Part shown: one piece after another, positions 1 through 33,644 of the stretch
Position numbering within the stretch: the stretch's first letter is position 1
Layout: every line of letters begins with the position of its first letter
Assembly: GCA_019695115.1 (NCBI GenBank)
Contig: JAIBAP010000062.1
Location: forward strand, 1 to 33,644
Source: Caldilineales bacterium
GTDB taxonomy: Bacteria > Chloroflexota > Anaerolineae > J102
Length of the DNA stretch: 33,644 nt
Direction: 5' to 3'
Program-made: the position numbers and the translations under genes
The notes under the pieces: generated by a model
Databases searched by the model: none
Seen by the model: only the letters and a program-made list of their open reading frames with translations
Told to the model about the DNA's origin: nothing

Positions 1-97
1 AAGTGACTTGGCTGTAGTTGCTGCCATACGTCTATGGCCGACGCTCATTTTGCCACACGCTCAACCATTGTTCAACCAGTTTCCATGCCTACTTTAC

Positions 98-127
98 TTG
101 ACCATAAATAAACCAACGGCATCTGAT
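98..127 (+). promoter_or_regulatory. weak candidate promoter upstream of the SDR gene
   Basis: TTGACC (98-103) and TCTGAT (122-127) lie 18 bases apart, each a partial match to sigma-70 -35 and -10 boxes. The ATG follows 31 bases further on. The rest of positions 1-128 shows no gene that I can support. This is a weak call made on motif and position only. Confidence 0.25.
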
Positions 128-128
128 T

Positions 129-156
129 ACTGACCACTGACCACTGACCACTGCCC
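129..156. repeat. heptamer tandem repeat (ACTGACC)n
   Basis: Three exact copies of ACTGACC are followed by one variant, ACTGCCC, in strict 7-base register. The array ends two bases before the SDR start codon, where a Shine-Dalgarno would be expected, and no Shine-Dalgarno is visible. It is one of seven arrays with 7-base periodicity in this window. Confidence 0.85.
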
Positions 157-158
157 CC

Positions 159-1637
159 ATGCCCCCCCTCATCCTCGTCACCGGCGTCACCGGCTACATC
201 GGCGGTCGCCTTGTCCCCCACCTGCTGGCATCCGGCCAGCGCGTGCGCGTCCTCACCCGCGACGCCTCCCGGCTTCAGGGCCGCGCCTGGGTCGATCAGG
301 TGGAGATCGTCCAGGGCGATGTCCTCGACCCCGACTCGCTGGCCCCGGCCATGAGCGACGTCTTCGCCGCCTACTATCTCATCCACAGCATGAGCGGCGA
401 AAACTTCCACGAGCGCGACCTGGCAGCGGCTGCCAACTTCGGCCAGGCGGCCGCCGAGGCCGGCGTCGAACGCATCATCTATCTGGGCGGGTTGGGCGAC
501 CCAGAGACCGACCTCTCGTTGCACCTGCGTTCGCGCCAGCAAACGGGCCAGGCGCTGGCAGCCGCAGGGGCGCCCGTCACCGAATTTCGCTCCGCCGTCG
601 TCGTGGGGTCGGGCAGCGTCTCGTTCGAGATGATCCGCAACCTGACCGAGCGCCTGCCGGTCATGATCTGCCCGCAGTGGGTATACACCCGCGTCCAACC
701 GATTGGCATCCGCGACGTGCTCGACTATCTGACTGCCGCCCTGTCGGTGGAGGAAAGCGCCGGGCGGGTGGTCGAGATCGGCGGCGCCGACATCCTCACC
801 TATGCCGAGATGATGCAGGGCTACGCGGCGGTGCGCGGCCTCCGCCGCTGGCTGATCTCGGTGCCCGTCCTCACGCCCCGTCTGTCCTCGTACTGGGTGC
901 ACTGGATGACGCCGGTCCCCTCCGAAATCGCCCGGCCGCTGATCGAGGGCCTGCGCAACGAGGTGATCGTGCGCGACGAGAGCGCCCGCCTGTTGTTCCC
1001 CCACATCCAGCCGATGGACTATCGCACTGCCGTCGCCCGCGCCCTGGTCAAGCTTGACGCCAAGAAGGTGGAGACAACCTGGAGCGACGCCCTGGCCAGC
1101 AGCCGCGGCGACAAACCCTCGATCATGCTCAGCAGTCAGGAAGGCATGATCGTCGAACGCCGCCAACAAGAAGTGCAGGCATCGCCCGCCCAAATCTTCG
1201 CCGCCTTCACCGCTCTGGGCGGCAAACGGGGCTGGCTGTATTGGAACTGGGCCTGGCGGGTGCGCGGGGTCATCGACCGGCTGGTGGGCGGGGTGGGCCT
1301 GCGCCGCGGCCGGCGCCATGCCACCGACCTGCGGGTGGGCGACGCCGTCGATTTTTGGCGCGTCGAAGCCGTCGAAGCCGAGCGGATGCTGTTGCTGCGG
1401 GCCGAGATGAAGCTACCGGGCCTGGCCTGGCTCCAATTCGAGACCGCGCCGCTGGCGGATGGTCGCAGCTTGTTGCGACAGCGCGCCTTCTTTGCTCCCA
1501 AAGGGCTTTCGGGCCTGGCCTATTGGTACCTTCTCTATCCTGTTCACCGCTTCATCTTTTCGGGGATGGCGCAGTCGCTGGCGCGCCTGGCCGAACAGGG
1601 AAGCGGAGAACCGCAGGGGGCATCGGGCGGTTCCTGA
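159..1637 (+). CDS. SDR-family NAD(P)-binding oxidoreductase with C-terminal DUF2867 domain
   Basis: The 492-residue protein is probably a cytosolic NAD(P)-dependent oxidoreductase or epimerase-like enzyme of unknown substrate. The N-terminus has the atypical-SDR Rossmann motif GVTGYIGGRL (residues about 8-17) after a beta strand. It continues with YLIHSM and RIIYLGGL segments typical of NmrA/atypical SDR proteins, in which the canonical YxxxK is not obvious. Roughly residues 330-480 (from VERRQQEV to the end) match the DUF2867 architecture often fused to this SDR type. The ATG at 159 begins immediately after a heptamer repeat and has no clear ribosome binding site. It heads a run of plus-strand genes; the next start is 39 bases downstream. 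The family call is firm and the reaction unknown. Confidence 0.9.
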   Translation: MPPLILVTGVTGYIGGRLVPHLLASGQRVRVLTRDASRLQGRAWVDQVEIVQGDVLDPDSLAPAMSDVFAAYYLIHSMSGENFHERDLAAAANFGQAAAEAGVERIIYLGGLGDPETDLSLHLRSRQQTGQALAAAGAPVTEFRSAVVVGSGSVSFEMIRNLTERLPVMICPQWVYTRVQPIGIRDVLDYLTAALSVEESAGRVVEIGGADILTYAEMMQGYAAVRGLRRWLISVPVLTPRLSSYWVHWMTPVPSEIARPLIEGLRNEVIVRDESARLLFPHIQPMDYRTAVARALVKLDAKKVETTWSDALASSRGDKPSIMLSSQEGMIVERRQQEVQASPAQIFAAFTALGGKRGWLYWNWAWRVRGVIDRLVGGVGLRRGRRHATDLRVGDAVDFWRVEAVEAERMLLLRAEMKLPGLAWLQFETAPLADGRSLLRQRAFFAPKGLSGLAYWYLLYPVHRFIFSGMAQSLARLAEQGSGEPQGASGGS

Positions 1638-1676
1638 TTTGCCGCACCCCACCGAGTTTCGCTACGGAGACCTTTT

Positions 1677-2456
1677 GTGACCCCACCTTCTGTGACGACC
1701 AACACCTCACCCAAACCGCGACGTCTTTGGCGCTGGCTGCTCAGCGCCGTCCTGGTCGCCATCGTCCTGGCCGCCGGCGCCTTTCTCGCCTGGGCCATGA
1801 CCCCGCTCGGCCCCACCGCCTCGGCCCTGGCAGCCCTCGAATCCGACGCCGCGGTGACCGTCGAGGCCGGCGAATGGCTCGTCTTCCGACCGGCCAACGC
1901 CGAACCGACGACCGGCTTCATCTTCTACCCCGGCGGCCGCGTCGATTACCGCTCCTATGCCCCGCAGATGCGCGCCCTCGCCGAACAGGGCTACCTGGCG
2001 GTGATTGCGCCCATGCCGCTCAGCCTGGCCGTCCTGTCGCCAGACAAAGCCGCCAGCATCATGGCCGACTTCCCGCAGATCGAACGGTGGGCGCTCGGCG
2101 GGCATTCGCTCGGCGGCGCCATGGCGGCCGCTTTCGTCAGCAGCCATCCCGACGCCGCCGATGGGCTTGTCTTGTGGGCGGCCTATCCTGCCGGCAACAC
2201 CGACCTGTCCGGGCTTGATCTGACCGTCGCCTCGGTCTACGGCACGAACGACCAGGTTGCCACACCGGCCGAAATCCTGGATTCGCAATCCCGCCTGCCG
2301 GCCGCTACCCGGTGGGCAGCCATCGAAGGCGGCAATCACGCCCAATTTGGCAGCTACGGCCCTCAGCCAGGCGATGGCCAACCCGATATCTCGGCCCAGG
2401 AACAGACCGAACAGACTGCCGCCGCCACCGTCGAGATCCTTTCTGGCCTGCAATGA
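1677..2456 (+). CDS. membrane-anchored alpha/beta hydrolase
   Basis: 259 residues beginning at a GTG, chosen because GGAGA at 1666-1670 gives a 6-base spacer. One N-terminal membrane segment (about residues 17-40, after a basic RR-x-R stretch) probably anchors the enzyme with its catalytic domain outside. The hydrolase fold shows the nucleophile elbow GHSLGG (Ser about 144), an acid in YGTNDQ and a histidine in GGNHAQFG, which is a complete Ser-Asp-His triad. The FYPGGRVD strand near residue 83 would carry the oxyanion hole. It resembles the Abhydrolase_5 group, whose substrates are varied. Its last codon overlaps the next gene as ATGA, suggesting coupled translation. Confidence 0.9.
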   Translation: MTPPSVTTNTSPKPRRLWRWLLSAVLVAIVLAAGAFLAWAMTPLGPTASALAALESDAAVTVEAGEWLVFRPANAEPTTGFIFYPGGRVDYRSYAPQMRALAEQGYLAVIAPMPLSLAVLSPDKAASIMADFPQIERWALGGHSLGGAMAAAFVSSHPDAADGLVLWAAYPAGNTDLSGLDLTVASVYGTNDQVATPAEILDSQSRLPAATRWAAIEGGNHAQFGSYGPQPGDGQPDISAQEQTEQTAAATVEILSGLQ

Positions 2457-3553
2457 CCACCTCCCGCACCGGAAGCCCCGCGGCTGCACAAAAAGCAACT
2501 ACATACCCTCTCCCCGGCCCCGTCATCTTCTTTGGCTCAGGCGAGACCTCGCCCAGCGGCCGCAAGGTGTTCGACCTCATCCTCCAGCGCCTGCCGCCGC
2601 GCCCCACCATCAGCATCCTGGAGACGCCGGCCGGCTTCCAGCCCAACTCGGCCGCAGTGGCGGGTCAGATCGCCGCCTTCGTCCAGAAGCACCTGCGCAA
2701 CTTCGAGCCGCAGACGGTGGTCGTGCCCGCCCGCCGGCGCGACTCTGCCTTCAGCCCCGACGATCCTGCCATTGCCGCCATGCTGCACCCGGCTGACGCC
2801 ATCTTCCTCGGCCCCGGCAGCCCCACCTACACCGTGCGCCAGCTACACGACACCCTCACCTGGCAACGACTGCAAACCCGTCATCGTCTTGGCGCCGCCA
2901 TCCTCTTTGCCAGCGCCGCCGCCATCGCCGCCGGCGTCCATGTTCTCCCGGTCTATGAAATCTACAAGGCCGGGGAGGAATTGCACTGGCGGCAGGGGCT
3001 GGACTTCCTGGCCCCCTTTGGCCTTCAGCTCACCTTTGTCCCGCACTGGAACAACCAGGAGGGTGGGGCCGGGCTGGACACCTCCCGCTGTTTCATGGGC
3101 CGCGCCCGCTTTCAGGCCCTGCACTCGCTCCTCCCCGACGATAGCACCCTCGTCGGCCTCGACGAACACACCGCCCTCATCCTCGATCTGGCCGCCGGCG
3201 TCGGCTGCATCGAAGGCGCCGGCTCGGTGACATTGCTGCGAGGCGGCAGTTCGACCACCATGACCCGCGGCGCCACCTTCCCCCTCAGCCAACTGGGGCT
3301 GTTTCGCCTCCCCGCCGAACCGCCCCCATCCCTCCCCACCACCCTGCCCATGCCGGCGGCTGCCCCCGCCCCCGCAGAGCCGCCGTTCCGGGTGGCGAGC
3401 ATCCTCGGCCAACGCGAAGCCGCCCGCCAGGGCCGCGATTGGGCGGCCGCCGACGCCCTCCGGGCCGAGATCACGGCCCTGGGCTGGGATGTCAGAGATA
3501 CGCCCGCCGGCCCGCAACTCCACCGGCACACCCCAGAGAGAAACCAGTCATGA
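2453..3553 (+). CDS. peptidase S51/class I amidotransferase-like protein fused to a CysS-type C-terminal domain
   Basis: 366 residues from the ATG that overlaps the hydrolase stop (ATGA). The first 280 or so residues resemble the peptidase S51/cyanophycinase-like flavodoxin-type fold. They show VIFFGSGETS at the first strand, FLGPGSPTYTVRQL at the topological switch, and FASAAAIAAG where family members carry a G-x-SAGA nucleophile elbow, so a serine is kept but the surroundings are altered. A Pro/Ala-rich linker follows (about residues 290-315). The last 50 residues (VASILGQREAAR, then DWAAADALRAEI, ALGWDVRDTPAGPQL) closely resemble the C-terminal tail of cysteinyl-tRNA synthetase. That pairing is odd. 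Its function is unknown; a peptidase or amidase activity is possible but not shown. Confidence 0.85.
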   Translation: MTTSRTGSPAAAQKATTYPLPGPVIFFGSGETSPSGRKVFDLILQRLPPRPTISILETPAGFQPNSAAVAGQIAAFVQKHLRNFEPQTVVVPARRRDSAFSPDDPAIAAMLHPADAIFLGPGSPTYTVRQLHDTLTWQRLQTRHRLGAAILFASAAAIAAGVHVLPVYEIYKAGEELHWRQGLDFLAPFGLQLTFVPHWNNQEGGAGLDTSRCFMGRARFQALHSLLPDDSTLVGLDEHTALILDLAAGVGCIEGAGSVTLLRGGSSTTMTRGATFPLSQLGLFRLPAEPPPSLPTTLPMPAAAPAPAEPPFRVASILGQREAARQGRDWAAADALRAEITALGWDVRDTPAGPQLHRHTPERNQS

Positions 3554-3723
3554 ACCGCCTCGCCCTCCTGTCCCTCCGCTATGGCTTCGTCATCGGCGAC
3601 AAGGAACGATTGGGCGGCGACATCGCCTTCGGGCGCAAACTCAAGGCCTACTGGACGCCGGTCGAGCAGCCCGCCAGCGAGCAGAAACCGGCCGGGGTGG
3701 GCTGCGGCGCTCGCCATCGCTGA
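3550..3723 (+). CDS. small hypothetical protein (57 aa)
   Basis: A short frame whose ATG overlaps the previous stop as ATGA, the same junction as between the two genes before it. This is the main support. The product has a hydrophobic-basic start (MNRLALLSLRYGF) and then a GDKERLGGDIAFGRKLKAYW segment. The C-terminus is rich in Pro, Gln and Gly and looks unstructured. I do not recognise the family. It could be a real coupled gene or chance readthrough of a GC-rich frame. Confidence 0.45.
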   Translation: MNRLALLSLRYGFVIGDKERLGGDIAFGRKLKAYWTPVEQPASEQKPAGVGCGARHR

Positions 3724-3756
3724 TGGTCCGGCCCGGCGCGTTGGCGGCGGCTGTTG

Positions 3757-3762
3757 TACAAT
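3757..3762 (+). promoter_or_regulatory. candidate -10 box TACAAT
   Basis: TACAAT sits 67 bases ahead of the 69-residue ORF in otherwise GC-rich spacer DNA. No convincing -35 lies 16-18 bases upstream. The same hexamer recurs before the genes at 14924 and 22362. Confidence 0.4.
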
Positions 3763-3829
3763 ACGAACCGGCGTTCAGCGCCGACAGCCTCTGCACGCCG
3801 CCCGCCCCACGTTCTCTGGAGAAGCCCAC

Positions 3830-4039
3830 ATGGAAGAATCGAGCCGCTCGGACATCCGTCGCCTGCTGAAGATCTTCGGCGTGCAGGCCGACGAAGCCGT
3901 CATAGCCCATCTCACCCGCCACCCTGTCGGCGCTCCCCTGCGCCTGCGTCTGCGACTTGAAGACCTGACCGACTACGAGGGCGATCCGGCAGTGCCGCCG
4001 TTGCAACTCGAAATCGAGGGCGAGGTGCGCCGCGACTGA
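3830..4039 (+). CDS. small hypothetical protein (69 aa)
   Basis: A 69-residue protein, start chosen at the ATG preceded by a TGGAGAAG Shine-Dalgarno about 6 bases upstream. The first half is an amphipathic helical stretch (DIRRLLKIFGVQADEAVIAHL). The second half is probably beta (LRLRLRLEDLTDY, then LQLEIEGEVRRD). No membrane segment or cysteine is present. It has its own TACAAT -10 candidate, so it is probably a separate transcript, and it converges on the cupin gene. The clear ribosome binding site supports a real gene. I do not recognise a family. Confidence 0.6.
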   Translation: MEESSRSDIRRLLKIFGVQADEAVIAHLTRHPVGAPLRLRLRLEDLTDYEGDPAVPPLQLEIEGEVRRD

Positions 4040-4101
4040 CAACGGTTCGCAAGCGGCTTGCTCGCGGCTCGCTCAGGCCGGGGGTGAGGACGCCGACGCC
4101 C

Positions 4102-4138
4102 AAAAGACAAGAGGCGGTCAGTCTCGCCTGACCGCCTC
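4102..4138 (-). terminator. rho-independent terminator overlapping the end of the cupin gene
   Basis: A perfect 11-base inverted repeat (GAGGCGGTCAG at 4111-4121, CTGACCGCCTC at 4128-4138) has a 6-base loop. On the minus strand it is followed by TTGTCTTTT. Half of the stem is the last coding stretch of the cupin gene and the stop codon lies in the loop/stem, so the signal is built into the coding end. The plus-strand side lacks a T run. Confidence 0.7.
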
Positions 4139-4435
4139 CAGACAGGTCACCCCCTCTGGCCCGACGGTGGCGGCATGGACGACGCGGGCGCTCAAGTTCA
4201 AGCGATCGCCGGGCTGCATGACGACCTCTTCGTTCGAGGCCGGCAGATGGAAGGTGATCGACCCCCGCACCACATAGAGAATCTTGGTGTAGGAATGGCT
4301 GTGCGGGCTGTAGACGAAGTTGGGGCCATTGCTCCAGGTGTAGGGCGACAGCCCCTCGCTGCGCATCTGGGCGCGCAGCTCGGCCTCGCGGATGTCAGAG
4401 CCGTAGTTCCAGCGGGTGAAGGTGTGGGTGGGCAT
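4118..4435 (-). CDS. small cupin-domain protein
   Basis: 105 residues, a single-domain cupin (double-stranded beta helix). The first cupin motif appears as SPHSHSYTKILYVVRG (about residues 43-58), keeping the His-x-His metal ligands and the closing glycine. The usual glutamate is not in the standard place. The second motif is PGDRLNLSARVVHAA, with its conserved His. Small cupins like this often bind a metal and a small ligand, or act as isomerases or sensors; the substrate cannot be read from the sequence. Its TATAAT box lies about 45 bases upstream and its terminator overlaps its 3' end, so it looks like a single-gene transcript. Confidence 0.88.
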   Translation of the reverse strand: MPTHTFTRWNYGSDIREAELRAQMRSEGLSPYTWSNGPNFVYSPHSHSYTKILYVVRGSITFHLPASNEEVVMQPGDRLNLSARVVHAATVGPEGVTCLEAVRRD

Positions 4436-4479
4436 GGGTGGAGGAGGCAGGCTTGTAAACAGGGTGGAAGAGCGGCGCT

Positions 4480-4485
4480 ATTATA
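4480..4485 (-). promoter_or_regulatory. candidate -10 box TATAAT for the cupin gene
   Basis: The minus strand reads TATAAT, a perfect -10 consensus, in a GC-rich context 44 bases ahead of the cupin ATG. No recognisable -35 lies 17 bases upstream. Confidence 0.5.
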
Positions 4486-4525
4486 CTTCGGGAGCCCATT
4501 CTGCCGCGAGCCAGAGACTGGCAGC

Positions 4526-5410
4526 TCAGCTTGTCTGCTGCTCACTGTCGCCGGACAGCAACTGATCGAGCTGCGCCTCCAACGCAGCCTGTCTGCGTTT
4601 GTGGAAATCGATCTCGTTCTGCAGCTTGAGCGGCGGGAACTGGCCGTAGCTCAGGGCCTCGCGCTCCAGGCGCAGGCGGTTGAGCTGGCACTGCTGGTGC
4701 TGCTGCAGCAGTTCGGCGCGCACCTGCTCCCCGAAGCTGGGGACGCTAGAAGCCGCCGTATCCTGATGCAGGACGCCCTCCCGGTCGAGATGCAGCGGGG
4801 CGTAGTGCGTCTGGCTGCCCACATGCCCCGCTTCCGCCCATTCCAGGCGCACCCAGACGCTGCCTTCGGGCGGGGGCGCGGCGCCGGGGCCGTGCTGCCA
4901 GGTCTTGGCCTGGAACACGGTGCAGGCGCCGGCAGGCAGAGGGAGCGGGGCGGCAAGGCGCAGGTTCCGGCCATACGGCAGCGAGCGCTCGTTCACGATC
5001 AGTTGGCGGCTGCCGGGCGTTTCCCAGGCCCCGGGCTGCGGGTAGTCGAAATCGAGGTTGAGCAGCGTGCAGGGGCGCACTGTGTGCAGGGCATAGCTGA
5101 TCTGCACGCGCAAGGCGGCTTCGGCCTCGTTCCAGAGGACGGCATTGCGGCCGCGGCCTGCCAGGGGTTCGATGGCAAAGGGCGGCGAAGCCGGCGACGC
5201 AGGCGAGACGCTGGCCGGCGCGCCAGGCAGCGAGATGTGTGCGCCGCGCATGTCCACGGTCATGTCGCCGACTGCGACATTGACGGCATTGATCTGGCCG
5301 ATGCTGATACCGCCGGATGCTGTCGCAGCCGGAGTCAGGCCCGGGGTGGTCGTAGATGACGGAGCGCCAGGCGGGAGGTCTGGTTGCAGAGACTGAACTT
5401 CGTCGGGCAT
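4526..5410 (-). CDS. hypothetical partner-like protein of the NACHT gene, with C-terminal coiled coil
   Basis: 294 residues, start at 5410 because AGGAAG at 5418-5423 gives a 7-base spacer; an ATG at 5416 is too close to it. A Pro/Ser/Thr-rich N-terminus leads to a Gly/Asn/Val repeat-like stretch (SIGQINAVNVAVGDM, then TVDMRGAHISL), which resembles the short beta elements preceding NACHT or effector domains in bacterial STAND proteins. A middle domain (about 80-220) is probably beta-rich. The last 65 residues are helical: RLRLEREALSYG, PPLKLQNEIDFHKRR and ALEAQLDQLL recall the short effector-associated coiled-coil element seen beside NACHT, TIR or CHAT proteins. That similarity is from memory. 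It lies downstream of the NACHT gene on the same strand, 267 bases away across a repeat cluster. Function unknown. Confidence 0.75.
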   Translation of the reverse strand: MPDEVQSLQPDLPPGAPSSTTTPGLTPAATASGGISIGQINAVNVAVGDMTVDMRGAHISLPGAPASVSPASPASPPFAIEPLAGRGRNAVLWNEAEAALRVQISYALHTVRPCTLLNLDFDYPQPGAWETPGSRQLIVNERSLPYGRNLRLAAPLPLPAGACTVFQAKTWQHGPGAAPPPEGSVWVRLEWAEAGHVGSQTHYAPLHLDREGVLHQDTAASSVPSFGEQVRAELLQQHQQCQLNRLRLEREALSYGQFPPLKLQNEIDFHKRRQAALEAQLDQLLSGDSEQQTS

Positions 5411-5417
5411 GGACATA

Positions 5418-5423
5418 CTTCCT
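5418..5423 (-). promoter_or_regulatory. Shine-Dalgarno deciding the start of the partner gene
   Basis: AGGAAG on the minus strand lies 7 bases before the ATG at 5410 and only one base before the alternative ATG at 5416. It therefore favours the shorter product. Confidence 0.6.
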
Positions 5424-5444
5424 GAGACTAAAGGAAATGCTGTT

Positions 5445-5492
5445 TCGTAGTAACGCTCGTAACAACGTTCGTAACAACGTTCGTAGTAACGA
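5445..5492. repeat. four 12-bp direct repeats
   Basis: Four consecutive 12-base units start TCGTAGTAACG or TCGTAACAACG. The two middle units are identical. The array runs into the left arm of the large inverted repeat and sits in the spacer between the partner gene and the NACHT gene. Confidence 0.85.
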
Positions 5493-5538
5493 CTTCAGTC
5501 GTTTCTACATACACAATAACGACTGAAGTCGTTACTAC
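5483..5538. repeat. 21-bp perfect inverted repeat (REP/MITE-like palindrome)
   Basis: The arm at 5483-5503 (starting GTAGTAACGACT) is the exact reverse complement of 5518-5538, with a 14-base loop. Each arm also holds a near-palindrome, AACGACT-TC-AGTCGTT. The AT-rich composition differs from the flanks. It could form a strong hairpin in the NACHT-partner transcript, separating expression of the two genes. It looks like a dispersed, transposase-mobilised repeat, but no transposase is nearby. Confidence 0.85.
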
Positions 5539-5570
5539 AAGATGCTGCGAAATGCTGCACGGCGGCCGCC

Positions 5571-5592
5571 CCCTTCGACGAGCTCAGGACAT
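5571..5592. repeat. short dispersed repeat (CCCTTCGACGAGCTCAGGAC type)
   Basis: This sequence matches a short intergenic element I recall from many unrelated bacterial genomes, often mistranslated as LSSSKG. Only one copy is seen here. The call rests on recognition rather than on internal repetition. Confidence 0.45.
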
Positions 5593-5651
5593 GGCCTTCG
5601 GGGCGGATGGAAGGAATGCAGCGGCTTGGCTGCGTATGGCAAACATCAGGA

Positions 5652-5679
5652 GACAGCAGACAGGGGACAGGGGACAACT
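5652..5679. repeat. heptamer tandem repeat (GACAGGG type)
   Basis: Four 7-base units (GACAGCA, GACAGGG, GACAGGG, GACAACT) run up to and overlap the stop codon of the NACHT-FGE gene by two bases. Confidence 0.75.
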
Positions 5680-8434
5680 ACGCAGAGAGAATCCTGGCGA
5701 CACGAAATCCCTGGGTGAGGTACCAGTCCCCGGGACTGTACCAGTAGCGGAAGGCGCACCGTACCAGGCGGCGGTCGGCCGCCCAGCCGCCGCCGCGCCC
5801 CACGCGCGGGCCGGCGGCGTCCGGGTCTTCCAGGGCCGCGTCCGGGTCGTAGGGGTAGGGGGCGTAGCGGGTGGCCGTCCATTCGTAAACGTTGCCGGCC
5901 AGCTCGTGCAGTCCGTCCGGCGTGGATCCTTGCGGGTAGACGCCCACCGGCGTCGTGCGCAGCACCCGGCCTTCCAATGAATTGAGGCGGCCATCCGCCC
6001 AACGCCACCCCCAGGGATAGGGGCGACTACCGCCGCGGGCCGCCCACTCCCATTCCGGCTCGGAGGGCAAACGGAAGGGCAGGCCAGTGACAGCTCCCAG
6101 CCAGTTGGCGTAGGCCGCGGCCTCGTACCAGCACACGCCCACCACCGGCTGCGAGGGGTTGTTGAAGTCCAGGTCTTGCCAGAAGCGCGGTTCCGTGAAA
6201 CGCTGCCCTTCAGGATAGAGCTGGCGAACTGCTCCCAACCAGTCCTCCTCCGGCCAGGTGATATACTCCCGCCAGTTGCGTGCGTCTCTGGCTGTCATCA
6301 GACCACTGCGCAAGCGTTCGTCGATCTCCGACGGGTTGTCCTTGCGCCGTTGCCAGGTGCGCAGCCACCACTCGGCCGGGTCGTCCTCGCCCGGCGCCGG
6401 CTCGCCCCGCCGCCAGTGCTTGCCGCCTGCCGTCCAATAGCGCTCTTCGTCGTAGCCGCCCGCCGCCCTGAAACATTCGAACTCGGCGTTGGTGACGGGA
6501 AAACGGCCCAGGGCGTAGGGGGCCAAAGGAACTGTATGGCGCGGGCGTTCGTCGGCCTGGACGCGCAGGTTCCACCAGCCGCTGCCGATGGCCGCCGGCC
6601 CGCCCGCGATCTCGACCAGCGGCGGCAGAATGACCTTGACGCCGTTCACCGTCTCGACCGGGAAGCGCGGGTCGCCCAGCCGCCCCAGCAGCAGCCCGGC
6701 TTCGATGCGGCTGCGCAGATGGGCGGCCGGGTCGCCCAGCCGGGCCAGCATGTCCTGGCGGGCCGCGGCCAGGCGTTCGCCCTCCGTTTCGCCGCCTGCC
6801 AGCAGGCAGCGGGCAGCCAGGGCGGGGTTGGCCGTCCGCACGGCCGCCGCCAGTTCTGGGATCAGGCTGGCCGCCAGCAGGGTCGTTTCCTCCCAGCCGG
6901 TGGCGGGCGGCGGCGGCAGCGGGTCCCATTCGCCCCGCCGGGCCGCGGGCATGTCACGGCGCCGCCAGTGCGTACGCCACAGTTCGGCCAGGTCTTCGCC
7001 GTCTCGCCAGCGGCGCAGGAGGGCGAGGCCGGCAAAATACTCCTGCAGCAGGTGGTGGAGGAACTTGACCTTATGTTCGGGGGTCTCGGCCAGCAGGGTG
7101 GCCTCCTGGGCCAGGTGCAGTACGGTCGCGGGCGGCGTCGCCACGGAGCGGCCGTCAGGCAGCGTCACCTTTTCAGGCAGGGCGGCCAGCGCTTCCGAAA
7201 GCGCCAGCTCGGTGCCGCTGCCCTGCTTCTGCATGGCAAAGGCCAGCTCGGTCAGGGCCAGCGCCTGCGCCTGCGCCTCGATCCAGTCGGGATGGCGTTG
7301 TTCGTGCTCCTCGCGGTGCAGCAATCGTCCTACGAAGCCCTCGAACAATCCCGCTCGCCCTGCCGGCAGCTCGCCCTGGGCCTGGTCGTAGGCGCCCACG
7401 ATCATGAGCAGATAGTAGGGGATGGCGGCCAATTCCAACAGGTCGCGATGCTCCTCTTGCAGCGCCCGCCACAACCCTGCACCCCCTTCCGGCCCCAGAT
7501 AGCGACGGGCGAAGTCCTCGATCTGGTCGGGAGTGAGCGGGTCGATCTCAACCTGCTGCACGGCCAGCTCGCCCTGATGGTCCTGGCTGCGGCAACTGAA
7601 GACCAGGCGGTTGCCGGCGGGCAGGTCGCGGGCGAAGTCGCGCCAGGCCCACATGCGCTCGCTGTAGCGCTCGCGCAGCGCCTCGTTGAGCGCGTCGCAG
7701 AGCAGGCAAAGCTGCCCCGCCTGCAAACGCTCGTGGAACTCGGCCTCGCTGCCGCCGGGCAGGGCGCCCCGCCACATGCGGGACAGGAAGGCCTCGGGCG
7801 TCTCGTGTGGCTGCTGGCTGGCCAGGCGCACGAACAGGGGCAGGCGGGCGCTGGGGGCGGGTCGGGCCGTGACCTGCAAGCGCCGCAGGGCCAGGTCGAG
7901 CGCCAGGCGGCGCAGAACCGTGGTCTTGCCGCCGCCCGGCTGCGCCAGGAGGATGAAGGCCGGGTGCTCGTCCAGCGCCTGGCGGATGTCGGGCAGGGGC
8001 ACGCGTTCGATCTGTCGCTGCGGGCCTTCGCCTTTGACCAGCAGTTGGCTGAACGCGGGCGCCAGCTCCGGCGGCGGGCGGTACCCGCCGGAAAGCATCA
8101 CGTAGCGCTGCTGCAGGCGCTGGATGTCGGGGGTGATGCACAGCCGGGCCAGGTAGCAAGCCTCGCGCTCGGCAGGCCCGGCCGGAGGCGCCGCCGCCAG
8201 GTAGCGGCCGAGCGCATCGGCCTGGGCCAGGCTGACGGTCAGGCCGCGTTCGCCGGCGCTGACGCTGCCATTGGCCACCTGCACATCCCGGCTGCGCAGC
8301 AGTGCCAGCAATTCGGCCAACAGCGCTTCCATCTCGGCGCCGCTGAATTGGACGTCCAGGTGCAGGTCGCGGCCGACAAAGGTCTGGGCATGGACGTCCC
8401 GGTAGGAGGTGGCCTGGGGGTCTGGGGAGGGCAT
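5678..8434 (-). CDS. NACHT NTPase with C-terminal FGE-sulfatase (SUMF1-like) domain
   Basis: 918 residues, a STAND-type signalling ATPase. The N-terminal 150 residues hold a short beta element (HAQTFVGRDLHLDV) and helices. The NACHT domain has Walker A AQPGGGKTT (164-172), Walker B LCLLCDALNEA (242-252) and the FLHHLLQEYFAG helix (about 459-470). A HEAT-like linker with GRLGDP repeats (565-591) follows. The C-terminal FGE-sulfatase/C-type-lectin fold spans about 605-918, with PVTNAEFECF, PVVGVCWYEAAAYANWL, LPSEPEWEWAARGG, GNVYEWT and a final RGGGW...GFRVAR. The first catalytic cysteine of sulfatase-activating enzymes is absent after RGGGW, so this domain probably binds a ligand. In STAND proteins such a tail would sense a trigger and the NACHT would oligomerise. 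No effector domain is visible, so the downstream gene may serve. The biological role is inferred. Confidence 0.9.
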   Translation of the reverse strand: MPSPDPQATSYRDVHAQTFVGRDLHLDVQFSGAEMEALLAELLALLRSRDVQVANGSVSAGERGLTVSLAQADALGRYLAAAPPAGPAEREACYLARLCITPDIQRLQQRYVMLSGGYRPPPELAPAFSQLLVKGEGPQRQIERVPLPDIRQALDEHPAFILLAQPGGGKTTVLRRLALDLALRRLQVTARPAPSARLPLFVRLASQQPHETPEAFLSRMWRGALPGGSEAEFHERLQAGQLCLLCDALNEALRERYSERMWAWRDFARDLPAGNRLVFSCRSQDHQGELAVQQVEIDPLTPDQIEDFARRYLGPEGGAGLWRALQEEHRDLLELAAIPYYLLMIVGAYDQAQGELPAGRAGLFEGFVGRLLHREEHEQRHPDWIEAQAQALALTELAFAMQKQGSGTELALSEALAALPEKVTLPDGRSVATPPATVLHLAQEATLLAETPEHKVKFLHHLLQEYFAGLALLRRWRDGEDLAELWRTHWRRRDMPAARRGEWDPLPPPPATGWEETTLLAASLIPELAAAVRTANPALAARCLLAGGETEGERLAAARQDMLARLGDPAAHLRSRIEAGLLLGRLGDPRFPVETVNGVKVILPPLVEIAGGPAAIGSGWWNLRVQADERPRHTVPLAPYALGRFPVTNAEFECFRAAGGYDEERYWTAGGKHWRRGEPAPGEDDPAEWWLRTWQRRKDNPSEIDERLRSGLMTARDARNWREYITWPEEDWLGAVRQLYPEGQRFTEPRFWQDLDFNNPSQPVVGVCWYEAAAYANWLGAVTGLPFRLPSEPEWEWAARGGSRPYPWGWRWADGRLNSLEGRVLRTTPVGVYPQGSTPDGLHELAGNVYEWTATRYAPYPYDPDAALEDPDAAGPRVGRGGGWAADRRLVRCAFRYWYSPGDWYLTQGFRVARILSA

Positions 8435-8483
8435 GGCCGGGCGGCGAGTGACGCGAGTGTAGGGAATGAGACGATTGCCGGTT

Positions 8484-8513
8484 AGTTTAGCACAGATTGC
8501 ACGCTTGTATTAA
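8484..8513 (-). promoter_or_regulatory. weak candidate promoter of the NACHT gene
   Basis: On the minus strand TTAATA and TAAACT are separated by 18 bases, about 50 bases ahead of the start codon and within an AT-richer patch. Each box matches consensus at four of six positions. Confidence 0.3.
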
Positions 8514-8526
8514 CCTCATCTTTCTC

Positions 8527-8631
8527 ATGACCCCGCCCCCCGTGCCCAACAACCCACAGCTTGCCCGTTACGACCCGCCGTGGAGGCTGCCGTTTTTCAG
8601 GCGCAACGAGATGCTTATTGCCTGCCGCTGA
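8527..8631 (+). pseudogene. remnant of a SOUL-type heme-binding protein gene
   Basis: Reading 8527-8631 gives about 34 codons ending in TGA. The segment LARYDPPWRLPFFRRNEMLI matches the conserved C-terminal signature of SOUL/HBP family proteins as I remember it (ARYDPPWTxPFxRRNEV). Nothing upstream continues the protein: the DNA 5' of it is the start region of the divergent NACHT gene. This is therefore a 3' fragment of a lost gene, not a working one. The call rests on motif recognition only. Confidence 0.6.
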
Positions 8632-8818
8632 TGTGCGCAATACCAAGATCGGAAGTCGTTGTGCCTGCTCTTGTCCTACAGGTCTATCGCATTGGCTAAC
8701 CAACCGTAAGAAACGCATCGAGCGTAATGATCACAATACCTGCGCAGATGGCCTTCAGCCGTTTGGGTCTCGCCAAGTCCATCCCTTGCACCCACGACGC
8801 ACAGCTCCGGTGATTAAT
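8632..8818. other. gene-free stretch, lower GC
   Basis: About 190 bases between the SOUL fossil and the antitoxin gene, clearly less GC-rich than the flanks. Short open frames cross it on both strands, but none has a ribosome binding site or a recognisable product. It may be further decayed or acquired DNA. Confidence 0.5.
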
Positions 8819-9097
8819 TCACGCCAACTCGATCCGTAATTGCCGGCCCACAGCGCTCGCCAGGCGCTCCAGGGATTCGAGAGTGACAGCGGTATTGTCT
8901 GGATCGAGTAGCCGATCGATCTGTGACCGGCTCGTTTGCATCTTCTCGGCTAGTTGAACCTTGCTGATCTTGGACGCCTTCATGGCGTCATTCAACTGCA
9001 GCGTAAGCAGCCGCTTATGTGCTTTGCCTGTTGCTTCCTCAAGGAAGCCTTCTGCGCTCAGAAAGTCATCGAAATCGCTACCGGTGTATTTGTTCAT
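8819..9097 (-). CDS. HigA-like XRE-family antitoxin
   Basis: 92 residues from the ATG four bases after the toxin stop; an in-frame ATG at 9109, overlapping the toxin end, would add four residues. The C-terminal two thirds form a helix-turn-helix: AMKASKISKVQLAEKMQTSRSQIDRLLDPDNTAVTLESLERLASAVG. This matches HigA-type antitoxins (the sensing and recognition helices, then the LDP-x-NT-x-VTL motif). The N-terminal region would bind the toxin. Cotranscribed with the toxin, the protein probably represses the operon at the inverted repeat 9463-9480. The GC content is lower than that of neighbouring genes, which fits acquisition. The family assignment is strong. Confidence 0.88.
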   Translation of the reverse strand: MNKYTGSDFDDFLSAEGFLEEATGKAHKRLLTLQLNDAMKASKISKVQLAEKMQTSRSQIDRLLDPDNTAVTLESLERLASAVGRQLRIELA

Positions 9098-9101
9098 GAT
9101 A

Positions 9102-9452
9102 TTATCCATTGAGCCAGAGATTCCTTCGATCGCGAGCCAGTTCGAGGTCCTGCAATGGCGTTTTCTGGGCTTTCTTGATGAACCCGTGCAGCAGGGCCAT
9201 CTCGTCGGATCGGACTGTGAAGCAAATGCGTGCAATTCGCCCAGACGATAAATGGCTGCGTAACTCCCATAGATCGGACTCAAGTTTTCTGACCAGAGGC
9301 ATGCCAAGCAGCCAACGAAACTGCAAAAGCTTGACATCCTCGCCAATGACCTTCCGGTCTTCTTTGTCAAGCTCCAGCAGCCACTCCCGAACTGGTTCCC
9401 GGCCAGATTCGGTACGAAAGAAAACAACTCGCAGAACGAGGCGGTCGCTCAT
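9102..9452 (-). CDS. HigB-like RelE/Gp49-superfamily toxin
   Basis: 116 residues. The start ATG at 9452 is preferred over an upstream GTG at 9470, which lies in the promoter. The sequence follows the phage Gp49-like/HigB pattern: REPVREWLLELDKEDRK, then LLGMPLVRKLESDLWELRSHL, RIARICFTV, LLHGFIKKAQKTPLQDLELARDRR. Family members are ribosome-dependent mRNA endonucleases of the RelE fold; the basic Arg/Lys residues in WELR and FIKKAQKTP are the expected active-site and RNA-contact positions. Gene order is toxin first, as in HigBA systems. The AT-richer composition sets it apart from mfd on one side and the NACHT gene on the other. Confidence 0.9.
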   Translation of the reverse strand: MSDRLVLRVVFFRTESGREPVREWLLELDKEDRKVIGEDVKLLQFRWLLGMPLVRKLESDLWELRSHLSSGRIARICFTVRSDEMALLHGFIKKAQKTPLQDLELARDRRNLWLNG

Positions 9453-9460
9453 GTTCGAAG

Positions 9461-9489
9461 AATGTACCACACAAGGTACACTTTGTCAA
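9461..9489 (-). promoter_or_regulatory. sigma-70-type promoter of the toxin-antitoxin operon
   Basis: On the minus strand a perfect -35 TTGACA (9484-9489) is followed by a 17-base spacer and TACATT (9461-9466) as -10. The toxin ATG follows 8 bases further on, giving a very short leader. Confidence 0.75.
9463..9480. promoter_or_regulatory. operator-like inverted repeat in the TA promoter
   Basis: TGTACC and GGTACA form a perfect inverted repeat with a 6-base spacer (ACACAA), overlapping the -10 box and part of the promoter spacer. This is the expected placement for autorepression by a HigA-type antitoxin. The binding is inferred. Confidence 0.65.
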
Positions 9490-9557
9490 ATACAATGGCT
9501 CACTAATCGCACCTACTATCCAACCAGGGTCAGCGACTGCTCTCCAAAATCGCCCAT

Positions 9558-12500
9558 CTACACCCCCGCCGTCAAAATATCCAAACACCGCAGCACGTTC
9601 TCGCGCCAGGCGCCGGCCTCATCGATCCTCACCCACAGCGCCTGGCTGCCCACATGCGCAGCCTGCCCCAGCTGATATTGCAGCCGCTCGCGCGCCAACC
9701 GGGCCACGGCCGGGCTGCGGATGGTCAACTGCTGGTCGTCGCGACCGATGTTCGTCACCCCGGCCCGCAACGCCATCACCTTCACCTTGACCTGGTAGAG
9801 CAAATTCTCCACCGCCGCCGGCAGGGGGCCGAAACGGTCGATCAGCTCCTGGCTCATCTCGTCGATCTCGCCGGGCGTGTGCAGCCCGGCGATGCGGCGA
9901 TACAACTGCAAACGCAGCATCTCGTCGTCGATGAAATCGGCCGGCAGCCCGGCATCCAGCGGCAGGTCGAGCTGCACCGATGGCCCCATCGGGTCCACCA
10001 ACGCGGCCACATCGATGGCCCCGGCCGGCAGCCTGCCCTCGTCGCGCATCTCCTCCACCGCCTGCGCCAGCAGCCGCACATAGAGGTCGAAGCCAACGGC
10101 GGCAATGTGGCCGTGCTGCCGCGCCCCCAGCAACTCGCCGGCGCCGCGGATCTCCAGGTCGCGCATGGCGATGCGGAAGCCGGCGCCCAGGTCGCTGGCC
10201 TCCTGGATGGCTTCCAGACGGCGGCGGGCGTCGGGCAGCAACGACTTGTGCCGGTCATAGAGCAGATAGGCATAGGCCCGCACCGCCCCCCGCCCCACCC
10301 GCCCGCGCAGCTGATAGAGCTGCGCCAGCCCGAACGTATCGGCCTTGTTGATGATGATCGTATTGGCGTTGGGGATGTCGAGACCGCTCTCGATGATCGT
10401 TGTGCAGACCAGGACATCGAACTCATCCTCGGCGAAGGCCAGCATCGTCCGCTCCAGCTCGCGTTCGGGCATCTGGCCGTGGCCGACGGCCACGCGCGCC
10501 TCTGGCGCCAGCTTGCGGATGCGATTGGCGAGTTGCTCGATGCCCTGGACGCGGTTGTGGACGAAGAACACCTGGCCGTTGCGGTCCAGCTCGCGCAGGA
10601 TGGCGTTGCGGATCAGGGTTTCGTCGTAGAAGCCGACAAAGGTCTGGATGGGCAAGCGCTCTTCGGGCGGGGTGTCGATGGTGCTGAGGTCGCGCACCCC
10701 GGTCAGGCTCATGTACAGGGTGCGGGGGATGGGCGTGGCCGTGAGGGTCAGCACATCCACCTGGCTGCGCAGCTGCTTGATCCGTTCCTTGTGCGTGACG
10801 CCGAAGCGTTGCTCCTCATCCACGATCAGCAACCCCAGGTCCTTGAAAGCCACATCTTTCGACAGCAGGCGGTGCGTGCCGATGACGACATCGATGCTGC
10901 CATCGCTCAGCCGGTCGATGGTCTCTTGCTGCTGCCGGGGCGTGCGAAAGCGCGAGAGCATGTCCACCTGGACGGGAAAGGCCCGCAGCCGCTCGCCAAA
11001 GGTCTTGAAATGCTGTTGGGCCAGGACGGTGGTGGGGACCAGCACCGCCACCTGGGTGTTGTCCATGATCGCCTTGAAGGCCGCCCGCAGCGCCACCTCC
11101 GTCTTGCCATAGCCCACATCGCCGCAGATCAGCCGGTCCATGGGGCGGGCCTTCTCCATGTCTTCCTTCACCGCTTCGATGGCCACCAACTGGTCTTCGG
11201 TCTCGACATAAGGGAAGGCCGCCTCGAGTTCGTGCTGCCATTCGGTGTCGGGGCCGAAAGCATGGCCGGGCAACGACTCGCGGCGGGCATACAGCACCAG
11301 CAATTCGTCGGCGATCTCGGCCACCGCTTTCTTCGCCCTGGCTTTCACCAGCCCCCAGTCGGCCGTGCCCAGCCGGTTGAGGATGGGGGCGCTGTCGCCG
11401 GGGCCAACATAGCGCGCCAGCCGGTCGGCCTGGTGCACGGGCACGTAGAGGCGGTCGGTCTGGGCGTAGTCCACTTGCAGATAGTCGCGGGACAGGCCGT
11501 CGAGGTTGAGCTTGACCAGGCCGGCGAAGCGGCCGATGCCGTGCTCGATGTGGACGACATAATCGCCGGGGTGGATGTCGGCAAAGAACGTCTCCGGCGC
11601 GACCGGGCGGGGCTGGCGGCTGCGACGGGTGCGGGCCTTGCCCCAGCCGAAAAGCTCGGCATCGGTGAGGAAGAGCAGCTCGGCAGGGCCGAGGGGATCG
11701 CCCATGCGCCAGCCTTCGTCGAACTGCCCCTGCACCAGGCTGGCCCCGCCCGCCGGCGGCGTCCCGCTCAAGTCGCTCGACACGCCCAACGGCCGCCCTT
11801 CTTCCTGGAAGAGATCGGCCAGCCGCGCCGCCTGGCGTGTGACCATGACCACGCTGCTGCCCTGGCCCTGGCTGGCCTGCACCTGCTCGACCACGCGCTT
11901 GAGCTGCCCGCCCCAGCGCGGCCCCAGATGGAAAAGCCGGCCCAACGCCGAAGCAGTGCTGGTGGTGTGCCCATCCAGCTTGCCCTGGCCGAGGATGAGC
12001 GGTTGCCGGGCCTCGATCTGCGGTCGTAAGACCTCCCAGGGGAGGTAGGGCCGGATGAAGCCCTGGGCCAGATCACCGCTCTTGATCAGGTCGGCCTGCA
12101 CCTGCAACGCCTGGCCTTCGAGGTCGAGGGCGACGGCGGCCAGGTCAGCGGCGGCGTCGATCAGCAGCAGCCCCTCGTCGGGCAGATAGTCGAGCAGGGT
12201 GGCGGGCTGGGGATGGAGGTAGGGCAGATAGAACTCGACCCCGCGAAAAGCCGCGCCCGCGGCCAGTTGCTCGGCCTCGCGCTGAAGCTCGAACTGGGCG
12301 GGCGGGTGGCAGTTGGCGGCGTCCAGGGACAGGAGGGCGGCCGCAGCCGCGGGGCCGTTTTCCAGGATGGCCTCGGAGCCGGGGCCGATGAGGAGGCGGT
12401 CGAAGGTCGAGCCGGGCAGGGTGCGTTGGCTGGAGGGGTCGAAGCGGCGCAGGCTGTCCACCTCGTCGCCCCATAGCTCGATCCGGGCCGGGTAAGCCTC

Positions 12501-13121
12501 GTTGGGCGGCCAGATGTCGATGATCCCGCCCCGCCGGCTGAAAACGCCCGCTTCCTCGACCACGGCCGCCTGCTGGTATCCCGCCTTCAACCAGCGCCCC
12601 AACAAGGTCTGCATCTCGATCACGTCCCCGCGGCGGAGGGAGCGCAAGGTGCGCCGGAAGAGCGACAGCGGGGCGGTGGGCTGCATCAAGGCCCGCACCG
12701 AGGCCACCACCACCGGCGGTTGGCCTTCGGCGCCGGGTCGGCCCCACCCCGCCAGCGCCGCCAGGGCGGCAATGCGCGCCTGGCGCGTTTCTTGCGACCA
12801 GGCGATGCGCTCGAAGGGGAGGCCGTCGGGGTCGGCAAACAGTCTCACGCCGGCGTCATCGCCCAGCCAGGCGCGGCCTTGCTCCACCAGCTGCCGGGCC
12901 GTGTCCACTTTGGCCGTGAGGATGACGATCGGCCGGCCTTCGGCCGCCAGCGCCGCGGCGACGAAGCTGCGCGCAGAGGCGACGATGCCCAGGGGATAGC
13001 GCGGCGTTTCGCCGGCTGCGATCTGCGAAACCAGATCGCGAAAGGCGGTGTGGCGGCGCAGCAGGGGGGGCAGGCCGCTGAGGTCGAGCGAGGCGGCGGG
13101 CGAAATGCGCTCAGTGGTCAT
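9558..13121 (-). CDS. mfd: transcription-repair coupling factor Mfd
   Basis: 1187 residues, the normal length for Mfd. The protein displaces RNA polymerase stalled at DNA lesions and recruits UvrA. Domain order: UvrB-like N-terminal module (about 20-330), RNA-polymerase-interacting CarD-like domain (about 518-575, with [14 protein letters not shown] and [11 protein letters not shown]), superfamily 2 translocase with Walker [10 protein letters not shown] (667-675), DEEQ (768-771) and [24 protein letters not shown] forms motif VI, and a C-terminal TRCF domain ends the protein. It lies downstream of pth on the same strand, 55 bases away. Its ATG overlaps a TGA that ends a duplicated copy of the pth C-terminal sequence. 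No Shine-Dalgarno is evident, so translation may depend on coupling. Confidence 0.98.
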
Positions 13122-13200
13122 CAGTCGCGGTGGAAGCGGTTCGTTTGGGGTGGGCGGATGGGCAGGATGGGCGGATTCAGTCGCGGTTGAAACGGTTCAT
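13121..13200. repeat. duplicated 24-bp tail of pth
   Basis: Positions 13121-13144 and 13177-13200 match at 21 of 24 bases, 56 bases apart. The second encodes the last seven residues of Pth and its stop (MNRFNRD), while the first would encode TNRFHRD and stop, with its TGA overlapping the mfd ATG. The intervening bases contain a GGGCGGAT/GGGCAGGAT repeat. Confidence 0.8.
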
Positions 13201-13740
13201 GGCTGTGGCCAGGCCGTCGCTCAGCCAGATTTCGAGGGCTTGTACGGCTTGGGCACGAGCCGGGGTCATCAGCTCTTCTTCGGCGGCGGTGAAGTTTTCC
13301 AGCACATAGTCGGCGGGGTCCATCTGGCCGGGCGGGCGGGCAATGCCCACGCGCAGGCGGGGGAACTGGTCGTTGCCCAGGCGTTGGATAAGCGAGCGCA
13401 TGCCGTTGTGTCCCCCGGCGCCGCCAAAAGGCCGCAGCCGCAGTTTGCCCAGGGGCAGGTCGAGGTCGTCGCAAACCACCAGGATGTCGGCGAGGGCGAT
13501 CTTGTAGAACGAGGTCAGGGATTGCACGGGCGGGCCGCTCAGGTTCATGTAGTCTTGCGGCTTGACGAGTAGGACGCGCTCGTCGCCGACCGTTCCCTGG
13601 GCCACCCGGGCCTTGAATTGCAGTTTGTCGAAACCCAGGCCGTGGGCGGCGGCGAAAGCATCGGCGATCTGAAAGCCGATGTTGTGGCGGTTGCGGGCGT
13701 AGTGCGGGCCGGGGTTGCCCAGGCCGACGATCATCTTCAT
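13177..13740 (-). CDS. pth: peptidyl-tRNA hydrolase
   Basis: 187 residues, matching bacterial Pth length. It releases tRNA from peptidyl-tRNA that has dropped off the ribosome. Visible motifs: GLGNPGPHYARNRHNIGF with Asn9 and catalytic His19, then NLSGPPVQSL, VVCDDLDLPLGKLRL (the catalytic Asp lies in this strand) and GGAGGHNGMRS. The C-terminus ends NRFNRD, and near-identical coding for it is repeated downstream. The start is an ATG with a second ATG two codons on; a Shine-Dalgarno is not clear. A 33-bp palindrome pair lies just upstream and mfd is 55 bases downstream. Confidence 0.97.
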   Translation of the reverse strand: MKMIVGLGNPGPHYARNRHNIGFQIADAFAAAHGLGFDKLQFKARVAQGTVGDERVLLVKPQDYMNLSGPPVQSLTSFYKIALADILVVCDDLDLPLGKLRLRPFGGAGGHNGMRSLIQRLGNDQFPRLRVGIARPPGQMDPADYVLENFTAAEEELMTPARAQAVQALEIWLSDGLATAMNRFNRD

Positions 13741-13753
13741 GGCAGGGTCACAG

Positions 13754-13833
13754 AGACCCTAAAGGTTTCCAAAACCTTTAGGGTCTGCCTCATCGATCAG
13801 AGACCCTAAAGGTTTCCAAAACCTTTAGGGTCT
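13754..13833. repeat. two copies of a 33-bp palindrome
   Basis: Copies at 13754-13786 and 13801-13833 are identical. Each is a perfect 15-base inverted repeat (AGACCCTAAAGGTTT and its complement) around CCA. A 14-base spacer resembles the sequence after copy 2, giving a 47-base period. The pair fills most of the spacer between the Thr-Pro-rich protein and pth on the minus strand. Strong hairpins could end or attenuate transcription, though neither has a T run. It looks like a REP-type dispersed element. Confidence 0.9.
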
Positions 13834-13836
13834 GGC

Positions 13837-14550
13837 TCATCGGCCAGCGAGCAGGCGATAGTACAACCAGGTCAGCAGATGTTTGACGCCGAAGAAGACG
13901 CCGATGGCCAGGAAGACGAGGAGGACGGCGCCGCCCCCGCGCACGAAGGCATCGCCGAGGCTGCCGATGCGGGCGGTGAGCACGGCCAGGCCGCTGGCGT
14001 CGCCTTCGCCGCCCGAGGTGTTGCTATCGCCGCCCGACTGGCCGGCGGCAACGGCGGTGGCGGTGGCCGATGGGGCCGGGGTGGGGGTGGGGATCTGGGG
14101 GGTGAGGATGACGGCGGTGGCGGTGGCCGGTTTGGGGGTGGGGGTGACGGTGGGGGTGGGCGTCACCTGGCCGGTGGGGGTGGGCGGCGGGCCGGCGTTG
14201 GCCACCTGTACGCGCACGACGAAGTACTCGTCGTAGTTGCCATCGCGCCGGACGACGCGCAACCGCAGGGTGTAGGGGCCGTCGGCGACGGTGCGGGTGT
14301 CCCACCGACCGAGGACGCCGGCGATGACCGGGGCCTCGGCGCCGGCGAGATCGAAGAAGTTCTGGGTGCCAAAGGGGGCCGCGGCCAGCTCATATTTCCA
14401 GAAGTCAGAGTGGTTGGCCGTGCCCTGGATGCTGACGACATCGCGCAGGGTTTCTGTCTCGGGCGGGTAGCTGATGCCGGGGCCTTGGGCATGGACGGCG
14501 GCGACGATGGCAAAGAGAAGCAGGAGGATGAGGGGCAGAAGGCGTTTCAT
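13837..14550 (-). CDS. secreted membrane-anchored protein with Thr-Pro-rich stalk
   Basis: 237 residues, start chosen at the ATG giving a clean signal peptide (MKRLLPLILLLLFAIVAAVHA, cleavage likely after AHA-like VHA). Residues about 25-120 form a beta-sandwich-like domain: ISYPPETETLRDVVSIQGTA, DFWKYELA, GRWDTRTVADGPYTLRLRVV. I associate this domain with surface proteins and penicillin-binding protein tails of Chloroflexota. A TPTPTVTPTPK-type linker follows, then a C-terminal membrane helix (about GGGAVLLVFLAIGVFFGV) and a basic end. It is probably displayed at the cell surface. The ligand is unknown. It is transcribed toward pth across a palindrome pair. Confidence 0.85.
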   Translation of the reverse strand: MKRLLPLILLLLFAIVAAVHAQGPGISYPPETETLRDVVSIQGTANHSDFWKYELAAAPFGTQNFFDLAGAEAPVIAGVLGRWDTRTVADGPYTLRLRVVRRDGNYDEYFVVRVQVANAGPPPTPTGQVTPTPTVTPTPKPATATAVILTPQIPTPTPAPSATATAVAAGQSGGDSNTSGGEGDASGLAVLTARIGSLGDAFVRGGGAVLLVFLAIGVFFGVKHLLTWLYYRLLAGR

Positions 14551-14694
14551 GCGGCAGGGGCGCTGGCAGGGTGGGAGGCGGCAGGGTGCAAGGGGCGGGC
14601 GGTAAGGTGGGGCTGAGCGAAGCAAAGGATTGCCAGCCTGCTCTTTCGGCGCCAGCGGGATCGGGTGGGGAGGGTGGGCGCAGCGCAATCGTAC

Positions 14695-14723
14695 AGTCTA
14701 GCACAGCCAGGGAGGGGTGAAAA
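14695..14723 (-). promoter_or_regulatory. candidate promoter of the Thr-Pro-rich secreted protein gene
   Basis: The minus strand shows TTTTCA, a 17-base spacer and TAGACT, each four of six to consensus, about 145 bases before the start codon. The rest of 14551-14693 shows nothing else I can support. Confidence 0.35.
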
Positions 14724-14793
14724 AAAGACGGCGAGACATCGTTGCTTGCACACGGGCGGCGGAGACGGCTTCGCGCCTGGCTGCTTTCTGCGC

Positions 14794-14799
14794 TACAAT
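14794..14799 (+). promoter_or_regulatory. candidate -10 box TACAAT
   Basis: TACAAT lies about 20 bases before the ATG of the 35-codon leader ORF. No good -35 is visible at 17 bases. It matches the boxes at 3757 and 22315. Confidence 0.4.
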
Positions 14800-14819
14800 G
14801 TCCCCAGCGAAGGCTAACC

Positions 14820-14927
14820 ATGAACACCACCACTTTCCTGTATGCCCTGATGTCGGCGGCTGCCCCGGCTGCCCCACCGGCCCGATACGGCCTCCCGCCG
14901 GGCGCCTTTGGGAGCGTGAAGCGATGA
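14820..14927 (+). CDS. possible leader peptide (35 aa) upstream of the methyltransferase
   Basis: A short frame whose TGA overlaps the methyltransferase ATG as ATGA. It is preceded by GAAGG about 7 bases upstream and by the TACAAT box. The product begins MNTTTFLYALMSAAAP and is rich in Ala, Pro and Gly. It may couple translation of the next gene, or be a chance frame. I do not recognise it. Confidence 0.35.
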   Translation: MNTTTFLYALMSAAAPAAPPARYGLPPGAFGSVKR

Positions 14928-15562
14928 ATTGTTGCCAGTGCGAGGGCATCGAACGCGAGTTCGACGCCGCCGAGGCTGCCGCCATGCTGAAGGAGTATCA
15001 AGAGCAAGGTCTGCGCGGGACGACGCGTATGCTGGTGGATGCACTCAAGGCCGAGGGTGTGGAAGGGGCCGAGCTGCTGGACATCGGCGGCGGCATCGGC
15101 GGCATCCAGCATGCGCTGCTGGCGGCGGGAGCGACGCGCGCCGTCCACATCGACGCCTCGTCGGCCTATCTGCAAAGCGCGCGCGCCGAGGCCGACCGCC
15201 TGGGCTTGGGCGAACGCATCCGTTTTCAGCACGGCGATTTCGTCACCCTGGCGCCGGAGGTGGCGCCGGCCGATGTCGTCACGCTCGACCGCGTCATCTG
15301 CTGCTACCACGATATGCCGGGGCTGGTGGGGCGTTCGGTCGAGCGCACCCGCCGGCTCTACGGCCTTGTCTATCCGCGCGATGGCTGGTGGATCAGGCTG
15401 GGCATGCGGGCCGGCAACCTGGGCCTGCGGTTCTCGCGCAGCCCGTTTCGCATCTTCAACCATCCCACCGCCGCCGTCGATGGCCTTGTCCGCAGCCACG
15501 GCTTCCAACGCCGCTTCCACCGGCAGACGTGGTTGTGGCAAGTGGTCGTCTATGCCCGATAG
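14924..15562 (+). CDS. class I SAM-dependent methyltransferase
   Basis: 212 residues, start at the ATG that gives MNCCQCEGIEREFDA, the usual start of this family as I recall it. An in-frame extension upstream is not supported. The Rossmann core shows motif I LDIGGGIGGIQ (about residues 46-56), HIDASSAYL as the ribose-binding acid strand and FQHGDFV. TLDRVICCYHDM is motif IV. Conserved YGLVYPRDGWW and a final WLWQVVVYAR complete the domain. The two N-terminal cysteines (CCQC) are a family feature of unknown role. The substrate is not predictable. It may be translationally coupled to the small ORF before it. Confidence 0.88.
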   Translation: MNCCQCEGIEREFDAAEAAAMLKEYQEQGLRGTTRMLVDALKAEGVEGAELLDIGGGIGGIQHALLAAGATRAVHIDASSAYLQSARAEADRLGLGERIRFQHGDFVTLAPEVAPADVVTLDRVICCYHDMPGLVGRSVERTRRLYGLVYPRDGWWIRLGMRAGNLGLRFSRSPFRIFNHPTAAVDGLVRSHGFQRRFHRQTWLWQVVVYAR

Positions 15563-15616
15563 TCCGCCGGCGTAGCCGTGGACGGAGCACACAACGAGAC
15601 CCTTCACAGCCAGCCC

Positions 15617-15638
15617 GTTCGCACGTGGGCGTGCGAAC
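15617..15638. repeat. 8-bp inverted repeat between methyltransferase and oxidoreductase
   Basis: GTTCGCAC and GTGCGAAC flank a 6-base loop. The hairpin lies about 55 bases after the methyltransferase stop, but no T run follows, so a terminator role is doubtful. Confidence 0.5.
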
Positions 15639-15654
15639 TCCGCCAGGCAAAACG

Positions 15655-15689
15655 CCTCACGGAACACGGAACACGCAACACCTTTCACC
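15655..15689. repeat. degenerate heptamer array (GAACACG type)
   Basis: Five 7-base units: CCTCACG, GAACACG, GAACACG, CAACACC, TTTCACC. The core is shared with the array at 32441-32503, showing that this is a dispersed repeat family. Confidence 0.75.
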
Positions 15690-15692
15690 CCC

Positions 15693-15716
15693 CGCTCGCT
15701 GACGCTCGCGGTTCGG
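15693..15716. repeat. dispersed intergenic repeat (CGCTCGCTGACGCTCGCGG type)
   Basis: This imperfect palindrome is a widespread intergenic element I recall, often seen as LADARGS in spurious translations. It separates the heptamer array from the oxidoreductase start. Only one copy is seen in this window. Confidence 0.45.
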
Positions 15717-15724
15717 TTCTTGCC

Positions 15725-16900
15725 ATGCACCACACCTTCGATGTCATCGTTATCGGCGCCGGCATCATGGGCTGCGCCACCGCCTACGAACTGGCGCAGC
15801 GCGGCCTGAAAGTCGGCGTGGTCGAAAAACGGCAGGTCGGCGCCGGCAGCACCGGCAAGTCATCGGCCATCATCCGCCAACACTATTCGAACGCCTTGAC
15901 CGCCTCGATGGCGCTGTGGAGCCTGCGCGTCTTCCAGGATTTCGACGGGCGCGTGGGCGGCGAGTGCGGCTTCAGGCGAACGGGCTTCGTGGCCCTGGTC
16001 GCGGGCAGAGACCGCGCCGGGCTGGAGGCCAACATCGCCCTGCAACAGCGGCTGGGCATCCAGACCGAAGCCCTCGACCCCGCCGCCCTGGCCGAAATCC
16101 TCCCCACCATGCGGCTGGATGACATTCCGATCGCCGCCTACGAGCCGGAAAGCGGCTATGCCGACCCCTATCTGACCGTGACTTCCTATGCCGCCGCCGC
16201 CCGCCGCCATGGCGCCCGTTTCTTCCTCGGCGCGCCGGTGACGGGGATTTTCTTTCAGGGCGGGCGGGTGACCGGGGTGGAGACGCCGCAGGGCCGCCTG
16301 GCCGCGCCGGTGGTGGTGAACGCAACCGGCGCCTGGGGCGCCGGGGTGGCGCGGCTGGCCGGGGTCGAGGCCCCGATCCGCCCCTGCCGCGCCCAGGTAG
16401 CCTTCTTCCGCCGGCCGGCTGGCGACGAGGCCGGGCATCCGGTGGTGGCCGACTTCCTCAACGCCATCTACTTTCGGCCCGAAACCGGCGCCCTCACCCT
16501 GGTGGGGCTGATCGACCCCGGCGAGGCCAACGCCGTCATCGATCCCGACGCTTGCGACGAACAGATGGAGGCAGGGTTCGTGCTGGAGGTGGGCGAGCGA
16601 CTCATTGCCCGCTATCCGGGCCTGGAACGAGGCCAGAGCACAGGCGGGTATGCCGCGTTCTACGCCATCACCCCCGATTGGCACCCGATCATCGACGAAG
16701 CGCCCGCCGGCAGCGGCCATTTCATCTGCGCCGGCTTCAGCGGCCACGGCTTCAAACTCGGCCCGGCTGTGGGCAGGATGATGGCCGACCGCATTCTGGC
16801 CACACCCGACCCGGTCTTCGACCCTCACCTGTTCCGGCTCGACCGCTATGCCCAGGGCCAACCCGTGCGCGGCCAATACGAGTACAGCATCGTGGGATAA
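15725..16900 (+). CDS. FAD-dependent DAO-family oxidoreductase
   Basis: 391 residues. The start at 15725 puts the dinucleotide-binding motif GAGIMGCATAYELAQRG at residues about 11-27, ending in the acidic VVEK strand; longer frames would run through repeats. The GSTGKSSAIIRQHYSN segment is the conserved post-Rossmann region of the sarcosine oxidase beta/glycine oxidase group. The C-terminal TGGYAAFYAITPDWHPIIDE and CAGFSGHGFKLGPAVGRM are the second FAD-binding region. It probably oxidises a secondary or N-methylated amine or amino acid, with the substrate uncertain. No membrane segment is present. The RNA methyltransferase starts 6 bases after its stop, suggesting one transcript. Confidence 0.92.
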   Translation: MHHTFDVIVIGAGIMGCATAYELAQRGLKVGVVEKRQVGAGSTGKSSAIIRQHYSNALTASMALWSLRVFQDFDGRVGGECGFRRTGFVALVAGRDRAGLEANIALQQRLGIQTEALDPAALAEILPTMRLDDIPIAAYEPESGYADPYLTVTSYAAAARRHGARFFLGAPVTGIFFQGGRVTGVETPQGRLAAPVVVNATGAWGAGVARLAGVEAPIRPCRAQVAFFRRPAGDEAGHPVVADFLNAIYFRPETGALTLVGLIDPGEANAVIDPDACDEQMEAGFVLEVGERLIARYPGLERGQSTGGYAAFYAITPDWHPIIDEAPAGSGHFICAGFSGHGFKLGPAVGRMMADRILATPDPVFDPHLFRLDRYAQGQPVRGQYEYSIVG

Positions 16901-16906
16901 ACCGCC

Positions 16907-18250
16907 GTGAAACCAGCCCCGCCCGTCACCCTCACCCTCACCGGCATCGCCCACGGCGGCGAAGCCTTCGGCCACCACCAGGGCAAGATCGTCTTCGTCC
17001 CCTACGCCATCCCCGGCGAGACGGTGCAGGTCGAGATCAGCGAGGACAAGCCCAAATGGGCGCGCGCCCGTCTGCGCAAAGTCCTCCGGCCCTCGCCCGA
17101 CCGCCGCCAACCACCCTGCCCCTACTTCGGGCCGGGGCGCTGCGGCGGCTGCCAGTGGCAGCACATCGCCTACGAGCGGCAGTTGGCGCTCAAACAAGAG
17201 GTGCTAGCCGACCAATTGCGCCGGCTGGGCGGCATCGCCGACCCGCCCGTACTCGACATCATCGCCCTGGCCGACGACGACGGCCTGCGCGACTACGGCT
17301 ACCGCAATCACGTCCAACTGGCGACCGCCGGCAACGGCCGCCTGGGTTTTGTGCGCGAGGGGGCCGAGATGGGGCGAGAAGCGACGGACGTCATCGCCAT
17401 CGACGAGTGTCTGCTGCTCCACCCCCTGGTGGACGAACTGCACCAGGCGCTGCGGCTGGCCCAGAGCGAAGACCGGGCCGAGGAAGAAGGTGAAGCAGTG
17501 CGGCTGCAGCGAGTCAGCCTGCGGGCCGGGCTGCACAGCGGCCAACAACTGTTGGTCTTCGAGACCGCCGACGACCGGGCGCCGGGGTTGCTGGTGGAGG
17601 AGTGGACGGTGGCGGCGGCGCTGAAGAGGGGCGACGGCTCGACGCTGGGACTGATCGGCGACCCCTGGCTGGAGGAAACCGTCGGTGGGCGGACGTTCCG
17701 GGTTTCGGCGGCCAGCTTCTTTCAGGTCAACACCATCGGGGCCGAGGCGATGGTCGATCTGGCCGGGGACATGCTGGCGCCACAGGGCCATGAAACCCTG
17801 CTGGATGCCTATTGCGGCGTGGGTCTCTTTGGCCTCAGCCTGGCCGGGCAGGTGCGCGAGGTGGTTGGGGTCGAGTCGTCGCCATCCGCCTGCGACGATT
17901 TTGCCTGGAATGCCCGCGACCTGAACCATGTCAGCCTGTTCGAGGGAGCCGTGGCCGAGGTGCTGGCCGCGCTCCCCGCGCCCGGCGACGAACGACAGCC
18001 CGATTCGCCTGCATCCTTCGACCTGGCCATCCTCGATCCCCCGCGCAGCGGCGCCGGCCCCGACGTGGTGGCGCAGATCGCCCGCCTCGGCATCCCCCGG
18101 CTCTTGTACATCTCCTGCGACCCGGCCACCCTGGCCCGCGACGCCCGGCTCTTGCTGGCGACCGGCTATCACCTGCGTCGCGTCCAGCCGATCGACCTCT
18201 TCCCGCAAACCTTTCATCTCGAAAGCCTGGCGCTGTTCGAGCGCCCCTAG
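16907..18250 (+). CDS. rlmD: 23S rRNA (uracil-5-)-methyltransferase, RlmD/RumA type
   Basis: 447 residues from a GTG start 6 bases after the previous stop. An N-terminal TRAM/OB domain (about 1-62) is followed by a 4Fe-4S cluster set, C71, C79, C82 (CPYFGPGRCGGCQWQH) and C168. The SAM domain has LLDAYCGVGLFGL (298-310), DPPRSG (377-382), the catalytic nucleophile C404 (YISCDPATLARD) and the general base E439 near the end. These are the features of the TrmA/RumA family, which methylates C5 of uridine; RlmD acts on U1939 of 23S rRNA. Whether the target is U1939 or another site cannot be told. The symbol is by family. Confidence 0.88.
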   Translation: MKPAPPVTLTLTGIAHGGEAFGHHQGKIVFVPYAIPGETVQVEISEDKPKWARARLRKVLRPSPDRRQPPCPYFGPGRCGGCQWQHIAYERQLALKQEVLADQLRRLGGIADPPVLDIIALADDDGLRDYGYRNHVQLATAGNGRLGFVREGAEMGREATDVIAIDECLLLHPLVDELHQALRLAQSEDRAEEEGEAVRLQRVSLRAGLHSGQQLLVFETADDRAPGLLVEEWTVAAALKRGDGSTLGLIGDPWLEETVGGRTFRVSAASFFQVNTIGAEAMVDLAGDMLAPQGHETLLDAYCGVGLFGLSLAGQVREVVGVESSPSACDDFAWNARDLNHVSLFEGAVAEVLAALPAPGDERQPDSPASFDLAILDPPRSGAGPDVVAQIARLGIPRLLYISCDPATLARDARLLLATGYHLRRVQPIDLFPQTFHLESLALFERP

Positions 18251-18259
18251 GAGACTGCC

Positions 18260-19012
18260 ATGTTCCCATCCTCCCTCACTTCCGGCCAACGCTGGTGGTT
18301 GCTGGCCCTGCTGGCCGTCTGGGCCGTCCTGCTCTTCGGCGGCTTCCTGGTCGGTTCGGCCGGCGCCGATGCCAGCCGCCGCATGCCCCTGAACACGCGC
18401 CTGCTTTCGTCGCTGGTGCTGGTCGTGGCCGGCTGGAGCTGGTTTTTCTTCTGCCGGGGCGCGCAGGCCGAGCGATTCGCGCTGCTGGTGGCCCTGGGCA
18501 TGAGCTTCGGGCTGCTGGGCGACCTGTACATGGCCGGGCTGATCCCGTTGGGAAACCGGGTTCTGGGCGGAATGGCCGCCTTTGGCATCGGCCACATCTT
18601 CTACATCAGCGCCTTCGTCGGCTTCGGCAACCAGCAGGGCCTGGCCGCGCCCGGCCCGCGGTGGGGCGCCCTGGCCGTCTGGCTCCTGATCGGGTTGGTG
18701 GGCTGGTATGTCGTCGTCTTCCGCGGCCAACAGGCCACCGCCTTGCATTGGGCGGCTCTGCCCTATGCCTTGCTCCTGGCCAGCACCGCCGGTTTCGCTG
18801 CCGGCCTGGCCTTGCAGGCCCCCCGGTTCCTGCCCCTGGCCCTGGGCGGGGCGCTTTTCCTGGTCAGCGACCTCATCCTGGCCGGACAACTGTTCAGCGG
18901 TCTCTCGTTCCGGCTCATTGGCGATGTCATCTGGCTGACCTACGGCCCCGGCCAGATGCTGATCGTCTACTCCATCGGCGCGGCCCTGGCCTGGGTGATG
19001 GGCAAAGCCTGA
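18260..19012 (+). CDS. YhhN-family integral membrane protein (lysoplasmalogenase-like)
   Basis: 250 residues with about eight hydrophobic helices. An AGGAG at 18249-18253, overlapping the previous stop, gives a 6-base spacer to the ATG. Family signatures are GMSFGLLGDLYMA, FGIGHIFYISAF and LFLVSDLILA, whose acidic residues are the conserved intramembrane positions of the YhhN/TMEM86 group. Eukaryotic and some bacterial members hydrolyse the vinyl-ether bond of lysoplasmalogens. Whether this one does is unknown. It is closely spaced with the gene before it. Confidence 0.88.
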   Translation: MFPSSLTSGQRWWLLALLAVWAVLLFGGFLVGSAGADASRRMPLNTRLLSSLVLVVAGWSWFFFCRGAQAERFALLVALGMSFGLLGDLYMAGLIPLGNRVLGGMAAFGIGHIFYISAFVGFGNQQGLAAPGPRWGALAVWLLIGLVGWYVVVFRGQQATALHWAALPYALLLASTAGFAAGLALQAPRFLPLALGGALFLVSDLILAGQLFSGLSFRLIGDVIWLTYGPGQMLIVYSIGAALAWVMGKA

Positions 19013-19059
19013 CCCTCAGCCTGTTGCCACCGCCTCCCCTCACCCCCTCCCTGGGCTGC

Positions 19060-19923
19060 ATGACCGACCTCGACCTTGCCCGCCTGCATTCTTACCGGGC
19101 CGCGACCTTTTGCCTTCGCCCCGACGGCCGGCTGCACACCCCAGACGACGCTCGCCGTTATGTCAACGAGCGTGGCTTCATCTACTTTTGGCCAATCACC
19201 GGCGTCGAATTCCCCAGCCTGTGGGCGGCCGTGGCCGGCAACCGGCCCGTGGCCGACGAGCACGATGATCCGGGGCACATCACCTGGCGCTGGAAAGACC
19301 AGGCCTTGGACAAACGCTGGTGGTACTACGCCAAAATCCTGCGCGGCAAGGCCACCCTGATCGACCTGACCACAGCGCCCGCCTTCTATGCCCTGAGCGA
19401 GAACTACGGCGAGCCGGAACAAGACTATCGCGACCAGTATGGCGACGGCCAACTCTCGCACGAGGCCAAGACCCTCTACGAGACCCTGCTCACCGCCGGC
19501 CCGCTCGACACCGTCAACCTGCGCCGCCAGATGCACATGACCAGCCAGGCCAGCAACACGCCCTTCGAGTCGGCGCTCGTCCATCTCCAGCGCGATTTCA
19601 AGATCCTGCCGGTCGGCGTGGCCGAAACCGGCGCCTGGCGCTACAGCTTCATCTATGAATGCACACATCGCTGGTATCCCGACCTGCCGGCTGCGGCCAG
19701 AGCCATCTCGCGCCAGGCAGCCCGGCGGATACTGGCCGGGCACTTTCTGCGGGCGATGGGCGCGGCCCGGCCGGCCGACCTGCGCAAGCTCTTCGGCTGG
19801 AAGCCCGACGAGATCGAAGCGGCCCTGGCGGGGCTGGCGCGGGAAGAACTGGCGCGCGGCGGCTGCCATCTGGCCGGCGAGAAGGGCGAGTGGTGGGCGT
19901 GGGAGCCGCTGTTGGCCGCGTGA
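19060..19923 (+). CDS. winged-helix protein, possibly AlkZ/YcaQ-like
   Basis: 287 residues from the first ATG after the YhhN gene. No signal peptide or membrane segment. The fold looks like successive winged helices. Segments recalling the AlkZ/YcaQ crosslink-repair glycosylase superfamily include ARRYVNERGFIYFWPI, WWYYAKILRGKATLIDL, TLYETLLTAGPLDTVNLRRQM and the C-terminal AARRILAGHFLRAMG followed by DLRKLFGW. I do not see the QxQ-type catalytic motif of AlkZ. A DNA-binding or repair role is therefore only a possibility. It lies in the same direction as its neighbours. Confidence 0.8.
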   Translation: MTDLDLARLHSYRAATFCLRPDGRLHTPDDARRYVNERGFIYFWPITGVEFPSLWAAVAGNRPVADEHDDPGHITWRWKDQALDKRWWYYAKILRGKATLIDLTTAPAFYALSENYGEPEQDYRDQYGDGQLSHEAKTLYETLLTAGPLDTVNLRRQMHMTSQASNTPFESALVHLQRDFKILPVGVAETGAWRYSFIYECTHRWYPDLPAAARAISRQAARRILAGHFLRAMGAARPADLRKLFGWKPDEIEAALAGLAREELARGGCHLAGEKGEWWAWEPLLAA

Positions 19924-19961
19924 AGGCAAGCGCGCGATTATCCCTATCCACCCAATCGGCG

Positions 19962-19967
19962 TAGAAT
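19962..19967 (+). promoter_or_regulatory. candidate -10 box TAGAAT
   Basis: TAGAAT, five of six to consensus, lies 44 bases before the beta-propeller gene. No clear -35 is visible. It suggests that gene starts its own transcript. Confidence 0.35.
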
Positions 19968-20011
19968 AGCGCGCCCGGCAGCCATCGCCCCCCTTTTTGC
20001 CCCTACCCCCC

Positions 20012-21418
20012 ATGACCACCCCCCCCAAACCGCCCCGCCGCCTCCTCGGCCGGCTTGTCCTCATCCTGGCCGGCTTGCTGCTGGCCGCCATCGCCTGCCT
20101 GCTGGTGTTGGCGCTGGTCGAGGCCATCACGCCGCTACAGCCGCTCAGCCGGCTGGTGGGCTGGACGCTGGGCGCCACCCGTCCTGCGGTCGAGACGGTC
20201 GCAGCCGACCTCCCGCCGGCGTCCACCTTCACCCCCACGCCCCTCCCGCCGCCCACCGACACACCTCTCCCTCCCACCCCCACGCCGCCCCCGCCCACGG
20301 CCACCCCCACCGACACCCCCACCCCCACGGCCTCGCCCACGCCGGCGCCGCCAAGCGAGACGCCCACCCCCACCCTGCCGCCAACCGCAACCCCCACCCC
20401 CACGGCCCCGCCGACCAACACCCCCACAGCCACGCCCACGGCCAACCGCATCGCCACTGCCACCGCCGCTGTGCAGGCCACGACCGCGGCCCGCGCTCGC
20501 GCTACCGCCCTGGCCCGCACGCCCACGGCTACCCGCGCCCCGGCCACGCCGGCGCCGCCGCCCGCCGGCCGGCTGAGCGGCAGCATCGCCTTCCCCGTTT
20601 TCGATGGCAACCGCCAGACCTACGACCTCTACCTGGCCGGCGTCGATGGCTCTGGCATGCGGCGTCTGTTTGCCGGCGCCAGCGCCCCCAGCCTCAGCCC
20701 GAACGGCCAACGGCTGGCCTACCGCAGCTGGCAGGCCGACCAGCGCGGCCTCTTCACCGTCAACATGGACGGCAGCGGCGGCCGGCGTCGCAGCGAATAC
20801 CTGGAAGATGGCGCCGCCGTGTGGTCGCCGGATGGCGGCCGGCTCATCTTCTTCTCGCGCCGCGAGACCGACCGCCAGCCGCGCCTCTACAGCCAGGACA
20901 TCAATCTCAATGCCGAGGCGCAGTCATTGACGCAGAACTTTGCCGCCATCTACGGCGAGATGCCCGGCTGGTTGGCGGATGGCCGCGTCGTCTACAAGGC
21001 CACATCGCCGCAGACCGGCCTCGGCGTGGCCAACGCCGACGGCTCCAATTTCATCATGCTGGCCGCCGACGGCAGCGCCACCGCCCCCGCCGGCTCGCCC
21101 ACCGGTCCCTTCGTCGTCTTCATGTCGCTGCGCGATGGCAACTGGGAAATCTACCGCATCGATGCCAACGGCGGCGGCCTCACCCGGCTGACGCAGAACG
21201 CGGCCAACGACGGCCTGCCCGTGTGGTCGCCCGATGGCCGCAGCATCGCCTTTGTCTCCAACCGCAACGGGGCCTGGGCGATTTGGGCGATGAACGCCGA
21301 CGGCAGCGGCCAGCGCCAACTCTTCACCCTGCCCGGTTCCCTGGATGGTCGTGTGGGCGGCGAACCGGACTTCGTCCATCACGGATGGGTGGAAGAGCGC
21401 ATCAGCTGGCGCCCCTGA
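20012..21418 (+). CDS. membrane-anchored PD40/TolB-like beta-propeller protein
   Basis: 468 residues; the ATG at 20012 is preferred to a TTG 15 bases earlier. A basic N-terminus (KPPRRLLGR) and one hydrophobic segment (LVLILAGLLLAAIACLLVLALV) form a signal anchor. Residues about 70-180 are a low-complexity Thr-Pro stalk. From about 190 onward are PD40/WD40-like repeats of the TolB type: SLSPNGQRLAYRSW, VWSPDGGRLIFFSRR, VWSPDGRSIAFVSNRNGAW, each with DGSG turns. It is likely displayed outside the cell, as a binding or scaffolding protein. The ligand is unknown. It converges with the nucleotidyltransferase gene, leaving a 6-base gap. Confidence 0.9.
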   Translation: MTTPPKPPRRLLGRLVLILAGLLLAAIACLLVLALVEAITPLQPLSRLVGWTLGATRPAVETVAADLPPASTFTPTPLPPPTDTPLPPTPTPPPPTATPTDTPTPTASPTPAPPSETPTPTLPPTATPTPTAPPTNTPTATPTANRIATATAAVQATTAARARATALARTPTATRAPATPAPPPAGRLSGSIAFPVFDGNRQTYDLYLAGVDGSGMRRLFAGASAPSLSPNGQRLAYRSWQADQRGLFTVNMDGSGGRRRSEYLEDGAAVWSPDGGRLIFFSRRETDRQPRLYSQDINLNAEAQSLTQNFAAIYGEMPGWLADGRVVYKATSPQTGLGVANADGSNFIMLAADGSATAPAGSPTGPFVVFMSLRDGNWEIYRIDANGGGLTRLTQNAANDGLPVWSPDGRSIAFVSNRNGAWAIWAMNADGSGQRQLFTLPGSLDGRVGGEPDFVHHGWVEERISWRP

Positions 21419-21424
21419 ACCGCC

Positions 21425-22273
21425 TCAGCCGCTATCGGCGTCTTCCCACTGCGCCAGCAGTTGCTCGCAGGCCGGCGCCGGGAAAGGGAGATGCCAGCTT
21501 TCGGCGCAATCCGCCGCCAGCCGCCGGAAGAGGGCAGTCGATGCCCGCAACGCCCGCCACACATCCGCAAGAGAGTAGGCGGCGAAGGTCGCCGGCAGGG
21601 CGGACAGGGCGGCCGGGTCCGCCCATTCGGCCAGAAAACGGCCATCGTACCAGGTATCGTCGTCCTGGCCATGCCCGGCCTGCGCCTGCCACTCCAGAAA
21701 AGTCAGCAGGCGCGCCTTCAGGTCGGCATCGCACAGCATCTTCGCCCGCCACAGATCGCCGCGCCTGAGGAGGCGGGCGGTCTTGTCGGCTGCGACCAGG
21801 AAGCCAAAGCAGGCATTCTCGAACTCGAAGGCCGAGGGGAGGCGCCGCGGCCTGGGGGCAAAGGCGGGCAGCGGGTGGCCGTGCGCGGCGGTCTTGTCTA
21901 CCAACACCCGCAGGCCGCGGGCCAGCACATCCTGGAAGGGAAAGCGCGCCAGCATCACCGCCAGGCTGCCATCGGCGGCAGCAATGACGACATCGACCTT
22001 GACGCCGCCACTCATCAACACCAGCCATTCGGGCAGGCCACCGGCCAGGCTGAGGGCCGGGGCAATCACCTCGCCCCAGGCCGCCAGCCAGCCGGCGCCG
22101 GTGGTGTAGATCTCGGGTTGGGTGGAGAAGAGAATCAGGTCGAGATCCGACCAGACATCGGCGGGGTGGGAACTGCGGGCGCGCGAGCCAACGACGACGA
22201 TGGCGCCGACATCCTCGCGGCCGGCCGCCCAGGCGGCAATGGTTGTTTCGAGATGAGAAAGAGGGTCGTTCAT
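21425..22273 (-). CDS. ANT(6)-like nucleotidyltransferase
   Basis: 282 residues. The nucleotidyltransferase motif GSRARSSHPADVWSDLDLILF (about residues 29-49) supplies the two metal-binding Asp residues. Continuing features match the streptomycin 6-adenylyltransferase family: WLAAWGEV, VKVDVVIAA with the third carboxylate, LARFPFQDVLARGLRVLVDK and a helical C-terminal domain. Relatives adenylylate aminoglycosides; environmental versions often have unknown substrates, so resistance should not be assumed. It is divergent from the Uma2 gene and convergent with the propeller gene. The ATG is at 22273, with no clear Shine-Dalgarno. Confidence 0.85.
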   Translation of the reverse strand: MNDPLSHLETTIAAWAAGREDVGAIVVVGSRARSSHPADVWSDLDLILFSTQPEIYTTGAGWLAAWGEVIAPALSLAGGLPEWLVLMSGGVKVDVVIAAADGSLAVMLARFPFQDVLARGLRVLVDKTAAHGHPLPAFAPRPRRLPSAFEFENACFGFLVAADKTARLLRRGDLWRAKMLCDADLKARLLTFLEWQAQAGHGQDDDTWYDGRFLAEWADPAALSALPATFAAYSLADVWRALRASTALFRRLAADCAESWHLPFPAPACEQLLAQWEDADSG

Positions 22274-22291
22274 GGCAGCACCAGGATAGCT

Positions 22292-22320
22292 TCGACAGTT
22301 TGAGCGGAGGATGATACAAT
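22292..22320 (+). promoter_or_regulatory. sigma-70-type promoter of the Uma2 gene
   Basis: TCGACA (-35, five of six) and TACAAT (-10) are separated by exactly 17 bases, with the gene start 41 bases further on. It lies in the spacer between the divergent nucleotidyltransferase and Uma2 genes. Confidence 0.7.
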
Positions 22321-22349
22321 AGCTGTGGCGAGACAAGCTCAGACGCCAA

Positions 22350-22354
22350 AGGAG
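22350..22354 (+). promoter_or_regulatory. Shine-Dalgarno deciding the Uma2 start
   Basis: AGGAG lies 7 bases before the ATG at 22362, and only one base before the ATG at 22356. It favours the start at 22362. Confidence 0.65.
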
Positions 22355-22361
22355 AATGACT

Positions 22362-23249
22362 ATGGCAGAATCGATTCTCGAACCACCAACCAGGGAGATG
22401 GAGGCTGCCGTGCGCGTGATCGCCCGGGTGAAGCTAGAGCCGGCGCCGATTCCGGCTGTCTCTGAGGCGGGTACTGATGGAGAGGCGCCAGACGAGGTGC
22501 CAGAGGCCTTTAGAGACGCCTTCGCAGGCCAGGAGAACTTGCCGCTTTATTACCTCCCTGTTCCCGACATCTCCCATCTGATTACAGAGGATGATACACC
22601 CGTGGACAATATCTTCTCGGAGAAACAGCAGCGCCTCCTGGTCGCACCCCTGTATTCCAGTTGGCAAAGCGGGCGCCCCTTCGCGGCCTTTGCCAATGTG
22701 GGCATCTACTCCGCCATCAATCGGGCCGTCATCGTCCCCGATGCTTTTCTGAGCCTGGATGTGAAAACGCCCAACGACGTGTGGGCCAAGCGAAATCGTT
22801 GTTACCTGCTTTGGGAATACGGGAAACCGCCCGAAATTGTGATCGAGATCGTCTCGAACAAAAAGGGGGGTGAGAACGATGTCAAAATGGCCGAGTACGC
22901 CCGCATGGGCGCCTCATTCTATGCGGTTTTCGACCCCCAAAAACTGATCCAGAGCGAACCACTGATTGTGTATGAGAGGCGTGGCGAGAAGTTCGTGCGC
23001 AGGGAAGATGCACAGCTCGGCGACACCGGCCTGGGGCTGATCATCTGGGAAGGCGCCTACGAAGGCGTGGAACAACAATGGCTGCGCTGGTGCGATGCGA
23101 CCGGCGCCGTCATTCCCACCGGCAAAGAGCGCGCAAACCAGGAGCGGCAACTGGCCGAACAAGAACGGCAACGAGCTGAGCAGGAACGCCAGAGGGCCGA
23201 ACGCCTGGCCGCTCAACTCCGGGCCTTGAACATCGAGCCTGAAGCCTAG
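22362..23249 (+). CDS. Uma2-family putative nuclease with C-terminal coiled coil
   Basis: 295 residues. The Uma2 core (about residues 60-225) includes AVIVPDAFLSLDV, PPEIVIEIVSNKKGGENDVKMAEYARMGASFYAVFDP. This provides the Asp, Glu-x-Val and Lys arrangement of a PD-(D/E)xK-like nuclease fold. The N-terminal NLPLYYLPVPDISHLI and GRPFAAFANVGIYSA also fit the family. The final 40 residues form a charged coiled coil (repeated AEQERQRAEQERQ). Family members are numerous in Cyanobacteria and Chloroflexota and the role is not established; the name endonuclease is by fold. It begins the 22-30 kb plus-strand run and has its own promoter. Confidence 0.88.
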   Translation: MAESILEPPTREMEAAVRVIARVKLEPAPIPAVSEAGTDGEAPDEVPEAFRDAFAGQENLPLYYLPVPDISHLITEDDTPVDNIFSEKQQRLLVAPLYSSWQSGRPFAAFANVGIYSAINRAVIVPDAFLSLDVKTPNDVWAKRNRCYLLWEYGKPPEIVIEIVSNKKGGENDVKMAEYARMGASFYAVFDPQKLIQSEPLIVYERRGEKFVRREDAQLGDTGLGLIIWEGAYEGVEQQWLRWCDATGAVIPTGKERANQERQLAEQERQRAEQERQRAERLAAQLRALNIEPEA

Positions 23250-23275
23250 GGCCGTTGGCAGTCCAGACTCCAGCC

Positions 23276-24010
23276 ATGTCGCCAGGCCACACCCCTCAAC
23301 GCGAAATGCCTTCGCCGCAGGATGCCGCCCGGCTCTTGCTGCAACTCCGGCGCCGGCAGGAGATGAGTCATCGCCACATCGAGGGCGATAGCATCGCGCC
23401 GCAACTGGCGTTGTTCCGGGCCTGGCAATCGCAACGGCTGGCGACCACACACGCCGATCTCTTGCAGAACCCGCGCTACCGCCCGGCCTGCCTGTTCTTC
23501 CTCGAAGACATCTACGCGCCCAAGGACTTCAGCCAGCGTAATCACGACATCGTGCGTATGCACGACTTCATGCTGCGTTTCCTCCCCGCCCGCCTCATCC
23601 GCACCCTCACCCTGGCCATCGAACTAAACACCCTGACCGAGACGCTCGACGAGGCCCTGTTGTCGGTGATGGTAGACCAGCTGGGGGTGAAGGACAGCAT
23701 CACGCAAGCGCACTATGCCGAAGGCTACCGTCTCTGCCATAACTACGACGAACGCAAGCGGCAGATCGACCTGATCATCGAGGTGGGGCATGGCCTCGAC
23801 CGCCTGACCCGCCTGCCGCTGGTCGGTTGGACGCTGCACATGGCCCGCGGCCCGGCCCACCGCGGGGGGTGGCAGGAGATGCAGGGCTTTTTGGAACGCG
23901 GCTTCACGGCCTTCAAACACATGCACGGCGCCCAGGAATTCCTGAGCCTCGTCCAGCGCCGGGAGATGGACATCCTCGACCGCATCTTCGCCGGCGCCAA
24001 TGAACTCTAA
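23276..24010 (+). CDS. conserved hypothetical protein
   Basis: 244 residues, start at the ATG 26 bases after the Uma2 stop; an in-frame TTG at 23255 is less likely. The protein is all-helical, with no signal peptide or membrane segment. A stretch CLFFLEDIYAPKDFSQRNHDI (about residues 72-92) is, as I recall, the hallmark of an uncharacterised bacterial family. Other features are NTLTETLDEALL, YAEGYRLCHNYDERKRQIDLI and a C-terminal HMHGAQEFLSLVQRREMDIL with several His and charged residues. I cannot assign a function. The next gene has an ATG inside its final codons but most likely starts after its stop. Confidence 0.8.
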   Translation: MSPGHTPQREMPSPQDAARLLLQLRRRQEMSHRHIEGDSIAPQLALFRAWQSQRLATTHADLLQNPRYRPACLFFLEDIYAPKDFSQRNHDIVRMHDFMLRFLPARLIRTLTLAIELNTLTETLDEALLSVMVDQLGVKDSITQAHYAEGYRLCHNYDERKRQIDLIIEVGHGLDRLTRLPLVGWTLHMARGPAHRGGWQEMQGFLERGFTAFKHMHGAQEFLSLVQRREMDILDRIFAGANEL

Positions 24011-24014
24011 GGAG
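24009..24014 (+). promoter_or_regulatory. Shine-Dalgarno deciding the glycosidase-like start
   Basis: AAGGAG overlaps the stop codon of the previous gene and lies 9 bases before the ATG at 24024. An ATG at 24000 would overlap the preceding gene and sits before the signal. Confidence 0.7.
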
Positions 24015-24023
24015 CAGACCGCC

Positions 24024-27000
24024 ATGCCATCGCTGTCCCTTTCTGACTTCCCCCGCCCACCCGAAGACAACGGGCGCGGCGTGCACTGGACGGTCAACGT
24101 CTATCCGCCTGATGCGGCCACGATGCAGCGTTGGATCGAGCACCTGAAGGCCCTGCAGATCAAGTGGCTCAAGCTGCTGGACGATTCCGGCGGCTCGTCG
24201 GCGCCGTTGGTGCGGGCGCTGATCGAGAACGGCATCATGCCGGTCGTGCGCCTCTATCGTGAACACCCCAATCCCGGCCATCTCGACGGCCGCGGCCAGG
24301 TGGCCGTGCGCACGCTCATCGCCGCCGGCGCTCGCTACATCGAGACCAACAACGAACCGGACCTGCCCGCCGAGTGGGAGGACAACCACCGGCCCGCCAA
24401 CTGGCTCGACATCGTCGTCGACAACTTCATCTGGGATGCCGATTTCATCCTGGGCGAAGGCGGCCTGCCGGCCTTCCCAGCCATGGGGCCTGGCAACAAG
24501 AGCAACGGCATCGAGCGGGTGGTGCAAAAGGGCCGCAAAGACCTCTTCGAGCGCGGAGCCTGGGTGGCCATCCACAACTACACCCTCAACCACCCCCTCG
24601 ACTATCCCTCCGACCCGGTCAACCAAAGCGGCCAGCCGTTGACGGCAGAGGAATACGAGGCCCTGAAGGCATGGCAATACAGCCATCTCACGCCCGAACA
24701 GGCCGAACAGCACGGCATCAGCCGCGAAGACTACTTCAAGTATCAGAACTGGGCCTGGGATGGGCGCACGCTGGAGATGGTCAACGAACTGCGGGCGCAA
24801 AGCAAGAACCCTGGCCAGACGATCTTGCAGGATGCCAACTGCTTTCGCGCCTTCGAGTTCTTCGGTCAGCAGATCGAGACCGCGCTCGGCTTTCATGTGC
24901 CGGTGATCAGCACCGAAGGCGGGCCGGTGGTGGGCTGGGGCGATGACCGTCGCTACGCCAAGATGAACCCGGCCACGCAGGCCGAGATGCAGATGGGGAT
25001 CATGCGCTTCATGCAGGATGAAACCCCGCCCTGGTATTTCAGCTGCTGCACCTGGCTGCTGGCCTCGAAACCGCTTGGCGACTTCAACCCCACCTGGGAC
25101 CAGATGTCGTGGACCACCCATGCCTGGGATCAGCAGTTTGGGCTTCAGGGCGAGCTGCCGTTGGTGCAGATGCTGCGCGACACACCCGCCCTCGTCCGCC
25201 ATGAACTGCGCCAGATCGTCAACCCTGGCGCAGTCGAAGGGCTGGTCTCCGACCGGACCGGCGCCCCGCTGCCTGGCCTGAGCCTGCGGCTGCGCCAGGA
25301 CGAAAAGAACATCGCCGCCGTGCTGACCGACATCGAGGGCCGTTATCGTCTGCCGGCGCCGCCCGGCCGTTACGACCTGATCATGGATTGGGTTGGCGCC
25401 GTCGCCCAGGACATCAGCCTCGAGGCCGGGGACGTCGATGTCATCGACCTGCCCGGCTTCGACCCAGCCGGCGCCTTCAGCATCACCGCCATCGTCCGCC
25501 AGCCATCGGGCCAGCCGCAGTCGGGCGTGAATGTGGCCTTGCGACGGCGCGGCCTCAGCCACGCCACGGCCACCAGCGACGCCATCGGCGTCGTCACCTT
25601 CCGGCCTGGCGTGGCCGGCGCCTACGCCCTCGCAGCCGCAGGCGGCAGCGCCATGGTCACGGTCGATCCCGAGCGACCGCTCGCCACAGCCGACCTGACC
25701 GTACCTGCTCCGGCCGGCCAGCGCTACTTCCTGACCACCAAACGCCTGCTGCCCCGCGCCGAAAGCGGCAACGACAGCCTCTTCTTTGGCCGGGTGGTGG
25801 ACGCAGCCGGTCGCGGCCTCAGAAACATCGAACTGGAGATGCGGTGGGTCAACGCCGCGCCGGGGACGACCTTCCCCCGCGCTCGCACCGGCCAGAATCC
25901 CTTCAAACCCGACCCCGATGGCTACTACGATTTCTTCCATTCGCAAGGCGAATTCATGGTGCAGGTCGTCCAGGGCGATTTTCCCGGCGAGACGGCGGAT
26001 GGACTGCTCACCAACATCTCCGGCCGCGAGGGCGAGGCCATCACCTACGAGATCGACTTCCAGCTTCGGGCCGAATCGGCGCCGGTTCCGGCCCAGAGCC
26101 TGGTGACAGGTCGCATCGCTGGCGGTCGCGCCGGCCAATCGGTGAGGCTGTGGAATGCCCAACAACACCGCGACCTTGTCCTCGACCCCACCTGCCAATT
26201 CCGCTTCAGCGAATTGCCGGCGGGCGTCTATGACCTGGAGCTGGCCGGGGTAGGCGTCATCCGGCCCGACCTGACCCTGGATGGCAGCAATCAGATCAAC
26301 CTCGACTTTCCCTTGCAGGGCGCCATCATCGGCCAGATCGCCAACCCGGACCCCGACCAACGCCGCCTCAGCCTCATCTCCGAGAACTACGGTTTCAGCC
26401 GCCACGCCGAACTGACGCCCGACAACTGGTATCGCTTCAGCAACCTGCCGGCGGGCGTTTACCGGGTGGAGATGGGCGATGCCATGCTGGCCGGGCTGGT
26501 GAACGACGGCCTGACCCCTCTGCAGGCGCCCGTGCTCACAATCGGGACCTCGCCGGCGCCCACCAACAGCCTCATTCGCGGCAGCATCCGCACCCCGGCC
26601 GGGCAGCCGGCAACGGCTCTGGCCCTGAATCTTCGACGCGGGGGGCAGCCGGTTGGAATAGCCAGCACAGATAACGGCGGGGCCTTTGCTTTTGGCGGTC
26701 TGGCGGCCGGCGTTTATGACCTGCTGACGGCGGAACAGACCCTGGCCGGCGGCCTGAGACTGGACGGCAGCAACACGGTCGAACTGGCGCTCACCTTCGG
26801 CAGGCAGACGCCCTCCGGCAAGCCGTTGTGGCGCTACTATCTGCTGGCGATGGCCTCCCCCCACCTGACGCCAACGCTCGTGCGCTTGGCCGGCCCCTGG
26901 CTGGCGACGCAGCCGCAGGGTGTGGTCGGTTTCAGCCTGGAGGAAGCGGCGCGGGCCGAGACCGTGGTCGCCATCGGCGATGGCGCCGGCGATGCCGACC

Positions 27001-27113
27001 TGGCCTGGCTGCAAGCGGCCGGTGTTCGAATCGTGGATCGGCGCCACGACCTCTTGACCCTTGCCAACTTGTTGGCGCCCGCCTCCGATCTCGATCGAGG
27101 AGTACGACCATGA
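24024..27113 (+). CDS. GH-A-like glycosidase with tandem carboxypeptidase-regulatory-like domains
   Basis: 1029 residues. The N-terminal 380 or so resemble a clan GH-A TIM barrel: GVHWTVNVYP start, RLYREHP, RYIETNNEPDLPAEW with acid/base Glu about 111 after Asn, and PVISTEGGPVVGW with candidate nucleophile Glu about 298. About five carboxypeptidase-regulatory-like or Ig-like beta domains follow (for example GLVSDRTGAPLPGLSLRLRQ, SITAIVRQPSGQPQSGVNVALR, LFFGRVVDAAGRGLRNIELEM, LIRGSIRTPAGQPA), each with DxxGxYxL-type turns. The C-terminal 90 residues (from GKPLWRYYLL) recur in the next gene. No signal peptide is visible, which is strange for surface-type domains. The substrate is unknown. Its stop overlaps the next ATG as ATGA. 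Confidence 0.85.
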   Translation: MPSLSLSDFPRPPEDNGRGVHWTVNVYPPDAATMQRWIEHLKALQIKWLKLLDDSGGSSAPLVRALIENGIMPVVRLYREHPNPGHLDGRGQVAVRTLIAAGARYIETNNEPDLPAEWEDNHRPANWLDIVVDNFIWDADFILGEGGLPAFPAMGPGNKSNGIERVVQKGRKDLFERGAWVAIHNYTLNHPLDYPSDPVNQSGQPLTAEEYEALKAWQYSHLTPEQAEQHGISREDYFKYQNWAWDGRTLEMVNELRAQSKNPGQTILQDANCFRAFEFFGQQIETALGFHVPVISTEGGPVVGWGDDRRYAKMNPATQAEMQMGIMRFMQDETPPWYFSCCTWLLASKPLGDFNPTWDQMSWTTHAWDQQFGLQGELPLVQMLRDTPALVRHELRQIVNPGAVEGLVSDRTGAPLPGLSLRLRQDEKNIAAVLTDIEGRYRLPAPPGRYDLIMDWVGAVAQDISLEAGDVDVIDLPGFDPAGAFSITAIVRQPSGQPQSGVNVALRRRGLSHATATSDAIGVVTFRPGVAGAYALAAAGGSAMVTVDPERPLATADLTVPAPAGQRYFLTTKRLLPRAESGNDSLFFGRVVDAAGRGLRNIELEMRWVNAAPGTTFPRARTGQNPFKPDPDGYYDFFHSQGEFMVQVVQGDFPGETADGLLTNISGREGEAITYEIDFQLRAESAPVPAQSLVTGRIAGGRAGQSVRLWNAQQHRDLVLDPTCQFRFSELPAGVYDLELAGVGVIRPDLTLDGSNQINLDFPLQGAIIGQIANPDPDQRRLSLISENYGFSRHAELTPDNWYRFSNLPAGVYRVEMGDAMLAGLVNDGLTPLQAPVLTIGTSPAPTNSLIRGSIRTPAGQPATALALNLRRGGQPVGIASTDNGGAFAFGGLAAGVYDLLTAEQTLAGGLRLDGSNTVELALTFGRQTPSGKPLWRYYLLAMASPHLTPTLVRLAGPWLATQPQGVVGFSLEEAARAETVVAIGDGAGDADLAWLQAAGVRIVDRRHDLLTLANLLAPASDLDRGVRP

Positions 27114-28054
27114 CCGATCCGATCAATGACGCCGAAGCCTACGGCGTACGCATCGTCCCAACCTCGGTAGCGCCGGGCGCCGATTACTGGCAGATCACCC
27201 GCGTGCATCACCTGCCGCCGGAGGTGAACAACGGCCGGCATCACCTGTTCTTCGACGCCCTCGACGCCGCCGGACAGCGTGCTTTTGGCGCCCACATCCT
27301 CATCAGGTGGCCCGGCGGCAGCCATGAAGTCATCATCGACAAGCCCTTGCCCGAACCCGGGGCCAACGAGCCGCTATGGGCCAAACAGGTGGTCAGCGCC
27401 GAAGCCCTGGGGCTGCCATCCGACCGGGCCGAAAACCTCCACACCGGCCACCCCGACGAAGCCCCCGGCAACACCCTCTTCCACCACTCGTTCGAGATCA
27501 CCTTCCGCCGCGCCACCGCCGGCCAGCCGGCAGCGGAAAGCGTGATCAGGGGCAGCATCCCTGGCGGGGCCGGGCACACCCTGGTCTTGCGGGCGGAGGG
27601 CGGCAGCGAGCGCATGACGCTGGCAGCCGGCGACGACAGCTATCGTTTCGAGGGGCTGGCGGCAGGCCGCTATACCGTGGCCGACCAGCAGGATGGGCGC
27701 CGGATCGGGCCGGTGGAAGTCAACGGCGTCGACGAAGTCGTCGCCAACTTCCCCGCCCTGCCGGTGGATAAGCCGCTCGGCCACTACTTCCTCTTCGGCC
27801 CGCCCGATCAACCCGCTTCCCGGCTCTATATCGACTTGCTGGCCGAACACCTGGCCACCCGCCGCCTGGCTTTTGGTTTCAGCCCGGCCGACGCCGCCAA
27901 GGCGGCCGGCGTCAGTCTGGTCGGCGAGCACGCCGCCGCCACCCTGGCCGCCCTACAAGCGGCCGGCGTCCAGGTCGAACAGCTGCCCCTTGACCCCGCC
28001 GAACTCCTGAGGGCGCTGATCCCCCCCACGCGCGACATCCTCGCCCGGCCGTAA
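27110..28054 (+). CDS. companion protein with the same C-terminal domain as the glycosidase-like protein
   Basis: 314 residues, coupled to the gene before it by ATGA, with GAGGAG at 27097-27102 seven bases upstream. The N-terminal 145 residues are probably a beta sandwich: DYWQITRVHHLPPEVNNGRHHLFFDALD, IDKPLPEPGANEPLWAKQ, LPSDRAENLHTGHPDE and TLFHHSFEITF. A carboxypeptidase-regulatory-like domain follows (about 148-215, VIRGSIPGGAGHTLVLRAEGG). The last 90 residues (DKPLGHYFLFGPPD, then FGFSPADAAKA and VSLVGEHAAATLAALQAAGVQVE) align with the end of the glycosidase-like protein. No signal peptide or membrane helix is evident. Function unknown; a joint carbohydrate or envelope role with its partner is inferred. 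Confidence 0.83.
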   Translation: MTDPINDAEAYGVRIVPTSVAPGADYWQITRVHHLPPEVNNGRHHLFFDALDAAGQRAFGAHILIRWPGGSHEVIIDKPLPEPGANEPLWAKQVVSAEALGLPSDRAENLHTGHPDEAPGNTLFHHSFEITFRRATAGQPAAESVIRGSIPGGAGHTLVLRAEGGSERMTLAAGDDSYRFEGLAAGRYTVADQQDGRRIGPVEVNGVDEVVANFPALPVDKPLGHYFLFGPPDQPASRLYIDLLAEHLATRRLAFGFSPADAAKAAGVSLVGEHAAATLAALQAAGVQVEQLPLDPAELLRALIPPTRDILARP

Positions 28055-28088
28055 CGGTGTGGCTGTGGCCGCGCACAAAGACACAGAC

Positions 28089-30059
28089 ATGACCGGCAAC
28101 CGTCCCCGGCGCGGTCGGTGGTTGGCTCTGGCCGGGCTGACCGCGCTGGCGCTGCTCTTCCGCTTCTACCGGCTGGGCGAGCTACCACCGGGGCTACATT
28201 ACGACGAAGCCTTCGATGGGCTGGATGCTTTTGGCCTGCTGAGCACGCCCCTGGGCCGGTGGCCGCTGTTCTTCACCGGCAATTTCGGTCGCGAGCCGTT
28301 GTTCATGGTCTTGCTGGCGGCCTCACAGGCGCTTTTCGGCCCGACGACGTTCAGCTTGCGTCTGGTCCCTGCCCTGTTGGGCGCGCTGCTGACGCCGGCC
28401 CTGGTCTGGCTGGGGTGGGAAATGGGGCCAGGGCTGGGGGTCGGCAACCGGCCCCGCTTTGCCCTCTGGGCGGGCGCGGGGGCGCTGGCCTTGCTGTGGA
28501 CGCAGGTCTTTGCCCGCTATGCCATCCGCATCGAACTGTTCGCCCTCGTCATCGTCCTGGTCTTCGCCGGGCTGTGGCGGGCCTGGCGCACCCAACGCTG
28601 GCGGTGGTGGGCGGCGGCGGGGATCCTGGCCGGGCTGAGTTTCTACACCTATCTGCCGGCCCGTCTGCTGCCGTTGGTCTTCATCCCTATGGGCGCCTGG
28701 GCCGTGTGGCGCAGCCGGCCCGCCCTGCAGACCCGGCTGCCCGGCCTGACCCTGGCGACGGTTCTGGCGCTGCTGGTCGCCCTCCCCCTGGCGCTCTACT
28801 TCGTCCGCAACCCGGTCTCGTTCGCCACCCGCACGGCCCAGGTCAGCATCGTGGGGCAGGGCGCCGGGGCCATCCTCCACAACCTCAAGGCGATCCTGGA
28901 GATGCCGTTGCTGGCGGGTGACGCCAATCCCCGCTACAACCTACCTGGCCGTCCGGTGCTGGACCCGTCGATGGCCTTTCCTTTCCTGGTCGGCCTGGCT
29001 TTCCTCGTCCGCTTCATCCTGCGCCCGGCCGCGCTTTTCCTGCTCTCGTGGCTGCTGGTCATGCTGCTGCCCACCTTGCTCAGCGAACATGCGCCCTCGT
29101 TTCAGCGCGCCATCGGCGCCGCCCCCGCCTTTGCCCTCCTCCTCGCCCTCGGCCTCGAGTCCGTGGTCGGCTGGGCCGGAAGGCGTTGGCGGCGGGCCGA
29201 GATGTGGCTGGGGTGGGCGGGATGGGCGGCGCTGGCCGTCTCCACCCTGCTCACATGGCGGTCGTTCGGCGTCTGGAGCGCCTCACCCGAACTGTTTTTC
29301 GCTCGCGACCTCGGTTTCGCCCAACTGGCGGCGGCTTTCGGCCGCGACGCCCGGCGCCCGGTCTATCTCAGCCCGCGCGGGAACGACCACCCCACCGTCC
29401 GTTATCTGCTGCTGGATGACCCGACCCCACCCGACCTGCACGGCTTCGATGGCCGCATCTGCGTCCGCATCCCCGCCGGCGCAGCCGACTACTACTTCTT
29501 GACCCAGGAAGACTTCCGCGGCCCGGCGCTGTTGGCCTCCTACCTGCCGGATGGCGTCTCGCAAGTCGTGGTCGCCGATCCCTATGGCCGGCCGTGGGCC
29601 GCCAGGCTGCGCCAGCCTGAGTCCGGTCGCGTCCAACTGCCGGAAATGACGCCGCACCCGACCGAGATGAGCGAAGGCATCCGCTTCCTGGGCTATTGGC
29701 TGAGCGCAACCGCCCTGAAACCAGGCGAGCGGCTCTATGTCCGGCTGTTCTGGCAGAGCCAGGCCGTCCCCCGGCTCGATTACACCACCTTCGTCCACCT
29801 GCTGAGCGTCGGGGCTGATGGCTCAGTCGCACGGCTGGCGGGGACCGATGCGCCACCGGGAAACGGCTCCTGCCCGACCTCGGGCTGGCTGGCCGGTGAA
29901 ACCATCATCGATGAGCTTCAGCTCGAACTCCCCGCCGATCTGGCGGCCGGCGACTACGCCCTGGCCGTTGGTTTCTACGACCCCGCCAGCGGCCAGCGCC
30001 TGGCCGCACCCGGCCATCCCGACGATCAGATCATCCTGGGGCCGTGGCAGGTGGACTGA
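28089..30059 (+). CDS. GT-C fold glycosyltransferase (GT39/ArnT-like)
   Basis: 656 residues from ATG 28089, a multi-helix membrane protein; an in-frame GTG at 28059 is possible. The first luminal loop has LPPGLHYDEAFDGLDA, with the acidic residues expected at the catalytic site of GT-C enzymes, then GREPLFMVLLAA. About ten membrane helices reach residue 400. The enzyme would move a sugar from a polyprenyl-phosphate carrier to a lipid or protein on the outer face. The C-terminal 220 residues are soluble, ending in a beta domain (GIRFLGYWLSATALKPGERLYVRLFWQS, FVHLLSVGADG, DYALAVGFYDPASGQRL) that I know from Chloroflexota GT39 proteins. It converges on the zinc-ribbon gene. Confidence 0.9.
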   Translation: MTGNRPRRGRWLALAGLTALALLFRFYRLGELPPGLHYDEAFDGLDAFGLLSTPLGRWPLFFTGNFGREPLFMVLLAASQALFGPTTFSLRLVPALLGALLTPALVWLGWEMGPGLGVGNRPRFALWAGAGALALLWTQVFARYAIRIELFALVIVLVFAGLWRAWRTQRWRWWAAAGILAGLSFYTYLPARLLPLVFIPMGAWAVWRSRPALQTRLPGLTLATVLALLVALPLALYFVRNPVSFATRTAQVSIVGQGAGAILHNLKAILEMPLLAGDANPRYNLPGRPVLDPSMAFPFLVGLAFLVRFILRPAALFLLSWLLVMLLPTLLSEHAPSFQRAIGAAPAFALLLALGLESVVGWAGRRWRRAEMWLGWAGWAALAVSTLLTWRSFGVWSASPELFFARDLGFAQLAAAFGRDARRPVYLSPRGNDHPTVRYLLLDDPTPPDLHGFDGRICVRIPAGAADYYFLTQEDFRGPALLASYLPDGVSQVVVADPYGRPWAARLRQPESGRVQLPEMTPHPTEMSEGIRFLGYWLSATALKPGERLYVRLFWQSQAVPRLDYTTFVHLLSVGADGSVARLAGTDAPPGNGSCPTSGWLAGETIIDELQLELPADLAAGDYALAVGFYDPASGQRLAAPGHPDDQIILGPWQVD

Positions 30060-30068
30060 CTGCCGGCC

Positions 30069-30593
30069 CTAGCCCACGGCCTCGGCCGGCTCGGACCTGG
30101 GTAGCGACATCGTGACCGGCGGCGGCGGGACAAAGCTGGGCTGCGGAGCCTGCTGATGGGGATAAGCGCCGCAATGCGGGCAGCGTTTCCATTCGGGGTC
30201 GAGCAGACGGCTGCATTGCGGACAAGGCTGCCGAAGCTCGGTCTCGCAGAAGGGGCAGAACTGCCACTCGCTTTCGACCGGCCGGCCGCACTTGTGGCAG
30301 TTCTTGGCGGTTTCGATCTCGCGTAGCAGGGCCTCTTCTTCCAGCGCCCGGTCGTACTGCTCGGCCAGGGTGGTGCGCGGGCGGATCAGCAAGTAGAGCA
30401 GAACGCCGAGGATGTTGAAGATGGCCACCAGCAGGGTGGCAAGGATGGCGGCAAAGATGTCGGCCGAGCGGGTGCGGATATCGCGCCAGGTCCAGATGAC
30501 GAGACCGACCCAAAAGGCGACCAGGAGGCCGCCGACGACGGCGACGACCCATTCCAGGCCGACGCCGATAAGATTAGCAAGCTGTTCAGGCAT
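30069..30593 (-). CDS. membrane protein with double zinc ribbon
   Basis: 174 residues, start at 30593 (MPEQLANLIG). Two membrane helices (about 10-35 and 50-72) contain an AAILATLLVAIFNILGVLLYLLIRP segment recalling PLDc_N-type nuclease-less membrane anchors. A short helical EEEALLREIETAKN leads to two zinc ribbons: CHKCGRPVESEWQFCPFC and CPQCSRLLDPEWKRCPHC, each with two CxxC knuckles. A Pro-rich C-terminus (about 155-174) ends the protein. A scaffold or sensor at the inner face of the membrane is likely; the function is unassigned. It overlaps no neighbour and converges with the glycosyltransferase gene. Confidence 0.87.
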   Translation of the reverse strand: MPEQLANLIGVGLEWVVAVVGGLLVAFWVGLVIWTWRDIRTRSADIFAAILATLLVAIFNILGVLLYLLIRPRTTLAEQYDRALEEEALLREIETAKNCHKCGRPVESEWQFCPFCETELRQPCPQCSRLLDPEWKRCPHCGAYPHQQAPQPSFVPPPPVTMSLPRSEPAEAVG

Positions 30594-30670
30594 CGATGAC
30601 AAGACTCCGAAAAAATACGGCGCCGCGCAGGGGCGCGGCAAGCAATGATAGCACAGCCTGCCCGGAGACG

Positions 30671-30697
30671 AAAAAAGCCCCCAGAACAAAAATCCGG
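30671..30697 (-). terminator. weak terminator candidate after the Ppx/GppA gene
   Basis: On the minus strand an imperfect stem (CCCGGA with TTCTGGG) is followed by a GGC and a run of six T, 40-65 bases after the phosphatase stop. A separate 5-base stem, CCGGC/GCCGG at 30700-30713, lies just before it. Confidence 0.3.
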
Positions 30698-30735
30698 GAC
30701 CGGCACGCGCCGGCGTCGCGCCCCTCAGACCGGGA

Positions 30736-32280
30736 TCAGGCCGGCTCCCCTATCCAGATCCCTTCCACCAACTCGATCGCCAGCCCCAGCGCCTGGGCGA
30801 GAACATCGGTGTTGCGCCCGGCATCCCACAGCTCCATGGCGGCGTTGCCGTCGGCCAGGGCTTCGATCTGCAACCAGCCGTGGGCCAGGTCGAGATGGCA
30901 GCGCAGGTCGCGGATGACCTGATGCCGGCCGCGCTCGAAATACTCGGCCAGCCGCAGCATCCCGGCCAGGGCGACGAGGGCGTTTTCGTCGGCAGGCATG
31001 GCCAGAAGGGGAGCCAGTTCGCCGGCCTTGGGCGCGCCTTTGCTGCGATGGTAGCGACAGAGGAGGGCAATCAGGGCCAGCTCGCGCGGGGAGTAGCCGG
31101 GTAGATCGTGGGCAAGGATGATGTAGCTGGAGTGCAGGTGGTGGAATTGATAATCGATGGCGGCGCCGATGTCGTGCAACAGTCCGGCGGCCCAGAGCAG
31201 TTGGCGATAGGCCGGGTCAAGCCGGTGCGCGACTTGCAGGTCATCGAACAAGCGCAGGGCAAGGTGGGCGACATGGTGGCTGTGCGCGTTGTCATAACCA
31301 AAGCTGCGGGCCAGACTGAGGATGCTGAACTGGCGCAGGTTGGGGATGATCGGCTGTTCCTGACCCTCGAGGAAGCGCTCGTAGAACACCCCCTCGCGCA
31401 GCCCCTGGCGCGTCACGGTCAGGGCGCCGAAGTTGCTGTGCCGCAAGAGGGCGCTGTAGACCAGAGCGCCGGCATGGATGATGTCGGCGCGGTCGTAGTT
31501 CAGCCCAGGCACGGCCGTGCGCCGCTTGAGCGAAAGCCGCCACAACTGGTCGGCGATCTCGTGGACGGAGCCGGCATCCAGCACATAGCCCTGCACGGTG
31601 TCCAGCGGCAGCTGCCGGCGGGCCTGATCGATTTGGGCCAGGTTGCGGATGGCGCCGCCGATGGCCGCCAGATCATCGCCGGGCCGGGCATGGAACCAAT
31701 CGAGGGCGGCGAATTGTTCGGCCAGATGGTGTTCCAGGGCCGCGACTTTGGCCGCCGTCACCCGGTCGGGGCCAAGGAATAGCTCGGTCGTGCGCAAAGC
31801 CCCCAACGGCAGGCTGAGGCAGCGCCCCGGCAGGCCCTCTCGCACTTCGGTCACTTGCAGGCTGCCGCCGCCCAGGTCGATGACGAACCCTTCTTGTAGA
31901 CCGGTGGAGTTGATGGCGCCGAGTGCGCCGTAGTAGCCCTCTTCCTCGCCCGTGAGGACGCGCAACTTCCACCCGGTTTCGGCCTGGGCGCGGGCCAGAA
32001 ACGCAGCCCGGTTGCCGCCATCGCGCACGGCGCTGGTGGCCACCACCGTCACATCCTGCACCCCCAGCGCCTGGCAAAGGGCGTGGAACATGCGTAGGGC
32101 GTTCAAGCCGCGGTCGATGGCAGCGGCGCGCAGGATGTTGGTCTCGCCCATGCCCTCGCGCAGCCGCACCACCTCGCGCACCTCGTCGGCCAGCCGGAAG
32201 TAGCGCCCCGGTTCGTATTCATAGATCACCAGGCGCGTGGTGTTGGAGCCGAGATCGACGATGCCAAGACGTTGGGGCAT
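30736..32280 (-). CDS. Ppx/GppA exopolyphosphatase/guanosine pentaphosphatase with HD domain
   Basis: 514 residues, start MPQRLGIVDLGSNTTRLVIYEYE. Members of this actin-like ASKHA family cleave polyphosphate or pppGpp. Visible motifs are VDLGSNTTRL (phosphate 1), VVATSAVRDGGN, LTGEEEGYYGALGA (catalytic Glu), FVIDLGGGSLQV (phosphate 2) and AIGGAIRNLAQI. The C-terminal third is an HD-type helical domain with HSHHVAHLALRLFDDL, LLWAAGLLHDIGAAID and HHLHSSYII, of the kind found in longer Ppx proteins. It could set polyphosphate or (p)ppGpp levels, with which one undetermined. A heptamer array lies immediately before the start and no ribosome binding site is clear. Confidence 0.95.
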   Translation of the reverse strand: MPQRLGIVDLGSNTTRLVIYEYEPGRYFRLADEVREVVRLREGMGETNILRAAAIDRGLNALRMFHALCQALGVQDVTVVATSAVRDGGNRAAFLARAQAETGWKLRVLTGEEEGYYGALGAINSTGLQEGFVIDLGGGSLQVTEVREGLPGRCLSLPLGALRTTELFLGPDRVTAAKVAALEHHLAEQFAALDWFHARPGDDLAAIGGAIRNLAQIDQARRQLPLDTVQGYVLDAGSVHEIADQLWRLSLKRRTAVPGLNYDRADIIHAGALVYSALLRHSNFGALTVTRQGLREGVFYERFLEGQEQPIIPNLRQFSILSLARSFGYDNAHSHHVAHLALRLFDDLQVAHRLDPAYRQLLWAAGLLHDIGAAIDYQFHHLHSSYIILAHDLPGYSPRELALIALLCRYHRSKGAPKAGELAPLLAMPADENALVALAGMLRLAEYFERGRHQVIRDLRCHLDLAHGWLQIEALADGNAAMELWDAGRNTDVLAQALGLAIELVEGIWIGEPA

Positions 32281-32293
32281 GGGGGTTATTGGG

Positions 32294-32319
32294 GATTGGA
32301 GATTGGAGATTGGAGATTG
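32294..32319. repeat. heptamer tandem repeat (GATTGGA)n
   Basis: Three exact GATTGGA copies and a partial fourth lie 14-39 bases ahead of the Ppx/GppA start codon (minus strand). Confidence 0.85.
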
Positions 32320-32345
32320 TCGATGGCTGGACAAGGAGATGAGTG

Positions 32346-32422
32346 GGTGCGTGGTGCGTGGTGCGTGGTGCGTCTTCCGTGGTGCGTGGTGCGTGGTGCG
32401 TCTTCCGTGGTGCGTGGTGCGT
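32346..32422. repeat. eleven-unit heptamer array (GGTGCGT/CTTCCGT)
   Basis: Eleven 7-base units in perfect register: four GGTGCGT, one CTTCCGT, three GGTGCGT, one CTTCCGT, two GGTGCGT. The higher-order pattern shows unit blocks duplicated together. It fills the middle of the spacer between Ppx/GppA and glpX. No open frame or terminator explains it. Confidence 0.95.
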
Positions 32423-32440
32423 GAGGATCGCCGACGTTTT

Positions 32441-32503
32441 CTCACGTTTCACGCCTCACGTTTCACGTTTCACGGAACACGGAACACGGAACACGCAACC
32501 CGG
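32441..32503. repeat. nine-unit degenerate heptamer array (NNCACGN)
   Basis: Nine 7-base units grade from CTCACGT and TTCACGT through TTCACGG and AACACGG to AACCCGG. The AACACGG units match those at 15655-15689. The array ends 14 bases past the glpX stop (minus strand). Confidence 0.85.
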
Positions 32504-32517
32504 AACCCGCCCCCCTC

Positions 32518-33504
32518 TCATCCATAATCGACGATGCTGTAACGATGCAGTTTGTCCAGGCGGTGGGTGGCGCTGATCATGCGCAGGGTGCCAGAGCGGG
32601 AGCGGATGATCATGCTGTGAGTGGTGGCGCCGCCGCCGAAATAGCGCACGCCGCGCAGGAGTTCACCGTTGGTGATGCCGGTGGCGGCAAAAAAGACGTC
32701 GTCGCTCTGCACCAGGTCGTTGTTGTTCAGGACTTTGTTCAAGTCGATCCCTTTGTCGATGGCTTTCTGCCGTTCGGCTTCGTCGCGCGGCCACGGTTTG
32801 CACTGGATCTCACCGCCCAGGCATTTGAGAGCCGCAGCCGTGATCACCGCTTCGGGCGAGCCGCCGATGCCCATGAGCACGTCGATGCCGGAGTCGGGCA
32901 TGCAGGTGGCCACGGCCCCGGCCACATCGCCGTCGCTGATCAGACGGATGCGGGCGCCGGCCGAGCGTACGGCAGCGATCAGGTCGGCATGGCGCGGGCG
33001 GTTCAGGATCATCACCGTGAGGTCGTTGACATCGCGCTTGAGGGCGCGGGCGATGTTGCGCAGGTTGACGCGCGGGGGCGCTTCGATGTCGATGACGCCA
33101 CAACAGCTGGGGCCAACGGCGATCTTGTCCATGTACACCAGGTGGTGGGGATAGTACATCGACCCGCGCTCGCCCACAGCGACGACCGAGAGGGCGCCGT
33201 TGCCGCCTTCGGCCGTCAGGCGGGTGCCATCGATGGGGTCCACGGCGATATCCACTTTGGGATGGGTGGCTGCGCCCACCTGTTCGCCGTTATACAGCAT
33301 GGGGGCATCGTCTTTTTCGCCCTCACCGATGACGACGACGCCATCCATGGCAATGGTGCCCAGCACCAGGCGCATGGCATCGACGGCGGCCTGGTCGGCG
33401 GAGTTCTTCTCGCCGCGGCCCATCCAACGCGCGGCCGCCAGGGCCGCGGCTTCGGTCACGCGCACGAGTTCGAGGGCGAGGTTGCGGTCGGGAAGTTCGC
33501 TCAT
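32518..33504 (-). CDS. glpX: class II fructose-1,6-bisphosphatase GlpX
   Basis: 328 residues, the normal GlpX length. It hydrolyses fructose-1,6-bisphosphate to fructose-6-phosphate in gluconeogenesis, or in carbon fixation if present. Metal and substrate motifs: VIGEGEKDDAPML (58-70), VDPIDGTRLTAEG (88-100), AVGERGSMYYPHH, ISDGDVAGAV, GIGGSPEAVITAAALKCLGGE and the C-terminal GVRYFGGGATTHSMIIRS. A Shine-Dalgarno (AAAGGA) lies just upstream of the ATG at 33504 on the minus strand. The protein is intact and typical. The upstream DNA has another short heptamer run. Confidence 0.97.
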   Translation of the reverse strand: MSELPDRNLALELVRVTEAAALAAARWMGRGEKNSADQAAVDAMRLVLGTIAMDGVVVIGEGEKDDAPMLYNGEQVGAATHPKVDIAVDPIDGTRLTAEGGNGALSVVAVGERGSMYYPHHLVYMDKIAVGPSCCGVIDIEAPPRVNLRNIARALKRDVNDLTVMILNRPRHADLIAAVRSAGARIRLISDGDVAGAVATCMPDSGIDVLMGIGGSPEAVITAAALKCLGGEIQCKPWPRDEAERQKAIDKGIDLNKVLNNNDLVQSDDVFFAATGITNGELLRGVRYFGGGATTHSMIIRSRSGTLRMISATHRLDKLHRYSIVDYG

Positions 33505-33520
33505 TGGGGGTGTCCTTTTG

Positions 33521-33541
33521 GTTATTGGAGATTGGTTATTC
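33521..33541. repeat. short heptamer run (GTTATTG, GAGATTG, GTTATTC)
   Basis: Three related 7-base units lie 17 bases ahead of the glpX start (minus strand). They resemble the GATTGGA array upstream of the Ppx/GppA gene. Confidence 0.55.
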
Positions 33542-33564
33542 TTTAGTTTCCGCTAAGTGCTGAC

Positions 33565-33593
33565 GTGACAAAGGCGGCTGGATGGTTCATGAT
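33565..33593 (+). promoter_or_regulatory. candidate promoter for the gene entering at the right edge
   Basis: GTGACA (five of six to -35) and CATGAT (four of six to -10) are separated by 17 bases. The start codon follows about 42 bases later. Confidence 0.5.
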
Positions 33594-33594
33594 T

Positions 33595-33628
33595 GCAGGA
33601 AACCATTCCCACAAGCTCCTGCAAGGAG
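33595..33628 (+). promoter_or_regulatory. possible switching hairpins over the ribosome binding site
   Basis: GCAGGA (33595-33600) can pair with TCCTGC (33617-33622), leaving AAGGAG (33623-33628) free. Alternatively CTCCT (33616-33620) can pair with AGGAG (33624-33628) across a 3-base loop and hide it. The two structures exclude each other. The regulatory effect is inferred. Confidence 0.45.
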
Positions 33629-33634
33629 AGAACC

Positions 33635-33644
33635 ATGCCAACCG
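33635..33644 (+). CDS. start of a gene cut by the window end
   Basis: An ATG follows AAGGAG by 6 bases, with a promoter-like pair upstream. Only the first three codons (MPT) are inside the window, so the product is unknown. Confidence 0.65.

Follow-up and report, generated by a model that had tools for sequence, protein, structure and literature searches.

A C-terminal domain common to a predicted GH-A glycosidase, its paired partner and amidases without signal peptides in Anaerolineae

In a 33,644-nucleotide stretch of Caldilineales DNA (the window; contig JAIBAP010000062.1), two neighbouring genes, here P1 and P2, encode proteins that end in a similar domain of about 90 residues, the first of them with a glycosidase-like catalytic part. 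Where do these proteins act, and what is the shared C-terminal domain (the tail) for? A sequence-only reading of the locus had suggested that the tail may serve as a targeting or attachment signal, and had left export by an unusual route and an intracellular glycan role side by side. We combined profile searches, structure prediction, gene neighbourhoods and comparison across the class, and establish by computation the homology, position, architecture and fold class of these proteins, the conservation of the pair and the absence of signal peptides (Table 1).

Table 1. Features of the P1–P2 locus, numbered from the first nucleotide of the window.
Feature	Position	Strand	Description
P1	24024..27113	+	1029 aa: GH-A-like domain followed by carboxypeptidase-regulatory-like repeats, then ND, more repeats and the C-terminal tail; lacks a signal peptide
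Predicted GH-A (beta/alpha)8 catalytic domain of P1	24033..25211	+	putative acid/base Glu in TNNEPD, putative nucleophile Glu in STEGGP
Carboxypeptidase-regulatory-like domain (PF13620), best copy in P1	25233..25448	+	more copies up to the tail
ND copy within P1	25695..26063	+	homologous to the N-domain of P2 (5e-29)
C-terminal tail of P1 (KPLWRYYLL...)	~26814..27098	+	tail profile comparison
P2	27110..28054	+	314 aa: ND, a single weak carboxypeptidase-regulatory-like domain and the tail; neither a catalytic domain nor a signal peptide
ND of P2	27125..27511	+	motifs HHL...HPDE...NTLFHHSF; matches neither Pfam nor PDB sequences
C-terminal tail of P2 (KPLGHYFLF...)	~27764..28042	+	predicted small Rossmann/TIR-like alpha-beta domain, AF2 pLDDT 88
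GT-C type glycosyltransferase (PMT_2-like)	28059..30059	+	directly downstream of P2; E 2.4e-4, below cut-off

The two reading frames overlap in an ATGA at 27110–27113, which bears out the proposed coupling of the genes, and Shine–Dalgarno-like sequences (TAAGGAG before the P1 ATG at 24024, GAGGAG before P2) indicate that both signal-peptide-less starts are well placed. Neither protein shows a signal peptide or transmembrane segment, and no hydrophobic stretch lies at or just upstream of the starts, so that the lack of export signals read from the sequence stands. The carboxypeptidase-regulatory-like domains said to precede both tails are clear in P1, with three PF13620 stretches (E 4e-25, a match above the cut-off), and weak in P2, where the match is sub-threshold (E 0.12), though among 41 P2-type relatives, 20 reach E ≤ 0.1. 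The glycosyltransferase gene follows P2 in only 4 of the 26 pair loci with room for that count, and was therefore ruled out as a conserved part of the core.

The AF2 model of the N-terminal domain of P1 (pLDDT 96.1) is a barrel that matches GH39, GH1 and GH5 structures with Z scores of 18–22, among them GH39 5jvk (21.8) and PslG 5bx9 (19.7). E108 comes after strand 102–104 and E295 lies in strand 291–298, which corresponds to the clan GH-A arrangement of a (beta/alpha)8 barrel with one Glu after beta-4, in NEP, and another on beta-7, and both residues are kept in 32 of 36 relatives. Model, structural matches and conservation thus uphold the GH-A-like catalytic pair first noticed in the sequence, and P1 is predicted to be a retaining GH-A glycosidase with a GH39/PslG-like barrel. 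Whereas it has the barrel and both Glu positions in common with GH39 and PslG, it is only ~10–15% identical to them, carries other accessory domains and matches no Glyco_hydro family of Pfam at E<1, GH39 included; its GH profile finds no match among PDB sequences. Since the substrates of PslG and GH39 enzymes are exopolysaccharide, xylosides or plant glycan, the glycan cut by P1 need not be peptidoglycan. The same GH is also found fused to SpoIID, and Amidase_2 genes adjoin some GH loci.

The tails of P1 and P2 are homologous: their BLOSUM62 alignment scores 89, where shuffled sequences average 28 (sd 5.4; z 11), and a profile of about 30 long-protein tails aligns end to end with one of 41 short-protein tails (hhalign E=1.4e-37). 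The shared domain lies where it had been placed; the profile–profile comparison is significant and the family has more members, so that neither of the outcomes named beforehand as refuting the observation occurred. We found the tail in 83 of 199 genomes of the class, at most 25 residues from the C terminus in 216 of 226 copies, on P1-type GH proteins, P2-type proteins and Amidase_2 proteins; Amidase_2 is present in each of the ten additional carriers that were scanned, and also in L099. Six tails occur in the genome of the window: besides those of P1 and P2, one is on another GH protein and three are on Amidase_2-type proteins. Among the tail-bearing ORFs listed, each protein has one tail, except for L100 with a partial second copy. 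A metagenome-assembled genome (MAG) named Litorilinea aerophila encodes both P1 and P2, as well as a larger third protein with the tail (L125). Pfam, NCBIfam and PDB sequences give no family name for the tail, which by these comparisons appears to be a lineage-wide family not described before. Its model points to a folded alpha/beta, Rossmann/TIR-like domain; fold searches returned generic Rossmann, TIR and PBP matches only (Z ≤ 6.7), and a strong fold assignment was dropped for that reason.

A faint likeness of the tail to cell wall-binding repeat 2 (CWB2, PF04122) had also been noticed, and it is reproducible, weak and confined to ~35 residues. Among PDB sequences, the best matches of the tail profile are CWB2 proteins of Clostridioides difficile, namely Cwp8 and HMW subunits of the S-layer; in hmmsearch, whole-sequence E values of 3e-4 to 3e-3 come with single-domain i-Evalues of only 0.05–0.2, and hhalign gives P 1.1e-3 (20% probability) against P 0.07–0.5 for four controls, for a CWB2 set that included one off-frame row. 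Like CWB2 of C. difficile SlpA/Cwp8 and Bacillus subtilis CwlB, the tail is an alpha/beta unit of ~90 residues found with amidases, and it matches the local beta-alpha-beta stretch V-x-I-x-G-x-x-x-x-V-S ... L-x-x-x-G-x-x-V-x-R-x-x-G. Unlike CWB2, it falls below the Pfam curated cut-off, occurs once per protein instead of in three adjacent repeats and sits on proteins without a signal peptide. PF04122 has no match at E ≤ 1e-5 in the genome of the window, despite its six tails, and is not among the listed matches of 74 tails; CWB2 chains are also absent among the fold matches listed for the tail, an absence that proves nothing. CWB2 binds anionic wall polysaccharide such as PSII. Its modules normally act as an intertwined triad in which three adjacent copies form a pseudo-trimer (PMC8881574, PMC5817068), and proteins with one or two repeats are rare (PMC5817068).

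Besides the tail, P1 and P2 have a second domain in common, ND, which the earlier reading did not mention and for which Pfam, NCBIfam and PDB sequences provide no family name. P1-type genes with ND are followed by P2 in 33 of 35 loci, compared to 2 of 23 for those without, and the same pair is kept in many families. Such pairing, the recurrence of the tail in P1, P2 and the amidases of a single genome, and the CWB2 triad would suit a docking or oligomerisation domain that joins these proteins, each contributing one tail where CWB2 has three adjacent copies. We consider this rather unlikely, as GHs without ND keep the tail yet seldom adjoin P2 and the homology to CWB2 is weak. ND is also present in proteins that have a signal peptide or are anchored in the membrane at their N terminus, and in some proteins a transmembrane segment lies between ND and cyclic-nucleotide-binding domains.

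The known amidases anchored in the cell wall rely on signal peptides for export. No signal peptide was found on any tail carrier: for complete GH proteins, the count is 0 of 70 with the tail compared to 5 of 22 tail-less relatives, and the Amidase_2 proteins of the class that do have a signal peptide (L302, L304) lack the tail. Genomes with P1, a predicted glycosidase, also encode tail-bearing paralogues in which an Amidase_2 (NALAA-2) domain precedes the tail. As all signal-peptide GH relatives form one clade, this contrast counts as a single event, and we set aside the mutual exclusion of tail and signal peptide as statistics; some tail-less GH and amidase relatives also lack a signal peptide, so that the tail is not the sole feature of signal-less forms. 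The contrast, together with the almost always terminal position of the tail, its spread over the lineage and its association with unrelated catalytic domains, would fit a folded C-terminal export signal that replaces the signal peptide and feeds an undescribed Sec-independent machine of Anaerolineae/Caldilineae. We regard this as possible but doubtful given the single clade, the signal-less proteins that lack the tail, the remote resemblance to a binding module and the absence of any candidate transporter found. The related proposal, that the tail targets glycosidases and amidases of these lineages to an undescribed signal-peptide-independent pathway of export or envelope attachment, is similarly tentative. 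Of the two functions first suggested for the tail, both plausible, attachment fits better than pure export because the tail is, by its model, a folded alpha/beta domain on proteins of envelope-hydrolase type.

Relatives of the P1 GH also occur in phage structural and lysis regions: one (L254) comes after tape-measure, Dit and tail genes and before an integrase, and another (L256) adjoins a major head protein gene. Both are without a signal peptide, and the phage copies of the GH lack the tail. Phage endolysins have no signal peptide, leave the cell with a holin and are lytic on peptidoglycan. P1 is built like endolysins and virion-associated lysins in combining a catalytic domain with C-terminal binding-type domains and no signal peptide, but P1 and P2 are larger, paired and placed at conserved chromosomal sites rather than in phage gene blocks. 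No holin-like gene was found beside the phage GH genes or adjoining P1 and P2 in the window, and our literature search returned nothing specific on cell-wall amidases or endolysins of Anaerolineae. PADLOC assigned neither protein to a defence system (L218 gave coiled-coil noise only), and this identity was rejected.

The phage relatives and the missing signal peptides could also point to resident prophage genes or to cargo of a contractile injection system, which we consider very improbable and largely refuted. P1 and P2 have no match in PHROG, P1 has none among annotated phages, the pair is conserved on chromosomes of many families, and a degenerate-pattern scan of limited sensitivity found no tail in viral contigs; prophage origin was rejected on these grounds. 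The contractile sheath (PF04984), in turn, is absent from the genome of the window (G000) and from nine of ten same-family genomes, that genome included, with G373 the only one to have it, while all ten carry the tail; this argues against export by contractile injection, and also counts against the export-signal proposal.

Lastly, proteins without a signal peptide or membrane segment might work in the cytosol, on a storage polysaccharide or in peptidoglycan recycling as AmpD-type amidases, which are cytosolic, do. We find this improbable: the partners of ND are exported or lie outside the membrane, some homologues of the GH have signal peptides, its phage relatives lie within blocks of structural genes, and surface-type repeats, Amidase_2 and SpoIID accompany it. 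The intracellular role raised in the sequence-only reading is thus disfavoured by ND contexts, phage relatives and Amidase_2 co-carriers. Action of P1 and P2 at the envelope is instead probable, given ND on exported or anchored proteins, tail-less GHs with signal peptides (a single clade) and relatives beside phage tail and capsid genes.

The reading we prefer, to which we give an even chance, is that P1 and P2 belong to an endolysin-like set of envelope hydrolases without signal peptides whose Rossmann-like binding tail is remotely CWB2-like. The two proteins, co-translated and nearly always paired, would act on the envelope with the build of phage endolysins; we infer an extracytoplasmic site and a glycan substrate for P1, which would cut envelope glycan, and P2, assembled from the same accessory parts (ND, carboxypeptidase-regulatory-like domain and tail), would be its non-catalytic partner. 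The tail, perhaps akin to a single CWB2 module, may tether P1 and P2, along with those Amidase_2 proteins of the same cells that bear it, to a polymer of the envelope or to one another, and the proteins might leave the cytoplasm by cell lysis, a holin-like leak or a dedicated route.

The multilayered envelopes of Chloroflexota are little understood, and so is the exit of those surface proteins that lack a signal peptide. A surface hook protein of Litorilinea aerophila without a signal peptide was reported in a 2026 study (PMC13319060), whose mass spectrometry covers 1,272 proteins in surface-filament fractions. As the MAG of that name carries P1, P2 and L125, export and attachment become testable in a cultured organism. 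With its profile and model, the tail is the marker of a lineage-wide group of GH and Amidase_2 proteins without signal peptides, and the GH-A barrel family, linked to phage structural gene regions, is a candidate for a new type of lysin catalytic domain.

Two neighbouring genes, P1 and P2, encode proteins whose C-terminal ~90 residues (the tail) are homologous, as the sequence-only reading had proposed: the pair scores 89, compared to 28 ± 5.4 for shuffled sequences, and a profile of long-protein tails aligns end to end with one of short-protein tails (E = 1.4e-37). The tails of P1 and P2 have no meaningful Pfam, NCBIfam or PHROG match. The family extends well beyond this pair: of 199 genomes sampled from the class, 83 encode the tail and 124 the P1-type glycoside hydrolase (GH) domain, according to iterated profile searches. 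Where the 3′ end is complete, 216 of 226 tails (overlapping loci counted where sequences differ) end within 25 residues of the stop codon.

The two genes overlap by ATGA, and a Shine-Dalgarno-like sequence precedes both starts. P2 begins with a second shared domain, ND (residues ~6-134; motifs RVHHLTPEEN...LHTxHPDE...NTLFHHSF), which matches nothing in Pfam or among PDB sequences, followed by a carboxypeptidase-regulatory-like domain and the tail. As ND lies within P1 as well, with the same order in its second half, P2 is a catalytic-free version of that half. Across independent loci, an ND+tail gene follows 33 of 35 P1-type proteins with ND and 2 of 23 GH+tail proteins without it. Immediately upstream of P1, and in the same orientation, lie two genes separated by very small gaps; the operon may therefore comprise five genes. 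A minority of the other loci (L131, L145, L150, L137 and L143) likewise have a PMT_2-like glycosyltransferase-type gene after the pair.

Coordinates of P1, P2 and related features
Feature	Locus	Positions	Strand	Remark
P1	window	24024-27113	+	1029 aa
P2	window	27110-28054	+	314 aa
ND copy inside P1	window	25695-26063		
PMT_2-like GT-C glycosyltransferase gene	window	28059-30059		directly downstream of P2
Uma2-domain gene	window	22356-23249	same as P1	upstream
Unnamed 251-aa gene	window	23255-24010	same as P1	upstream
Region leading into P1	window	22323-24010		Uma2-domain and 251-aa genes
GH+ND protein	L254	5884-7827	+	IMG/VR temperate phage contig
GH-only protein	L256	5923-7203	+	IMG/VR contig
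ND + four cyclic-nucleotide-binding domains	L031	7229-9904	-	window's own genome, contig C1
Membrane anchor, SH3, ND	L031	10116-11378		
GH–SpoIID fusion	L102	264-1886	-	
Large Amidase_2 tail carriers	L214	2657-7264	+	
	L099	8917-12981	-	
Tail-less Amidase_2 paralogues	L224	6301-8355	+	
	L299	4886-6958	+	
	L215	4978-7005	-	

The GH-A-like catalytic pair suspected in P1 holds up: 32 of 36 relatives conserve both the Glu of TNNEPD and that of STEGGP. The modelled domain (pLDDT 96) superposes on GH39 enzymes and Pseudomonas aeruginosa PslG, a retaining endo-beta-glucosidase (PMC11912335), over ~280 residues (Z 19.7-21.8). Fold and catalytic residues together thus make P1 a predicted GH-A enzyme outside the Pfam GH families. 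In a scan of named genomes with the GH profile, 78 of the 79 loci bore titles naming a Chloroflexota lineage (Anaerolineae, Caldilineales, Ardenticatena and others); the remaining title read only 'bacterium'.

Amidase_2 and SpoIID are peptidoglycan-active families, and both occur in this setting. Amidase_2 genes adjoin some GH loci, and one GH domain is fused to SpoIID; in this fusion, Q takes the place of the acid/base Glu, and G occupies that of the nucleophile. The window's genome encodes six tails, on P1, P2, another GH protein (contig C11) and Amidase_2-type proteins (C54, C6 and C5). All ten additional tail carriers scanned contain Amidase_2, mostly directly ahead of the tail, frequently accompanied by coiled coils or by barrel-like N-domains of other kinds; L099 has it too. 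Two large carriers without a signal peptide, in L214 and L099, have an N-domain of undescribed, barrel-like type (YLYGIHDPGGE...IWIIGNE) in addition to multiple Amidase_2 domains, extended coiled coils and the tail. Next to the tail-bearing amidases of L224, L299 and L215 is an Amidase_2 paralogue that has neither tail nor signal peptide; its N-domain is conserved (KLGFYIE...PPVILIHA.DR.LL..IRR.LSPDSFVIGR).

The tail is modelled as beta-alpha-beta-alpha-beta-alpha-beta-alpha (pLDDT 88), with only generic Rossmann/TIR-like neighbours in fold searches (Z ≤ 6.7). Against 177,635 PDB sequences, its profile best matches Clostridioides difficile S-layer HMW subunits and Cwp8 (E 3e-4 to 3e-3), which bear cell wall binding repeat 2 (CWB2), over ~35 residues and with single-domain values of 0.05-0.2. 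hhalign against Chloroflexota CWB2 repeats gave P = 1.1e-3, compared to 0.07-0.5 for four controls. The weak likeness of the tail's end to CWB2 noted earlier is reproducible over this stretch, but PF04122 detects no tail in the window's genome; we take it as a lead to a possible wall-polymer-binding function, not as CWB2 membership.

The apparent lack of an export signal was borne out: judged from hydropathy and by eye, signal peptides are absent from all 70 complete GH proteins with the tail (the top two hydropathy values fall upstream of the likely start) and present in 5 of 22 complete tail-less ones. Tail-less Amidase_2 proteins in L302 and L304 have clear signal peptides. This exclusivity, real in our sample, would be expected if the tail were itself an export signal, but it is one evolutionary contrast: all GHs with a signal peptide belong to one clade, and proteins with neither signal peptide nor tail also occur. 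Replacement of the signal peptide by the tail is thus not proven, and we consider an export-signal role rather unlikely.

Independent evidence on where P1 and P2 act comes from ND. In L235 and L237, it accompanies LysM-like repeats, identified by eye, in proteins with a signal peptide; it also occurs in a lipoprotein-like protein (L244) and after an N-terminal membrane anchor with SH3 (L031) or without it (L158). In a second L031 protein, four cyclic-nucleotide-binding domains are followed by a single transmembrane segment, a Pro/Thr linker and a C-terminal ND; it looks like a membrane receptor that connects an ND on the outside with cNMP domains in the cytosol, and L028, L032 and L033 contain similar proteins. 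In all these proteins, ND is predicted to lie outside the membrane. Phage contigs also encode GH homologues without signal peptide: a GH+ND protein in L254, flanked by tape-measure/Dit/tail genes on one side and an integrase on the other, and a GH-only protein in L256, close to a major head protein. Both are candidate lysins, with a type of GH-A barrel that neither Pfam nor PHROGs describes. The copies in L254 and L255, also from phage, group within the bacterial sequences. Together, the placement of ND and the phage homologues make an extracytoplasmic, envelope-directed role for P1 and P2 the best reading.

Envelope hydrolases without signal peptide have a known precedent in holin-released lysins (PMC6403190). 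No holin-like gene lies next to P1/P2 in the window or beside the phage genes examined, and nine of the ten same-family genomes, the window's own among them, lack the contractile sheath family, although all ten are tail-positive. P1 and P2 might leave the cytoplasm through chance lysis of cells in filaments, a leak of the holin type or an as yet undescribed pathway. Filament breakage and a multilayered envelope are described for Litorilinea aerophila, for whose hook protein the authors suggested signal-peptide-independent secretion (PMC13319060); a MAG of that name encodes P1, P2 and a third tail-bearing frame of 1322 aa. The observation is real and reproducible: tail and pair make up a domain family and a two-gene system that are new and specific to the lineage. 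P1 and P2 are best called a variant of endolysin-like envelope hydrolases, with a half-inferred mechanism.
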